Shown: positions 1 through 64,000, counted from the first letter of the stretch. The stretch: DNA of 64,000 nucleotides from an uncultured Oligoflexia bacterium (GCA_913058265.1 CAJXPQ010000008.1:1-64000), one strand, 5' to 3'. Notes: generated by a model not told the origin, from the letters alone. Made by a program: numbers and translations.

Positions 1-43
1 TAGCGTAGCGTCTCGTGGGCTCGGAGATGTGTATAAGAGACAG
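1..43. other. Illumina Nextera adapter left on the contig end
   Basis: These bases are not genomic. Bases 10-43 match the Nextera read-2 transposase adapter, ending in the 19-bp mosaic end AGATGTGTATAAGAGACAG. Bases 2-9 (AGCGTAGC) match the oligo form of Nextera i7 index N709, and base 1 fits the last T of the P7 stretch. In one frame the mosaic end reads GTG-TAT-AAG-AGA-CAG, giving a false MYKRQ N-terminus fused to the thiolase. The contig was not adapter-trimmed. Confidence 0.97.
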
Positions 44-1138
44 GTACCTGCACCAAAACTTGGGGCAACTGCAATCGCAGGGGCATTAGAGAAAGCAGGA
101 GTTGATAAGAGTACTGTTGAGGAAGTTTTCATGGGAAATGTTGTTCAGGCAGGAGTTGGTCAGGCACCTGCAAGACAAGCTGCTCTATTTGCAGGTCTTC
201 CTGAATCTGTTCCTTGCACAACTATTAATAAGGTTTGTGGTTCTGGTCTTCAGTCTGTGATTTTAGGAGCAAAGTCGATTTTAACTGGAGATGCATCAGT
301 TGTTGTCGCTGGAGGAATGGAGAATATGTCTTTAGCTCCTCACTTATTGCCTAACTCTAGATCTGGATTTAAATTTGGTGAAACGAAAATGAAGGATTCT
401 ATGCAGTGGGATGGTTTATGGGATGTATATTCTGATAGACCCATGGGAAACTGTGCAGAAGAATGTACTCAAAAGTATGATCTTACTCGTGAAGCTCAAG
501 ATGAGTTTTCTATTGAATCATTCAAGCGAGCTCAAGCTTCTCAGACTGCTGGAGACTTTAACGATGAGATCTCTCCCGTTACCATTAGTTCTCGTAAGGG
601 AGATATTGTTGTATCTGAAGATGAAGGCCCAACTAAAGTTAAATTTGATAAAGTTCCTACTCTTAGACCAGCTTTCGCTAAAGATGGGACGATTACTGCA
701 GCGAATGCATCTACTATTAATGATGGAGCTTGTGCTCTTGTTTTGGGTGGAGAAGAATATAAAGATCAAGCAAAATTTAAAATATTAGGTTGGGCCTCTC
801 ACGCTCAAAACCCAACATGGTTTACAACTGCTCCTGTAGAGGCGGTTAAGAAAAATTTAAGCAAACTCGATCTAAAAGTAGAAGATATTGATTTATGGGA
901 GATCAATGAAGCTTTTGCCGCGGTTACCATGATGGCCATGAAAGAGTTACAATTAGATCATAAAAATGTAAATATTTTTGGTGGGGCCGTCAGTTTAGGA
1001 CATCCTATCGGAACGAGCGGAGCTCGAATTTTACTTACATTAACAAATGCCATGGAGAAGAAGGGTGCTAAGCGTGGTTGCGCAGCAATTTGTATCGGTG
1101 GTGGAGAAGCTTTAAGCTTAGTTATTGAAAGGGTGTAA
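44..1138 (+). CDS. Acetyl-CoA C-acetyltransferase (thiolase), 5' truncated
   Basis: Thiolase condensing two acetyl-CoA or cleaving acetoacetyl-CoA, in ketone-body or short-chain fatty-acid metabolism. The nucleophilic cysteine lies in NKVCGSGLQS, the catalytic histidine in GHPIGTSGARI and the second cysteine in CIGGGEALS; WEINEAFA is also typical. The gene enters from the contig edge at VPAPKLGATA, so roughly the first 20 to 25 residues of a usual thiolase are missing. The MYKRQ residues that appear before this point come from adapter. The stop is directly followed by the GTG of the next gene, so the two are probably translationally coupled. Biosynthetic versus degradative use cannot be told from the sequence. 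Confidence 0.93.
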   Translation, partial: VPAPKLGATAIAGALEKAGVDKSTVEEVFMGNVVQAGVGQAPARQAALFAGLPESVPCTTINKVCGSGLQSVILGAKSILTGDASVVVAGGMENMSLAPHLLPNSRSGFKFGETKMKDSMQWDGLWDVYSDRPMGNCAEECTQKYDLTREAQDEFSIESFKRAQASQTAGDFNDEISPVTISSRKGDIVVSEDEGPTKVKFDKVPTLRPAFAKDGTITAANASTINDGACALVLGGEEYKDQAKFKILGWASHAQNPTWFTTAPVEAVKKNLSKLDLKVEDIDLWEINEAFAAVTMMAMKELQLDHKNVNIFGGAVSLGHPIGTSGARILLTLTNAMEKKGAKRGCAAICIGGGEALSLVIERV

Positions 1139-2212
1139 GTGTCAACAAAAGCCGCTAAGAAAGAAGAACCTAAATCTGGACTAAGAAGACTTAGCCCTGG
1201 CGAGATTCTATTTAATGATGGAGAGAAAGCCAATTCCCTTTATATTATTCAAAATGGACAATTAAGACTTTTTAAACCGAAGGGAAAGGGCTATATCGAA
1301 ATTACTGTGCTTAGAGCAGGTGAAGTTATCGGTGAAATGGCCTACTTTGATGATGATGGTGGTGGGAAGAGATCTTGTTCTGCTTCGGCGATGGTATCAA
1401 GTGAAGTTATAGAAATTTCATTTCCAGCATTTGCAAAAACAATGTCGGCATTAAATCCCTGGTTTAAAACAATTATTAATACTCTTGCAAGTAGATTACG
1501 CTCAACTAACGCTCGGGTTAAAGAGCTTGAATCAAACTCAACCTCAGTTAATTATGGCTCTGGAAAGCATTCAGGTTATGAATTTTTTAAAACATCTGAT
1601 GTCATAAAAATATTGGGTATGTTATTTCTAACCTATAGGTCTCACGGTGAAAAATATGAAAGTGGAGTTGCCCTGCACAGAAAGACACTCGATTTATATT
1701 CTCATGAGATCTTTGGAATTATAGAGTCTAAGATGGATGAGATGATTATCATTCTTGAGGAGATGTCACTTATTGAAATTCATGATGATAAAGATGGTTT
1801 ACCTAAGGTTCTTGTTGCTCAAGATTTAGATAGACTAAGATCATTATTTATTTTCTATAATACAGAGAAATACCTTACTGAAGATAAGAAACTTAAAATT
1901 GGTGTTAAGTGCCAAGTCTTCTTAGAGAACCTCTGGATGAAGTTACAAAATACCCCCAATACAGATAATGCTATAAGCTTAGTTCCAATTAGCGACTTGC
2001 TAGCAGTTTGGAAAGAAAAAAAGCAATTTATTACTGTTGATCATTTAGCTGATGCTAAGGCTTTTGGAATTGTAGGGGACACACTGATTGGGGATGATGG
2101 ATCCTCACTATCTGTTGAGGTCAACTTTTTAAAGCTAAAGAACCTTCTTCCAAATATTCAATTTATGAATAGAGTTGTTGGTTCGAATCAAGCAAAATCA
2201 AGTATGGCGTAA
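1139..2212 (+). CDS. Cyclic-nucleotide-binding domain protein
   Basis: 357 residues with an N-terminal cNMP-binding beta-barrel (about residues 15-125). The pattern GEILFNDGEKANSLYIIQNG and the phosphate-binding-cassette-like segment GEMAYFDDDGGGKRSCSASA are both visible. The remaining 230 residues have no motif I recognise; the Crp winged-helix signature is not evident, so this may be a sensor or effector rather than a classical transcription factor. The start is GTG immediately after the thiolase stop codon. It converges with the vWA lipoprotein gene with no gap between the stops. Ligand (cAMP, cGMP or other) unknown. Confidence 0.8.
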   Translation: MSTKAAKKEEPKSGLRRLSPGEILFNDGEKANSLYIIQNGQLRLFKPKGKGYIEITVLRAGEVIGEMAYFDDDGGGKRSCSASAMVSSEVIEISFPAFAKTMSALNPWFKTIINTLASRLRSTNARVKELESNSTSVNYGSGKHSGYEFFKTSDVIKILGMLFLTYRSHGEKYESGVALHRKTLDLYSHEIFGIIESKMDEMIIILEEMSLIEIHDDKDGLPKVLVAQDLDRLRSLFIFYNTEKYLTEDKKLKIGVKCQVFLENLWMKLQNTPNTDNAISLVPISDLLAVWKEKKQFITVDHLADAKAFGIVGDTLIGDDGSSLSVEVNFLKLKNLLPNIQFMNRVVGSNQAKSSMA

Positions 2213-3607
2213 TTAGTCTGTTTTAGGTTTGTAGTAAACACTTAAACTTTGTCCATTTGTATAGATTGCATCACCATGTAACTGCAAAATATATCCTGAT
2301 TTATTTAATGCTGGAGAAGTACTTGCCCCAGTTGGTCCAGGAACTTTTATATTCTGAGTATCCCTAAAGCCTACAAATGACCAGCCATGAGTTGTTGATT
2401 GTCCAAAGTCGATACCGTTAATTGTTACTTTTACTGTTGATAGGTCTGGATCTCTTGGAAGAGCAATATAACCAAAGTATTCTGTTGGAGTTCTTGTTTT
2501 TGCTATAATACAGTCAGGGTATTCAACTCTGGAGGTACCATTTAGTTTTATCATTAGTCCTGTTTGTGATTCTCCTATCGATGGGGAGTACCTTGTATTT
2601 TGATTTACTCTGTATCCAAGATACTCAAAACCATTTGATGAGCTTTCGCTTATCGAGGTCTTTGATCCAGCTTGAGTCACTTTTGTAACGGTAATATCAT
2701 CAGCTTGTATATTAGCGGCTGAGGCAGAACTTATTTTCCAGTAATCATATTTGTGTCCTAGAACTACTGCTTGAATACTATTATTAACAGCTTCAAATAA
2801 TTGAGCATAGTTCTGTGAACAAAGATTTTCTGAATCTTTGGATGATGAGTCAGTAAAACCTTGAGCATCATAAATTTGCTTCGACATCTCTTTGTAATTT
2901 ACACCCGTCTTCCATTCATTACAGTTTGAGTGAGCAACGAGAGAGATGAACCTTATAGAGTCAGCATTCATTGGAGACCCTAGGTACCCTAGAAGCTCAC
3001 TTTTTCTTGCTGCAAAAACATTAGGGTCTGGAATTGTATTCCCACCGATTGTTTGAACTGATTGAGTATCGTCACCATTGGATATCATAACTATAATTGT
3101 GTTAGCGTTATTTCTAAATATACCATTTGATCTATTATTGTTGATAATTGCAGTCACCCTTTGAAAGCCGTACTCTTGATTATTACCGCTTGCTTGAGCA
3201 AACATCTGCAAACTTTCAGAAGTGACTATATTTAACCCTGCGACACTTGGAAGTGAATCTGTATTACTGACAATTAGTGGGTAGGTCTGTATATTGTCTG
3301 ATGCACTAGGATTCAAAGGAGCAACATAGATATGATAGTCAAAGTCTGTTGAAACAGTACTTAGTGTATTCTGAATTTGTCCTTTAATAGCTTGGAAGCT
3401 ACTGGCCAGAGTACTTCCTGAGTTATCTACGATATATAGAATATCCACAGCAGGCTTTACAAACTGCATCTGTGAACAAGTTGTGACTTCTTGGATTTCA
3501 ATGTCACCTGCATTTATTTTAACTTCTTTGTTTTGTACAGTAAGGGTTTCCTCACCACAAGAAGCAAGTAGGGAAAGCATTGAAAGTAGGATCATTAATT
3601 TTTTCAT
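2213..3607 (-). CDS. von Willebrand factor A domain lipoprotein
   Basis: 464 residues. A lipoprotein signal peptide (MKKLMILLSMLSLLASC, lipobox LASC) indicates membrane anchoring. At about residues 55-62 the segment DILYIVDNSGST carries a MIDAS-type DxSxS metal site, followed by a vWA Rossmann-like domain (NTIIVMISNGDD, IRFISLVAHSN) to about residue 275. The C-terminal 190 residues look beta-rich and have no recognised family. vWA domains usually bind protein ligands through a divalent cation, so an adhesion or complex-assembly role is plausible but inferred. It stands alone on this strand. Confidence 0.85.
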   Translation of the reverse strand: MKKLMILLSMLSLLASCGEETLTVQNKEVKINAGDIEIQEVTTCSQMQFVKPAVDILYIVDNSGSTLASSFQAIKGQIQNTLSTVSTDFDYHIYVAPLNPSASDNIQTYPLIVSNTDSLPSVAGLNIVTSESLQMFAQASGNNQEYGFQRVTAIINNNRSNGIFRNNANTIIVMISNGDDTQSVQTIGGNTIPDPNVFAARKSELLGYLGSPMNADSIRFISLVAHSNCNEWKTGVNYKEMSKQIYDAQGFTDSSSKDSENLCSQNYAQLFEAVNNSIQAVVLGHKYDYWKISSASAANIQADDITVTKVTQAGSKTSISESSSNGFEYLGYRVNQNTRYSPSIGESQTGLMIKLNGTSRVEYPDCIIAKTRTPTEYFGYIALPRDPDLSTVKVTINGIDFGQSTTHGWSFVGFRDTQNIKVPGPTGASTSPALNKSGYILQLHGDAIYTNGQSLSVYYKPKTD

Positions 3608-3769
3608 AATATATTTCCATTATTGTTTAAACTACACCTAATTAATCGGACTAATTGATGTGAAACTTTAATGAGTCTAGGAAAATCTTTCCCCTGAAGG
3701 TTGAACATGGGAGTAATACAGTAGAATAATTATAAGTATCTAATATTTATGAAATATGGAGAGATTATT

Positions 3770-4525
3770 ATGACCGATAAGTGGTATTACGTTTTAGCTG
3801 GTGATCGTAAAGGTCCCGTGGAATTTAGCCAAATGACAGATCTAATAAGCGCAGGAACAATTGGTGACGATGACTATATATGGAAAAAGGGATTCGAGAA
3901 CTGGGTTCAATTGAAAGAAGTTCCAGAGTTTGACCAAGTAGGGTCAGCATTACCTGAAGTTATTGAGGAAGGTTACTCTCTAAATCAAATTGCTGGAAAT
4001 GAAAACTGTATCTTCATTAAGATTGGTGCCGATAGAGGGGCAACAGAGGTTGAGTATGGACCTTACTCCATTGACCTTATTAAAAAATTATTTGATGAAA
4101 ATCGAGTGAATGGTAAGACTCATGCTTTCGTAAAAGGAATGAGTAATTGGATCATGCTTGGTGAGTTTACTGACTTTCAAGATATATTCGAAGACTTACC
4201 TCCGCCCATCGCTGATGAGGATAGAAGAAGTTCTTTACGTAAACCTCTTGTCGCTCGAATGTATATTGAGAATAATAAAAAAGTATATGTTGGACTATGC
4301 AGAGATATATCTGTTGGGGGCATGCAGGTTTTAGTTGATCACTTTCCAGGAGCATCGGGTGATCGAATTGCAATTAATGTTCACCCAGAAAATGATGATT
4401 ATCACTTCGTTGCTTCTGGAGAGATCGTTAGAGTCCTTGAAGGTGGGCAAGGTTTCTCATTCAGGTTTAATGATTTATCACAAGAATCTCTAGGCGCTAT
4501 TGAAAACTATGTAGAACATGCATAA
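3770..4525 (+). CDS. GYF_2 (x2) - PilZ domain protein, c-di-GMP effector
   Basis: 251 residues. Two GYF_2/DUF4339-like modules come first: WYYVLAGDRKGPVEFSQM with WKKGFENWVQL, then YGPYSIDLIKKLF with VKGMSNWIML. A C-terminal PilZ domain follows. The PilZ c-di-GMP contacts are intact: RxxxR (RSSLR) and DxSxxG (DISVGG). I chose ATG 3770 over the 3749 start because GGAGAG sits 6 bases upstream of 3770. It overlaps the next gene by 8 bases. The GYF_2 modules probably bind a protein partner, and c-di-GMP binding is predicted, which links it to the cyclase at 11471-12379. Confidence 0.88.
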   Translation: MTDKWYYVLAGDRKGPVEFSQMTDLISAGTIGDDDYIWKKGFENWVQLKEVPEFDQVGSALPEVIEEGYSLNQIAGNENCIFIKIGADRGATEVEYGPYSIDLIKKLFDENRVNGKTHAFVKGMSNWIMLGEFTDFQDIFEDLPPPIADEDRRSSLRKPLVARMYIENNKKVYVGLCRDISVGGMQVLVDHFPGASGDRIAINVHPENDDYHFVASGEIVRVLEGGQGFSFRFNDLSQESLGAIENYVEHA

Positions 4526-5420
4526 AGAACGTGACCTTCATCTAATTAAAGAAACTCACTTTACTTCGAGTTGTGGTGAACGATCACATATTTACTGTAA
4601 ACATTACTTTCCCATAAAAAAGTTAGCAAAAAATTATACCCATATATTCTTTCAGCATGGTCTTATTGAGTACCATTCTCGACATGAAGACTTATATGAT
4701 GAGCTTCGTAATCACTTTGGCGCCAATACAGTTATCTCCGTTATGGACTTATATGGGCATGGTTTAAGTGGAGGACAACGAGGCTATATCGAAAATTTTG
4801 AGAACTTAACCTCTGATATGATAACCTTTTTTAATGAATCAAAGGATCTGGTAGAGGATTCTGAAGATGTTAAGCGAATTCTAATTGCTCATAGCTTAGG
4901 GGGTCTTATTTCTCTAAGAGTTTTAAGCGACGATGTGGTTAAACTACCTTTTAAATTTGATGGCCTTATCTTAACGAATCCGTGTATTAGCCCCAAAATT
5001 GATTTACCAAAGAAGGTAATTCAGTTAATTGAAAATATTCCCGAAGTACTAAGTAAGGTCAGAATACCTCTCATCTATGATGCCTATGATCTAAGTAGGG
5101 ATGAAGCCAAGGCAATATCATTTATGCATGATCACTTGATCTCAAAAGCAGTCACAATCAAATTGGCTGCGGAGATCAAACTTGCGACAAGGGATATCAA
5201 TTCAATCAGTTATTTCTTTAAAACACCGACATTCTTTATTCTTTCAACAGATGATAGAGTTGTAGATAATCAAAAGGCAGACCTATTTATTACAGGGATG
5301 GATAAATCCCTGGTTAAGGTCAAAAAATATACAGGAGCAAGGCACGACATACTGAATGAGTCTTGCCGAAAAGAGGTATTTAGGGAGATAATAAGTTATA
5401 TTGAGGAAAGGATTAAATAG
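4518..5420 (+). CDS. Alpha/beta hydrolase (monoacylglycerol-lipase-like)
   Basis: 300 residues. The oxyanion-hole HG motif is in FFQHGLIEYHSRHEDL. The nucleophile elbow is AHSLGG (Ser), the acid is probably the Asp in STDDRVVD, and the histidine is in GARHDIL. The MDLYGHGLSGGQRG segment matches the lysophospholipase/monoacylglycerol lipase group (Hydrolase_4). No signal peptide, so probably cytoplasmic. The start overlaps the PilZ gene by 8 bases and the following lipoprotein gene begins 2 bases after its stop, making a three-gene operon. The natural substrate is likely a lipid ester, by inference. Confidence 0.87.
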   Translation: MHKERDLHLIKETHFTSSCGERSHIYCKHYFPIKKLAKNYTHIFFQHGLIEYHSRHEDLYDELRNHFGANTVISVMDLYGHGLSGGQRGYIENFENLTSDMITFFNESKDLVEDSEDVKRILIAHSLGGLISLRVLSDDVVKLPFKFDGLILTNPCISPKIDLPKKVIQLIENIPEVLSKVRIPLIYDAYDLSRDEAKAISFMHDHLISKAVTIKLAAEIKLATRDINSISYFFKTPTFFILSTDDRVVDNQKADLFITGMDKSLVKVKKYTGARHDILNESCRKEVFREIISYIEERIK

Positions 5421-5421
5421 T

Positions 5422-5940
5422 ATGAAGTATATCATTTCAATTTTATTATTCACTTTAATAAGCTGTTCTGTTTATAAAACAAGACGAACCTTTTCTGATA
5501 ATGAGATATCAATAAGAGGTGGCGTGCATGGAGATAAGGACTGGGATTCATCACTAACTTTTAAGAGGTATTCATGGTATAAAGATGCCACTTTATCCAA
5601 TGATATATTGATAGCGAAGCTTGATTCAAACTCAGATTTTGCTAATTGGATGGGGGCTGATCGTCTGCATTTAAGCCAGTGTGATCGCTTCTATATAGGT
5701 TTACTGTATACTAGTGTCAATGCTGAGCAGGGTGTTCCTTTTATGGAAACCGAAATAGAATCCAGCGGAAGTGAATTAAAAATCATTTTAGCTTTTACCA
5801 AAGAGCTTAAGGCCCATCAAAACCTTAGGGATTGGCATTTATCAAGGCATAAAGTGTATGGTATATGTACGAGTAAGTCATCAGAATCACTATCAATAAG
5901 CTTACCTGGATTTAAAACGAAGAAAATCACTCTCGATTAA
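5422..5940 (+). CDS. Small hypothetical lipoprotein
   Basis: 172 residues from ATG 5422. The N-terminus MKYIISILLFTLISC is a lipoprotein signal with lipobox LISC. An upstream TTG at 5401 would add seven polar residues in front of the signal peptide and is unlikely. GAGGAAAGG lies about 11 bases before the ATG. The rest of the protein has no family I recognise. It follows the hydrolase gene by 2 bases and closes that operon. Confidence 0.75.
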   Translation: MKYIISILLFTLISCSVYKTRRTFSDNEISIRGGVHGDKDWDSSLTFKRYSWYKDATLSNDILIAKLDSNSDFANWMGADRLHLSQCDRFYIGLLYTSVNAEQGVPFMETEIESSGSELKIILAFTKELKAHQNLRDWHLSRHKVYGICTSKSSESLSISLPGFKTKKITLD

Positions 5941-6032
5941 ATACCCAATAAAAGCAGTCTAGCTACATTTATTTACATATTGCCTTAAGGCTTATTCTAA
6001 AATGACCGATAAAAATATGAGGTATAAAAGTA

Positions 6033-7985
6033 ATGAGCGAAGACAAGTACCAACGTTTCGGTAAGTATTTAATTCTAGATCATCTAGTTGATGGTGGGAT
6101 GGCAAAAATTTGTCGTGCTTCTTTCCTTGGTGAACAAGCGAATAAAATCGTAGCGATTAAAATGGTACAGGCTCAGTATTCTAAAGATCCTGCTTATGTT
6201 CAAATGTTTGAAGATGAACTAAATGTTACCTTTGGACTCGTCCACCCTAACATTGCTCAGGTATATGACTATGGTATGGTTGACGACCAACTCTACTCTG
6301 CTATGGAGTATGTTGACGGAGCGAACCTTAAGCAATTTTTAGATAGGCTTAAAGAAAAAAAATTCGTTTTCCCTGTTGAGATTTCTACCTTTATTATATC
6401 TCAGGTATGTTTGTCACTTCACTATGCACATACATATCAGGATAAATTAACAGGAAAATTATTTAATATTATTCATAGAGATATTTCTCCACACAATATC
6501 ATGTTAACTTATGATGGAGCTGTAAAATTAATTGATTTTGGTATTGCTAAGGCCGACTCCAATAGTGAGTCCACTCAAGCGGGAACTATCAAAGGAAAAT
6601 TGTCATACCTTGCTCCTGAGTACTTAGACGGATTAGAGCTTGATCATCGTTATGATCAATTTGCTGTTGGGATCACTCTTTGGGAAATGCTTTGTTCAAG
6701 GAAGCTATTTACTGCAAAGAATGATCTAGCTGTTCTGAAGCAAATTCAAGGTTGTAAAGTCCCTGTGCCTTCATCGATAAATCCAAACGTACCAGCAGAA
6801 CTAGATGAAATCGTGATGAAAGCTTTATCAAAAGATAGAAACAATCGTTACGAAAATATGGATAAACTAAATAGAGCACTTATTAAATTTTTGTACTCTA
6901 ATTATCCTGATTTCAATAATTCAGATTTAGGATACTTTGCAAAACAACTCTTTAAAGAAGAGATACTTGCAGATCGAAAGAAGTTTGTTGCTTACGGTAA
7001 AATTGATTTAAAACCATATATTAAAAATATGAATGCACAAGGTGGTTCAAACTCAAATACAACAACCGAGAAGGCTGATGACGGGTCATTTATATCAAAT
7101 GATCAACGTACAGGAAAAATAGAGCTGGATTTAGGCGATTTTGGTGATAGTGAAGCAGCTATCGAAGGATTAGATCTAGATAATAAGTTGGATGGAAGCT
7201 CTGTAACAAGGACAGCACAAAGAAAGAAAATAAAATCTGCTGTAGGAGTAGTACCTGGCGCAAATAGAACTGTCAAAAGAGCTGGTGGTACTAGGCCTGC
7301 TGTGAGGACTCGTAGGGGCGGTGGAGAAAATAAAACTTCAGTCACACGAGTAAAAACGAGAGCAAGAAAAACGACAAAACCAACTGAAGAAAAAAAATCA
7401 GGAAAAAACTTTATACCCTATATTGCTGTCGCGGGCCTATTACTTGTGGCATTGTTTAAGCCAAGTTTTTATGAAGTAATCTTTGGCACAGTAAACAAAG
7501 TAACTGGGAATGGACAACAGAAAATTATTCCACAGAAAAAAAAGGAAGTTGGAATTATTACTTTTAGTAATCTTGACTTAGAAATGGAAATTTTCGTAAA
7601 TGGTGTAAAAAAAGAACTAGAAGGTATCGACCTCAAACTACCACTAAATCGTAATTTAAGAATTAGTGTGAAGAAATCAGGCCATAAAACTTGGACCAAA
7701 AAAGACATCATTGTCTTAACTGAAGATAGTCGAAGAGCTTCGATATATGTTCCTGGTCTAAAGAAAGAATCAATAGGATATTTAACTACCTCAAATAATT
7801 ATTCTCCGGGTTCAAAAATGAGATTTTCACTCGATGGCAAAACTGTAGAGAAAGCCCTGCCTTTTCGCAATGAAAGGTTACCAGCCGGTAAGTATGATGC
7901 AGTTATTATAAATCCAATTATTGGGACAGAGATGAAAGTTCGTTTTGAAATTAAAGAGAATAGAAAAAATGTTCTTCAAGATTAA
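6033..7985 (+). CDS. Membrane Ser/Thr protein kinase with C-terminal PEGA-like domain
   Basis: 650 residues. A Hanks-type kinase domain spans about residues 8-285: glycine-rich LVDGGMAKICRA, VAIK lysine, catalytic loop HRDISPHN, DFG (IDFGIAKA) and the activation-loop end GKLSYLAPEY. The Ser-Pro replacing the usual Lys-Pro in the catalytic loop is common in myxobacterial and bdellovibrio kinases. A Lys/Arg/Thr-rich linker follows, then one membrane segment (FIPYIAVAGLLLVALF, about 470-485). A periplasmic segment with PEGA-like repeats (IFVNGVKKEL, LRISVKKSGHKTW) completes it. Target proteins are unknown. It converges with ppsR, 6 bases apart. Confidence 0.93.
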   Translation: MSEDKYQRFGKYLILDHLVDGGMAKICRASFLGEQANKIVAIKMVQAQYSKDPAYVQMFEDELNVTFGLVHPNIAQVYDYGMVDDQLYSAMEYVDGANLKQFLDRLKEKKFVFPVEISTFIISQVCLSLHYAHTYQDKLTGKLFNIIHRDISPHNIMLTYDGAVKLIDFGIAKADSNSESTQAGTIKGKLSYLAPEYLDGLELDHRYDQFAVGITLWEMLCSRKLFTAKNDLAVLKQIQGCKVPVPSSINPNVPAELDEIVMKALSKDRNNRYENMDKLNRALIKFLYSNYPDFNNSDLGYFAKQLFKEEILADRKKFVAYGKIDLKPYIKNMNAQGGSNSNTTTEKADDGSFISNDQRTGKIELDLGDFGDSEAAIEGLDLDNKLDGSSVTRTAQRKKIKSAVGVVPGANRTVKRAGGTRPAVRTRRGGGENKTSVTRVKTRARKTTKPTEEKKSGKNFIPYIAVAGLLLVALFKPSFYEVIFGTVNKVTGNGQQKIIPQKKKEVGIITFSNLDLEMEIFVNGVKKELEGIDLKLPLNRNLRISVKKSGHKTWTKKDIIVLTEDSRRASIYVPGLKKESIGYLTTSNNYSPGSKMRFSLDGKTVEKALPFRNERLPAGKYDAVIINPIIGTEMKVRFEIKENRKNVLQD

Positions 7986-7991
7986 GTAAAA

Positions 7992-8873
7992 CTATGAGTT
8001 TGTTTCTTCTTTCTTCTTTTCAAATCTTTTCTTTTGCTTAAAACGATTTCTACTACGCATATTTAAAAGTTTTATAATTTCTGATGCTGTCTCTTCAAGC
8101 GCTATATTTGTCACATTAAAAACAGGCCATCTTCTATTATCTTCAAATAAACCATTTGCCCACTCGATCTCTTCGGAAACCTTTCTCGAGTCAGCATAGT
8201 CTCCTGTCGCATTTGTACCAAGGTTAGATAGTCGATTTTGTCTTATTTGCTTTAAAGCATCAGGATCAATTGTAAGCCCAAAGATTTTACGTTGATCAAT
8301 CTTTACGAGGTCCTCAGGAAGAGGCATATTTAGAATGATAGGAATATTTACAACCTTTAAGCCTTCTAAAGATAAATAGATGGAAAGAGGAGTTTTAGAT
8401 GTTCTTGAGATACCTACGAGCACAACATCACATTCATCAAGTGATTTTAAGTTCCTGCCATCATCATGATTGAGCGTAAACTCAACAGCAGCAACTTTTT
8501 CAAAGTATTTATCGTTAACAGCATGTAGTAAGCCAGGCTGATAGTCTGGTTCTGTTTCAAATACGTTTGCAAAGCTAGTTAACAATGGGCCTAGTAAATC
8601 CACAGAACGAACATGTTCTTTTCTACTAATTTCATGAACATATTTTCTGAGGTCTGGAGATACAATTGTGTAAACGATCATATCATGATGAATTGCTGCT
8701 TCTTGAAATATCGCGTCTATATGGTCTTTAGTTCTTACATTCTTAAAACGAGTGAAAAATATTTCTTTAGATTGAAACTGAGTAATCGCTGCTCGAGTCA
8801 TCGAAGATGCAGTTTCTCCAGTACCATCGGATATAATAATAACTTTTAGATTCTTTTTTTCACTAGATTCCAT
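7992..8873 (-). CDS. ppsR: Pyruvate phosphate dikinase / PEP synthase regulatory protein
   Basis: 293 residues of the DUF299 kinase-pyrophosphorylase family, which phosphorylates and dephosphorylates PEP synthase or PPDK and so switches gluconeogenic PEP synthesis. Diagnostic segments are VIIISDGTGETASSM at the N-terminus, the P-loop-like VGISRTSKTPLSIYLS, and KIFGLTIDPDALKQIRQNRL. The C-terminus carries a short Lys/Arg-rich tail beyond the family core. It overlaps miaA by one base (stop and start share a base), so it is the last gene of the mutL-miaA-ppsR block. Confidence 0.93.
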   Translation of the reverse strand: MESSEKKNLKVIIISDGTGETASSMTRAAITQFQSKEIFFTRFKNVRTKDHIDAIFQEAAIHHDMIVYTIVSPDLRKYVHEISRKEHVRSVDLLGPLLTSFANVFETEPDYQPGLLHAVNDKYFEKVAAVEFTLNHDDGRNLKSLDECDVVLVGISRTSKTPLSIYLSLEGLKVVNIPIILNMPLPEDLVKIDQRKIFGLTIDPDALKQIRQNRLSNLGTNATGDYADSRKVSEEIEWANGLFEDNRRWPVFNVTNIALEETASEIIKLLNMRSRNRFKQKKRFEKKKEETNS

Positions 8874-9823
8874 TATGTATTGTCCCTTAAAAATTTTTCA
8901 CACTTTTCAACAATTTTATTCTTTTCAAGAAGTGGATTGTAGCAAAATTTATCAAGCTTTTTAAACCAAGTTCTTTGAGACTTGGCCAATCTTCTCGTAT
9001 TTATAGATAATCGCTCTTTATAATCCTCAATACTTTCAAACTTATCATTTATATAGTCAATTGTTTCTTTATAGCCAATTGATTGAATAGGCTTCTCCAG
9101 GCCACTACTAATACTTTCAAGGAGGCTTTTGACTTCTTCAACCAGACCATTTGCCACCATTCTATGAGTTCTACTTAGAATATAATTGTAATGCTCTTCT
9201 TTTGGTATATCTAAGTGTATGTGCAGTATATCCCAATTATTTATAACTGTTGGTGATTTTTGTTTTTTTTCAGGCATTTGCTTTCTAGCATCAGAGAAGG
9301 GGGTCTTAGTAGTCCAAAAATGCTCAACGGCCCTTCTTATACGATAGTGATCATTTTCATGATATCTCTCAAAAGATGGAGTATCTATTTGTTTCAATAT
9401 TGCGATAAAGGGATCTATCCCTTCTTCTGCATACAAAGTATTTGAGCGCTCTGTGACTTCAGTCGGTGTGGTAATAGAATCATACATCCCTTCAGTTAAT
9501 GCTTGCAGATAAAAGCCACTTCCACCAGAGAGAATGACTACCTTCTCTCTTTGGTGACAATCTATTATAATTGGCGTCGCAAGCCTTGCAAATTCAGCAG
9601 CATTAATAGCATCCTTAATTGAGTGAGTATTCACCATATGGTGCTTTACTTGAGCTAGCTCAGCATCAGTAGGCTTGGCCGTTCCAATATTTAGTTCTTT
9701 GTAGAAGAGTAGTGAGTCAAAGTTAACAACTTCACCATTAAACTGCTTCGCAAGCTCTAGGCTTAAATCTGTTTTTCCTGTGGCGGTTGGACCTGAGATA
9801 ATAATAACTTTATTTTTTTTCAT
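8873..9823 (-). CDS. miaA: tRNA dimethylallyltransferase
   Basis: 316 residues, normal for MiaA, which adds a dimethylallyl group to A37 of tRNAs reading UNN codons. The P-loop GPTATGKTDLSLELA and the following VVNFDSLLFYKELNIGTAKP (DMAPP/tRNA binding) are clear; SGGSGFYLQALTEG and RRLAKSQRTWFK are further signatures. It overlaps mutL by 14 bases and ppsR by 1 base. A mutL-miaA order is common in bacteria. Confidence 0.96.
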   Translation of the reverse strand: MKKNKVIIISGPTATGKTDLSLELAKQFNGEVVNFDSLLFYKELNIGTAKPTDAELAQVKHHMVNTHSIKDAINAAEFARLATPIIIDCHQREKVVILSGGSGFYLQALTEGMYDSITTPTEVTERSNTLYAEEGIDPFIAILKQIDTPSFERYHENDHYRIRRAVEHFWTTKTPFSDARKQMPEKKQKSPTVINNWDILHIHLDIPKEEHYNYILSRTHRMVANGLVEEVKSLLESISSGLEKPIQSIGYKETIDYINDKFESIEDYKERLSINTRRLAKSQRTWFKKLDKFCYNPLLEKNKIVEKCEKFLRDNT

Positions 9824-11471
9824 AAATATTTCTTAAATGCTTTGCTGTTAATTTTAATAAAATATTTTCTGATATAAGTTCAGCAATACTAAACTTATCA
9901 ACGAGTTCATTTAGATTATAGCTGTGATCATCCCATAGTTTGAGTTCACTAAATGTAGGATTATTTGAATTCCTAAGAAGAGCTTCTACCACTTTAAGGT
10001 AGGGGAGCTTTTGAAATTTCTTAGGGAAAGATCTTACAACAAGAGTTCTTTCATCAATCAAATCAACTTCGAAGCCGTAGTCATTGATAATTGTGACGGA
10101 CTCTGAATCTAATGGAGTTAAAAGCTTTATTGGCCTACTGACGAGAAGGGGAATAGACTCTTCCTCTGATGACTTCTCTTTTAAAATCGCTTTGAGTTCA
10201 TACTGAAGCAATCTTTCCATATCTAGTAAATAAGGCACTTGAGCAATATTTAAAATGGAGATCTCTTCTATACTGAGAGCATGGTACTGATGATTACTGC
10301 TGATACCGTGTTCATTTTTGGTATGAATATTATGAAGGTAGTTATCAACTGTTGCATTATCTGTGAAGTTTATATGCTTGTAATCAATTTCTCGAACTTC
10401 ATTCGGATTCGAAGAGTCTGTGCTAAGTAGCTGTTGATTTTCATTTGTTCCACGTTCACTATCGTTTGATTTTGAAATATAGTTCTTAATTGCTCCAGAA
10501 ACTAAGGAGAAGACTTGTGCTGGTTTAAACAACTTAACAACTGTTTTATTAGGATGAATATTTACATCTATTTCATCTGCAGGAATGTTAATATAAGCTG
10601 TATAATGTCCTGTCTCACCTTCAGGCCAAATATGGGAGGCCGAATTAAGAATAATTCTATGAATTTGAATGTCTTGAATAAGCCTATCATTTATAAATAT
10701 ATAATGTGACTTGTGGGCATTTCCTCTGGTGGATTCATGGGTTAAATAAATTTTAAAATCAATGCCATCGTATGAGTTTTCAACATGAATGAAGTTGATT
10801 TTTTTGTCTCTAAAAAGAGTATCTTTAATTCTCTCAGATAATTCAGTTCGTGTAGGGTAGAAGTCTTTGTCCGAATAATCCCATTTAATTGAAAATGCTA
10901 CTTCAGAGTGGGTTAAGAGAAAGGCATTGATTATTTTTTTAAGTTGGTTCTTTTCAGATGTCTTTGATTGAATGAATTTCATTCTAACTGGTGTGTTAAA
11001 GAATAAATCTTTTATGTAGAATGATGTTCCTGTTTTGTTATTAGAGACTTTCTCCGTTTGATGAGACTTAGTCTCTCCACCCTCAATAAGTATGTTTCCA
11101 ATTGTTTGTGATGTTTTACTTTTGCAAGTAATCTTTGAAATACTAGCTATACTTGCTAATGCCTCTCCTCTAAAACCATAAGAGTGAAGTCTATAGATAT
11201 CTTCAAAACGAGAGATCTTACTAGTTGCATGCCGACAAAAAGCGAGTGGTAGGTCTTCACTGTTAATACCAATACCGTTGTCTTGAAGGTGTATGAGCTC
11301 TAGACCATTATCCATAATATGAATGGTAATTTCTGTCGACTTAGCATCAATTGAATTTTCTAATATTTCTTTTAGTAGTGTCGAGGGGCGCTCTATAACC
11401 TCACCGGCTTTTATTTGGTCAATAATGTGTTCGGGCAATAACTGTATTTTTGATTGTTTCTCTGTAGCCAT
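9810..11471 (-). CDS. mutL: DNA mismatch repair protein MutL
   Basis: 553 residues. The N-terminal GHKL ATPase is intact: IKAGEVIERP, ENSIDAKST (ATP-binding helix), DNGIGI, and the YGFRGEALASI lid. The transducer domain follows (to about residue 330), then an Asn/Ser-rich linker and a C-terminal dimerisation domain. I do not see the endonuclease motif DQHAxxExxxxE: the matching region reads LLDMERLLQYELKAI. That suggests a non-nicking MutL as in E. coli, but alignment would be needed to be sure. It overlaps the FHA-GGDEF stop by one base and miaA by 14 bases. Confidence 0.95.
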   Translation of the reverse strand: MATEKQSKIQLLPEHIIDQIKAGEVIERPSTLLKEILENSIDAKSTEITIHIMDNGLELIHLQDNGIGINSEDLPLAFCRHATSKISRFEDIYRLHSYGFRGEALASIASISKITCKSKTSQTIGNILIEGGETKSHQTEKVSNNKTGTSFYIKDLFFNTPVRMKFIQSKTSEKNQLKKIINAFLLTHSEVAFSIKWDYSDKDFYPTRTELSERIKDTLFRDKKINFIHVENSYDGIDFKIYLTHESTRGNAHKSHYIFINDRLIQDIQIHRIILNSASHIWPEGETGHYTAYINIPADEIDVNIHPNKTVVKLFKPAQVFSLVSGAIKNYISKSNDSERGTNENQQLLSTDSSNPNEVREIDYKHINFTDNATVDNYLHNIHTKNEHGISSNHQYHALSIEEISILNIAQVPYLLDMERLLQYELKAILKEKSSEEESIPLLVSRPIKLLTPLDSESVTIINDYGFEVDLIDERTLVVRSFPKKFQKLPYLKVVEALLRNSNNPTFSELKLWDDHSYNLNELVDKFSIAELISENILLKLTAKHLRNIYEKK

Positions 11472-12379
11472 TAAGCCCTGTAGAAATTTACTTGATTTCT
11501 ACCACCCTCTTTGGATTTGTATACAGCAGAGTCAGCACGCTTGAATAGGTCTGTTCCGGTATTTACACCCTGGCGGTAATCAGCAACACCGATTGACGCT
11601 AAAACTGGAAGGCGCTTATCTTCGTAAACAAAGTGATGATCTTCAACAAGTCGCCTTAATCTTTCCGCGATTTCAAAAGCTTGCTTTAGATTAGTTTTTG
11701 GTAGTAATACAACAAATTCTTCTCCACCATAACGTGCAAAAGTATCACCGGATCGAATCCCATTATCTCTTAAAAGCTTGGCCATTTCTTTTAGAACGTA
11801 ATCACCAGCGTCATGTCCGTAATTATCGTTTAAGTGTTTAAAGTGATCTAGATCAAATATGATTAATGATAAAGGTGCACCTGTTACTTTCGATTTTTTA
11901 ACTTCTAAATCAAGCATATTATTAAAGTACATTTTATTATAACATTGTGTAAGGCCATCAGTATTGGCTTCTTGGTGGAGTTTATCATAAGTAAGTCTTT
12001 CAGTATCTCCAACTGGTAGATACTTAAGAGCAATGCTGCCTATCTTAACCATGTCTCCTTTTTGGAGTTCAGGTGATCCTTCAATTTTTTGATTATTTAA
12101 AAAGGTTCCGTTGGAAGATCCCATATCTTGGACATTTGAAGTATCACCATTCACAACAACTTTAAAATGCTGTCTTGAGATACCTTGAAAATCGAGAGGA
12201 ATTGTACAGTCGGCATTTCTTCCAACTATATTGTCACCATCGAGGAGATCAAAGAGAGTTCCGTTTAGGTCACCACCAACTACAAGAAAACATGCTGGCT
12301 TTGACTCAGCTTCTTTATCTGCCGCAGCTAGCGCCGCTTTGATATCTGTAATCACTAATGTTGCATTATCATCACTCAT
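11471..12379 (-). CDS. FHA domain - GGDEF diguanylate cyclase (DgcB-like)
   Basis: 302 residues. An FHA phosphopeptide-binding domain (about 25-120) contains NIVGRNADC, GISRQHF and GSSNGTFLNN. A GGDEF domain (about 135-300) has the active signature GGEEF and an RxxD inhibitory I-site (RSGD) placed five residues before it, so it should make c-di-GMP and be product-inhibited. The architecture matches Bdellovibrio DgcB, reported as needed for predation. The first 25 residues may be the phosphorylatable tail; that is inference. A good promoter lies just upstream. It is the first gene of the block leading into mutL, sharing one base with it. Confidence 0.93.
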   Translation of the reverse strand: MSDDNATLVITDIKAALAAADKEAESKPACFLVVGGDLNGTLFDLLDGDNIVGRNADCTIPLDFQGISRQHFKVVVNGDTSNVQDMGSSNGTFLNNQKIEGSPELQKGDMVKIGSIALKYLPVGDTERLTYDKLHQEANTDGLTQCYNKMYFNNMLDLEVKKSKVTGAPLSLIIFDLDHFKHLNDNYGHDAGDYVLKEMAKLLRDNGIRSGDTFARYGGEEFVVLLPKTNLKQAFEIAERLRRLVEDHHFVYEDKRLPVLASIGVADYRQGVNTGTDLFKRADSAVYKSKEGGRNQVNFYRA

Positions 12380-12411
12380 TTAAATCACTCCACGATAAAA
12401 AGAACTTTTGT

Positions 12412-12440
12412 ATCATAAACAAGAATCTATATAATTCCAA
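12412..12440 (-). promoter_or_regulatory. Putative sigma-70 promoter for the FHA-GGDEF/mutL operon
   Basis: On the minus strand TTGGAA (12435-12440) and TATGAT (12412-12417) are separated by 17 bases. This places a start site about 25 bases ahead of the ATG at 12379. The match is by eye only. Confidence 0.5.
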
Positions 12441-12454
12441 TATGCTATATGCCA

Positions 12455-13747
12455 TTAATCGGCTGATTTAGTGTTAGAGTTTAGGTATTGGTAAGCATAT
12501 TTTTTACCAAGTTCAACTCCAGGTTGATCAAAAGGATCAACTAAGAGGTATTCTCCCATGAGCACTGTGAGTGATTCAAAAAATAAGACTAAAGATGAGA
12601 GAGTTTTCTCGTCAAGTTTCTCTATACTCATTGATATAACGTTGCGTTTATTTTCCTTTAGCGCCGTTAGACTACCTTGAAATTCCGCTTCAAGCAGAGT
12701 GTTCATATCATGGGGGGCAAGTTGTTTTGCACTATTAATGTCTAGGTCTGAATCTAGAGAGTAGTTATGCTTTCTATTCTTAATATTAAGCATAAACATG
12801 AGCTTGTTGTTAGGTCCTTCCATGAATAATTGCATTTGTGAATGCTGGTCAGTTGCTCCGTATGCAGGAACTGGAGTAAAGCCTACATGCTCTTTTTTCT
12901 CGTGAGAGTATTTACCTAAGCTTTCGGCCCATAACTGAACAAACCACGATGAGAAGTCTTTCAGTTTTGATGAGTACGGCATCAGTACTGTTTCGTTTAC
13001 TTTTTCAGGTGTCTCATTTAACAGGTATGCAAGGTGAGCGGCGGACTGAAGCATAGGATTTTTTGTGATATTTTTATCAAGTAGTGTCGACTTAAAGTCG
13101 TTAGATCCAGAGAAGAGCGCATCAATATCAATTCCAAAAAATATAGCTGGCAATAGACCTACATGTGTTAAGACAGAAAAACGACCTCCAACATCGTCAG
13201 GGACAATTAAAGAGAGATATTTATTTTTATCAACATGCTCTCTTAGTTGCCCATTCTTTTCATCAGTACAGAATACAAAGTATTTTCCATATTCTTCCTC
13301 TGCAATTCCTTGCGCTTTTAGTAAGTTTCTAATGATAGAGTAACAAGCAATAGTCTCTGCGGTTCCACCTGATTTTGAAACGACGTAGAAAATTGATTCA
13401 TTGAGGTCCACTTTACTTAGTTCATCGTGAATATAGTCTGAGTCTGTATTGTCTAAGAGTGTGAAGGATTTATTCCAATTTGATCTCAAAGCAGAAACAA
13501 GCATTTGGGGACCTAAGGCACTCCCGCCAATTCCGACTTGAACAAAGTGCTTCTTATCTTTGATCTTACTGTAAATTTCCTTGGTACTTTGGAGGTAATC
13601 CTTTCTATCAGTTAAGTGAAAAAAACCGAACTTAGGGTTGTTAATAATTTCTTCAAATTTAGTGAGCATAGTGCTCAAAAATGCATCACTAAATGATGAA
13701 TGATTTGTATTAGCGTTAGTTGAAAAATTAAATTCTATCGGGGACAT
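12455..13747 (-). CDS. pgi: Glucose-6-phosphate isomerase
   Basis: 430 residues, close to the shorter bacterial Pgi class. It interconverts glucose-6-phosphate and fructose-6-phosphate. The SIS-type sugar-phosphate site is visible as VGIGGSALGPQML and VVSKSGGTAETI, followed by FGIDIDALFSG, TDQHSQMQLFMEGP and the C-terminal DQPGVELGKKYAY with the catalytic lysine region. It starts 2 bases after the stop of the acyl-CoA dehydrogenase gene, so it is probably co-transcribed with it, an unusual pairing of glycolysis with fatty-acid oxidation. Confidence 0.96.
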   Translation of the reverse strand: MSPIEFNFSTNANTNHSSFSDAFLSTMLTKFEEIINNPKFGFFHLTDRKDYLQSTKEIYSKIKDKKHFVQVGIGGSALGPQMLVSALRSNWNKSFTLLDNTDSDYIHDELSKVDLNESIFYVVSKSGGTAETIACYSIIRNLLKAQGIAEEEYGKYFVFCTDEKNGQLREHVDKNKYLSLIVPDDVGGRFSVLTHVGLLPAIFFGIDIDALFSGSNDFKSTLLDKNITKNPMLQSAAHLAYLLNETPEKVNETVLMPYSSKLKDFSSWFVQLWAESLGKYSHEKKEHVGFTPVPAYGATDQHSQMQLFMEGPNNKLMFMLNIKNRKHNYSLDSDLDINSAKQLAPHDMNTLLEAEFQGSLTALKENKRNVISMSIEKLDEKTLSSLVLFFESLTVLMGEYLLVDPFDQPGVELGKKYAYQYLNSNTKSAD

Positions 13748-13749
13748 GA

Positions 13750-14883
13750 CTACCTTGTGTATTCTTTCTTAAGCTCTCTAGCGATAACAACTTTTTGGAC
13801 TTGATTAGTCCCTTCTACGATTTGAAGGACTTTAGCATCACGCATATATCGTTCTACTGGATACTCTTTAGTATAACCAACTCCACCATGAATTTGGACA
13901 GCGTCAGTAGTGACTTTCATTGCAGTATCTGTTGCTTTCATCTTTGCCATAGATGAGAGCTTTGTATCAATTTTATCATTATCAAAGTTCTCAGCAGCTC
14001 TTTCTACTAGTAATCTTGAAGCAACAATCTCACAGCTCATATCGGCCATCATCCATTGGAGCCCTTGGAAATCAAAAATTGGCTGGTTAAACTGCTGTCT
14101 TTCAAGTGAGTACTTTACAGCTTCATCTAGCGCTCTTTGAGAGAGTCCAACAGCAATGGCGCCAATGGTAATTCTTCCTCTATCAAGAGCACTCATAGCA
14201 ATCTTAAATCCTTCACCTTCTGAAGCCAATAAATTTTCTTCAGGAACGAAGCAGTTATCAAAAACAACTTCTCTAGTATGAGATGCTCTCCAGCCCATTT
14301 TTTGCTCTTGTTTGCCATAGCTAAAGCCTTTCATTCCATCTCTAACAATGAAGGATGAGACTCCCTTTGCTCCAGCGCCGCCTGTTCTGGCCATGACGAT
14401 ATAAGTTTTGGCATATCCAGCAGAAGTGATCCACATCTTAGAACCATTTAAATTATATCCACCTTTAACTTTCTTCGCAGTGGTCTTTAAGGCCGCCGCA
14501 TCTGAACCAGAGTGAGATTCAGAGAGACAAAATGATCCTATTTCTTCTCCACTCGCAAGGGCAGGAAGATAATCTTGTTTTTGTTTTTCTGTACCAAATT
14601 TTTGTAAAATAGATTGAACCATACTTGAAACTGAGACTGTTACAGAATATGAGACTGATGATTTGGCAATCTCTTCAAGAACAACACAGAAGTCTTGATA
14701 GCCAAGTGACATCCCTCCATACTTCTCATCTGTAGTTACACCCGTTAGTCCCAAGGCACCCATTTCTTGAAAAATATCCATGCGAAAGTGCTCATTTGCA
14801 TCATCATGTTCCATGTGAGGTTCAATCTTAGCAAGTCGAAATTTTTCAATGGTATTTTGGAGTTCTATTTGTAGTTCGTTCAT
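13750..14883 (-). CDS. Acyl-CoA dehydrogenase (short/branched-chain type)
   Basis: 377 residues from ATG 14883; an upstream ATG at 14925 would prepend 14 atypical residues, and neither start has a strong ribosome site. This FAD enzyme makes the trans-2 double bond in acyl-CoA. CLSESHSGSDAAALKT and MWITSAGYA are FAD/substrate motifs, QIHGGVGYTKEYPVERYMRD is the family signature, and the catalytic base is the Glu in IVEGTNQVQ, the usual position of the short/medium-chain enzymes. A 36-bp palindrome sits in its upstream region, facing fadB. pgi follows 2 bases downstream. Confidence 0.93.
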   Translation of the reverse strand: MNELQIELQNTIEKFRLAKIEPHMEHDDANEHFRMDIFQEMGALGLTGVTTDEKYGGMSLGYQDFCVVLEEIAKSSVSYSVTVSVSSMVQSILQKFGTEKQKQDYLPALASGEEIGSFCLSESHSGSDAAALKTTAKKVKGGYNLNGSKMWITSAGYAKTYIVMARTGGAGAKGVSSFIVRDGMKGFSYGKQEQKMGWRASHTREVVFDNCFVPEENLLASEGEGFKIAMSALDRGRITIGAIAVGLSQRALDEAVKYSLERQQFNQPIFDFQGLQWMMADMSCEIVASRLLVERAAENFDNDKIDTKLSSMAKMKATDTAMKVTTDAVQIHGGVGYTKEYPVERYMRDAKVLQIVEGTNQVQKVVIARELKKEYTR

Positions 14884-14929
14884 AGTGAAATTTATATCAT
14901 ATTTACTTAAAAGTGCCAGGACCATTTGC

Positions 14930-14965
14930 GTACTTACGGTGCGTTAAATGACGCGCCGTAGGTAC
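14930..14965. promoter_or_regulatory. 36-bp palindrome between acyl-CoA dehydrogenase and fadB, candidate operator
   Basis: Arms GTACTTACGGTGCG (14930-14943) and CGCGCCGTAGGTAC (14952-14965) are inverted repeats with two differences, and the 8-base centre is nearly self-complementary too. Every mismatch is a G:T pairing. It is locally GC-rich against an AT-rich background. Its position between divergent beta-oxidation genes suggests a binding site for a dimeric repressor of FadR or TetR type. No regulator gene lies in the window. Confidence 0.65.
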
Positions 14966-15018
14966 CAAAAACCACCTTGCACCCTTAGAATAAGCCGAAC
15001 TAAATTTAAGGAGAGTTT

Positions 15019-18335
<3,317 letters not shown>

Positions 18336-18342
18336 AGAATAA

Positions 18343-18382
18343 GTCATAAAAAAGCCCGATTTTTTATGACCGGGCATTTTTT
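18343..18382. terminator. Bidirectional intrinsic terminator after fadA
   Basis: GCCCG (18354-18358) pairs with CGGGC (18371-18375), followed by a T run on the plus strand. On the minus strand the same stem is followed by six Ts, so it also serves the gene ending at 18381. An alternative 11-bp hairpin, GTCATAAAAAA (18343-18353) with TTTTTTATGAC (18360-18370), overlaps the first and cannot form at the same time. Confidence 0.8.
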
Positions 18383-18707
18383 AATATAATTTATTGGGAG
18401 CGTCTGCTCTTCCTTTGTAGTCAATTGCAACACCACATTTATATTTGTCAGTCATTTTAGAATCTACGTAATCGACTTTAGAACATTTAATATCTTTTCC
18501 AATTTTTATATAAGTTCTAAAGGAAAAAGATCCACCTGACATCGATAGACCTGAGCTTGGCCTGTAGGTAATTTTGTCATAAACAGCTTTTGCAGCTTCA
18601 CCTGTAAATTCAACTAATACATCGTCTCTTTCATTTGAAACTTCTACCTCAGAGGCAAAAGATGTCATTGATGCAAGTATTGTTAGTCCAATTAATAATT
18701 TTCTCAT
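18381..18707 (-). CDS. Small secreted protein, unknown function
   Basis: 108 residues with a Sec signal peptide, MRKLLIGLTILASMTSFAS, and likely cleavage after SFA. The mature part has two cysteines (KCSKVDY and YKCGVAI) that could form a disulfide. No family recognised. A terminator shared with fadA lies at its end. Confidence 0.72.
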   Translation of the reverse strand: MRKLLIGLTILASMTSFASEVEVSNERDDVLVEFTGEAAKAVYDKITYRPSSGLSMSGGSFSFRTYIKIGKDIKCSKVDYVDSKMTDKYKCGVAIDYKGRADAPNKLY

Positions 18708-18758
18708 TATCTTTCCTTTTTTATATCTTAAAGAGTCGAATCGAATCGAATCTTTAAA

Positions 18759-19202
18759 TTAGAATCTTTGTAATTGTACTTGTCCAATAATCGACTGTGG
18801 ACATTGGCCATTGCTAGTATTATTAAATCCTGTCATTTGTATTTGGTACTGAATATAACTCATTGCTTGTTGAACTGCAGTTGATACTGAGCTGGCATAG
18901 TATCTCTTTCCATTTAGCTTTACATTGTCTTTACCCTGGATATCATCTACGTAAGCTTGTAAAAGTTCCATTCTTCTGAAATCTGTTGCTTTTGATTCTT
19001 GCGCACAGTTGATATTCAAAACATCTATGGCATATCCTGTATAACTTGATCCACCAGCGTCTTGTTGTACCTCAAAAGTAATCCCTTGAGCTTTTAGCTT
19101 ATCTGTTAAAGAATCACTGTCACTACCTTCATCTTCTTTTCCACATGCAGATAGTATAAATACCATTCCGAATAATAGCCCTAAAACCTTTAGATTTTTC
19201 AT
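18759..19202 (-). CDS. Small hypothetical lipoprotein
   Basis: 147 residues. The signal MKNLKVLGLLFGMVFILSAC has lipobox LSAC, followed by an acidic GKEDEGSDSDS linker that is typical of an outer-membrane-sorted lipoprotein. The rest is unrecognised, with two further cysteines (INCAQES and GQCPQS). It is 51 bases upstream of the small secreted protein on the same strand, possibly co-transcribed with it. Confidence 0.75.
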   Translation of the reverse strand: MKNLKVLGLLFGMVFILSACGKEDEGSDSDSLTDKLKAQGITFEVQQDAGGSSYTGYAIDVLNINCAQESKATDFRRMELLQAYVDDIQGKDNVKLNGKRYYASSVSTAVQQAMSYIQYQIQMTGFNNTSNGQCPQSIIGQVQLQRF

Positions 19203-19363
19203 TTTCTCTCCCGTCGTAAATTAAAATAACTTACCCACTTAGAGGCAAGTAGTGTGCCAAGAATTAGGTTTATAAAATCGAGAATATACCTTAAAGGTGT
19301 TTATTATTTAGACAGTATGTATAAAAAATCATCAATATTTCTATATTATGTTATGTTTATATT

Positions 19364-19645
19364 ATGAATATTGAAAAACGACCTTTAAAAAAACACCTAT
19401 TTATATGTACTAATACAAGAGAATTTAAGGACTCTTGTGGGCCAAAGGATTCCCTGAGCATTATTCAATCTATAAAGGATAGACTTAGAGAAGAAGGTTT
19501 GTGGGATGAATACAGGGTGACCTCGTCAGGTTGTCTCGGTCCATGTGCTAGAGGTATTTCAGCTATAATCTTTCCCGAAAATTTGATGATTACTGAGATA
19601 GGGCCTAATGATACAGAAAAGTTATATCAATTATTAATCACTTGA
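19364..19645 (+). CDS. Thioredoxin-like [2Fe-2S] ferredoxin
   Basis: 93 residues. Four cysteines at 15, 25, 57 and 61 fit the CX(9-12)C...CX3C pattern of thioredoxin-fold [2Fe-2S] proteins, with the conserved SGCLGPCARG loop. It probably serves as a small electron carrier; the partner is unknown. No ribosome-binding sequence is visible before the ATG and an AT-rich TATATTATG box lies just upstream, so a very short or absent leader is possible. It converges on the isovaleryl-CoA-dehydrogenase-type gene. Confidence 0.85.
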   Translation: MNIEKRPLKKHLFICTNTREFKDSCGPKDSLSIIQSIKDRLREEGLWDEYRVTSSGCLGPCARGISAIIFPENLMITEIGPNDTEKLYQLLIT

Positions 19646-19691
19646 TGAGATTGGTTTTTTTTAATATTATTCAGTTTAGACATATTTAACC

Positions 19692-20840
19692 TTACTGTTG
19701 AGCTGCTTCTTTTATTAAGTTCTTGGCAATGATGAGAATCATGACTTCGTTTGTTCCTGCACCGATCTCATTTAGTTTATTATCTCTCATCATTCTTTCA
19801 AGAGGGAACTCTCTTGAGTAACCATATCCACCATGTATTTGAATCGCATCAAGAGCAATCTTTGTAGCCATTTTTGGAAGTTGTAGTTTTACCATTGCAG
19901 CGGCCGTATTAGAAACTTTACCAGCATCCCATTCTCTACAGATATTATACAGAAAATGTCTCATCATTTCAGTCTCAGAGGCCATCTCCGCAACCATTTT
20001 TTGAATCATCTGAAAGTTACCAAGTGTTTTACCGAATTGCTCTCTTTCATTTACATATTTTAAACATTGATCGACACAAGCCTGGGCGATTCCTAATGAA
20101 ATACCAGCAATTGTAAGTCTTTCTATTTCAAGATTTCTCATCATATGTGATACGGAATCACCCTCAGCTCCAACTCGGTTTTCTTTTGGTACTTTTGCAT
20201 TTTCAAAGCTTAGTTCTCCAGTTGGACTCGAGCGCATACCCATTTTATGAATTTCTTTAGATACAGAATAACCTTCGGTTGCTTTGGTATCAATAATGAA
20301 TGTCGTTAGATCATTTCTTTTCTCACCAGTTCTAGTATAAAGGTAAACGACATCTGCATACTGAGCATTTGTAATCCACATCTTATTACCATTTATTATG
20401 TAATCATCACCAGAGGCCACCGCTTTACACTTCATCCCAACAGCATCAGATCCATAACCAGGCTCACTCATACCCATAGCGCCAATATGTTCACCAGAAA
20501 TTAATTTTGGAAGGTACTTAGCTTTTTGTTCGTCAGAGGCATTGGTAGCGATATTATTTACACATAACATGGAATGGGCCAAGTATGAGAGAGTAGATCC
20601 AGCACAAACCTTACCAAATTCTTCCATTACAATTGTTGCTGCTGTAGCTCCGAGGCCAGCACCGCCATGATCTGGATCTGCAGTGATACCAAGGATACCG
20701 AGCTCTCCCATCTTTTTAAAAGCATCTATATTGAAGGTTTCCTCAGAGTCATGCTTTTCTGCGTGAGGTGCAAGTTCCTTGTTTGCAAAGTCTCTAGTAA
20801 CTTCTTGGAGAGCTCTTTCTTCTTCTGTAAAATACCACAT
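19692..20840 (-). CDS. Acyl-CoA dehydrogenase, isovaleryl-CoA dehydrogenase type
   Basis: 382 residues. The family signatures MGMSEPGYGSDAVGMKC, KMWITNAQYADV and QIHGGYGYSREFPLERMMRD are clear. The usual C-terminal catalytic Glu is replaced by Ala (IGAGTNEVM), while helix G carries a Glu in RNLEIERLTIAG. This alternative base position is the hallmark of isovaleryl-CoA and long-chain dehydrogenases, so leucine catabolism is the best guess. The other leucine-pathway genes (carboxylase, hydratase, lyase) are not in the window. Confidence 0.9.
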   Translation of the reverse strand: MWYFTEEERALQEVTRDFANKELAPHAEKHDSEETFNIDAFKKMGELGILGITADPDHGGAGLGATAATIVMEEFGKVCAGSTLSYLAHSMLCVNNIATNASDEQKAKYLPKLISGEHIGAMGMSEPGYGSDAVGMKCKAVASGDDYIINGNKMWITNAQYADVVYLYTRTGEKRNDLTTFIIDTKATEGYSVSKEIHKMGMRSSPTGELSFENAKVPKENRVGAEGDSVSHMMRNLEIERLTIAGISLGIAQACVDQCLKYVNEREQFGKTLGNFQMIQKMVAEMASETEMMRHFLYNICREWDAGKVSNTAAAMVKLQLPKMATKIALDAIQIHGGYGYSREFPLERMMRDNKLNEIGAGTNEVMILIIAKNLIKEAAQQ

Positions 20841-20969
20841 TTAAATTTTCCTTTATGACGATGTGTGGACGATATATATCTTAAAATTCACAATTGTTCA
20901 AATCTGTGCGATGCACAAGCATTAAACATCTGGAAACACTGTGATTTATTTCCTAGAATATAGAAACAA

Positions 20970-22736
20970 GTGTTTAGGGAGGAACAACTGGAGCAGTTAA
21001 CGACACCAGAAATTAAAAGTAATGACACAGTCTTTCCTGGAGAAAGCTTTTTCTTCTACTGGCGAACTTCTCCGTCTCTTTGGGAGGCCAAGCTTCGTGA
21101 ATACAAAGGTGCTCTCCCAATTATCGTGCCTATCAACTGGTCTCTTCATTCTGATCATGTCGACCAATTTGATTTCGGTCAAAATAAACCAGAAACAGAC
21201 CTAAAAAGACTTGAAGAGGCTGCAAAAGCCGTTGGCCAGGAAATTGTTTTTGCTGTTCAAACAGCTCCGGCACCTTTTCTTTCTAACGGAGGTCTTCCTT
21301 CTTATCTTGCAAGAAATCTTTCTTTGGATAAAAATGGGGTCGCTATTGCAGTTCTGGACGATAATTATCAAGTCAACCGAATTTATAGCTTCTATGACCC
21401 AAGAATTTTTCAAGCCTATCGAAAATATGTATGGAACTTAGGCCAGTACATTTCTCAGACCGGAATTTCCTCACCAGTCCATGGGATCGAATGCTTTCGA
21501 ATCGAGGATGATCATATGATTTCCTTTTTTAAAGATCATTCTCAGGTTTTTGATGGTGGCTTTAATCGGTATATAAAGCAATTACAAGACAATGAGCCCG
21601 ATAAAATAGAAAAGCTAATAGGTAAGCCTAGCTATGAAAACGATCTCAAGCTTGATTACTCAAAGCTTATTGGTGGACTTTATATAGAGGCCTTGAGTGA
21701 GGCAATCTCAGGTAATTATGGTGATAATATTGAAGTATGTCTATTGGGCGCAAGTTCTGGCGACATCTTTAAAAGAAGTAACGAGATGTGGGAGAGTGAA
21801 GAGAATTATTACGATCCTATCTTTAAAAGTATTATTAACGGTTTAATTCCTTGTTCAGCACTTCTTAATCCAAAGTTAAAAGAGAATGCACTTGGGCGCG
21901 CCTTAAAAGACATAGTCACAACACCACTTATTAGGAATTTTATAAAAAATGAGTATTACTCAGATGATTCATCTCTTAGTTTTTCCCCTCTTTCTTTTTT
22001 TGAATTTGTTGACGGTGGTGAGGGACACTTTAGTTTCGAGGATATGATTGATAACTCCGGGCTTAAGTACTTTTTTGAACAGAAATTTCCAACAGCTTAT
22101 AAAATAAAAAGAAAGTTCAGCTTTGACTTTGATGACCTTGATGAGAGAAGAATTACTTTCTTCTTTGGAGCAAGATTGGACCTAGAGAAGTTTCATCATG
22201 TCTTAAAGCTTTTTATGCACGGTCAAAGAATTTTTCTAGATACAAATGGTTTAGATCAAAAGCTTCTAGACAAACTCGAAGCTTTTTATATGGAGAATAG
22301 TTTAGAGTTAGAGCGAATTAACTATATTTCTCCAGTTACCAAAGCGGCCCTTGGTGAAGGGCTAATTGTCACTTATAACAGTGAGAAGTTAAGGGGTGCA
22401 TCTCTTGTTAAGCGTTCTGGATTTTGGGATACGATGATTGACTACCTAGATGTAAAGCATCCTAGCATTCAGATTGATCAAGGAATTTTTTACTACCTTA
22501 AGACAAGACCATCAAATACATATGAGCTAAACTATGAGGAGATAAGAAGATTCTCTTTTTATAATCCTACTAGTTACAAGAAAAAAGCTCATATTGTATC
22601 TTCTCAGAACTTTGCCTTTATAAGATATATAGATATGAATAGGGCCGAAGTAAACTCGACTCCAATTGGAATTGATATAATGCTACTACCTGGTGGCTCA
22701 GTGTCTCTTGATTTTGGCTTCTTTGAGGATAATTAA
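20970..22736 (+). CDS. Glycoside-hydrolase-like (GH35/GH42-type TIM barrel) protein
   Basis: 588 residues, no signal peptide. The N-terminal third resembles the start of beta-galactosidase-type barrels: PIIVPINWSLHSDHVDQFDF, a DLKRLEEAAKAVGQEIVFAV helix-strand pair, and PAPFLSNGGLPSYLARN. The catalytic glutamates are not certain; IEALSEAISG is one candidate region. Start is uncertain: GTG 20970 has no ribosome site, while AGGGAGG lies inside the frame with a CTG at 20988 at suitable spacing and no other usable start nearby. The next gene overlaps the stop by one base. Substrate unknown; assignment to this fold is by pattern only. Confidence 0.6.
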   Translation: MFREEQLEQLTTPEIKSNDTVFPGESFFFYWRTSPSLWEAKLREYKGALPIIVPINWSLHSDHVDQFDFGQNKPETDLKRLEEAAKAVGQEIVFAVQTAPAPFLSNGGLPSYLARNLSLDKNGVAIAVLDDNYQVNRIYSFYDPRIFQAYRKYVWNLGQYISQTGISSPVHGIECFRIEDDHMISFFKDHSQVFDGGFNRYIKQLQDNEPDKIEKLIGKPSYENDLKLDYSKLIGGLYIEALSEAISGNYGDNIEVCLLGASSGDIFKRSNEMWESEENYYDPIFKSIINGLIPCSALLNPKLKENALGRALKDIVTTPLIRNFIKNEYYSDDSSLSFSPLSFFEFVDGGEGHFSFEDMIDNSGLKYFFEQKFPTAYKIKRKFSFDFDDLDERRITFFFGARLDLEKFHHVLKLFMHGQRIFLDTNGLDQKLLDKLEAFYMENSLELERINYISPVTKAALGEGLIVTYNSEKLRGASLVKRSGFWDTMIDYLDVKHPSIQIDQGIFYYLKTRPSNTYELNYEEIRRFSFYNPTSYKKKAHIVSSQNFAFIRYIDMNRAEVNSTPIGIDIMLLPGGSVSLDFGFFEDN

Positions 22737-23128
22737 TGAATAAGCGAGATATATTATACCTTCTTTATAAGTTTTCAGCAGGTCAGAAACAAGAGTTCGG
22801 TCAACTAGATGCCACTTATAAGATTATTTACTTATTTAATCATAACGGGCCTCTTGAGACTTCCGAACTTTCAAAGGTTAGGCGTGAGGATCGGGGAGAC
22901 GGTGAACGTTTAGAGTTTCATTCAAAAGAGCACCTTATGACTTTTGCACAGTCTGTAATGGAGCAAAATAACTATTCAGCAGTAAACCTCTTAACTGCTA
23001 CTGATTATAATATCGGCATTGAATCCTGTCATGACTTAGAATCATTGAGGGATATCTTTAATAAGTACGGAACAAATATCGAGAATTCTAGGCCCTCTGG
23101 TGGCTCTATTTTAGGTCGATTCTTCTAA
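22736..23128 (+). CDS. Hypothetical protein coupled to the glycosidase-like gene
   Basis: 130 residues, soluble, no recognised motif. The ATG shares one base with the stop of the previous gene (TAATG), so it is translationally coupled and probably works with it. A Gly/Ser tail (RPSGGSILGRFF) closes the protein. Confidence 0.7.
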   Translation: MNKRDILYLLYKFSAGQKQEFGQLDATYKIIYLFNHNGPLETSELSKVRREDRGDGERLEFHSKEHLMTFAQSVMEQNNYSAVNLLTATDYNIGIESCHDLESLRDIFNKYGTNIENSRPSGGSILGRFF

Positions 23129-23218
23129 AATATGTATTTTTTACATGCATTAGGTATATTTCTATGTACTCGATGCACTGCATGATACCTTCTTTAAATA
23201 ACTATATAAGGAGTTAAA

Positions 23219-23431
23219 ATGAAAACAAAGTACTTAAACTTACAATTTAAGCAATTTGCTCTAGCGTCTGTATTTGTAACTGTTGCAGCTTTAGGGCTCA
23301 CAGTAACTAATAGCTTTAACTCTGCCCATATAGCTAAGCTTGAAGCTGACCAAACCTCTCCTTCCATTAAAAAACTAGTTGATGGTAAAGAAGCGGTTAA
23401 GAAGAAAGACACTTTTTACGCAGCTAACTAA
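23219..23431 (+). CDS. Small single-span membrane or secreted protein
   Basis: 70 residues. A hydrophobic stretch (about residues 13-31, FALASVFVTVAALGLTV) is followed by a Lys-rich hydrophilic tail. AAGGAG lies 6 bases before the ATG, which supports translation. Function unknown. Confidence 0.65.
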   Translation: MKTKYLNLQFKQFALASVFVTVAALGLTVTNSFNSAHIAKLEADQTSPSIKKLVDGKEAVKKKDTFYAAN

Positions 23432-23469
23432 GTTTTCTGTTGTCAGTCTTTGAAAAGAGCTCTATTTAA

Positions 23470-24567
23470 ATGCAAATGAAAAATAACTTACTAGATTACA
23501 CGATGGAAGAATTGCAAGATGTGCTTGTTGCTGAAGGCTATTCTAAATTCTCGGCCAAGCAAATCTTTGACTGGATCTATAAGAAGAAAGACCTAAATTT
23601 CGATAATTGGTCTAATATTTCAAAAAAATTAAAAGTACATCTCGATGAATTCTATGAAATCACACTTCCAGAGGTTGTCTGGAGTGGACTTTCAAAAGAT
23701 GGAACTCGTAAATTCTTATTAAAACTAAGTGATAATGAAACAATTGAATCGGTACTTATTCCTGCTAGGGATAGGTTAACTCAATGTGTTTCATCCCAGG
23801 TTGGCTGTGCTATCGGTTGTACATTTTGTCATACTGGAACTCAGGGACTTAAAAGAAACCTTACGCCCGCTGAGATCACGGGCCAGTATTTAAAGCTAAC
23901 TTTATGGCTTGCAGAGAATGTACACGTGGAAGAAAGAATAACGAATATTGTATATATGGGGCAGGGTGAACCTCTCCATAACTTTAATAACGTAAAAAAA
24001 GCGACAATCAATTTCTTAGATGACCATGCTTTTGGACTGGGCCAGAGAAGAATTACTCTTTCGACATCAGGACTTGTTCCGAAAATTAAAATGCTTCATG
24101 ACTTTCCGCCAATAAATATTGCGATCTCACTTCACTCTTCTAATAATGATACTCGTACAGAGTTAATGCCAATAAATAAAGCTTATGACCTAGAGAGACT
24201 ATTTGAAGCCATTAAAACGATACCTCTTAAAGCTCACAGACGTATCACTTATGAGTACTTACTTATTGATGGAGTAAATGATCAGCAAAGTGACCTCGAT
24301 GGTCTTTGTGAATTGTTGAATAGGCGAGAATCAAAAATTAATATTATCCCTTTTAATGAGTATCCTGGTAGCGAATATAAAAAACCTAAAAAAGATGTGA
24401 CTATTTGGTTTATGAATGAATTAAATAGAAGGGGTTATACTTGTACTGTTCGGCAGGCTAAAGGAGACGATATCCTAGCTGCCTGTGGCCAACTCAAAAC
24501 TGAGTACGACAAGATAAATCTCTGGAAGCCTGAAGAAGAAAAATCTGAAAGACTAAGACTTTTCTGA
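23470..24567 (+). CDS. rlmN: 23S rRNA/tRNA (adenine-C2)-methyltransferase, radical SAM
   Basis: 365 residues. It methylates A2503 of 23S rRNA and A37 of some tRNAs. The radical-SAM cluster motif CxxxCxxC is Cys113, 117 and 120 in CAIGCTFC. The N-terminal helical domain is present (FSAKQIFDWIYKK), as are NIVYMGQGEPLHN, RRITLSTSGLVPKI and a C-terminal Cys in LAACGQL as the second methyl-carrying cysteine. Two ATGs (23470, 23476) are close together and the true one is unclear. Its end overlaps the convergent membrane-protein gene by 15 bases. Confidence 0.96.
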   Translation: MQMKNNLLDYTMEELQDVLVAEGYSKFSAKQIFDWIYKKKDLNFDNWSNISKKLKVHLDEFYEITLPEVVWSGLSKDGTRKFLLKLSDNETIESVLIPARDRLTQCVSSQVGCAIGCTFCHTGTQGLKRNLTPAEITGQYLKLTLWLAENVHVEERITNIVYMGQGEPLHNFNNVKKATINFLDDHAFGLGQRRITLSTSGLVPKIKMLHDFPPINIAISLHSSNNDTRTELMPINKAYDLERLFEAIKTIPLKAHRRITYEYLLIDGVNDQQSDLDGLCELLNRRESKINIIPFNEYPGSEYKKPKKDVTIWFMNELNRRGYTCTVRQAKGDDILAACGQLKTEYDKINLWKPEEEKSERLRLF

Positions 24568-25776
24568 TCCATTTATAATTCTAAATAGGGTTTCTTCAGA
24601 TAAGCCTTCAACTTTTGTACCATCCGGTGCAGTTACATGAAAAACTTTCTCACCACCTACGACTTGCCTCTCCTCAATAAATGCAGGAGGAAGATCTTCT
24701 AAGTCCTCTTGAATTGATTCACTATGAATTGGATAGAGGTTACTTTCATCTTCAATTTCATCTTCAAATTGAGAATGGCTAAGCTCTTGGATGACCTCAT
24801 CAACAGATTCATCGAAGTCTTGATGGTTTTCTTCATGTCCGAAAGTATCATCAAGAAAGTCATTTATTCCGTTTGCCATACTTAAACCTGGATCAGCAAA
24901 CCTTGGTCTCAAACGGATATTATGGTTTCCTTGAATAATCTGAACCATATCCCTTGAAAATCCATAGCTGACACCGTCAACAGATTTAATAATACTACGT
25001 GAGATCACTATATAGCCAAGTATGTTAAAAGTGATCGCCACTGTGTGAACATTTGATAATAAAGACTGTTGAGCACCAATAAAACTAGTCACAATCAAAT
25101 TCATGTCAATGACACTGGTACCATTGGTGATTATGGATTGATATAATTCTGTCGTAAACGTGTAGAGTAAAAAATTAGTTATGATACAAATGATTCCAAT
25201 AACCAGTAGATACTGAGTTAAAAAAACCTTATCTAAACGTGGTGTATCTAGACTTTCAATATTTGCTGGTAATTTTATCTTTGGTCTTTTTCCATTTTTA
25301 ACCACAAGCTGCATATACTTAAAAAAGATACGGCTTACCTGGTAAACAAGTTTATTTTTATTTAAACCCTGAACTTCAAGCTCTTGGTCATAATCTTCTA
25401 TCATAGCTTCAGAGAAATCTTTTATTTGATCGAACGCTCTTAGTGCTAACCAACTTATAACTAAGCCAATCATAAAAGTTAAGCAGAGGACTATTCCTGT
25501 ATATATAATATAGTCACTAATACCTGAAAAAATAATATTATAAAAATCTTCTTTAAAACCTTGTCCTGATTCAAATCCATTGGCCACAAAGAAGTTAAAA
25601 TTTAACTCCATAATAGTCCATAAAGAAAATCCTACAATACAAAAAGAAAGAAAAGGTATAAGAGTTATTTTTGTTGCAGTTAGAATGAAGTACTTTGAAT
25701 CTGACGATTTAAAAGCATCATTTGCAAAGTCAGGTTTAAAGCTTAGTATTTTATCTTTTAGGTTTTCAATATTCAT
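24553..25776 (-). CDS. Multi-pass membrane protein, HAMP-like linker, unknown function
   Basis: 407 residues. Four membrane segments are visible (about residues 35-55, 95-120, 190-215 and 245-270), with LALRAFDQIKDFSEAMIEDY after the second and NHNIRLRPRFADPGLSMANG after the last, which resemble HAMP-type linkers. The last 100 residues are acidic and end in a folded-looking VFHVTAPDGTKVEG segment. There is no kinase or methyl-accepting signature. It follows the small secreted-protein gene by 8 bases and overlaps rlmN by 15 bases tail to tail. Confidence 0.72.
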   Translation of the reverse strand: MNIENLKDKILSFKPDFANDAFKSSDSKYFILTATKITLIPFLSFCIVGFSLWTIMELNFNFFVANGFESGQGFKEDFYNIIFSGISDYIIYTGIVLCLTFMIGLVISWLALRAFDQIKDFSEAMIEDYDQELEVQGLNKNKLVYQVSRIFFKYMQLVVKNGKRPKIKLPANIESLDTPRLDKVFLTQYLLVIGIICIITNFLLYTFTTELYQSIITNGTSVIDMNLIVTSFIGAQQSLLSNVHTVAITFNILGYIVISRSIIKSVDGVSYGFSRDMVQIIQGNHNIRLRPRFADPGLSMANGINDFLDDTFGHEENHQDFDESVDEVIQELSHSQFEDEIEDESNLYPIHSESIQEDLEDLPPAFIEERQVVGGEKVFHVTAPDGTKVEGLSEETLFRIINGSEKS

Positions 25777-25784
25777 ACTCTTCC

Positions 25785-26030
25785 TTAATATTCCCAGTAT
25801 TGAATTGTTGGAGAATTCGTCTCGATATCCGAAGCAACATCTCTGTCAGCCTCAATAGTTCCTGGTTCATCTTTACTATCATCACTTGCGACATCTCTAT
25901 TTATTTCAACAGCCTCTTCAAATTTGAAGCTTAAGTCTTGATCAAGTGAGCTAGCATCGTAAACTTCAACCTTTGCATATGTGACATGTGTCAGTAATAA
26001 ACAAAAAGTAAGAATTAAAAATTTTTTCAT
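25785..26030 (-). CDS. Small secreted acidic protein with an RDVASD repeat
   Basis: 81 residues with a Sec signal (MKKFLILTFCLLLTHVTYA). The mature part is acidic and contains the repeat NRDVASD / DRDVASD 17 residues apart. It lies 8 bases upstream of the membrane-protein gene and probably forms an operon with it. No known family. Confidence 0.68.
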   Translation of the reverse strand: MKKFLILTFCLLLTHVTYAKVEVYDASSLDQDLSFKFEEAVEINRDVASDDSKDEPGTIEADRDVASDIETNSPTIQYWEY

Positions 26031-26257
26031 CTTTTCTCCGCCTTTATAACCCTGCCATTAACAAGGTTCTTTTTAACTTATCGGAGAAATAATTTTGATC
26101 TTTATAGATGCTTATTAAAAAAACATAATTGGTTGACTGTTTTAGGCAGACATTATTAACTGAGTATTATCGTTTTAAAAAGAGTTTACTTCTAATTTCA
26201 CAATCCTTGTCTATAATAAGTATTGAAAAGTTTATGAATATAAATCAGGAGTTATAA

Positions 26258-27175
26258 GTGTCTAATCAGAAGTCTAAAAGTATTGTGGGTATATTTATAC
26301 TAATTACCTTGCTCTTTATTATCTTTCTTGTTTTTGCTTTTTATACAGTTCAAAACCTAAAGGGAAGTGATGTTATACAGAGTTCAACAAAAGCTCCTAT
26401 TGGAGTTGTAGAAGTTGATGGCGTAATAATGGATTCCAAAAAGACAATTCGTAAATTATTAAAAGCAGAGAAGGATGATAAAATAAAGGCCATCATTGTT
26501 AGGGTTAATTCTCCAGGTGGTGCAGTTGGACCAACTCAAGAAATTTATGAAGAAATCAGAAGAATCGACAAAAAGAAGCCTGTTTATGCAAGCTTTGGAA
26601 CTGTTGCCGCTTCAGGTGGATATTATATTGGAGCTGCTTGTAGAAAAATATATACAAATGCTGGGGCAATGACGGGATCAATTGGAGTCATAATGAACTT
26701 CATGAATTTCTCTAAATTGTATGATTTCGCAAAAGTGAAATCTGAAACAGTGAAGTCCGGAAAGTATAAAGATATTGGAAATGCAGCGAGAGATATGACA
26801 GACGAAGAAAGGCTTCTTCTTACTGAAATGACTGAAAGTGTTCACGAACAATTCATTATGGATATATTCAAAGTTAGGGAGAGTGTTCTTGTAGATGGCC
26901 TTGAGGGCCTGAAGCGATATGCTCAAGGACAAATCTTTTCAGGGCAAGAAGCTAAGGATAGAGGTCTTGTGGACGAAATTGCTGGTCTTTGGGAATCAGG
27001 ACGACGAATACATGCAGAATTAAAGCTTAAAGGTGATTTTGATTTAAAATTCATCAAGATTAAAAAAGATAAAATAAGCTTTGCAGATATTGTTGGTGAT
27101 ATGCAAGAAGTAATTAAAGATATTCGATATAGTGTTAAGGGACAATCGAGTCCAATGTTTCTTTTCCAAAAATAG
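26258..27175 (+). CDS. sppA: Signal peptide peptidase SppA (short form)
   Basis: 305 residues, the single-domain form. One N-terminal membrane anchor (about 9-31). Ser/Lys-dyad protease of the S49 family that digests cleaved signal peptides: VNSPGGAVGPTQEIYEEIRR, the nucleophile serine in AASGGYYIGAACRKI, and AMTGSIGVI; the general-base Lys would be in SGKYKDIG. GTG start with CAGGAG 5 bases ahead. lapB follows after 20 bases. Confidence 0.93.
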   Translation: MSNQKSKSIVGIFILITLLFIIFLVFAFYTVQNLKGSDVIQSSTKAPIGVVEVDGVIMDSKKTIRKLLKAEKDDKIKAIIVRVNSPGGAVGPTQEIYEEIRRIDKKKPVYASFGTVAASGGYYIGAACRKIYTNAGAMTGSIGVIMNFMNFSKLYDFAKVKSETVKSGKYKDIGNAARDMTDEERLLLTEMTESVHEQFIMDIFKVRESVLVDGLEGLKRYAQGQIFSGQEAKDRGLVDEIAGLWESGRRIHAELKLKGDFDLKFIKIKKDKISFADIVGDMQEVIKDIRYSVKGQSSPMFLFQK

Positions 27176-27195
27176 AATTGATATAGGATATAAGA

Positions 27196-28425
27196 TTGGA
27201 TTTAATACTCGTACTTACATTTATAAAAGATCATCTATTGGCAGTTCTAGCAATTGTTTTAACTCTGATCTTCGTTTATCACTATATTATAGAAAAAGAG
27301 CACGGAGTAAAACTATCTAAAAAGTATCGTGATAGTATCTTTGAAACACAATCAAAAATTTTTCTAAATGCAACTCAGCACTTAATTCTAGGGCATAAGG
27401 ACTTAGCAATTAAGGAGTTTCTGAACGCTGTCGACCTTAATAGAGAGACGCTCGAAACTTATTTTGCCTTAGGAGGACTCTTTAGAAGTAATGGAGAAAT
27501 TGATAAGGCTATCAGCATTCATAGATCTTTGATTGCGAGAGAGAATATTAATGAGTCTGCACGCCTCAGAGCACTTAAAGAACTTGCTATCGACTTTGAT
27601 AAGGGTGGGTTCATTGATAAGGCGATTGAAACATATAAAGACGTCTTAAAGATCAATCGAGATCAAGACGAAGTCATACAATCTCTTTGCCGTATATATG
27701 AGAATACAGAAGATTGGGATCAGGCATATAATTACAGAATTATGTTATCAAAAGTGGGCCAGGAAAATCAGTCAGAAACTATTTCACACATTTTAGTTGA
27801 AAAAGCGAAAAGTCACTTCGAAGCAGGGAACTATGCTTCTTGTGCAGAAGATTTGGACGATGCATTTAGATTTGCACCGTCTGTCTCAGCAAAAATCTTA
27901 AGACTCAAATTATATTTAATACAAAATAAAATGGAAGATGCTAGCGGGTTGCTAATTGAACTTTTAAAAGCACACCCTATGTACACATCCTTTATTTTCG
28001 TATCCTTAGACGACACAAAAAATATCAAAGATAAAGAAAATTATGATTTAAAGCTTGAAGAGTTAAGAAAATATTTTCTTGATTTAAGGGATGATGAACT
28101 TAAGAGTTCCCCATCTGTAGTATTGTCACAAATTAGACTTCTAAAAACATATGACAGAAATGAAGAGGCATTTGCCTTACTTAATTCCTGGTTAGAAAAC
28201 TATGATAACAATAGTGATGTTTTAAAAATAGAATTCATAAAACTTTTAATAGACACAGGCAAAAATGAAGAAGCTCTAGGGCAAACGAAGAAACTCTTAG
28301 GTACTCTACATAAGTCACTCACAAGGCACTTTTGCTCACAGTGTGGATTTAATTCAGACGATATCTTTTGGCGTTGTCCTCAGTGTCATAAGTGGGAAAC
28401 TATTCAATTTCGGTGGAAGGTGTAA
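27196..28425 (+). CDS. lapB: LapB/YciM-like TPR protein with rubredoxin-type zinc ribbon
   Basis: 409 residues. One N-terminal membrane helix (AVLAIVLTLIFVYHYI), then TPR repeats (about 60-370) and a C-terminal four-cysteine zinc ribbon, CSQCGF...CPQCHKW. This is the architecture of LapB, which regulates LPS synthesis by controlling LpxC turnover. Start is TTG 27196 with AGGA 7 bases upstream. The stop shares one base with the next gene's ATG. Confidence 0.9.
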   Translation: MDLILVLTFIKDHLLAVLAIVLTLIFVYHYIIEKEHGVKLSKKYRDSIFETQSKIFLNATQHLILGHKDLAIKEFLNAVDLNRETLETYFALGGLFRSNGEIDKAISIHRSLIARENINESARLRALKELAIDFDKGGFIDKAIETYKDVLKINRDQDEVIQSLCRIYENTEDWDQAYNYRIMLSKVGQENQSETISHILVEKAKSHFEAGNYASCAEDLDDAFRFAPSVSAKILRLKLYLIQNKMEDASGLLIELLKAHPMYTSFIFVSLDDTKNIKDKENYDLKLEELRKYFLDLRDDELKSSPSVVLSQIRLLKTYDRNEEAFALLNSWLENYDNNSDVLKIEFIKLLIDTGKNEEALGQTKKLLGTLHKSLTRHFCSQCGFNSDDIFWRCPQCHKWETIQFRWKV

Positions 28426-28811
28426 TGAGATTATTATTACTACTTTCTATTTCTTTATTTCTATCCTTACCTTCCTATGGGCAAAAAACGATTGGTCGAA
28501 AGTATTTCAAGCCTTTCTTAGGACATCTGCATAAAAATCCATCAAAAGACTCTACTTCTCTTACAACGATTCAATGCTCTCACTCTGTTAAAGTGGTTGA
28601 GGAAAAGGGTGTCGTAGAGGGATGGGTTAAAGTTAGCGTCGGTGAAGACAAAGGGTACATACAATCAGTTCACCTTAGCTCAAAGAGACCAGATTGTTTA
28701 CAAGGAAAATATCCTAAGTTTTATAATAAGCTCGAACTGGATATAACTGAGATGTACTTTTGGGGACGACTCTATGATCACTATAACAGTGTAAAAACGA
28801 GAGTGAATTAA
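28425..28811 (+). CDS. Secreted SH3-like domain protein
   Basis: 128 residues. The signal peptide MRLLLLLSISLFLSLPSYG is followed by an SH3-like module: TTIQCSHSVKVVEEKG, EGWVKVSVGEDKGYIQS. Bacterial SH3-like domains often bind peptidoglycan. ATG 28425 shares one base with the lapB stop; an earlier in-frame ATG at 28392 lies inside lapB and would spoil the signal peptide. The stop shares one base with the next start. Confidence 0.82.
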   Translation: MRLLLLLSISLFLSLPSYGQKTIGRKYFKPFLGHLHKNPSKDSTSLTTIQCSHSVKVVEEKGVVEGWVKVSVGEDKGYIQSVHLSSKRPDCLQGKYPKFYNKLELDITEMYFWGRLYDHYNSVKTRVN

Positions 28812-29692
28812 TGAAAGAGCTGCTGCTTATAATGATTTTACTCAATACCTCTATAGCTGCTTTTTCTCAGAGCTCTGATAGTCTTACTCAGGAAGAAAAA
28901 GAGGAAAAGCTACTTGATTTTACCAATATCAAATCAGTTTTAAAGAATGATGGCCTTGCAAAGCAACGAGAAATTAAGAAGAAACTTGTCAAACAAATCA
29001 AAATAGAGAGGAAGCTAATCCAATCAGGAAGGTACCGCTATCCCTCAGAGCATGATTTTTGGAAAATGATGACTGAATTGTGGCTTGTTAAGAATGCTCA
29101 AGCTCTTCAGTGGGACTTTCCCAAGCCACAGTATGGTATCGCTGAAGCCCTGAGAGGATTGATGGAGAAGTTAGGTTACTATAATAAGGAGATTAAAGTT
29201 CTCATTATTAATACTCCGAATGTCGCACATATGGCATTACCCGGAGGTAAGAACGAATATATCTTTCTTCTATCACTTCCTTTTATGAGAACTCTAGATT
29301 TAACGAAAGTAGATTTATCCATATTACTCTTTGAAGATTTTTTAAGGGTCAAGAAAGGTCAATTTAAGGACCAAATAAATATTGATAAAAAATTATTGGG
29401 TAAAAGTTTTTCAGATGCTAATTTTAATAAATTTCTGGTTGGGGACACCTTAAAGAAATATTCTACTTTAGTATTTAAAAAAGGTTTTAATTTTCAGCAA
29501 CAATACGAAGTTACTAAAGAGATGAGTCAAACGTTGAAGGCTTTTCCTGCTATCTGGGGAGCTTACTATAGAGTGTTGACTAAAATTAATAGATTGATCA
29601 AAAATGATTTACTCTACAAAGATTATTTGAAGATATATCCATCTCCTGAATTGCAAATTCAATGGTTAAAACCTAAAAAAGAAGTTTTATGA
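28811..29692 (+). CDS. Secreted M48-metalloprotease-like protein lacking HExxH
   Basis: 293 residues with signal peptide (MKELLLIMILLNTSIAAFS). The middle segment matches the M48 pattern of a short strand, the Ala-Leu-Pro-Gly-Gly turn and the exposed loop (HMALPGGKNEYIFLLSLPFM). At the place of the zinc-binding helix it reads LSILLFEDFLRVKKG, so both histidines of HExxH are absent. It is therefore probably a non-catalytic relative, or a wholly different fold by coincidence. It overlaps its neighbours by 1 and 4 bases, so it is part of a tight operon. Confidence 0.6.
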   Translation: MKELLLIMILLNTSIAAFSQSSDSLTQEEKEEKLLDFTNIKSVLKNDGLAKQREIKKKLVKQIKIERKLIQSGRYRYPSEHDFWKMMTELWLVKNAQALQWDFPKPQYGIAEALRGLMEKLGYYNKEIKVLIINTPNVAHMALPGGKNEYIFLLSLPFMRTLDLTKVDLSILLFEDFLRVKKGQFKDQINIDKKLLGKSFSDANFNKFLVGDTLKKYSTLVFKKGFNFQQQYEVTKEMSQTLKAFPAIWGAYYRVLTKINRLIKNDLLYKDYLKIYPSPELQIQWLKPKKEVL

Positions 29693-30507
29693 TATTTACT
29701 AATTCAGACTCAAAGAGTCCCTTAGAGTATCGTAAGCTTTTCTTGTACTATCTCCTATTCAGTTTTATGTTTTTATTCTTACAGCTAATTTTGACCTCTG
29801 TCTTTACATTCTTTCATTTCTTACTTGAACACGATATGAATACAATTGAAAGTTGGCTTAGTCGGAATACTTGGGAGGTCCTTATCCTTTCTAAGTTTAT
29901 GTCATTTATTTTTACGATTAAAATTTTGAAACTAAATATATATGAAGACTTCAAAGTCTTTGAGTACTATCGAGATATATTAACAAGGCCTAGTCGTAAA
30001 ATCTGGGGAATGACCTTCTTTATCTTGTTTTTTATTTATATTCTAATCGAGCAATTCTCAGGTGGCGTTGATCAAAATCAGTTTCAGAATGGACTACTAT
30101 ACTCTTCCTATTTAGGATCAACTACATATTATCTTTTTGATATATTGCTAATTGTAACGATACAGCGATATTTTAACCTCGAAAAAATTAACTTAAAGCT
30201 CTACGGATCCTTACTTCTTGTCTTTCTCTTAAGTTCTAAGATAGCACTACCTTATATGAGTAAATTTATTGTGTTTATTATTATACACTTTATAGCTCTC
30301 TTATTTTTTGCAGCAAAGAAGAACTCTGGTGATGTTCTCGTGTACATCTTTCTTATCATAGGTCCTTTAAGCTCTGTTTTTGGCCTAGATATCGTTTGGG
30401 ATAACCTCTATTCTGTTTTTGCTTATGATAAGGCACTTCCTGTGACGGGAATCTTAGGAATCTGGTGTATTGCTATCGGGTATTATCAAATTTCCAGATC
30501 ACATTGA
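29689..30507 (+). CDS. Polytopic membrane protein, unknown function
   Basis: 272 residues with about seven hydrophobic spans (for example LFLYYLLFSFMFLFLQLIL, MTFFILFFIYILIE, FIVFIIIHFIALLFF). No transporter motif recognised. The start overlaps the M48-like gene by 4 bases (ATGA); tolQ follows after 49 bases. Location suggests an envelope role. Confidence 0.72.
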   Translation: MIFTNSDSKSPLEYRKLFLYYLLFSFMFLFLQLILTSVFTFFHFLLEHDMNTIESWLSRNTWEVLILSKFMSFIFTIKILKLNIYEDFKVFEYYRDILTRPSRKIWGMTFFILFFIYILIEQFSGGVDQNQFQNGLLYSSYLGSTTYYLFDILLIVTIQRYFNLEKINLKLYGSLLLVFLLSSKIALPYMSKFIVFIIIHFIALLFFAAKKNSGDVLVYIFLIIGPLSSVFGLDIVWDNLYSVFAYDKALPVTGILGIWCIAIGYYQISRSH

Positions 30508-30556
30508 CTTCATCTGTTAAGATTAAGATAATTACTTTTATCAAGGAGATGCAAGG

Positions 30557-31261
30557 ATGCATGGTGAGTTAAATATATTAGAATTACTTTGGAATGCAGG
30601 TATTGTTGTGAAATTAGTACTTGTGATTTTGATAGCGTGCTCGGTTTTATCATGGGCGATAATTTTTCAAAAAAGAAAGGTTTTCAATGTTATAGCAGAA
30701 GAAAATCAAAGCTTTGTTAATTTCTTTTATCAAAGCACAAATCTAGTTGAAATAAATGAGCAGGCTGAGTTTTTTAAAAACTCCACAGTTGGTCTTATGT
30801 TTATACAGGGCTTTACTGAGCTGAGGAAAATTCGAGAGAAACTTCAGGAGGTTGGGAAGGATGAGGGACTAAGAAGTTACTTAGACGACCACGGAATGAT
30901 TGCTCTTGAACGATCTTTGAAAAAAGGTGCAAGTACGGCGGGACAAAGTCTTGATTTACGTTTAAGTACACTTGCTTCTATTGGATCGATTACACCTTTT
31001 ATTGGTCTCTTCGGTACTGTCTGGGGGATTATTGGGTCATTTACTGGCCTTGCTTCAGGTGGAGGCTCTATTGAGGCCGTTGCTCCAGGTATTGCTGAGG
31101 CCTTAGTCGCGACAGCAATCGGATTATTTGCTGCCATACCTGCTGTATGGGCATTTAATGTATTTAATTCGAAAGCAAGTGAGTTTCAAGGACAAATGGA
31201 AGTCTTTGGACAAGATTTTTTAAACTTGATTGAAAGAAGTGTTTTAATTTCTAAGGAATAA
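30557..31261 (+). CDS. tolQ: TolQ/ExbB-type proton channel protein
   Basis: 234 residues with three membrane spans: about 15-35 ([18 protein letters not shown]), and two in the conserved MotA/TolQ/ExbB block, [20 protein letters not shown] and [20 protein letters not shown]. It forms the inner-membrane motor that powers TolA. AAGGAG lies 8 bases upstream. Followed by tolR after 2 bases. Confidence 0.93.
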
Positions 31262-31263
31262 TT

Positions 31264-31677
31264 TTGGGATTTAAATTAGATAATAAAAAAGGACCAATCG
31301 CTGAGATCAATGTAACACCATTTGTTGATGTTATGCTTGTCTTATTAGTCATCTTTATGGTTTCGGCTCCCTTAATGTTTAGTGGTATAAAGCTCGATTT
31401 ACCAAAAACAAAAAAAGTGAATAATATTCAATTAACTAAAAAACAAGTCATCTTATCAATTTCAAATACGGGAGAATTCTTCCTAGGAAAAGATAAATTT
31501 TTAAAAGAAGAAATTTCAAATGTGGTGAAAGCAAAGTTTACTGATAACGGAACCGATGTTCTCTACATCCGGGCGGATTATTCTTTGGCATATGGGAAGA
31601 TTGCAAGATTAATGGCAAATCTAAAGCGTGATGGAATCTCAAAAATAGCTCTTGTTACTGAGATAGATAATAAGTAA
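31264..31677 (+). CDS. tolR: TolR/ExbD-type protein
   Basis: 137 residues. The membrane helix carries the functional Asp: EINVTPFVDVMLVLLVIFMV. A periplasmic domain follows. Start is TTG 31264, two bases after tolQ. The stop shares one base with the following ATG. It partners TolQ as the proton-conducting stator. Confidence 0.93.
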   Translation: MGFKLDNKKGPIAEINVTPFVDVMLVLLVIFMVSAPLMFSGIKLDLPKTKKVNNIQLTKKQVILSISNTGEFFLGKDKFLKEEISNVVKAKFTDNGTDVLYIRADYSLAYGKIARLMANLKRDGISKIALVTEIDNK

Positions 31678-32450
31678 TGATAATCGCGACCAACAGGAAT
31701 GATGAATTCTTTAAGTACTTGCTGAGAGCTTTACTTAGCCATTGTGGAGCTGGACTCATCCTTTTCCTTGTGACTTACGTTCTTAATGTCGATTTTTTTA
31801 GCTCAGAAATTAATAATAAGGATGTGAAGATTATCGAGTCTGCCGTTAGAGTGGATCTTGTAGCAATGCCAAAGTTAACAGTTCTTGAAAAAAAGAAGCT
31901 AGATTTAACTCAGACTACCCCTGAAGTGATACCTGCCAAAATTGAGGGAAAGAGTAATGAGACCAGTTACGTTGAGTTTAAAAAAGTAGGGAAGAAGGTT
32001 AATTTATCTAATCTTTTGAAAAATCTTAGTAAAAATAAAGTTGTAAAAAAGAAAACAGAGAAAACTAAACCAAAAATTAATCAGCAAGAACTAAAAAAAT
32101 TAGTACTCGAGGGAAATATCGTTAGTAAGGGCTCTACTGCCGTTGGGTCAGGGCAGATTCACAGTGATGAAAATTTTGTTAATTATATTCAATCATTGCC
32201 TGACAGAATAAGACCAAATTGGAAATTACCCTCTTACTTATTGGAGAAAAACCTACGTTGTAGATTGAGAGTTTTTTTAGCAGCGAATGGTAAAGTTTTA
32301 AGAATTACAGTTTTTGAGTCAAGCGGTGATCAAGAGTATGATCAAAAAGCTATAGAGGCGGTTAGGGCCTCAAGTCCATTACCATTACCTGGTCGAGATA
32401 TTCTTGCCCGAGTTTCGGCCGGAGATGTCATTTTAGGCTTTCCATTATAA
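31677..32450 (+). CDS. TolA/TonB-like energy transducer
   Basis: 257 residues. One N-terminal membrane helix (about 12-34), then a Lys-rich linker (about 60-150). The C-terminal TonB/TolA domain contains RPNWKLPSYL, LRCRLRVFLAANGKVLRITV and YDQKAIEAVRASSPLPLP. Placed between tolR and tolB, so it most likely does the TolA job of linking the motor to the outer membrane. The linker is much shorter than E. coli TolA. Confidence 0.87.
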   Translation: MIIATNRNDEFFKYLLRALLSHCGAGLILFLVTYVLNVDFFSSEINNKDVKIIESAVRVDLVAMPKLTVLEKKKLDLTQTTPEVIPAKIEGKSNETSYVEFKKVGKKVNLSNLLKNLSKNKVVKKKTEKTKPKINQQELKKLVLEGNIVSKGSTAVGSGQIHSDENFVNYIQSLPDRIRPNWKLPSYLLEKNLRCRLRVFLAANGKVLRITVFESSGDQEYDQKAIEAVRASSPLPLPGRDILARVSAGDVILGFPL

Positions 32451-32460
32451 AGGAGTACTT

Positions 32461-33792
32461 ATGTTGAAGTATATATTATTTTTATCTTTCTTTATTAATC
32501 TGAGTCTTTCCGCTCAAGAAACATTAACTGTCGTGGCCGTTGGTGAAGCTGAACGAGAACAAGATACCATAACGATTATTAGGTCCTCTCATAAAGATTT
32601 AACTAAGAGACAAGAAAAGCTATTAAATGAACTTTTCGACTTAATGGAGTCGGACTTTGATTTTTACCGTGATATCTTTGAGGTAAACAAGGGAAGCTTT
32701 TCTAGTACTGATGGTCTCAAATCAAAATATATTTTTGAAAATAAAGTTCTGAAGTTTGGTAAAGAATTTCGAATTAACTTTGCTGTTGTTGAGCTTGCGA
32801 CTAAAAAACAAGTTTATTCAGAACAACAAACTATAAATTTTTCTTCAATTCGACCTCTTGGTCACTCTTTGACAGATAATGCATTTATGGCCCTTACCGG
32901 AAAGAAGTCGATATTTAAAACAAAAATTCTTTTTCTTTCAGATCGTACCAGTGCTAAAAGAAAATTGCGTAAAGAAATCTATATTATGGATTTTGATGGC
33001 TTCAGAAAACAGCGGATAACTCATAAGAATGCTTTAATTGTTTCTCCTGTCATTTCTCCTGACAATAATCAGATTCTTTACTCTGTCATTGAGGCCAAGT
33101 GGAAAACATATAAAGAGGGCACAGGTAATACTCAGAGAAAAGTTCAAAATATAAACTTATATTTGTATGACCTTACAACTAGAAAAACGCGACTTATATC
33201 TGGTCTTTCAGGAATTAATTCTGGTGGGGTTTTTAATAAAGATGGAACAGGTGTTTATGTAACCCTATCAAACCTAAAAAATGCTGATATATATTATATA
33301 GATTTGAAAACTTTAAAGAAGAGAAGAATCACGAGTCACTTCTCTGATGATGTTGATCCTCATATGAATAATGATGAAACGCTATTAACTTTCTTATCTG
33401 GTAGGCCCGGTAAAGCGATGATTTACACCCTAGATCCTCGAGGCGTTGAGAAGAGCGTTAGAAGGATTAGCTTTGTTGGTGACTTTAATGCAGGGCCTAG
33501 ATTCAATCCTGAAGGCACTGAGATCGTTTTCTCTTCTTGGGTAGATAATCGATTTGATATATACCGGATTGGAAGTAATGGCAGGAATTTAGTTCGCTTA
33601 ACTAAGAACTTCGGATCAAATGAGGAGGCCTGGTACTCACCAGACGGGCAATTCATTGTTTTTACGTCACAAAGAGTCATTAACTCTAAGCGAGCTGTCC
33701 AAGATATATACATTATGAATAGAGATGGTGAGATTATACGTAAGATCACTGAAAACTATGGTAAAACCTATACCCCTAGGTGGTCTAACTAG
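32461..33792 (+). CDS. tolB: TolB-like periplasmic beta-propeller protein
   Basis: 443 residues. A Sec signal (MLKYILFLSFFINLSLSA), a TolB N-terminal domain (to about 150) and WD40/PD40 repeats: IVSPVISPDNNQILYS, FNPEGTEIVFSSW, YSPDGQFIVFTSQ. TolB docks between TolA and Pal. Ten bases after the TolA-like gene. No pal follows: the next gene, over 140 bases on, is a regulator, so pal must be elsewhere if present. Confidence 0.9.
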   Translation: MLKYILFLSFFINLSLSAQETLTVVAVGEAEREQDTITIIRSSHKDLTKRQEKLLNELFDLMESDFDFYRDIFEVNKGSFSSTDGLKSKYIFENKVLKFGKEFRINFAVVELATKKQVYSEQQTINFSSIRPLGHSLTDNAFMALTGKKSIFKTKILFLSDRTSAKRKLRKEIYIMDFDGFRKQRITHKNALIVSPVISPDNNQILYSVIEAKWKTYKEGTGNTQRKVQNINLYLYDLTTRKTRLISGLSGINSGGVFNKDGTGVYVTLSNLKNADIYYIDLKTLKKRRITSHFSDDVDPHMNNDETLLTFLSGRPGKAMIYTLDPRGVEKSVRRISFVGDFNAGPRFNPEGTEIVFSSWVDNRFDIYRIGSNGRNLVRLTKNFGSNEEAWYSPDGQFIVFTSQRVINSKRAVQDIYIMNRDGEIIRKITENYGKTYTPRWSN

Positions 33793-33844
33793 CTAATATT
33801 ATTCTGAAAATTGCACATTTTTTAAACACCCGAGTAAATTGATC

Positions 33845-33872
33845 TTGTAAAATATTCATACAATGTTATACT
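33845..33872 (+). promoter_or_regulatory. Putative sigma-70 promoter upstream of the degenerate AAA+ regulator
   Basis: TTGTAA (33845-33850) and TATACT (33867-33872) are 16 bases apart, in an AT-rich 143-base gap between tolB and the regulator. The gene also has AAGGAG before its start. By-eye match only. Confidence 0.4.
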
Positions 33873-33935
33873 GAATTTGTATTATGCGGTGCATTAAAAA
33901 TATACAATTTGAGATTAATGTAAAGGAGTTAGACA

Positions 33936-35438
33936 ATGATGAGTGCTTTAGACCTAAACAAAGTGAACACACTTTCGACACAATTATTATCAAAATTAGA
34001 TGAAAGTATCTTCTTCGGAAGAATATCTGGATTTATCCAAGATGAATTTAATGAGTTCAACACCCAAGTTTTTCAAGCTTTTTCTGATGGTGCCACAGAG
34101 TTAATGGCCGAGAATGGATCAGTAGCAAAAACAGTCCTTGCTTATCAAAAAGGACAAGGATTATCTGGTTATGTTGTAAGAACAAAAAGAGCTTATTATT
34201 CTAACTCTAAAAGAGACCCTCTTCTAGCAACATCAACTAGAGATGAGAGAGTGGAGTGCGAACTCTGTGTACCAATCATTTCAAACGGAGCAATCCTGGG
34301 AACAATTCATATTCAGAGTGAGAACGCTGAACGTGACTTTAATGAAAATGACATTGAGAGAGTTTTAGAAATTCTAAATCATATCGAATTACCAATAAAT
34401 AATATGAGACTTTATCTAATTGCAAAAAACCTAAATAAAGAATTAGAGCAAAAAATAAAAGAGAAGGACGAAGAGCTAATGCAAAGAGGCCCTATGAGTT
34501 CAAGCTCTTCAAGTGTTAACAGACTTAGTAAGATCAATATGATTGGTCATTCAAATATCTTTATGGATGTTCTAAGAATGGCGGAGAAAGTAGCACTAGA
34601 AGACTTTCCAGTCTTTATCTACGGTGAAACAGGCACTGGAAAGAAAATGTTAGCTAAAAAAATCCACTTAATGAGTCAACGAAAAGATAGAGAATGTCTC
34701 GTAGTTCACTGTTCTTCGCTAAACGAAAATCAATTAACAACAGAGCTATTCGGAACCACAGAAAGACATGGAGTGATCCAGAGAGCAAATGGTGGAACCT
34801 TAATTCTTGATACTGTAGAGTCACTTCCAGAAAGTATTCAGAAGAGATTACTAAGACTTATGGTATCTGGTGAAATGTGTACTACTGATTCAGATATTGC
34901 GATAAATATTAATCTGAGAGTCGTGTCAGTTTCAAAGAATAATTTAAAATCACTCGCAGATGAAGGTAAGTTCAATGAAGACCTTATGTATCGATTAAAT
35001 ATTATGGGTATTAGAATGCCTAGTTTATTTGAGCGAAAAGAAGATATTCAATTACTTTCAGAAAGCTTTATGAACAATATCCAAAAAGAATCAAAGGTTA
35101 TAACTTCTAAAGCAATTGAGAAATTGACTTCATACGGTTGGCCAGGAAATATTCACGAACTTAAAAACCTGATGGAGAGAACTTCAATTCTATGTTCTGA
35201 GCAGTTTATTGACGAAACTCACTTGCCAGAATTAGAAGTAAAAGTAGAAGAGGAAGAGGAAGTGGTAGAAACTTACTCTGAAATGACACTCCATGCACTT
35301 GAGAAAATGCATATTTGTAGAACTTTAGACCATTTAGGTGGTAATAAGACGCGAGCTGCTAAATGTTTGGGAATAACTGTTAAGACCCTTTATAACAAAC
35401 TTCATAGCTACGGACTTGTTAATCCTAAAGAGGAGTAA
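33936..35438 (+). CDS. GAF - AAA+ - Fis-type regulator, degenerate sigma-54 activator
   Basis: 500 residues. A GAF domain (about 15-155), an AAA+ domain (about 200-425) and a Fis-type HTH (about 450-495, GNKTRAAKCLGITVKTLYNK). The domain order is that of NtrC-family activators, but key parts are altered. The GAFTGA sigma-54-contact loop is missing (LFGTTERHGVIQRANGG runs straight through), Walker B is LILDTVES instead of LDEI, Walker A ends GKK rather than GKE, and the first arginine finger is Asn (GKFNEDLMYRL). It probably binds DNA without remodelling sigma-54. It could act as a repressor, a non-sigma-54 activator or a decoy partner. Confidence 0.88.
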   Translation: MMSALDLNKVNTLSTQLLSKLDESIFFGRISGFIQDEFNEFNTQVFQAFSDGATELMAENGSVAKTVLAYQKGQGLSGYVVRTKRAYYSNSKRDPLLATSTRDERVECELCVPIISNGAILGTIHIQSENAERDFNENDIERVLEILNHIELPINNMRLYLIAKNLNKELEQKIKEKDEELMQRGPMSSSSSSVNRLSKINMIGHSNIFMDVLRMAEKVALEDFPVFIYGETGTGKKMLAKKIHLMSQRKDRECLVVHCSSLNENQLTTELFGTTERHGVIQRANGGTLILDTVESLPESIQKRLLRLMVSGEMCTTDSDIAININLRVVSVSKNNLKSLADEGKFNEDLMYRLNIMGIRMPSLFERKEDIQLLSESFMNNIQKESKVITSKAIEKLTSYGWPGNIHELKNLMERTSILCSEQFIDETHLPELEVKVEEEEEVVETYSEMTLHALEKMHICRTLDHLGGNKTRAAKCLGITVKTLYNKLHSYGLVNPKEE

Positions 35439-35499
35439 ATAAAAGTTGTAGAATTAAAGTGCAACCAGTAGAATGTAAAATACGTTTGGGAGAAATATA

Positions 35500-35724
35500 A
35501 TGGCTAAAACGACAACAGAAGTACCAGTTAAAGATACTGCCACTACTACGGCAGGGACGACAATTAAAAACTTTAAGACGGCATCAGAAGTGACAGACTT
35601 TTATCGATTTATAAATGATAATAAGTTGAGAGCAGAAGCGAGAGAAATCATCTCAGTTGTTCTTAAGAAAATCACACCTGCAAAGAAAAGAGGCCGTAAA
35701 AAAGCTAAGAAAACTTTACAGTAA
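35500..35724 (+). CDS. Small basic protein with AT-hook-like tail
   Basis: 74 residues. A Thr-rich N-terminus, a helical middle (ASEVTDFYRFINDNKLRAEA) and a strongly basic C-terminus, TPAKKRGRKKAKKTLQ, which resembles an AT-hook or histone-H1-like tail. Good ribosome site (GGGAGA). Followed by an intrinsic terminator, so transcribed as its own unit. A nucleoid-associated or DNA-binding role is plausible but inferred. Confidence 0.72.
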   Translation: MAKTTTEVPVKDTATTTAGTTIKNFKTASEVTDFYRFINDNKLRAEAREIISVVLKKITPAKKRGRKKAKKTLQ

Positions 35725-35740
35725 ATCTAAAATTTTAAGT

Positions 35741-35772
35741 AAAGCCTTGAGGTATGTTCTCGAGGCTTTTTT
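35741..35772 (+). terminator. Intrinsic terminator
   Basis: AAAGCCTTGAG (35741-35751) pairs with CTCGAGGCTTT (35759-35769) with one G:T, and is followed by a run of Ts. It ends the small basic protein transcript. The HD-domain gene starts 9 bases later, so its mRNA must arise by read-through or from a promoter overlapping the hairpin. Confidence 0.85.
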
Positions 35773-35780
35773 GGTTAAGC

Positions 35781-37196
35781 ATGGAAGCGAAAAACAAAAG
35801 CAAAATTATCTTTGACCCACTTTATGGTTTTATCCATTTAACTGCTCTTGAGTGGGAAATTATTCATACGACATATTATCAACGACTTCGATGGATCAAA
35901 CAAATAGGGTTTTCCTTCTACACATTTCCTGGAGCTGAACATTCACGTTTTGGGCATTCTATTGGGGTCATGTTTAATGCTCATCATATCTTAAAATCAA
36001 TTGAGCATGCTGTACCAGATGACGATCTATTCGATTCACATATTAATACTCCTGAGAAGTTAAGACATCAAAGCATAAGATTAGCCGCCTTACTGCATGA
36101 CCTAGGAACCTTTTGTTTTTCCCATACTACGGAAGTTGCCTATATTCGATTTGGAGAAACAACAAACTCTAAAAATTCGAAAGGTCATCCAGATGATCAC
36201 GAACATTTAGGATCATATATAATCAAAAATACTGACTTCCCAAATGGCATTACTTATCTCTTAAAAAAGTATCAGCTTGAGCCACAGATGATTTCAGATT
36301 TAGTTAAAGGGACTTCACCTGATATCCTTGCCAATCAAATCCTTCACTCTGAAATTGATTGCGATAGAATGGACTATTTACTAAGGGATGCACATTATAC
36401 AGGCTTAAATTATGGGGCATATGATAGAGATTATCTTCTTCATCACTTCTGTACTTATAATACAGCTGGACACGATATTTTAGCAATTAAACATAATGCT
36501 CTTCATTGCGCGGAAGACTTTTTAAATGCACGGTTTGCTTGGTACTCTCAGGTCGTGAGATCTGCGCGAGGAGCAAAATATGATGCTCTTGCAGAAGAGT
36601 TAACATTTTACCTTTTAGAGAAAGGGGTTATTTTTACTTATTCTCAATTATTGGACATGGTTAAGAATGATCCACATGGCTTCTTCGGCTTCAATGATCA
36701 GTATTTTATGACTTTAATCCATAGGCTTTTTGGTGAGGGATTTTTTGATAAAGATCAAAGGATTAAAGAAATTACTGAATGCCTACTTTTTGAGAAGTCA
36801 CCGCGAACAATTCGTTGTGAAGAGTTTAAACAGCGAATCCTGAGTCAAGATGATGATAAAGAAAAGTATTATCGCAAAGCAAAAGAGAAAGTCGAAGAAA
36901 TTCAAAAGATTCTAAAGAAGAAGGGTGGTGCAGGCGATTGGCTAGTTGAGGATATACCTGTTAAGTCGATCGTATTTACTAAGTCGAAGAAACGCATCAT
37001 AAAGGACCAAACTCATCCAAATATTTTACTGGAAAGAGACCCTGCTAAGATAATGACAGATACTGGTGAAGTGCAACTATTGGTAGATGTTGAAAACTCA
37101 ATTATTTCAAAAATTCAAAATACATATAATTTTATTCCCAATGTCTATTGTTCTGAGTCGGCTTATCAGCTACTTAAGTTAGAAGGCATAATTTAA
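35781..37196 (+). CDS. HD-superfamily phosphohydrolase (SamHD1/dGTPase-like)
   Basis: 471 residues from ATG 35781 (an upstream frame start at 35754 lies within the terminator). Metal-binding HD residues are visible: H in GAEHSRFGHSIG, HD in AALLHDLGTFCFSH, and the later Asp in HSEIDCDRMDYLLRDA, followed by the typical GLNYGAYDRDYLL. Family members are dNTP triphosphohydrolases or related phosphohydrolases. C-terminal residues 300-471 are Lys-rich and less conserved. Confidence 0.88.
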   Translation: MEAKNKSKIIFDPLYGFIHLTALEWEIIHTTYYQRLRWIKQIGFSFYTFPGAEHSRFGHSIGVMFNAHHILKSIEHAVPDDDLFDSHINTPEKLRHQSIRLAALLHDLGTFCFSHTTEVAYIRFGETTNSKNSKGHPDDHEHLGSYIIKNTDFPNGITYLLKKYQLEPQMISDLVKGTSPDILANQILHSEIDCDRMDYLLRDAHYTGLNYGAYDRDYLLHHFCTYNTAGHDILAIKHNALHCAEDFLNARFAWYSQVVRSARGAKYDALAEELTFYLLEKGVIFTYSQLLDMVKNDPHGFFGFNDQYFMTLIHRLFGEGFFDKDQRIKEITECLLFEKSPRTIRCEEFKQRILSQDDDKEKYYRKAKEKVEEIQKILKKKGGAGDWLVEDIPVKSIVFTKSKKRIIKDQTHPNILLERDPAKIMTDTGEVQLLVDVENSIISKIQNTYNFIPNVYCSESAYQLLKLEGII

Positions 37197-37333
37197 TAGA
37201 GATTAATACCGGAAAAACCTTCCCAAAATAGTCAGGATAAAGGCCCTCTTTACTTTGTTAATCAAAGTGCGTTAAAATATATAAGCAGATGGATCTGCCC
37301 ATATATCATATGGTTATGACGCTGGAAGGTCGG

Positions 37334-38032
37334 ATGAGAGAAGTACTACTTGGTTCTAAAAAGAACTATCAAAATTTGAAAGATCAGTTTGTGTTTTACT
37401 TAGATAATGTTTCTGTAGATTACGGAAATTGTTCTGCTTTAAAAGATATTACATTAACTGTGAATCCTGGTGAAATATTTTTTGTTACTGGGAAATCTGG
37501 AGCAGGTAAAACAACTCTATTAAATGTACTTGCCGGAGATGTCAAACCTACAAAGGGAAGAGTCTTTGGAGTCGATCAAAATGTACGCTTTATCTCTCAA
37601 GTTTTTCAAGATTTAAAACTTTTTGAACATAGAACATGTGAAGAAAATATTTGGTTTTCCTATGACCGATCTCTTTATAAAAATAAGAATGAATTTCGCT
37701 CTGATATGCTTGAGCTTGCTAAGGTACTCGGTATCCAGGATAAACTTGGAGACAAGGTTAAAGATGCTAACGGTGGATTAAAGCAAAAAGTTGCTATGCT
37801 TAGGGCCTTGATGGCAAGACCGAATGTTCTAATCGCAGATGAACCCACTTCGTCCCTAGACAAAGAGAGTTCCATCAAGCTTTTTGATGTCTTAAATTTT
37901 TATAATATTAAAAGAAAATTAACTGTTATCTGGGCATCTCACAATAGAGAACTTGTTAAAACATTTCCAGGTAAAATTGTTCATTTAGAAAACGGTAAAC
38001 TTATTTATTCAGGACATGCATGTTTTATTTAG
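37334..38032 (+). CDS. ftsE: FtsE-like ABC ATPase
   Basis: About 232 residues from ATG 37334, where GGAAGG lies 4 bases ahead; the longer start at 37289 adds 15 residues and has no ribosome site. Walker A GKSGAGKTT, Q-loop QVFQDLKL, Walker B VLIADEPTSSLD and the H-loop ASHNREL are present. The signature motif is ANGGLKQK rather than LSGGEQQ. With the FtsX-like gene (13-base overlap) and the EnvC-like gene it forms the complex that triggers peptidoglycan hydrolysis at division. In predators it may also act in host-wall remodelling (inference). Confidence 0.85.
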   Translation: MREVLLGSKKNYQNLKDQFVFYLDNVSVDYGNCSALKDITLTVNPGEIFFVTGKSGAGKTTLLNVLAGDVKPTKGRVFGVDQNVRFISQVFQDLKLFEHRTCEENIWFSYDRSLYKNKNEFRSDMLELAKVLGIQDKLGDKVKDANGGLKQKVAMLRALMARPNVLIADEPTSSLDKESSIKLFDVLNFYNIKRKLTVIWASHNRELVKTFPGKIVHLENGKLIYSGHACFI

Positions 38033-38802
38033 TAGAATTTTTAAAAGTACTTAAGGAAAATGTCATCGTTGCATTTATTTTTGTTATGTCTTCTGTAGCA
38101 GTTGTGAGTGTTTCTCATAACTACAAAGGAATTGAGGCAAAACTTTCAAATGTAAGTACAAAAAATGGTCAGCCATATTTTAATGCGCTCGTAAGCGACG
38201 GGGTAAGGGTTGATAGTGTTGTAAGACGAATGAAGTCTCTACCTGGAGTTGTTGGTGTCGAGACAGTGAAGAGTTTAGCTATAAAAAAAGAAGTTAAAAC
38301 ACTTGAAAAAATTTATGGAACTGACCTTTTAAAAAATCTAGTATCATCAAAGTATAAAAAAATTAAGATTGAGCTAAAACATGGTTTAAAACTAAAAAAT
38401 CAAACACTAATCAAAGAATACCTTCAGCGTCTCATTGGTAAAGAGAGTGTGACTGTTGGGAATCTAAAAACACCTCAGAAAGTAAAGCTAGAAAAAGGTA
38501 ATATTATTCAAATTATAACGTCTTGGGGGAAATGGTATCTTGTTTCCATTCTTGCTGGTCTCTGGTTGATAAGTTTGGCCCTTTTGGTTAAGCCACTTAA
38601 GAAGAGCTCTTATATTATGGAGAAATTTCAACGGTCTAATCATAATTTTTTTAAAATGTTTGGGGTTGGATTACTTTCAATTATCATCCCAGCTTATATC
38701 GCTAATGTGGCCTATGCTCCAAAGGTCGACTTGATTCCATTCGCGGCCATGTTAACCATGTTTGGTATTGTTTTATTAACGTCAGCACTTGTAAAAAAAT
38801 AG
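38020..38802 (+). CDS. ftsX: FtsX-like permease
   Basis: 260 residues with four membrane helices (about 14-30, 172-190, 208-228, 235-255) and a large first periplasmic loop (about 32-165) containing the SLPGVVGVETV segment typical of FtsX. Overlaps ftsE by 13 bases; the EnvC-like gene begins 6 bases after its stop. The loop would bind the EnvC-like coiled coil. Confidence 0.85.
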   Translation: MFYLVEFLKVLKENVIVAFIFVMSSVAVVSVSHNYKGIEAKLSNVSTKNGQPYFNALVSDGVRVDSVVRRMKSLPGVVGVETVKSLAIKKEVKTLEKIYGTDLLKNLVSSKYKKIKIELKHGLKLKNQTLIKEYLQRLIGKESVTVGNLKTPQKVKLEKGNIIQIITSWGKWYLVSILAGLWLISLALLVKPLKKSSYIMEKFQRSNHNFFKMFGVGLLSIIIPAYIANVAYAPKVDLIPFAAMLTMFGIVLLTSALVKK

Positions 38803-38808
38803 GAATTC

Positions 38809-39852
38809 ATGAAAAAGAGTTTTTTTTCTTTAGCCATCTCTTTAATTTTTCTTTGTCCCTCTGTGAGCGCAAAAAAAATATCTATTAGTATATTGAAAGA
38901 TCGTATCTCTAATCAAGAATCAAAAATTAATGTACTGGCTGCTGAAATTAGAGACTTAGATGAAAGAATTTCGACAAATAATGAGCATTATCTAAAACGT
39001 ATAAGAGAGATAGAGGAAATGGAATCTAAGATAGATATTCTTAGAGGGAATTTGAGCAAAAGTGCCGATGATGTATCTTCTGAATATGCACATTCAAAGA
39101 AAGCTTTTGATATGTATTTGTTAGAAGTAAGTGATAATGAAAATGATAATCAATTGGAGCATAACCTTGTCTATGGAGAATTATTAAAGAAGAAGTTAAG
39201 CTCCCTAAAAGAAGCTCATGAGAATTCTCAAGGCTTACTTAGTTCTATAAACTCTTATGATCAAATGCTTTTAGAGAAAAGAAAGAATGAGGAAAGTATT
39301 TACGGGCTAATTATTGATCTAGAAAAACAAAAGAAAAATATTAGTCAAAAGTATCTCACCCTTAAAGAGAGTAAGGGCTTGAGCGATACTTTGCTCGAGA
39401 AAGCACTTATTAAAAGAAAGGCGCGCAAGAAAACAACAAAGAAAATATCGAGAGGAAAGAGTATTTCAAGTGAGCTAATAAAGCAGTTCGATATTGGGCT
39501 ACCTTTAGATTCGTTTGAAAAAATTTCTAATGATAAAAAAGGGATAACATTTAAGTTCAAAAAAACTCTTCCGGTAAAATCTCCAGGTACAGGTAAAATT
39601 GTTTACGCTGGTGAGTTGGCCAGTTATGGAAAAGTTATCATGGTTGATCATGGTAATGATGTCAGAAGTGTTTTGTTGGGAGATATAGTTGTTAAAGTGA
39701 GTAAAGGTGACTTTATAAAGGGAGGAGATATTATTGGATATACAATCTCCGATCAAGCAGTCCAAAATACGCTTTATTTTGAGATTCGTAAGAAAAATAT
39801 TGCTCAGAATACAAGCCGTTGGATAGCAAATAAGGATAATTTAAGAATATAA
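38809..39852 (+). CDS. EnvC-like murein hydrolase activator (degenerate LytM)
   Basis: 347 residues. Signal peptide (MKKSFFSLAISLIFLCPSVSA), a long coiled coil (about 22-190) and a C-terminal LytM/M23 fold (about 255-347): SPGTGKIVYAGELASYGKVI, VDHGNDVRSVLLG, LYFEIR. The zinc ligands are lost (HxH is replaced by LYFE, and there is no HxxxD), as in EnvC. Such proteins activate amidases instead of cutting. Between ftsX and ctpA; spacing 6 and 16 bases. Confidence 0.87.
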   Translation: MKKSFFSLAISLIFLCPSVSAKKISISILKDRISNQESKINVLAAEIRDLDERISTNNEHYLKRIREIEEMESKIDILRGNLSKSADDVSSEYAHSKKAFDMYLLEVSDNENDNQLEHNLVYGELLKKKLSSLKEAHENSQGLLSSINSYDQMLLEKRKNEESIYGLIIDLEKQKKNISQKYLTLKESKGLSDTLLEKALIKRKARKKTTKKISRGKSISSELIKQFDIGLPLDSFEKISNDKKGITFKFKKTLPVKSPGTGKIVYAGELASYGKVIMVDHGNDVRSVLLGDIVVKVSKGDFIKGGDIIGYTISDQAVQNTLYFEIRKKNIAQNTSRWIANKDNLRI

Positions 39853-39868
39853 TTAAAAGGAATTCTAT

Positions 39869-41227
39869 ATGTTGAAAATGACAATTCTACTGGGCACTCT
39901 ATGTGCCCTTAATGCTTTCGCGGTAACAAAGTCTAGGTACGAGGAACTTGAACTCTTTAACAAGGTTCTTTATCTTATAGAAAGCCAATATTATAGAGAT
40001 GTAGATACTAATAAGTTAGTTGAGGGTGCAATAAAAGGCATGATGGATACATTAGATCCGCATTCAGGATTTTTAAATAAAGAGTTTTATAAAAAAATGC
40101 AGAATGATACCGATGGAGAGTTCGGTGGTTTAGGTATCGAAGTCACTCAGAAAGATGGCGTGATATATGTTGTAACACCTATCGATGATACTCCGGCATA
40201 CAGAGCTGGCGTGAAATCCAGAGATAAGATTGTAGAAATAAATCATGAGTCAATTCTTGGTTTTACTCTTGATGAAGCTATCGACCGAATGAAAGGGAAG
40301 GAAGGAAGTAAAATACACTTAGGAATTGTGAGAGAAGGAGAGAAGGGATTAAAGCATTTTGATCTTAAGAGAGAGAAAATAAAAATTAAGCCTGTTAAGT
40401 CTTCTCTTGTTTCTGAAAATTTTGCTTATCTTAGACTAACTCAGTTTCAGAGAAGATCTGCAAGTTCTATCCAATCTTCTCTAAAAGCATTAAGAAAAAA
40501 ATCATCTAAGAAAGGTGGAGTTAAGGGAATCATTCTTGATTTAAGGTCAAATCCCGGTGGACTGCTGGATGAAGCAGTTAAAGTTTCCTCAATTTTTCTA
40601 GAGTCTGGTATTGTTGTATCAACCGAGTCGAGAGATCCCAGTAATAAAAACATTCACTACGTTATAAAATCTATGAAGAAAGATTTAGAGACGCCACTGG
40701 TTGTACTCGTTAATGGTTCTTCTGCTTCAGCTTCTGAAATTGTTGCAGGAGCTATACAAGATCACAAGCGTGGAATGATCTTAGGGACTCAAAGCTTTGG
40801 TAAGGGCTCTGTTCAAACAGTTGTTCAGATTGATAAAGATAATGGAGTAAAGTTAACAATTGCTCAATATATGACACCTAAGAATAGAAAAATTCAAGCA
40901 GTTGGCATTACTCCCGATGTAAACCTAGAAGATATTGATAGCCAATGGTTTGAAGAACATCAAAGGCGTTCAAATTTTATTAGAGAAAAAGATTTAAGAA
41001 ATCACCTTACAGCAACTATCGAGACGAAAGAAGAAAAGAAGAATCGCTTAGCAGAAGAAAAAGAAGCACGAATTAGGCGCGCCAAAAAAATTAGTAACAG
41101 ATCAAAGAAAAAAGATAAAAATGATATATTTAAAAAATATAATGCAAGTGAAGACTATCAAGTTCTCCAAGCGGTAAAAATTCTTCAAACTTACGGGTTC
41201 TATAAAGAATTTATGCAGAAAAAATAA
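39869..41227 (+). CDS. ctpA: C-terminal processing protease (S41, CtpA-like)
   Basis: 452 residues. Signal peptide, N-terminal helical domain (TLDPHSGFLNKEFYKKM), a PDZ domain (about 85-170; GVKSRDKIVEINHES), and the S41 catalytic core: LRSNPGGLLDEAV, nucleophile Ser in NGSSASASEIVAGA and Lys in QSFGKGSVQTV. A Lys/Arg-rich tail follows. In many proteobacteria it sits next to envC and controls peptidoglycan hydrolases. Its stop shares one base with xseA's ATG. Confidence 0.93.
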   Translation: MLKMTILLGTLCALNAFAVTKSRYEELELFNKVLYLIESQYYRDVDTNKLVEGAIKGMMDTLDPHSGFLNKEFYKKMQNDTDGEFGGLGIEVTQKDGVIYVVTPIDDTPAYRAGVKSRDKIVEINHESILGFTLDEAIDRMKGKEGSKIHLGIVREGEKGLKHFDLKREKIKIKPVKSSLVSENFAYLRLTQFQRRSASSIQSSLKALRKKSSKKGGVKGIILDLRSNPGGLLDEAVKVSSIFLESGIVVSTESRDPSNKNIHYVIKSMKKDLETPLVVLVNGSSASASEIVAGAIQDHKRGMILGTQSFGKGSVQTVVQIDKDNGVKLTIAQYMTPKNRKIQAVGITPDVNLEDIDSQWFEEHQRRSNFIREKDLRNHLTATIETKEEKKNRLAEEKEARIRRAKKISNRSKKKDKNDIFKKYNASEDYQVLQAVKILQTYGFYKEFMQKK

Positions 41228-42492
41228 TGGAAAATGACAATGCAAGAAGTGTTTCAGAGGTAGTTAATGCGATCAAGGTCTCATTAGAATATGAATACTC
41301 TGATTTAACTATTGTTGGAGAAATAACAAATCTATCTTCTTCCGCTGCCGGACACTATTATTTCACGTTATCTGATTCAAACGCCTCTCTCTCAGCTGCA
41401 TTGTTCAGAATGGACGCAAATAGAAATCCAGTTATAAAGAAACTTAAAGATGGTGATAAGGTTATCGTTCGAGGACCTTTGTCTGTATACCCTAAGAGAG
41501 GGAGTTTTCAAATTTTAGCTAAACGAATTTTGCCTTATGGAAAAGGTGACTTGAAAGCACAATTTGAAATGTTAAAAAGACGATTATCTGAAGAAGGATT
41601 ATTTGATCAAGAGCTAAAGAAAGAAATACCTAAAATTCCTGGAAGAGTTGCAGTCGTCACGGCCAAGGGCGGAGCCGCCCTGCAGGACTTCTTAAATATA
41701 ATGCGAAGACGAATGTTGTGGCATGATATCGTCATTGTTCCTTGTACTGCTCAAGGAAATGAGTGTGCGCCATCAGTCATTAGAGCATTGAAAAAAATTG
41801 AAACTTTAGATGATATAGATACTGTCGTCATAACTCGTGGTGGGGGTTCAATTGAGGATTTGTGGGGATTTAACGATGAGAACCTTATCCGGACAGTCTA
41901 TGACTTTAATATCCCAGTTATTTCCGCCATCGGGCACCAAGTCGACTATACCTTGTTGGATTTTGTTGCAGACCTTAGATGTGAAACACCATCAGCTGCA
42001 GCTGAAATTCTTAGTCAAGAGCACACAGCACTAAAATCTCGACTTGATTATAGTGCAAAAGATATTAAGAATTTGTTCTTTCAATTTCAATCAAAACTAA
42101 TGAAAAATATTGAAGAGCTAAATCCAAAAAATCTTCTTCATTTACTAAAGGAGAGGTTTTACCAGGCCAATACTAGGTTGAAAGAAGCCAATCCCGTAGA
42201 GAAACTGGGTTTACTAAAATTAAATGAAAGTATGATGGCCGCAGATGAATATGCCAGTGCCTTGAGCGACAGAATGACAAAAACTCTAAATGAGAACGTA
42301 CATAAGACTGAGCTTGCAGGTAGAGTACTTGAGGGGATGAACCCTAAGAAGGTTCTAGGTCGTGGATATACGATCATTCAAACTAAATCAGGTAAACTGC
42401 TTACATCTAAAAAAGAATTTGATAGTATTAATAACAATGAAAAACTAGAGATTGAATTTTCAGATGGAATTGGATCAGTATCTAAAAATTAA
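41227..42492 (+). CDS. xseA: Exodeoxyribonuclease VII large subunit
   Basis: 421 residues. OB-fold N-terminus (LTIVGEITNLSSSAAGHYYF), catalytic domain with RVAVVTAKGGAALQDFLNIM, ITRGGGSIEDLWGFNDENL and PVISAIGHQVDYTLLDFVAD, then coiled coil and C-terminal MNPKKVLGRGYTI. Degrades single-stranded DNA to oligonucleotides with XseB; no xseB is seen here. Overlaps ctpA by one base. Confidence 0.95.
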   Translation: MENDNARSVSEVVNAIKVSLEYEYSDLTIVGEITNLSSSAAGHYYFTLSDSNASLSAALFRMDANRNPVIKKLKDGDKVIVRGPLSVYPKRGSFQILAKRILPYGKGDLKAQFEMLKRRLSEEGLFDQELKKEIPKIPGRVAVVTAKGGAALQDFLNIMRRRMLWHDIVIVPCTAQGNECAPSVIRALKKIETLDDIDTVVITRGGGSIEDLWGFNDENLIRTVYDFNIPVISAIGHQVDYTLLDFVADLRCETPSAAAEILSQEHTALKSRLDYSAKDIKNLFFQFQSKLMKNIEELNPKNLLHLLKERFYQANTRLKEANPVEKLGLLKLNESMMAADEYASALSDRMTKTLNENVHKTELAGRVLEGMNPKKVLGRGYTIIQTKSGKLLTSKKEFDSINNNEKLEIEFSDGIGSVSKN

Positions 42493-42502
42493 CGGAAATA
42501 AT

Positions 42503-43426
42503 ATGAAAATAGTACTAATGACGATTTTATTGACAGCATGTTCAGGTATTAAACTTCAAGACACTGAACCTGTAGCAGAAGTAACTGCTGAACCGACTAA
42601 GGTTAGCGTGGTTTACTCTCAGCAAACTATTACCGTACAAAATGGAAAAGCTAAGTATATTAACTTTCAAACTCCTCAGGAGGATGGATCTTATGCTTTA
42701 GATTGTACAGAGCAGAATAGTCCAAAACCACTTAAGCAAAAAATCCCTTATATTGTAAAGAGTAACGTTGGGGTGACGTATTATGCAGAAAGCTATTTCT
42801 CGAGAGCGAAAAAACATTTTTGTTACTCAGAAGGGCAATTAGTTCTAGAGGTAAATGTCTCACGTTTTCCTTATAAGAAAGAACATTTAAAAGTCAGTAA
42901 GAAGAAAATCGATCTAAGTAAAAAAGATTTGGCACGAGTTATACGAGAAAGAAAAATTACATCAGCAATTTACAAGAAATCAGTACCGTATCTATTATTT
43001 GATAAACCTTTTATTGTCCCCTTGGACAGTTTCATCACTAGCCATTACGGAAATCAAAGAATCTTTAATAATAAGAAGCGTTCACAACATCTTGGAAACG
43101 ACTTTCGAGCAAAAGTTGGAGTAGAGATACCCTCTTCAAACAGGGGCAAGGTCGTATTTGTTGGAGATCTTTTCTATACTGGAAATGTTGTGATTATAGA
43201 TCATGGATTAAATTTATTTAGCTTGTATGCTCATCTCTCAAAAATCTTAGTAACAGAGGGCACTATCCTAAATCAAGGAGATATTGTCGGGCTCTCAGGT
43301 ATGACTGGTCGAGTTTCCGGGCCTCACCTTCATTGGGGCATTAAAATGAACGGACATAATATTGACGGTTTCTCTTTGGCCGAAGAGTCTAAGAAGCATT
43401 TTAAATCATATGAATCTTCATTATAA
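42503..43426 (+). CDS. M23 family metallopeptidase, lipoprotein
   Basis: 307 residues from ATG 42503 (an upstream frame start lies within xseA). Lipoprotein signal MKIVLMTILLTAC (lipobox LTAC). The C-terminal LytM domain keeps its zinc ligands: HLGNDFRAK (HxxxD) and PHLHWGIK (HxH), with DHGLNLFSLYAHLSK between. It likely cuts peptidoglycan peptide bridges from a membrane anchor. It overlaps the following gene by 17 bases. Confidence 0.9.
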   Translation: MKIVLMTILLTACSGIKLQDTEPVAEVTAEPTKVSVVYSQQTITVQNGKAKYINFQTPQEDGSYALDCTEQNSPKPLKQKIPYIVKSNVGVTYYAESYFSRAKKHFCYSEGQLVLEVNVSRFPYKKEHLKVSKKKIDLSKKDLARVIRERKITSAIYKKSVPYLLFDKPFIVPLDSFITSHYGNQRIFNNKKRSQHLGNDFRAKVGVEIPSSNRGKVVFVGDLFYTGNVVIIDHGLNLFSLYAHLSKILVTEGTILNQGDIVGLSGMTGRVSGPHLHWGIKMNGHNIDGFSLAEESKKHFKSYESSL

Positions 43427-44990
43427 TTACCCCATTTTAATTGATCCAAACATAAAAAAAGTAGATAAAGACTTTTATCTGAAACTTGAGCAGAGTGTGC
43501 TAAATCATGGATTCAGAGTTGTAACGAACCTAGTTAAGAGTGACCATGAGAACTTACCAACGATTATCTTTAATAATGGTTATACTGAGGAAGAGCTACT
43601 TGAAGGTCTCGGTTCTAATATTATCGAAATTAATTGCTTGAAGCATAATTTAAATTTATTTGATGAAGTGAGTGATAGCGAAAATGAATTTGAACTGAAC
43701 CTAGAAGGTGAGGTTGAAAGCTTTCTCGTATTGATTACAGATATTTTAAGTGAAAGAATCTATGGACAACATAAAGTCTTGATTGAATGTTGTAATAAAA
43801 ATCTAAAAAAAGACTTGAGAGAAACGTCACGACTAGAGCATCAGAGTGAGTCTCTCAGAGAATTAGAGAGTAAATTATGTTTTCTTAATCCAGATCTTAA
43901 TTTCTTAAATGAGATTAATCGTTCTCTTGAGAATATGAATATTGCTGCGAACCTTTGTTCTATAAGTGAAGTGAAAGATTTTAGTTCTGTTTATTATTTA
44001 GGACTCCTTGATCGTAAACCTATTTATTTTACTTTTTCATCTAAAGACCTTGTTATTGAAATTTATTATTTATTACTTGGCTTTTTTAAAAATCAAAACT
44101 TAATTATTGAGGAGCAGAAGGCCACAGATATTTGGAAAAAATATTTTTTAGCGATTGAAACTCCGATTGTTGCTTTGAGTTTTCAAAGTGAAATATTACT
44201 AAATAATTCTCTGTTTTCAAAACTGAATATCCCTGTAACGAAAGTGAAGAATTTTCAAAATCAAAAACAATACGAAATTATGGGAGAGAACTACCGAGTT
44301 GTGCTAAAGACTACTCGCGAGATTACCTTTTATTTCTTTTTTAAATTAAATGAAAAAGAGAGTACTCAATTGAAAGTTTCGAATAAAGAGCTGGGAATTG
44401 TTTCTTCATCCATTGCACATGAATTAAATAACCCTCTTGGTGGGATCTTAGCAGCTCTTGATGTTCTGCTTCTAGATGAACTTGAAAATGAACTACTTGT
44501 TAAACTTATTGAAATGAAAAAATCGGTCTTAAGGTGTAAGAACTTAGTGCAAACCTTCTTAGGATTCTCTAAATTAAATGTAACATTAGATAATAAAGCT
44601 TCTTTGAACTTAGAGGAATGTTCGCTGCAGGCAATTGAGCTCGTTCGTTTTCGTTTGATAGAATCAAATATTAATTTAAACTATAATTATAATAGAAAAG
44701 AAGCATTTACTGGTGTTCTTTATCCTTCAATTATCGTGATCCTCGTTTATCTCATTTATGGTGAGGTTGTTACAGAGTTTTCTCATGTTGGGCTTGTTGT
44801 AAAGTCTGAGGATAAGAAAATACGTATTGAAATTGTAGAACGTAAACAATCAATAGAAATAAACCTCGATGAAGGTATCTCACTTAAAAGCTCTTTTTTA
44901 AACTCTAAGTTGTTTTCGCATTTATTATCAGAGCAGAGACTTCATTGTCGAATTTCAAACTCTAAAGTGATATTAGAGTCTATTGGCTAG
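43410..44990 (+). CDS. Histidine-kinase-like protein with HisKA but degenerate ATPase domain
   Basis: 526 residues from ATG 43410; a TTG at 43362 is in the preceding gene and less likely. The HisKA helix is clear: SSSIAHELNNPLGGILAALD with the phospho-His at about 337. The following ATPase domain is short and lacks the N box (YPSIIVILVYLIYGEVVTEF where an Asn should be) and clear G boxes. It may be a phospho-acceptor or pseudo-kinase rather than an active enzyme. The first 300 residues match no sensor domain I recognise. Converges with the exonuclease gene, overlapping by 4 bases. Confidence 0.72.
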   Translation: MNLHYNYPILIDPNIKKVDKDFYLKLEQSVLNHGFRVVTNLVKSDHENLPTIIFNNGYTEEELLEGLGSNIIEINCLKHNLNLFDEVSDSENEFELNLEGEVESFLVLITDILSERIYGQHKVLIECCNKNLKKDLRETSRLEHQSESLRELESKLCFLNPDLNFLNEINRSLENMNIAANLCSISEVKDFSSVYYLGLLDRKPIYFTFSSKDLVIEIYYLLLGFFKNQNLIIEEQKATDIWKKYFLAIETPIVALSFQSEILLNNSLFSKLNIPVTKVKNFQNQKQYEIMGENYRVVLKTTREITFYFFFKLNEKESTQLKVSNKELGIVSSSIAHELNNPLGGILAALDVLLLDELENELLVKLIEMKKSVLRCKNLVQTFLGFSKLNVTLDNKASLNLEECSLQAIELVRFRLIESNINLNYNYNRKEAFTGVLYPSIIVILVYLIYGEVVTEFSHVGLVVKSEDKKIRIEIVERKQSIEINLDEGISLKSSFLNSKLFSHLLSEQRLHCRISNSKVILESIG

Positions 44991-46288
44991 AGATGCTTCA
45001 TTGGAAAAGTTGAACCCTGTCCACTTTGCATAACAAATTTTTCAATATGGTTAATAGTACCTTCCTTGTCATTTTTTACTAGTTTTCTATCTAGGTAGAG
45101 GTAGTGGTCATGTGTTCTATAGTGATGGAGGACATTTTGAACCAGGGGGATAAGATCTTTGTGGATAATATGTTTTCTATTACCCTTTTGGTTACTTTCA
45201 AAGCGTGCAAGTTGTCCCGAGAGGTATTGAAAAAGTTTTTTCTTTTGAGCGGGGATTTTAAAAATTGGTCTAGTGTTAGTATTAAGATGCAGAAAAGAGT
45301 ATACAATAACTTGATCTGTGACAAGATGGTGAGTCACAAGGAAATCAAGACTTGCAATGTTAATCTCGTTAGAACTATCTTCAGGATACTTTTCGTAGAG
45401 GTAATCCTTTATGGCTTCTCTTGTCTCTTCTGGATACTTTAAATAGTGATTGTTGAATTGAAAGATTCCATCAAGCATTGGGCGAATTAATTGTATGGTA
45501 ATTATTTTCCAATCTAATTTCGACAATATATCCATAAAATATTTAGATTCAGTCGATGGAGACTCTAGAGGCATCGTTGCTAGGATGAGACCTCTTTCTC
45601 CTTTCACTGTTATGAGCACAGAACTCTCTTGTTTCTTAGTGAACTCTTCAATTTGGTCGTTACTTGTTGTCTCTGTTTCAAAGTGAACACGATCTAATTC
45701 AAACTTATTTCGTGGGTAGTATAGTTGGTTGACCTTTCTAATTCCTTTATCAATAAAGATATTAAGAAATATTATGAGAAGCTTCGCTGTTGCTAGTGCA
45801 TCGTCATATGCTCTATGTGCCTTAGAGTGTTCAATATTAAATAATCGACTCATATAGTTGAGGTTAGAGTTAAGTATTTCTGGAATTAGATGTTTCGTCA
45901 TAACATTTGTACAGATGACTTTGTTCGAGAGAGGATCTTTGTCTAGTCGCTTCAGGACACTATTCATAAAGGGAACGTCAAATGAGGTGTTATGGGCCAC
46001 AATAATATCATCACCAATAAATTCTAGAATCTCATCAATGACATCTTCTATGAAGGGACTATTTTTGACATCTTTTTGTTTTATATTGGTTAGTTTTTGA
46101 ATAAATTCAGGAATATTAATCTGTGGGTTTATTAAAAAACTTTTCGACTCAGCTAGCTCTCTTTTTTTTATTTTAACCATTCCAATTTCGATGATTTTAT
46201 CTTTGAGATGGTTACCACCCGTTGTTTCTAAGTCGATAACGCAGAAATTAAGGTCATTTATAAGGTCAAGGGAGCTATTGTCACTCAT
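44987..46288 (-). CDS. DnaQ-like DEDDh 3'-5' exonuclease with C-terminal extension
   Basis: 433 residues. The exonuclease domain (about 10-180) has Exo I VIDLETTGG, Exo II HNTSFDVPFM and Exo III HRAYDDALATA. This is DNA polymerase III epsilon type. The remaining 250 residues have no recognised domain, no GIY-YIG signature and no helicase motif. It starts immediately after the PNP stop (shared base). Confidence 0.88.
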   Translation of the reverse strand: MSDNSSLDLINDLNFCVIDLETTGGNHLKDKIIEIGMVKIKKRELAESKSFLINPQINIPEFIQKLTNIKQKDVKNSPFIEDVIDEILEFIGDDIIVAHNTSFDVPFMNSVLKRLDKDPLSNKVICTNVMTKHLIPEILNSNLNYMSRLFNIEHSKAHRAYDDALATAKLLIIFLNIFIDKGIRKVNQLYYPRNKFELDRVHFETETTSNDQIEEFTKKQESSVLITVKGERGLILATMPLESPSTESKYFMDILSKLDWKIITIQLIRPMLDGIFQFNNHYLKYPEETREAIKDYLYEKYPEDSSNEINIASLDFLVTHHLVTDQVIVYSFLHLNTNTRPIFKIPAQKKKLFQYLSGQLARFESNQKGNRKHIIHKDLIPLVQNVLHHYRTHDHYLYLDRKLVKNDKEGTINHIEKFVMQSGQGSTFPMKHL

Positions 46289-47115
46289 TAAACGTTCTCT
46301 CCAATGAATTTAATTGAAGTACTAATTAGTGATTTAAATTTTTGCATGGACATATTTGCAACTTCTTTTACTTCATCGTGATTTAATTTCTCAGTGCTTA
46401 TTCCTGCAGCTAAGTTTGTGATACAAGAAATGGCACAAACTTTTAAGCCAATATGATTTGCTGCGATGACTTCAGGAACAGTACTCATGCCAACCATATC
46501 AGCACCGATGATACGAAGGTATTTTATTTCTGCTGGAGTTTCATATGATGGACCTCTTAGCCCAGCATATACACCTGGGTGGACTTGAATTCCTTGAGTT
46601 TTGGCAGCTTTTTCAATGATTTTATTTAGGTCATGTGAATAAGCTTCTGACATATCGGGAAAACGTGGTCCAAATTCGTCATCATTTGTACCTATCAGTG
46701 GATTATTACTTGTTAGGTTTATATGGTCTGTTAAGTAGACTAGCTCTCCAGGTGAGTAGAGTGAATTAATTCCACCTGCAGCGTTTGTAACGATAAGCTC
46801 TGTCGCACCTAAAAGCTTTGTGACTCTAGCAGGGAGCACAACGTCTTCAAAGCTATGCCCTTCATATGCATGAAAGCGGCCTTGAAAAATGATAACTTCT
46901 ACTCCAGATACAGTCCCGACAACAACGCGCCCAACATGACCTATAACTGTCGTTGCGTGAAAATGAGGTATTTCAGAGTAGGGGATTTCAATCCGGTTCT
47001 CTACTTCATCTGCAAAGTCGCCAAGGCCAGAGCCTAAGATAACTCCAATTCTAGGTTTTTTATCGTGAATTTTTTCTTTAATGAAACTTGCGCTTTCCTT
47101 AACTTTTGAAAACAT
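46288..47115 (-). CDS. punA: Purine nucleoside phosphorylase (trimeric type)
   Basis: 275 residues. It splits purine nucleosides with phosphate into base and ribose-1-phosphate. Motifs: RIGVILGSGLGDFADEV, GHVGRVVVG, FQGRFHAYEGHSF, TNAAGGINSLYSPGEL, LRGPSYETPAEIK and MVGMSTVPEVIAA, all typical of the 31-kDa trimeric family. Next to pyrimidine-nucleoside phosphorylase (11-base gap), forming a salvage operon. Confidence 0.95.
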   Translation of the reverse strand: MFSKVKESASFIKEKIHDKKPRIGVILGSGLGDFADEVENRIEIPYSEIPHFHATTVIGHVGRVVVGTVSGVEVIIFQGRFHAYEGHSFEDVVLPARVTKLLGATELIVTNAAGGINSLYSPGELVYLTDHINLTSNNPLIGTNDDEFGPRFPDMSEAYSHDLNKIIEKAAKTQGIQVHPGVYAGLRGPSYETPAEIKYLRIIGADMVGMSTVPEVIAANHIGLKVCAISCITNLAAGISTEKLNHDEVKEVANMSMQKFKSLISTSIKFIGENV

Positions 47116-47126
47116 AACTAATCCTT

Positions 47127-48446
47127 TTAGTTTTTCAATATCTCGTAAACAATTTCTGGTTTGCTTAGCTTTGTTGAACTGAACTTTATAATATCATTGA
47201 GCATTCTATGTTGAATATCTTCTACAATCTTACCTTGATCTTTTCGATGATAAATAGTGGCGATTTTGTCACCTTTTTTTATTTTATCAGATAATCTTTT
47301 ATGAAAAATAAAGCCGACACCAAAATCAATCTTGTCTGACTTCACCTTACGTCCACCGCCAAGCTCGGTACACATAAAACCAATATCAGCATTTTTAAAT
47401 GACTTGATATAACCATCTTTGGGGGCAACGATATATGATCTTTCTGGTGCAAGGTCCATCAGGTCATAGTTTTTTGTGACTTGTGAATCACCCTCTTGGT
47501 CAGAGATAAGTTCTTCAAACTTCTTTAAAGCTGAGCCATCCTTCACACTTTTGCGCGCTTTCTTTAAGGCAGCAGCATAGGTTTTTTCAACACCTGCAAT
47601 GTGAATCATATGTGCTGCAAGTTCTATGGAAAGACTTGAAAGGTCTTTTGGGCCGCGACCTTTTAAGACCTCGATACATTCTATCACTTCTAGAGTGTGC
47701 CCAACGGCTTCCCCTAAAGGTTGATTCATATTTGTAAGCAGAGTCACACATTTTTTATCAAAGCGAGAAGCAGTATTGATAATACTTCTTGCTAATTTTT
47801 TTGCCTCTGATTTCGTTCGCATAAATGCACCCGAGCCAACCTTGATATCCATGACGATACCATTGGCACCCTCAGCTAATTTTTTACTCATAATACTTGC
47901 AGTAATGAGTGGGATGGAGTCAATAGTTGCTGTAACGTCTCTTAGGGCATAAATGATTTTATCGGCCGGAGCGATCTCACCAGTTTGCCCAATAAGAACA
48001 ATCCCTTTTTCATTTAATCGACTCTCAAATTCTTTTAGATCTAGGTCTGTTTTGAAGCCAGGTATAGCTTCCATCTTATCAACGGTACCACCAGTGAATC
48101 CTAAACCTCTACCAGCAATCATGGGAACTTTAACTCCACATACCGCCGCTATAGGTGCGAGGATTAAAGAAGTCTTATCGCCGATACCACCGGTTGAATG
48201 CTTGTCCACTACATTTAGACCGTCAAACGATAGGGTTTTCCCGGAGTAGAGCATAGCATCAGTTAAATGGGCTGTTTCTTCTTTTGTCATTCCGTTGAGG
48301 TAGATCGCCATTAATAGTGCAGCAACCTGGTAATCCTCAATCTTCTTTTCCATTAAAGAATCAATAACCCATTTGATCTCTTCTTTTGAAAGGACCTTAT
48401 TGTGTTTTTTCTTCTCTAGAATATTGTACATTGACATCTGCGTCAT
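47127..48446 (-). CDS. deoA: Thymidine / pyrimidine-nucleoside phosphorylase
   Basis: 439 residues from ATG 48446, where AAAGGA lies 4 bases upstream; the open frame extends 45 codons further but that part is not conserved-looking. Motifs DKHSTGGIGDKTSLILAP, MIAGRGLGFTGGTVDKMEAI, LRDVTATIDSIPLITASIMS and KVGSGAFM belong to the thymidine/pyrimidine phosphorylase family. It releases pyrimidine bases and (deoxy)ribose-1-phosphate. Forms an operon with the PNP and the exonuclease. The choice between DeoA and Pdp cannot be settled here. Confidence 0.93.
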   Translation of the reverse strand: MTQMSMYNILEKKKHNKVLSKEEIKWVIDSLMEKKIEDYQVAALLMAIYLNGMTKEETAHLTDAMLYSGKTLSFDGLNVVDKHSTGGIGDKTSLILAPIAAVCGVKVPMIAGRGLGFTGGTVDKMEAIPGFKTDLDLKEFESRLNEKGIVLIGQTGEIAPADKIIYALRDVTATIDSIPLITASIMSKKLAEGANGIVMDIKVGSGAFMRTKSEAKKLARSIINTASRFDKKCVTLLTNMNQPLGEAVGHTLEVIECIEVLKGRGPKDLSSLSIELAAHMIHIAGVEKTYAAALKKARKSVKDGSALKKFEELISDQEGDSQVTKNYDLMDLAPERSYIVAPKDGYIKSFKNADIGFMCTELGGGRKVKSDKIDFGVGFIFHKRLSDKIKKGDKIATIYHRKDQGKIVEDIQHRMLNDIIKFSSTKLSKPEIVYEILKN

Positions 48447-48549
48447 ATTTTCCTTTAAAAAATTGCCTATTTTAGTTCTAGACCCTATCATATTAATAAA
48501 ATAGCTTGCAAACAAAACATGACCTTTGCAAGTCTTAAGGGAAGAAAGA

Positions 48550-48978
48550 ATGAAGTTATTTAAAATCTTATTAGTTAGCATTGCTTTTATTAATATTACT
48601 GCGGGCAGATCTGCCCAGGCTCAAGACATAGACGGACTTGTTTCTGATACTAAGAATGACCTTCTTGTGGTTGTTGGCGGTGGTTTGGCCGGAGCAGTAT
48701 TAGGTTTATCTACACTCTCTTTTGTTGAAGAGCCAAAAGACCATACTCGAAATATTATTGTAGGAGCGTCCATCGGAATTATTGCTGGTGTTGCCTTCGT
48801 CGCAATGAGTCAGGCAACAAAAACTCAAGACATGCTCTACGGTGAAGGTGATACTGTGAAGCTTGATCCAAAAGAGTTCAACACCTATGCTCGCTCTGGA
48901 TGGCACTATCAAGGAATAAATGAAAATTATTCTCCGATTAATAGTCCTTACCAAATAGGAATGAACCTTACATTTTAG
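48550..48978 (+). CDS. Small secreted or membrane protein with glycine-zipper-like helices
   Basis: 142 residues from ATG 48550 (AAGGGAAG before it). Signal-like N-terminus MKLFKILLVSIAFINITAG, then two Gly-rich hydrophobic helices (VVVGGGLAGAVLGLS and IIVGASIGIIAGVAFVAM). C-terminal hydrophilic tail with several Tyr and Asn. No family recognised. Divergent from deoA, upstream of nupC. Confidence 0.65.
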   Translation: MKLFKILLVSIAFINITAGRSAQAQDIDGLVSDTKNDLLVVVGGGLAGAVLGLSTLSFVEEPKDHTRNIIVGASIGIIAGVAFVAMSQATKTQDMLYGEGDTVKLDPKEFNTYARSGWHYQGINENYSPINSPYQIGMNLTF

Positions 48979-49093
48979 AATAAATTAAGTATCAAATTGT
49001 CCCCTGAATAAAAATATTTAATTGTTGATTGAAATGTTAGGTCATAAGTACTAAAACCTTTCTCAGCACAGAATATTACTCAAGGGGAACTCA

Positions 49094-50314
49094 ATGGAAA
49101 AACTCATGTCTTTAGTTGGACTATTTGCAATGATAGGTGTTGCATATGGACTAAGTACATCAAGAAAAGATATCAAGTGGAAAACAATAATCACAGGTAT
49201 TGTACTTCAGCTCGTTTTTGGTTTAATTATTTTAAAGACTCCATTTGGGATGAGTATTTTTGAGGGGGCCAGAGCCGCTTTTGCTGGTGTTCTAGAATAT
49301 ACAAGTGAGGGATCAAGATTTATTTTTGGTGACCTTACCAATGTTTCAAAGTCTGGATTTATTTTTGCTTTCCTTGTTCTTCCGACAATTATTTTTATGA
49401 GTTCTTTAATGAGTGTTATGTACCATATGGGAATTATGCAAAAGATAGTAGAGTTCACAGCTAAATTAATGATGAAAGTTATGGGAACAAGTGGAGCTGA
49501 ATCTTTATCAGCAGCTGCAAATATATTTGTAGGGCAAACAGAAGCACCTCTAGTTGTTAAGCCTTTTATTGATAAGATGACTAAGTCAGAGTTAATGGCA
49601 CTTATGACAGGTGGTATGGCCACTGTTGCAGGGGGAGTTTTAGCTGCTTATGTTGGAATGGGAATAGATGCAGGTCACTTACTTGCCGCCTCTGTAATGT
49701 CTGCACCTGCAGCTCTTTTATGTGCCAAGCTTATGGTTCCAGAGACCGAACAATCACAAACTGAAGGTATTGTTAAAGTAGACCTTCCAAAAGCTCATGC
49801 AAACTTTATTGACGCTGCTGCCAGCGGTGCCGGTGAAGGTTTAACTCTTGCGCTTAATGTAGGGGCGATGCTTTTAGCATTTATAGCTTTAATTGCAATG
49901 TTAAATGGATTTCTTGGTTGGACGGGGGCCTTAGTTGGTGTTCCTCAACTCAGCTTTGAGTTTCTTATAGGATATGTATTTGCACCTTTTGCTTTTTTAA
50001 TGGGAGTTCCTTGGGATGACTGTTTACAAGTAGGTGTTCTCTTAGGAAAGAAAATTGTTGTAAACGAATTTGTAGCTTATCTTGACCTTCAGGCAGCAGT
50101 TGCAGCAGGGACATTAAGTGAAAGAGCGATAACGATAACAACGTACGCACTCTGTGGCTTTGCTAACTTTTCGTCTATAGCTATTCAATTAGGTGGTATC
50201 GGAAGTATTGCACCAGGCAGAAGACATGACCTTGCAAAACTTGGTATCAAGTCACTTATCGCAGGAACTCTTGCTTGTTTTATGACTGCTTGTATTGCAG
50301 GTCTATTAATATAA
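49094..50314 (+). CDS. nupC: NupC-type concentrative nucleoside transporter
   Basis: 406 residues with about ten membrane spans. The family signature is FVGQTEAPLVVKPFIDKMTKSELMALMTGGM (quoted region about 155-185) and GEGLTLALNVGAMLLAFIAL. It is a cation-coupled nucleoside importer in the inner membrane, matching the phosphorylases encoded just upstream on the other strand. Converges with the DUF2914 gene without a gap. Confidence 0.94.
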   Translation: MEKLMSLVGLFAMIGVAYGLSTSRKDIKWKTIITGIVLQLVFGLIILKTPFGMSIFEGARAAFAGVLEYTSEGSRFIFGDLTNVSKSGFIFAFLVLPTIIFMSSLMSVMYHMGIMQKIVEFTAKLMMKVMGTSGAESLSAAANIFVGQTEAPLVVKPFIDKMTKSELMALMTGGMATVAGGVLAAYVGMGIDAGHLLAASVMSAPAALLCAKLMVPETEQSQTEGIVKVDLPKAHANFIDAAASGAGEGLTLALNVGAMLLAFIALIAMLNGFLGWTGALVGVPQLSFEFLIGYVFAPFAFLMGVPWDDCLQVGVLLGKKIVVNEFVAYLDLQAAVAAGTLSERAITITTYALCGFANFSSIAIQLGGIGSIAPGRRHDLAKLGIKSLIAGTLACFMTACIAGLLI

Positions 50315-51409
50315 TTATTGAACTTGTTTAATCGGTTCTTGATTAGGCTTTGAAGTGACTTTAGTTACTTCAAAGCTAATTCTACCAACCTCTAAGCCTT
50401 CTTCGGTTTCCACTCGTACTTGCCATTCACCCTCAGTGTAATTTGATTTAAAGGTAAAGCCTCTAAAGCCTTCACGTCTTCCCCCAGAAATATTCAGCGG
50501 GATTCTATCTGATGTTTGTAACCCAGTATTTGTTTCTTTGAGCCAATGGAGAAAGATTTTTCCTGTATAACCACCGGGGGCAAAAATTTTAGTGAAAACA
50601 AAAATATTATCACCAGGACTTGCTTTAAAGTCTTGATCACCATTGTGCCAGAACTTCCACCTAGGCTTGTGTTCATATGTTTCATAGGAGCCATCAACTT
50701 TTACAATATTGTGGTAAATGCCAATATATTTAATACTTAATGGAATGGGGGGGAGAACCTTCATAATATAAAGTAAAGCAAAGACAACTATGACGGAGAT
50801 TTGCGGAATCAGGAATTCTTTTAAGAGCTGCTCTTTGACACCTGCTATACCTAATAGATACTTAAAAGCTATAATAGAGATAATAAGAGCTAAAGTAAGG
50901 CATGCGTAAAAAATAAAGTGACCAGTAGTGCCAAGTAGAACGGGAATAACACAAATGAGATAACTTATTAAGCAAAGCATAGTTAATGCTGTCCGAATAA
51001 TGACTCCAAGCTTTTTGAAAGTAGGTATTTCGTTTAAAAGTAATAATCCAATCATCACTAATAGAAATAAAAATGAATTTGCAAAGGAACTACTTTTGAA
51101 ATAAAAAAGAGTGAAAGCACTCAAAAGAGCACCAAGCGAGAAGTGGAAAATATCCTCTCGGTATTTCCACAATGTTTGTAACTTGAGATTTGATATTGTA
51201 TCTACCGATATATTTTTAAAGTCTAATCGTAGAATTCCCATGCACAGTAGAAGGTAGCAGCCGAGGGTAAGGATATTGCTAAAACTATCTATCTCACCAA
51301 GAGTAAAAATATCAAAAAGAAAACCAAGAATAAAGAATGAGGCTGGAACGTAATTTTCGTACTTCTGATGCTGATCTTTGAGGAGTAATTTAAACTTTTC
51401 AATATTCAT
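50315..51409 (-). CDS. DUF2914-family membrane protein
   Basis: 364 residues. About seven membrane helices in residues 20-225, then a soluble C-terminal domain resembling DUF2914: WKFWHNGDQDFKASPGDNIF, LHWLKETNT, GEWQVRVETEEGLEVGRISF. Function unknown. It is the last conserved gene before the island, and its start faces the first direct repeat. Confidence 0.75.
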   Translation of the reverse strand: MNIEKFKLLLKDQHQKYENYVPASFFILGFLFDIFTLGEIDSFSNILTLGCYLLLCMGILRLDFKNISVDTISNLKLQTLWKYREDIFHFSLGALLSAFTLFYFKSSSFANSFLFLLVMIGLLLLNEIPTFKKLGVIIRTALTMLCLISYLICVIPVLLGTTGHFIFYACLTLALIISIIAFKYLLGIAGVKEQLLKEFLIPQISVIVVFALLYIMKVLPPIPLSIKYIGIYHNIVKVDGSYETYEHKPRWKFWHNGDQDFKASPGDNIFVFTKIFAPGGYTGKIFLHWLKETNTGLQTSDRIPLNISGGRREGFRGFTFKSNYTEGEWQVRVETEEGLEVGRISFEVTKVTSKPNQEPIKQVQ

Positions 51410-51435
51410 ATAGAAATTATAGATGAATCCAACTA

Positions 51436-51516
51436 CTCAAGTAATCTTTCGGAATTAATGACCCTCGTCTTTCTATTCATCTGTATGGGGTGTAAACTAG
51501 TAAGGTGTTAAATTTA
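51436..51516. repeat. Direct repeat copy 1 (81 bp), left boundary of the island
   Basis: Aligns without gaps to 61019-61099 with 12 mismatches in 81 positions. The core GGAATTAATGACCCTCGTC plus TTTC is unchanged, as are CTCAAGTAAT, TGTAAACTAGT and TTAAATTTA. It ends 17 bases before the ATG of the first island gene. Confidence 0.92.
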
Positions 51517-51532
51517 TAAACAGTGATAAAGT

Positions 51533-52549
51533 ATGCAAAAATATCTGTTTTCTAATCGAAAACAAGAGCTTATTTATTTTTATACTCCTGTCTTTTTGAC
51601 TTGCTTGTTGTTTTTAATTCCAAATGAATCGAGTCAGTGGTTATTTCAATTACCTCTCATCTATATTGGTCTTCAAATGATTGACTCGGGACATATCTGG
51701 CCATCTTTTTTAATTGCATATTCAAGTGAGAGGGCGAAGATCATACTTAGACTATTACCAGTAATTGTTCTAGTCATATACCTCCTTATTGGATTCTATT
51801 TCGATAAGTTTGGAATATATAGACTTCATGCTTATCTTGCAGCCTTTCACTTCATTAGACAACAATACGGAATATTAAAACTATCGTCGAACTTAAATCC
51901 ATCAAGAAGCTCTTGGATTAATAAAACAGAATTTTATAGTATCTATGCAATCACTATATCATCTCTAATTGGAAGAATGTCCAATGAAGGCGTTTGGATG
52001 AGAGATGCAGATTTAATACAGATACCTGAACTTTACTTTCATCCGGCAATGACCATTTTTTTCTTCACTGTTTTACTTTATAGTTCATTAGTATTGTATT
52101 CGTATTTTAAATATCAAGAATTTTTCTTAAGTCGTTTTCTTATTTACACGTCTGCGATTTTTGCGTGGGGAGTTATTGGTTTTACTAAATTGCCGATAAT
52201 CGCTTTGTTCCCATTATTTCATGACTTACCCTATTTGGGACTTATCTATAGATACCCAAATCCATGGCTTAAAAGAGTTAAAACTTATCTAAGTAAAATT
52301 AGATTCAGTACTGTGAATAGCTCATTCTTGGTTCTAGTTGTTATTACGATATTTATTGGATCCATTGTTGAGTTCAGTTTATATCGTTATCTCGATTTAC
52401 ATGTCGATGAGGATTTAAGTAACAGTTTGAAGGTTCTCCTTTGTTCAATTGCTTTTCTACCAACTACAACTCACTACCTTATTGATGGTTTTATCTGGAG
52501 AAAGGATATAATGCCAAACTCTATTTTAAATAACTCTGATAAATCTTAG
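51533..52549 (+). CDS. Polytopic membrane protein, island gene A
   Basis: 338 residues with about eight membrane spans. Marker segments are DSGHIWPSFLIAY, YLAAFHFIRQQYGILKLSS, FPLFHDLPYLGLIYRYPNP and TTHYLIDGFIWRKD, with histidines conserved in a paralogue at 60081-61004. No enzyme or transporter family recognised; the clustered membrane histidines could bind metal or substrate. Starts 17 bases after repeat copy 1. Its 3' end overlaps the convergent glycosyltransferase gene by 29 bases. Confidence 0.75.
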   Translation: MQKYLFSNRKQELIYFYTPVFLTCLLFLIPNESSQWLFQLPLIYIGLQMIDSGHIWPSFLIAYSSERAKIILRLLPVIVLVIYLLIGFYFDKFGIYRLHAYLAAFHFIRQQYGILKLSSNLNPSRSSWINKTEFYSIYAITISSLIGRMSNEGVWMRDADLIQIPELYFHPAMTIFFFTVLLYSSLVLYSYFKYQEFFLSRFLIYTSAIFAWGVIGFTKLPIIALFPLFHDLPYLGLIYRYPNPWLKRVKTYLSKIRFSTVNSSFLVLVVITIFIGSIVEFSLYRYLDLHVDEDLSNSLKVLLCSIAFLPTTTHYLIDGFIWRKDIMPNSILNNSDKS

Positions 52550-53633
52550 AGTATAGATCTGGTGCGACGTCCGGATGAAATGGGAAGAACTTTATGGCTT
52601 TACCAAGATATGCTTTGAATAAAGGAGAGATAACTCCGAAAAGAATTGGTTCATTTAAAAGTAACTCATCAAAAGACTTCTTAAAGCGATAAGCCGAGAA
52701 ATAATCTTTAGCCTGCATTTGTATTTCTTGGTTCGTTTTATTTGCTATTGGTTGTAGTGAAATGAGTTTCTTTAGGAGTAACTCTTTATCTGGAAAAGGA
52801 ATATTATTATAAACCTTTATTGGAATAATAGAAACTTCTTTGAAATTGAAGTAATTCGCATGGCCACCCCAGTCTGAAATGATAATACGATGACCAGCAA
52901 GAAGAGATTGCGCTAAACTATATCCATAGTCTTCATCGTGATAAGTACTTAATGAAATACTTGTATTACAAATTGAAATGATTTTTCTTAGATCAGCTTG
53001 ATTCAAAGAACCATGATACTTTATATTTGAACAACGTTTTATTATTTCTAAGCATTTTTCCTTGTAATTAATAGCTTCGATACCGTGAAGATGATAGCCA
53101 CGTTTGTGAAAATCCCCTGCTAAATGTAGAGTTAAGTCTTTTCTAAAATTTAAGGATAAAACTTCAAATACTTGAAGTAGTTCTAATATATTCTTTTGTT
53201 GTGTGATCCGACCGGAGTATAACAGATTGGTGGATGGAGGGGAAAGAGGGAAAACTTCAAGTAATGGAAATGGAATTTCATAAATTAATTCTTTATTGAA
53301 GAATAAACAGGCTTGTTGATATTGTCTTCTAGATGCAACCCAAATTTTTACTTTACGCTTTTCTAATATTTTAGGTAGTTTGAGCCACCTTTCAACTTCT
53401 ATTGTGAGGTTACCAAAAATAGGAAGTATCAGCTCTATATCACTGTTTAACTGAGGGAGAAGATCTTCCCACTTTAGTTGATCCGCCAGCAGTATTAACT
53501 GTTCAAACTGATTGGCTTCTTTAATCGTTGATACTCGTTTGATCTCTGGAAGTGACACCACTATATTATCAATAATTAGTTGAGCTGAATTCCAAAAATG
53601 TGGCTCTTTAGAAATAAATACTGCTTGTTTCAT
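52521..53633 (-). CDS. Glycosyltransferase (GT4-like)
   Basis: 370 residues. GT-B fold features: LLYSGRITQQKNILELLQVF (start of the nucleotide-sugar domain), LTLHLAGDFHKRG, IKYHGSLNQADLRKIISICN, and the STYHDEDYGYSLAQSLLAG acceptor/donor motif. No signal peptide, so cytoplasmic. Last gene of the six-gene minus operon, overlapping the ATP-grasp-like gene by 4 bases. The acceptor may be the modified peptide or scaffold (inference). Confidence 0.83.
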   Translation of the reverse strand: MKQAVFISKEPHFWNSAQLIIDNIVVSLPEIKRVSTIKEANQFEQLILLADQLKWEDLLPQLNSDIELILPIFGNLTIEVERWLKLPKILEKRKVKIWVASRRQYQQACLFFNKELIYEIPFPLLEVFPLSPPSTNLLYSGRITQQKNILELLQVFEVLSLNFRKDLTLHLAGDFHKRGYHLHGIEAINYKEKCLEIIKRCSNIKYHGSLNQADLRKIISICNTSISLSTYHDEDYGYSLAQSLLAGHRIIISDWGGHANYFNFKEVSIIPIKVYNNIPFPDKELLLKKLISLQPIANKTNQEIQMQAKDYFSAYRFKKSFDELLLNEPILFGVISPLFKAYLGKAIKFFPFHPDVAPDLYSKIYQSYLK

Positions 53634-54634
53634 GATATCGCCAATAGATATTTTGTTTTTTTTATTTCCAAGATATTGTTACCACACAAAAAGATTAATT
53701 GAGATGAGCCGTTTTTAGGAGACATATAGATAGTTCCTGTTTTAGCTTTCCGATTATATTTAAGTGATCTAGGTACATTCTTATTAGTCAAAATGAGTTC
53801 ACCAACACCATTCATAGGTAAAAAAGATTTTAATTGATTCAGTAATTCTCCCATATTCCTTCTGTAGTTTATATCAGAGCAAAAGTATAATTCCTCTTTA
53901 TCATAAATGAAAGAATCTATACTGAGATTTTGTTTTAATGGCAACGTTTCAAGATATTGTATCAATATGTTAGTTTTAGTTCTAAGAGTCTCTATACTTT
54001 TATACTTATGTAGGTATTTAAAAAAATCTTTCTGTTGTTGAAAAACAACTCCTCCTAGGTACGCACCATCTTTTGAGGTTGAACATAAATAATATTCGCC
54101 GGTTTTTGTCTCAGAATTGTAATAGAAGCTGACATCAATTATCTTTTTATAATAAGGCTCTACAATTATAGGGTAGTGTAAGGGATTGTTTAAGTGGGCG
54201 CGTCCAGAATTAATACCAGACATAAGGTATGGAGATTTAAAAAAAAAATGATTTTTAGGTGTAAGTTCAGAAAATTGTTCTTTATTGTTGATGAATTCAT
54301 AGCTCGAAGGCGCCAGGCAGAGTTTTTCTAATATCTCCAGCATTTTTATTTTAGAGTTTAGTTGCTTTTCCAACTCAATATCCTTGAGAGAACCATACCA
54401 ATTTTCAATATTTATAGCTCCCTCTGTTATGGTATTTGTAATTAAACCTAGATCATTTAAGTATTCTATATACTCAGATGAATATTCTATGTCGGTTATT
54501 AAGAAGTCTTGATTATATTGTTTATAGAAAAAAAAGAGACATTCCAAATCAGACTTCACTTCTAACTGAAAAGAACTTTCATCTTTAAATAATTCTATCT
54601 CATAATCTAAGTTTACTTTCCAGTACCTTTTCAT
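53630..54634 (-). CDS. ATP-grasp-like ligase
   Basis: 334 residues. The central part reads as ATP-grasp: HFFFKSPYLMSGINSGR (nucleotide-binding strand and Gly loop), IIVEPYYKKIIDVSFYY (adenine pocket strand with Glu) and FCSDINYRRNMGELL (metal-binding Asp/Asn/Arg, equivalent to the ExNxR motif). ATP-grasp enzymes join a carboxylate to an amine through an acyl phosphate. In this operon the obvious role is adding an amino acid or amine to the small peptide. Overlaps both neighbours by 4 bases. Family call is by motif only. Confidence 0.6.
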   Translation of the reverse strand: MKRYWKVNLDYEIELFKDESSFQLEVKSDLECLFFFYKQYNQDFLITDIEYSSEYIEYLNDLGLITNTITEGAINIENWYGSLKDIELEKQLNSKIKMLEILEKLCLAPSSYEFINNKEQFSELTPKNHFFFKSPYLMSGINSGRAHLNNPLHYPIIVEPYYKKIIDVSFYYNSETKTGEYYLCSTSKDGAYLGGVVFQQQKDFFKYLHKYKSIETLRTKTNILIQYLETLPLKQNLSIDSFIYDKEELYFCSDINYRRNMGELLNQLKSFLPMNGVGELILTNKNVPRSLKYNRKAKTGTIYMSPKNGSSQLIFLCGNNILEIKKTKYLLAIS

Positions 54635-56277
54635 TCTTGGGATTTCGTTATTAAGAAATTTTCGACATATATGTACTTAATGCAACTTTTATTAAAAAAT
54701 TTGAGGAGATCATCTAGGTCATCTACAATGGGACAACCCATTATATTTAAGCTTGTATTTAAAAGTATCGGATAACTCGATATTTTTTCAAACTCTTTTA
54801 TCAAATTATAAAAAATAGGTTGTTTGATTTTATCGACAGTTTGTAGCCGACAAGTTTTATCTATGTGAGAGATATCTTCTAAGCTTTTACTTTCTTTTAA
54901 TAATGCAATCTTATTCATAAAAGGGGACTCAAATCCTTTCGTAACATCAAAGTAACTCTGTACTTTTTCTTTTAATATACTCGCTCCATATGGACGAAAG
55001 GCCTCGCGAAATTTTACTTTCTCATTCAAATATTTTTTTTGTTTAGACAGATGAGGAGCTGCCAGTAAACTCCTATTGCCTAGAGCTCTAGGTCCTATTT
55101 CGCTGCGTCCTTGGACCCAAGCTATTATTTCTCCGTCATTTAGCAATTGTGCAATTTGAACTAGATTCGTTTCCTCTATTTTTTCTTTACTAAATACTTT
55201 GCGGATATCTGATATTTTGAAGTCTCTCCCCAGAAATGGGCTTGCTGCTAGACACTCTTTGACGTCACTTAGTGAGTGCTCTTGAATTGCCAAACTAGTT
55301 GCACAACCAATACTAATACCAAAATCTCCAGGATTGGGAGGGTTCCAAAGAGTATATTTTTCTCCAAGTTTAGTATTAAGGATACAGTTCAAGGCCACTC
55401 CTCCTGTGAAAATAAGCTTATCACTGCTGCTAATATATTTTTTAAGCAGTACTGTAATTTTTCTCTCTAATCTTACTTGAACTTCTAGAGCGACATCTGC
55501 CAAATGGTCACGATCTTCTTGCTTTAAGTTGTTGAACTTAACTTGACCTAGGCTTTTGTTTGGAGCGAGATTGATAAGGTGATTGTTTAGTTCAAAATCC
55601 GTCATTTCAGTGTGGTAAGGCTTTTTTCCAAACGTACTGAGACCCATTACCTTGCCTGAGTTTTGCCAATCTCCAAAAATATAGTTTGCAGCGTTCATAT
55701 ACAGACTCCCAATTCCTTCATTTAGGGGGTACTCAAGTCCATTCTTAACTATCACAGCATGTTTAGAGGACTCTTTATATATGAGTTCAAGTTCACCTGT
55801 GTAGTGATAGAGGGATAGAGTTTCGTTTTCATTGTCAGGTATATTGTGAAGTTTTTCTGTTAGATCGACTCCTTTACTACCAACGCCATCACAAACTAAA
55901 ATATAACAATCTTGAAAAGGAGATTGTCCAATTGCAGACATACAGTGAGCATAGTGGTGTGAAGGGTAATGCATCTCTGAGTTCTCTAGGCATGAAAGAC
56001 TCTTCATAAATTTAAGTGCAGAGTAGGCATAGCTCTTTTTTTCAAAACTTACTGGATGATTTGTACAAGAATTTGTGGCGAATCTTTTGTTAGGGAGTTT
56101 AATCAAATTTTTATTTTTTAGAATTAGCCACTTAGCACTGGTTGCTGGAAAGCCTCCGATATTTTTATTTCTAGATAATCTTTCTTCAAGAAGTGTGTAA
56201 GTCTCTTTTTTTTCCATATCCATTGATGTTAGATTTGAGTGGCTTATGCCGGTCTTAATTCCAATATATTTTTTCAA
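54631..56277 (-). CDS. NodU/CmcH-family O-carbamoyltransferase
   Basis: 548 residues, the usual size. Contains the catalytic YPSHHYAHCMSA (HxxxH), VCDGVGSKG, TGGVALNCILNTKL, and the C-terminal YrdC-like/ATP segment VQGRSEIGPRALGNRSLLA and FRPYGASIL, with PILLNTSLNIMG. These enzymes move a carbamoyl group from carbamoyl phosphate to a hydroxyl via carbamoyl-AMP. The target is likely a hydroxyl on the cluster's product. Overlaps neighbours by 4 bases each. Confidence 0.93.
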   Translation of the reverse strand: MKKYIGIKTGISHSNLTSMDMEKKETYTLLEERLSRNKNIGGFPATSAKWLILKNKNLIKLPNKRFATNSCTNHPVSFEKKSYAYSALKFMKSLSCLENSEMHYPSHHYAHCMSAIGQSPFQDCYILVCDGVGSKGVDLTEKLHNIPDNENETLSLYHYTGELELIYKESSKHAVIVKNGLEYPLNEGIGSLYMNAANYIFGDWQNSGKVMGLSTFGKKPYHTEMTDFELNNHLINLAPNKSLGQVKFNNLKQEDRDHLADVALEVQVRLERKITVLLKKYISSSDKLIFTGGVALNCILNTKLGEKYTLWNPPNPGDFGISIGCATSLAIQEHSLSDVKECLAASPFLGRDFKISDIRKVFSKEKIEETNLVQIAQLLNDGEIIAWVQGRSEIGPRALGNRSLLAAPHLSKQKKYLNEKVKFREAFRPYGASILKEKVQSYFDVTKGFESPFMNKIALLKESKSLEDISHIDKTCRLQTVDKIKQPIFYNLIKEFEKISSYPILLNTSLNIMGCPIVDDLDDLLKFFNKSCIKYIYVENFLITKSQE

Positions 56278-57500
56278 GGATAAACCTCTTCTTTGAAAAT
56301 TTCTTTAAAATATTGATTTAATAGCAAGGCTGATTTCTCTAGGTCTAGTTGATCGTAGTCTGGAGCTGTAATCCTTATAATCGTAGGTGTTGTACCATCC
56401 TCATACTTAATGAGATTTCCATGGGTTAAAAAGTCAAAGCCAAAGCTGTCACAATATTTTGCATTGAGATTGTGTAGAGAGTTTAGCTTCAAGAAAAGAT
56501 TTTTATTAGCTTGAGCTTTATATTGATAATGAACGAAAAAAAAGAGCTTGTGAGGTACAGTCTTTATTGTGATATATTCGTTTTCAATTTTAAGTAATGA
56601 TATTAATGTGTCGCAGTTTCTTTGTATTCGAGTAACTCGTTCAAGGTTGGCTTCGTTGATTTTATCATCACCTAAGAATGGATAAAAATTATCGATATTA
56701 AATCCAGCTCCTAAAATACCAGCTGTTTCATGTACTAGATTGGTAAGAAGGTCTAGGTCGGTATTTTTCTTTATAATGAGATCTTTATTTAAACCATGAA
56801 GGTTTGTGGGATTTATTATAGAGATTGAGCCCAGGTTACCGCAATCCGTCCCCAAGCTATCTAGTTTTAAATGGCTTCTTGAAAGAAATACGGTTTTATT
56901 TAATTTACTGCACTTACTGAATAAGTCTCTTAAGGTGACTCCTGTTAATGGATAGCAAGTTGTATCCACAATAATGCAATCGAAGACCTCCGTTTCAATG
57001 AGTTCAAAGTTATTCGACTTTGAGCTGTCGATGAAAAGGATTGATAAAGTTGGTAATTCTTTGCTCTGGTGACCTACACTCGACTTAAGTAGCTTTATTG
57101 TTTCATAGTACCATACGGAACTTTTTTTATGCAGCTCGAGACTGAAGTGGTTCTTAAGAGTCAAGAGGATACTTGCATTTGCTCCTTGACCACTATTGGT
57201 AAAAAGAAAAGATGAATTTTTTATTTGTTTAGTTTTATAATAATAATCGAGTCCTTGCTTGGGGTAGACTCCTTCTCTTTGGTAATTAAAACTTGCTTGC
57301 AAGTTCTCTGTTTTATAGAGCTTTCCTTTTTGATTTGTTACACTGGGAGCATTTTCAATATGAAATGCCTTAATATTTCGACCAATAGTTGACTTATAGT
57401 TTTGAATATCGAGATAGTTCTCAAACATTGGGAGAGTTGGGATTTTGATGTATTTTGAGAGAAGTGAGAGTTCGTGTTGTTTTATCTGGAGAAATGACAT
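56274..57500 (-). CDS. PLP-dependent fold-type-I enzyme (Cys/Met or class V-like)
   Basis: 408 residues. FTNSGQGANASILLTL matches the loop that holds PLP phosphate, CIIVDTTCYPLTG is the Asp-bearing strand, and LSRSHLKLDSLGTDCGNLGS is where the Schiff-base lysine belongs. TPTIIRITAP resembles the C-terminal carboxylate-binding Arg. The exact subfamily (aminotransferase, gamma-synthase or desulfurase) is unclear, and the sequence is divergent. Two bases after the PqqD-like gene. Confidence 0.7.
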   Translation of the reverse strand: MSFLQIKQHELSLLSKYIKIPTLPMFENYLDIQNYKSTIGRNIKAFHIENAPSVTNQKGKLYKTENLQASFNYQREGVYPKQGLDYYYKTKQIKNSSFLFTNSGQGANASILLTLKNHFSLELHKKSSVWYYETIKLLKSSVGHQSKELPTLSILFIDSSKSNNFELIETEVFDCIIVDTTCYPLTGVTLRDLFSKCSKLNKTVFLSRSHLKLDSLGTDCGNLGSISIINPTNLHGLNKDLIIKKNTDLDLLTNLVHETAGILGAGFNIDNFYPFLGDDKINEANLERVTRIQRNCDTLISLLKIENEYITIKTVPHKLFFFVHYQYKAQANKNLFLKLNSLHNLNAKYCDSFGFDFLTHGNLIKYEDGTTPTIIRITAPDYDQLDLEKSALLLNQYFKEIFKEEVYP

Positions 57501-57502
57501 GC

Positions 57503-57760
57503 TTAAGGGTCTTTAGTAATAATTTTAATATCAACTAAAGCTTCAAGCATTTCTTGTACTTTTTCTTGTGGTATCTCTTTTCCTGTTGAATCATTGAGTT
57601 TTTCTAATATTTCATTGGTGGATAGGTTTTTGGGTTCCATCTCAATAATCATAGAAACAAGTCCGTCTACTTTATAAACCATATCATCCTCATATGATAC
57701 GGTATTTATAGTCGATCCCTTCTTTGCCCAAATTATTGATGAATTTAGGGAAAACTTCAC
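57503..57760 (-). CDS. PqqD-like protein, candidate RiPP recognition element
   Basis: 85 residues. The pattern matches the PqqD winged-helix fold: a beta strand pair (INTVSYEDDMVYKVDGLVSM), then STNEILEKLNDSTGKEIPQE and VQEMLEALVDIKIITK. PqqD-type domains bind the leader of a precursor peptide. GTG start, directly abutting the TAG stop of the 42-residue peptide gene upstream, so tightly coupled. Confidence 0.82.
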   Translation of the reverse strand: MKFSLNSSIIWAKKGSTINTVSYEDDMVYKVDGLVSMIIEMEPKNLSTNEILEKLNDSTGKEIPQEKVQEMLEALVDIKIITKDP

Positions 57761-57889
57761 CTAAGATCTCGCAGCTGCAGATAATTCAATCTCGAGGCTA
57801 TCATCATCTAGTAGGTCTGGTAGTTCTATAGCTTGAATAGTGCCAAACTCACCAAAGTCATATAGTTCTTTGTATATAGTCTCTGCCAT
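57761..57889 (-). CDS. 42-residue acidic peptide, candidate RiPP precursor or carrier
   Basis: Encodes 42 residues beginning MAETIYKELYDFGEF and ending EIELSAAARS. It is strongly acidic (11 Asp/Glu against one Lys and one Arg), with LPDLLDDDSLEIEL before the short tail. GGGGA lies 7 bases before the ATG, and a TTGTTT-17-TATAAT promoter lies farther upstream. Its TAG stop touches the GTG of the PqqD-like gene. The arrangement is that of a precursor peptide with its recognition protein; alternatively it may act as a LysW-type carrier. Modified residues are unknown; Ser37, Ser42 and the C-terminus are candidates. Confidence 0.72.
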   Translation of the reverse strand: MAETIYKELYDFGEFGTIQAIELPDLLDDDSLEIELSAAARS

Positions 57890-57925
57890 TTTACATTCCC
57901 CAAAATTTTACATAATTCAGTATAA

Positions 57926-57954
57926 ATTATACCATGTAGAGGCTTATCAAACAA
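57926..57954 (-). promoter_or_regulatory. Putative promoter of the peptide-modification operon
   Basis: On the minus strand TTGTTT (57949-57954) and a perfect TATAAT (57926-57931) are separated by 17 bases. This gives a leader of about 30 bases before the precursor ATG at 57889. It lies in the 101-base divergent gap facing the decarboxylase gene. Confidence 0.6.
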
Positions 57955-57990
57955 TGCTTTTACTTATTGCAGAAAAGAAAACGGTAGTCT

Positions 57991-58968
57991 ATGGGCCTAA
58001 ATGCTAAAGATTTAATAAGGTTATTACTCCTGTCTAAGTCGCAGTCTCTTTATATATATGACTTAGAGCTCTTAAAAAGCCGTTTTGCGTCTATAACTAT
58101 GGATAAGCCAGATAACGTATCTTTTTTATTCCCAGTTAAAGCCTTTCCTCATTGTAAGTTATTAGAATTAGTATCAGAGTACTTTGATGGCTTTGATGTA
58201 TCAAATGAGAATGAGTTTAATCTAGTTAAAGATTGCATTAACGATGACCATGTTTGTTGGAGCTCAGCGCCATATGATACCTCATACCCAGGTTTTAGTT
58301 ATAATAAACTTTTCGTAGATGGTGTCAGTAGCCAGAGATTTAATTTAGACAGTTTTTTGGGGCAGCAAAGTCGTTTCGGGCTGGATCTTGAGCAAGGTAT
58401 TACTTCCTCGGCCATCCACATGCATTTAGGCTTTCAAAATAATACCAAAGACTCAATTCTTAAGTGTGCAGAGTATATAGAAAAAAAATGTAGAAACTCA
58501 ATTGTTACAGAAATAAACCTTGGTGGAGGTTTTGATTTTTCGTCCATGAGTGAGATGCAGGACTGTGTACTAGATGTTTCAGACATTTTATCGGATTATA
58601 AAATATACTTTGAGCCAGGCAATTGGGTTACCCAGGGGTGTGGAGCAATTATTGGAAGAATACTAGGCGTTTTAAAAGCAGGTAATGATTTTAAGGTTAC
58701 AACATCTGTCTCGGCATTAGGGCATTTGCGTTGGAGCCAAAGCATAGAGTTGTCTCTTAAAGGATTGTTAGGAGTAAAGACTAAGTATGAAAGACTTCAG
58801 CTATTTGGTCCTACTTGTTCTGAAAGTGATATCATTGCAGACTTGTATGACGGAGAGTCATCATTAAATTTAGGGGATTTTATAATTATCAAAGGTCTGA
58901 GTTCATACTCTTATGCTTGGAGATGTGACTTTAATGGGATTAAAGCACCAGACTTAGTCTTTATATAG
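57991..58968 (+). CDS. Fold-type-III PLP decarboxylase-like protein (LysA/ODC family)
   Basis: 325 residues, shorter than LysA (about 420). FLFPVKAFPH holds the PLP lysine, FDVSNENEFNLV is the second barrel strand, HMHLGFQ the stacking His, and INLGGGFDF the Gly loop. The phosphate-binding EPGR is EPGN (YFEPGNWVTQGCG). FGPTCSESDII (Cys and Asp of the dimer active site) and YSYAWRCDFNG close the family pattern. The Arg loss resembles carboxynorspermidine-type decarboxylases. It probably makes an amine or amino-acid building block for the cluster. First gene of the plus operon. Confidence 0.82.
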   Translation: MGLNAKDLIRLLLLSKSQSLYIYDLELLKSRFASITMDKPDNVSFLFPVKAFPHCKLLELVSEYFDGFDVSNENEFNLVKDCINDDHVCWSSAPYDTSYPGFSYNKLFVDGVSSQRFNLDSFLGQQSRFGLDLEQGITSSAIHMHLGFQNNTKDSILKCAEYIEKKCRNSIVTEINLGGGFDFSSMSEMQDCVLDVSDILSDYKIYFEPGNWVTQGCGAIIGRILGVLKAGNDFKVTTSVSALGHLRWSQSIELSLKGLLGVKTKYERLQLFGPTCSESDIIADLYDGESSLNLGDFIIIKGLSSYSYAWRCDFNGIKAPDLVFI

Positions 58969-58978
58969 GCAGTATGAA

Positions 58979-60094
58979 ATGAATAAGCAGCGCTGGGAGT
59001 ATTTAGATTTTTTTAAAGGGTTTTATATCTTTTTTGTTTGCGCAGGAAATATAACTCAGATGAATGGTACTTTTTGGATGGTGCCAGACTATATCCCTAT
59101 GGGGGATCTTTCTTGGATAGATAGTATATCAGCTAAACTACTCCATTACTTTTTTGTCCCTGAGCTGAATGTAATGTTTACAATGATTTATGGGCATAAT
59201 ATTTATTTATGGATGAGTAGAGGCTTTTCTGTAGGGGATTTCTTTAAAAGAACTATAACGTTAATGTCCTTCGGTCTTATTCATGCTGCATTTTTTTACT
59301 GGGGAGATATACTCTTCATACATGGCGTCATATCAGTAGGTCTTTTATTCTTAATTAAAACAACATCTCGCTTTGATATAAAACTTTTTATAATTCTTTG
59401 TTTATATTTAATATCGAGTGATATTTATCTTACTTTTTTCCACAAAGAGACCTTCGTCTCTTCCATTTCAGTTAATGAGCATTTGAAGTATGGCTCCCTC
59501 CCTTTTTGGGATCTTGTTGTGTACCGTTTTAAGGACTTCTATGCCTTCAATTTCTACAGGATGTTTAATTGGGAGAGTAGTAAGTATACACTTATAACAT
59601 TTAACGCAATGATTACCTTTTTTACAGTAATGGTATTTGGAGTCATTCTTGGAAAGTGTAGGTTGTTTGAAAAATTAGAAAAAAATAGCAGTTATAAGAG
59701 TATTTTTGTCATGACTATCTTTTTTCTATTTGGCCAGTATCTAATATATTTATATCCTAGCTTTAAAGGCAGTAGCTATCACTTTAGGATCTTCTTTAAT
59801 ATCTTTTTTGTTATTTTAATCATAAACGAAGTCTATTATAGGCTTACACCTAATTGGATTAAGAGGTTTGTTATTCTTTCTGGTAAGAATACACTTACTA
59901 TCTACATCGGTGGGAATATTCTTGGTGCATGGCTACTGTCAGCTTATGGGCTTGGTCTATATCAAAAGATTGGACCATTTGTTTTATTTTTATCAGGAGC
60001 AATACTGTATTTTTTGTTAACCTTTTTAAGTATGAGATTTGGATTCCTTCCTTTGGAGATACTATGGAGAGGGATCGTGTATGCTAAAAAGTAA
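58979..60094 (+). CDS. DUF418-family membrane protein
   Basis: 371 residues with about nine or ten membrane spans. N-terminal RWEYLDFFKGFYIFFVCAGN and C-terminal FGFLPLEILWRGIVYAK match the ends of the DUF418/YeiB family, which is related to acyltransferase-3. Ten bases after the decarboxylase gene; overlaps the next gene by 14 bases. It may transfer or export a product of the cluster (inference). Confidence 0.75.
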   Translation: MNKQRWEYLDFFKGFYIFFVCAGNITQMNGTFWMVPDYIPMGDLSWIDSISAKLLHYFFVPELNVMFTMIYGHNIYLWMSRGFSVGDFFKRTITLMSFGLIHAAFFYWGDILFIHGVISVGLLFLIKTTSRFDIKLFIILCLYLISSDIYLTFFHKETFVSSISVNEHLKYGSLPFWDLVVYRFKDFYAFNFYRMFNWESSKYTLITFNAMITFFTVMVFGVILGKCRLFEKLEKNSSYKSIFVMTIFFLFGQYLIYLYPSFKGSSYHFRIFFNIFFVILIINEVYYRLTPNWIKRFVILSGKNTLTIYIGGNILGAWLLSAYGLGLYQKIGPFVLFLSGAILYFLLTFLSMRFGFLPLEILWRGIVYAKK

Positions 60095-61004
60095 AAGATT
60101 TATTTATTGGAGTTATGGTGTTGTACCGATTAGTCTTGAGTTAATTGCTTGCGATATACTTCTAGATGGTAGAATTAAAAACTTTCTTCCTTCTAATCCT
60201 CATGTCCTCATGACTTATTATTGTTTAATCTCTTTTTTGGTATGCCCCATATTTATGCAAGTTCTATATTATATTTAAATCGTAAATATATCAGTCAGGA
60301 TAAGAAGCATTATATTTTTGCAGCTTTGTTATATCTTTTTATTTATGTCTTAATTGGAGTGTTATTAGGATATTTTAATATTACAACAGCGATTGTTACT
60401 GTTTATACTGCATTTCACGTGGTGGGTCAGCAAGTGGGGATCAGTTTCTCAAGAGATCAAGAAAAAAATTGCATAATACAGTTGTGGAAGTGGGGGAGTT
60501 GTTTTTCTTTAATACCAATCTTTGCTTTTTATTATCATCGAGTATTCTTTGAAGGAGTCAAAGTGGAGTATTTGACCGGGGGAATTTTAGTAATATTCAT
60601 AATGCATTTTTTATTAGCATTAATAGCTTTGAGAAGTGTTACCCAACGAAAAATGTATATTTACACTAATCTATATATTTGGTCAGGTTTACTTTTTTTA
60701 CTTGCTCGATTATCCTTTTCTTTCATTTCTTTGCCAAAGGGTTACACATGATTTAACAGCTTTTATTTACTATTGTGCTCATAACGACATTGCAGGAGTA
60801 AAAGAAAATATCATTCTAAAGTTTCTCCCTGCTAAAAATATTAATTTTACATTTATAAGTATCTCTATAATTGTTTCAGCTTTCTTTACTTTGTTTATTT
60901 CAAGAATTGAAATCTTTTACGGTTTTGTTACATTGCTTTACTACTACATAGATAAAGTTATGTGGAGCAGTGAGTCTAGTCTTCGTAAAGCTTTACTCAT
61001 TTAG
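60081..61004 (+). pseudogene. Island gene B: frameshifted paralogue of gene A
   Basis: Three consecutive frames together resemble gene A at 51533-52549. The first frame (from ATG 60081) breaks at a T6 run (60233-60238): one more T would lead into GMPHIYASSILY. The second continues YVLIGVLLGYF and YTAFHVVGQQVGIS (gene A: AAFHFIRQQYGIL) until about 60735. The third, after a +1 shift near CCAAAGGG, gives VTHDLTAFIYYCAHN and LYYYIDKVMWSSES (gene A: FHDLPYLGLIYRY, THYLIDGFIWRKD). Net shift is zero. Either a real pseudogene or two base-call errors. Ends 14 bases before repeat copy 2. Confidence 0.8.
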
Positions 61005-61018
61005 CTCAAAACCAATAG

Positions 61019-61099
61019 CTCAAGTAATATCTTGGAATTAATGACCCTCGTCTTTCAATTTATAAGCATGGCCTGTAAACTAGTTAGGTATTAAATTTA
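61019..61099. repeat. Direct repeat copy 2 (81 bp), right boundary of the island
   Basis: Gap-free match to 51436-51516 (69 of 81 positions). It ends 20 bases before the rng ATG, so it is likely the native promoter/leader region of rng. Conserved blocks may hold promoter elements (TGTAAACTAGT is unchanged). Confidence 0.92.
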
Positions 61100-61118
61100 A
61101 AAGTTAAGGTTAAAATTC

Positions 61119-62702
61119 ATGGCAAAAGAACTTGTGATCAATCAGACTCATAATGAGAGTCGTATTGCGTTAATTGAAAATGGTGATATTCTCGATTTTC
61201 TTATCGATCGAGATATAACCGTTGGCGATAAACCTACCGTTGGAAATATTTATTTAGGGAGGGTTCTCAGAGTTCTTCCTGGTATGCAATCGGCCTTCGT
61301 TGATATTGGGTATGAGAGAGCTGGCTTTCTATACGTTGACGATGCTTATCTTCCCACCATTGAAGAGCAAAGAGAGATGACAAAGCGTCTCGAAGACAAA
61401 GTAAAAGAAACTAAAGTTGAGAGAAGCTCAGGTCAAGTTATCCCTGATGAATTTAGCACATTATCCGAATCTGTTGATATGAGGTATCGACCTGATGTCA
61501 AAATTCAAGACTTCCTAAAGGAAGGGGATGAAATCTTAGTACAAGTCGCTAAAGAACCGATATCAAGTAAGGGTCCACGGATTACTCGTCATATTACGCT
61601 GGCGGGAAGACATATTGTTTATATGCCAATGATTGAACATGTTGGGGTTTCTAGAAGAATTGAAAGTGAAGAAGAGCGTGAGAGACTAAAAGGAATTCTT
61701 GAGAGTGTGAGACCTGATGGTAAGGGAATTATTGCCCGAACTGTTGCTGAAGGACAATCACATAAAACATTAAAGAACGACTTTAGTTTATTAGTGAAGA
61801 TTTGGAAGGACGCTCAAAAAGTTATGGATGGGAAAGTAAAAGCTCCCTCGTTAGTCTATAAAGATCTAACTTTTATTCAACGATCTCTTCGAGATATTAC
61901 CGACGAAGATGTAAATAAAATCATTGTGGATTCAAAGCAAAATATTAAACAAGTTGAAAAATTTGTGAATAAATTCTTACCCTCTATGAAGGGGAAAGTT
62001 CAGCAGTATGAGAATGATCAACCTATTTTTGAGCATTATAATATTGATGTCGAAATTGAAAGAGCACTTAGTAATAAGGTATATCTACGCTCTGGTGGAT
62101 CATTAAATATTGATCAAACTGAGGCACTTGTTTCTATCGATGTTAATACAGGCAAATTTGTAGGAAAAAGAAGTTTAGAGGAAACGATTCTTAAAACAAA
62201 CTTAGAAGCGGTAAGAGAGCTTGCTTACCAGTTAAGAGTTCGTAACTGTGGTGGTATCATCATCATCGACTTCATTGATATGGAAAAAGAAGAGCATAAA
62301 GAACAAGTCTATACCACACTACTTGAGGCGCTTAAGAAAGATAGAGCTAAAACAAATGTCCTTCCTATCTCTGGGCTAGGACTTGTTGAAATGACAAGAA
62401 AGCGAACACGAGATACCTTAACTCGTGTAATGTGTGAGCCCTGCCCTTATTGTGAAGGAACAGGAACAGTAAAATCTGTAAGCACTGTCTGCTATGAAAT
62501 TTTAAGAGAAATCACTAAAGGGATGAAGAAGGCTAAGAATAAAAAAATTTCTATCTATGCTCATCCTGAAGTAAGTGCACAACTCACTAGTGAAGACTTT
62601 TCAATCATCGAAGTACTAGAAGAAAAATATGGAAAGCAATTAATTATTAGAGCGGATAACTCTTATCATATTGAACAGTATGAAATTTTTTTTAATGACT
62701 AG
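61119..62702 (+). CDS. rng: Ribonuclease G
   Basis: 527 residues. An S1 RNA-binding region (GNIYLGRVLRVLPGMQSAFV and DIGYERAGFLYVDD), the DNase-I-like catalytic part (SIDVNTGKFVGKRSLEETIL, GGIIIIDFIDM with catalytic Asp residues) and the zinc-link cysteines in CEPCPYCEGTG. Processes 16S rRNA 5' ends and decays mRNA. Normal length for RNase G and lacks the long RNase E tail. The gene begins just after the right repeat and overlaps the convergent gene by 4 bases. Confidence 0.95.
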   Translation: MAKELVINQTHNESRIALIENGDILDFLIDRDITVGDKPTVGNIYLGRVLRVLPGMQSAFVDIGYERAGFLYVDDAYLPTIEEQREMTKRLEDKVKETKVERSSGQVIPDEFSTLSESVDMRYRPDVKIQDFLKEGDEILVQVAKEPISSKGPRITRHITLAGRHIVYMPMIEHVGVSRRIESEEERERLKGILESVRPDGKGIIARTVAEGQSHKTLKNDFSLLVKIWKDAQKVMDGKVKAPSLVYKDLTFIQRSLRDITDEDVNKIIVDSKQNIKQVEKFVNKFLPSMKGKVQQYENDQPIFEHYNIDVEIERALSNKVYLRSGGSLNIDQTEALVSIDVNTGKFVGKRSLEETILKTNLEAVRELAYQLRVRNCGGIIIIDFIDMEKEEHKEQVYTTLLEALKKDRAKTNVLPISGLGLVEMTRKRTRDTLTRVMCEPCPYCEGTGTVKSVSTVCYEILREITKGMKKAKNKKISIYAHPEVSAQLTSEDFSIIEVLEEKYGKQLIIRADNSYHIEQYEIFFND

Positions 62703-63555
62703 TCCACGATAGCTGCTGGAAGTCTCGATTCACAATTAATTTCTTTTTGAATCGTTGCTTCTCCCACCTTAAAACCTAAAACATTAAACCAAGGTTTCTG
62801 ATATTCCTCTTGGTAGAAGAACGCATTGGTAACTTCTCCTAAGGCATTTTCTTTAAGTGTGAAATTTCTGACGACACCGTTATCCATTGAGAGTTGAGTG
62901 ATGATTTCTGGTAAGCCTTGAATGGTATTCAGTGGTCTTACTCTGGTCTTAAAGTTTCCTGCAGTGATATCGTCTTGAGTAATATCAAACTTTGAAGAGA
63001 TGACTTCGCCACTTTTCATTCTCTGATAAATATTAAATGAAAGTATCTGTGCTTGATTATTAAGTTTAATATTATTAATTGAACAGTTCCCATAGTCAGA
63101 TGCGACAAGTTTTGTCTTTAATTCTTTAAGGCTTGGTTTGTGTGTGAGTGAATCAAGTGCTTCAGAGTAAATGCCGCTTATTTCTTCTGTGCGTGATTTC
63201 AAAATAATTCTATTCGCATAGTCCATACTGGCCTGTAACTTTTCGACTTCGATCTTGGTCAGTTTTCCATTTGCCATTTCTTCTGTGAGACTTTTCTTGA
63301 TACTACTAAACTCGAGTTGAAGACTAGTCAGTAACATTTTTTGAAGATCATATTGGTTCTCTAACTCTTGAAGTGCTTTGGCATATTTGTTCACTGAATA
63401 TTCATCCTTAAGTTGTGATGGTATCTTAAGGTCAAAATCTTTGATGATCGCACTCTCCAAGCGATCAATTTTATCTTTAAAAAACTGAAACCTTTCCGGA
63501 CTTGCAAAGCTAAGTTGAGAGGTTTATAAGATTATAGATAGTAATATTTTCTTCA
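62699..63555 (-). pseudogene. Decayed gene for a secreted coiled-coil protein
   Basis: The open frame from TTG 63460 (253 codons) lacks a signal peptide, but the upstream sequence holds one in another frame: ATG 63555 reads MKKILLSIIL, then TAA (63525-63523), then TSQLSFASPERFQF. The TAA fits a mutated TTA (Leu), which would give a full signal. Joining to the long frame (FKDKIDRLESA) also needs one extra T in the T5 run at 63479-63483. The body has a coiled-coil part (about residues 20-100) and a beta-rich C-terminus; no family recognised. Two lesions suggest real decay, or sequence errors. The 253-codon piece might still be translated. Confidence 0.65.
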
Positions 63556-63735
63556 TATAAACCTTATCGTCCCTCAACTTAATAAGCTTGAGCTTTTTGG
63601 TCTCTCTTTGCTTCCGCAAGTACTAAGTGTTTGATTTCTAATACTTTAGATAGTGAATTTGCTCAAAGTAGCTACTAATTCTCTAAGTATTGTATGATAA
63701 TGGATAAAGGATTGAGTCATTATTAGGAATAAAAT

Positions 63736-64000
63736 ATGAATAAGCTTTTTATACTAATCACCCGTATTTTTCTTGGGGGGGGACTTGCTCTCTGTTTTTT
63801 GTATGTAGTTCTTTTGAGTTATATTTATTACTCAGATACTAGAGATGTCAAAATTGTTACCAATGTTAAATCTATTTATTCGCGGATTAAAGAACCTCAC
63901 CAGTTAGAGCTACTAAAGCATGGTATTGATAGCTTAATTAAGCGGATTGATATGATTAAGTCCGCAAAAGAATCTATTGAGTTAGAGTTTTTTATTTATG
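63736..64000 (+). CDS. Phospholipase-D-like / cardiolipin-synthase-type protein, 3' truncated by the window
   Basis: At least 88 codons from ATG 63736 with AGGA 8 bases ahead; open to the end of the window. One membrane helix (FLGGGLALCFLYVVLLSYIYY) is followed by GIDSLIKRIDMIKSAKESIE and LEFFIY, which match the start of the first PLD domain in ClsC-like enzymes. The catalytic HKD motifs would lie beyond base 64000. Confidence 0.7.
   Translation, partial: MNKLFILITRIFLGGGLALCFLYVVLLSYIYYSDTRDVKIVTNVKSIYSRIKEPHQLELLKHGIDSLIKRIDMIKSAKESIELEFFIY

Follow-up and report, generated by a model that had tools for sequence, protein, structure and literature searches.

Carbamoyltransferases are rare in modified ribosomal peptide (RiPP) pathways. 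One has been shown at work in the std cluster of Streptomyces thermodiastaticus, whose NodU-like enzyme turns a Lys of the peptide into homocitrulline; the same paper lists a single further well-characterised RiPP that has such an enzyme, crocagin (PMC13174530). The locus described here, an island of about 9.7 kb in a marine Bacteriovorax-like bacterium, resembles the std cluster in combining an RRE-containing RiPP pathway with a NodU-like carbamoyltransferase, but YcaO-TfuA, MNIO and a peptidase fused to the carbamoyltransferase, all present in std, were not found in the island, which possesses a pair of PLP enzymes where the std report names none (PMC13174530). The lasso RRE proteins TbiB1 and TfuB1, as well as PqqD, belong to the same fold family as the 85-aa protein of the island, whereas neither a lasso peptidase nor a lasso cyclase is present among the scanned island proteins. 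Crocagin, like the island, combines a RiPP pathway with a carbamoyltransferase; its core and enzymes differ from those of the island, and to our knowledge it has no pair of PLP enzymes.

Among single enzymes, the closest solved relative of the island decarboxylase family is carboxynorspermidine decarboxylase, carboxynorspermidine being an amine that bears a 3-amino-3-carboxypropyl group; unlike that enzyme, the island family stays far below the NCBIfam equivalog cut-off (35.3 of 409 bits) and some of its members lack the catalytic Cys. Cystathionine gamma-synthase, methionine gamma-lyase and O-acetylhomoserine sulfhydrylase correspond to the 408-aa enzyme in fold and in the order of catalytic residues, from which it differs by the lack of reliable sequence similarity and by its location in a peptide cluster. 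No published RiPP class with the enzyme set of the island was found in a literature coverage that includes few subscription papers, and searches for papers that link RiPPs to PqqD, carbamoyltransferase and pyridoxal, to cystathionine gamma-synthase, or to a decarboxylase and polyamine returned none. The preliminary description of this DNA knew of no described RiPP class with the set, which agrees with this search; at the level of gene content the class is probably new.

Layout and borders of the island

The gene organisation, borders and recurrence of the island and the family identities of its proteins were established computationally. The window, i.e. the whole stretch of 64,000 nucleotides analysed, contains the island at approximately 51410-61118, an extent given by a genome of the same genus with an empty site, in which the flanking genes adjoin each other: the homologue of 50315-51409 is followed by RNase G after 168 nt. 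This RNase G is about 84-85% identical to the window copy (61119-62702). A second genome of the same genus likewise lacks the island at this site and carries its own distant version elsewhere. Direct repeats of 94 nt, 82% identical, are located one at each island end, the left one at the border (51426-51519, plus strand) and the right one (61009-61102, plus strand) covering or duplicating the upstream region of RNase G; no further copies were found elsewhere in the genome. The island genes include no recognisable integrase, leader peptidase or exporter. Near the borders, scans with defence-system models and for RNA families and tRNAs yielded nothing relevant, and promoter and terminator scans performed no better than on shuffles.

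Six minus-strand genes form a tightly coupled run from 57889 to 52521, and all of these open reading frames lie where the preliminary description had placed them, joined as it reported by 4-base overlaps or gaps of 0-2 bases. The GTG start of the 85-aa gene directly follows the stop of the 42-aa peptide gene (0-nt gap), 2 nt separate the 85-aa and 408-aa genes, and 4-nt overlaps connect the 408-aa with the 548-aa, the 548-aa with the 334-aa and the 334-aa with the 370-aa gene. On the plus strand, the divergent genes encode a 325-aa protein (57991-58968) and then a 371-aa protein (58979-60094), and a membrane gene (51533-52549) is convergent with the glycosyltransferase gene. The divergent operon was initially credited with a decarboxylase-like and two membrane proteins: the decarboxylase and one membrane protein hold, while the second (60221-61004, plus strand) is a broken gene split over two frames, with a weak family-profile match in frame 0 and, in frame 1, the ending YYIDxxxW, probably a decayed copy or remnant related to the membrane gene at 51533-52549.

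Precursor peptide, recognition protein and related loci

The minus-strand run is headed by a precursor peptide of 42 aa (57761-57889, minus strand) with the leader ...YDFGEFGTI... and a putative core near ...ELSAAARS. The tiny acidic peptide with which the run was said to begin is supported by same-leader peptides, which occur beside the same genes in ten loci; the refuting condition set by the preliminary description, homologous loci devoid of any conserved peptide gene, was checked and did not overturn the proposal. The neighbourhoods of relatives repeatedly contain small ORFs (42-62 aa) whose leader follows the pattern [DY][FY]GxFGxI; an Asp-rich stretch is common in the family, and two peptide copies per locus are frequent. 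The C-termini are variable (SAAARS, AKTARTLIN, AKVTRS, AAARRKRPIK, IAAAAART, FFSTARD and others). A small-small-[R/K] motif occurs within the last 14 residues of 12 of 14 peptides, compared with 3.5 in shuffles, a count that is descriptive, because the motif was picked after the data were seen and the peptides are related. Lys or Arg is present in the C-terminal region of the peptide in all ten loci with peptide and carbamoyltransferase, and the sole precursor without either belongs to L011, a locus devoid of carbamoyltransferase and decarboxylase. The peptide is under purifying selection: dN is below dS in the pairs where both are computable, with dN/dS of about 0.1-0.2 for two of them and near 0.4 for a third. 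In the genome G141 a second precursor (L036:8501-8617) is interrupted by a stop codon, either as a pseudogene or by assembly error.

A peptide HMM built from the peptides found beside the PLP gene has strong matches in 11 of 369 genomes of the phylum, all of them among the 15 with the PLP enzyme, and weak matches alone in two further genomes (E 0.003-0.008); as the profile was made from PLP-adjacent peptides, this comparison measures specificity and is not an independent discovery. When the window and its closest relative L035 are excluded, the profile recovers the window peptide in its own genome at E = 0.0096 only, and therefore its position backs it as much as its sequence does. Judged by these comparisons, the window peptide gene is taken as real, with a conserved leader and a variable core.

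The second gene of the run encodes the putative PqqD-like RiPP recognition element of 85 aa (57503-57760, minus strand). By itself the window protein has no match to a PqqD model, and PF05402 run over its own genome misses it, so the family was tested through homologues. PF05402 is matched by four of 12 family members (best 4.6e-10), and the family profile aligns with the lasso-peptide RRE TbiB1 at E 1.1e-4 over positions 4-87, with weaker matches to a PqqD-family lasso chaperone and to PqqD. The original assignment as PqqD-like finds support in these homologues, and by family homology we read the protein as a PqqD/RRE protein.

Homologues of the PLP enzyme are present in 15 of the 369 phylum genomes and, in a scan of 84,980 genomes with a single search pattern, at seven loci, whose hosts are Bacteriovoracaceae-type, proteobacterial or deltaproteobacterial MAGs. 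Peptide, PqqD-like protein, PLP enzyme and carbamoyltransferase occur together in ten Bacteriovoracaceae loci, window included, nine of which also possess the decarboxylase. Carbamoyltransferase and decarboxylase are absent from L011, L039 and L043, which contain the PLP enzyme, and L009 has the enzyme without a nearby peptide. The variant at L011:5679-9925 consists of PLP enzyme, PqqD-like protein, GT2 and a JmjC/cupin protein, that at L039:1541-4683 of PLP enzyme, PqqD-like protein, GT2 and DUF6445. Oxygenases of the 2-oxoglutarate type lie near the cluster in three relatives, L008 and L010 (by Pfam) and L035 (by an HxD pattern).

The genome of the window contains three more PqqD-type loci. 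L066 (C2:242000-257000), with a counterpart in genome G077 (L067), encodes a precursor (L066:7423-7947) that joins the same leader to a Hint-like domain (ESVLLAAA|CFHPSS), whose Pfam Hint match (E 0.0095) stays below the cut-off. A PqqD-like protein, another NodU-type carbamoyltransferase, proteins of the arginase and deoxyhypusine-synthase families, JmjC/cupin proteins and two glycosyltransferases accompany it. This locus favours a common leader system whose enzymes can be exchanged; some of these enzymes come from families with known roles in polyamine metabolism. In L068 (C9, 7193-12285), another candidate RiPP locus, a short peptide (MGNSDDKLKGKKGKPYFGGLTIVSLND...) has a PqqD-family protein in its vicinity, together with two radical SAM-like proteins and a GT2-like protein. 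L069 (C5; L069:2739-3236) combines in one protein a PqqD-like domain and, C-terminally, a peptide whose leader motif is similar and whose end is rich in Cys and Gly (SCGGCGGATLFCT); a DUF4135 protein is located nearby.

Enzymes and membrane proteins

The 408-aa PLP enzyme (56274-57500, minus strand) has no Pfam or NCBIfam match, and its 15 homologues show no significant sequence match to the Cys/Met gamma-family, a single one of them reaching E 0.13. Its predicted model is confident (pLDDT 85, pTM 0.88) and is best matched by O-acetylhomoserine sulfhydrylase 2cb1 (Z 21.8, rmsd 4.0, 305 residues), followed by cystathionine gamma-lyase, gamma-synthase, methionine gamma-lyase and Fub7 among the other top structures, so that the PLP enzyme initially proposed is borne out and refined to a Cys/Met gamma-family-like fold of type I. 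Y73, R75, D179, R208, S209, K212 and G224 are invariant across the 15 homologues, and Y131, Q105, H317, S352, G354 and R376 nearly so; the conserved residues parallel Y46, R48, Y101, D173, S195xxK198, S326xG328 and R361 of MetB, an equivalence taken from motif order and spacing rather than superposition. The PLP lysine, the Asp, the phosphate-binding YxR and the carboxylate Arg are all kept. Residue 351, preceding S352, is acidic, Asp in most homologues, and MetB has Glu325 before S326; methionine gamma-lyase and cystathionine beta-lyase carry residues other than Glu at this position. With hhalign, neither MetB nor MetC of E. coli gave a reliable alignment to the PLP family, and the Cys/Met PLP matches in the own genome are borderline, hence none is usable as an anchor. 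On its model the enzyme is a diverged fold of the cystathionine gamma-synthase/methionine gamma-lyase type with the catalytic residues retained. Its reaction is a guess, as the assignment uses fold and motif order and includes no reliable sequence match to MetB. The carboxylate-binding Arg suggests an alpha-amino acid with a free carboxylate as substrate; since an in-chain residue is unable to offer one, the most likely substrate is either a free amino acid that acts as donor or a group carried on a side chain.

The 325-aa protein (57991-58968, plus strand) is a fold-III PLP decarboxylase nearest to carboxynorspermidine, ornithine and diaminopimelate decarboxylases. The best PDB match of its family profile is the carboxynorspermidine decarboxylase 3n29 (1.2e-27), with ornithine decarboxylase and a second carboxynorspermidine decarboxylase as the next solved relatives. 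The family keeps the lysine and the FNG motif. The Cys of the TCxExD motif, usually catalytic, is replaced by Ala in four of nine decarboxylases (L008:11251-12324, L036:4079-5152, L040:628-1671, L041:10530-11573), a substitution that may reflect a changed reaction.

Both NodU/TobZ carbamoyltransferase Pfam domains are present in the 548-aa protein (54631-56277, minus strand; PF16861 1.1e-54, PF02543 1.3e-15), which upholds its identification as a NodU-type carbamoyltransferase. Its HHxxH motif and D130 are shared without exception by 12 homologues, and the N-terminal HD of most homologues is absent from the window and L035 copies. The 370-aa protein (52521-53633, minus strand) proves to be a group 1 glycosyltransferase (PF00534 3.3e-9), consistent with its earlier annotation, and is represented in eight of the ten loci, counting the window, as well as in the sibling cluster. 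The 334-aa protein (53630-54634, minus strand) had been proposed as an ATP-grasp enzyme, an identity that is not established: it has no match in Pfam, NCBIfam or PDB, and its model, built from two sequences, reaches a pLDDT of 42. It is present in only two of the ten loci, and the L035 copy forms one protein with the carbamoyltransferase.

The 371-aa membrane protein (58979-60094, plus strand) belongs to DUF418 (PF04235 1.6e-9) and has a homologue in L035. The 338-aa membrane protein (51533-52549, plus strand) has four invariant His and no Pfam family; its homologues are found in L035, L036 (two copies), L040 (partial), L041 and L067.

Proposed pathway and alternative readings

A short precursor with a conserved leader and a variable core is encoded together with, by family homology, an RRE, as in RiPP clusters, and the island is very probably a biosynthetic gene cluster for an undescribed class of RiPP. 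The RiPP-type island of the preliminary description stands with respect to the recognition protein and the conserved peptide; its ATP-grasp component is not established, and one of its membrane genes is broken. As the best account of the whole we favour, with good confidence, a RiPP cluster with RRE-delivered leader and the enzyme chemistry outlined below. This model includes, as proposals, leader binding, where and in what order the modifications occur, the aminopropyl transfer, and release and export; in it the PqqD-like protein would bind the leader (YDFGEFGTI region) and offer the short core at the C-terminus (around SAAARS) to the enzymes that modify it. The NodU-type enzyme would place a carbamoyl on an amine or hydroxyl, either in the core or in an added group, the chemical step we propose most confidently, followed in confidence by the addition of a sugar by the glycosyltransferase. 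Least confidently, the Cys/Met-type PLP enzyme would move an aminocarboxypropyl unit from activated homoserine or SAM to the Lys/Arg region of the core, and the decarboxylase would trim it to aminopropyl. The two enzymes are paired in this way because a group of the carboxynorspermidine type is what a gamma-replacement PLP enzyme would add; this aminopropyl step is nevertheless unlikely. The leader would be removed by a peptidase encoded outside the island. Less likely again is the fuller version, a RiPP class whose gamma-replacement PLP enzyme would, together with a carboxynorspermidine-type decarboxylase, create on the ribosomal peptide a polyamine-like aminopropyl branch bearing carbamoyl and sugar caps, and whose sibling form would use a Hint domain to release a leader-core peptide of the same kind as an activated C-terminus.

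The peptide might instead serve as a scaffold or carrier in the style of pearlins or LysW, with a small molecule built on its C-terminus by the 334-aa protein as ligase and then released. Its short and acidic nature would suit this role, as would the two PLP enzymes, whose kinds usually have free amino acids as substrates, and the fusion of the possible ligase to the carbamoyltransferase in L035. That ligase, however, has an unproven fold and is missing from eight of the ten loci, and the LanB-like ligase of pearlin (PEARL) systems was not found in the island, where the only match, below threshold (E 0.085), lies in the 85-aa protein; the C-termini, moreover, vary widely, unlike a fixed carrier end. 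We regard this explanation as improbable.

Still less probable is a pathway for a free polyamine-like or sugar compound, or for the decoration of a surface glycan, with a separate function for the peptide and the PqqD-like protein. The tight coupling of the peptide and PqqD-like genes to the PLP gene, recurring in ten loci, argues against it, even though the decarboxylase is nearest to a polyamine enzyme and NodU-type enzymes, glycosyltransferases and membrane acyltransferase-like proteins are known from glycan clusters. Membership in a known class (lasso peptide, crocagin or std-type peptide) is the least probable of all: the PqqD/RRE family is closest to the lasso RRE TbiB1, and crocagin and std have carbamoyltransferases, but lasso cyclase, leader peptidase, YcaO and MNIO were not found among the island proteins, nor was any paper found with this enzyme set.

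The island comes from a family of predatory-type bacteria from which we found no described RiPP cluster. It would bring PLP chemistry on or for a ribosomal peptide of a kind that we did not find described, and the Hint-fused sibling precursor adds to the interest of the system. The recurrence of the cluster in this family, and its location on an island that close relatives lack at this site, suggest that these bacteria make a dedicated, variable peptide.
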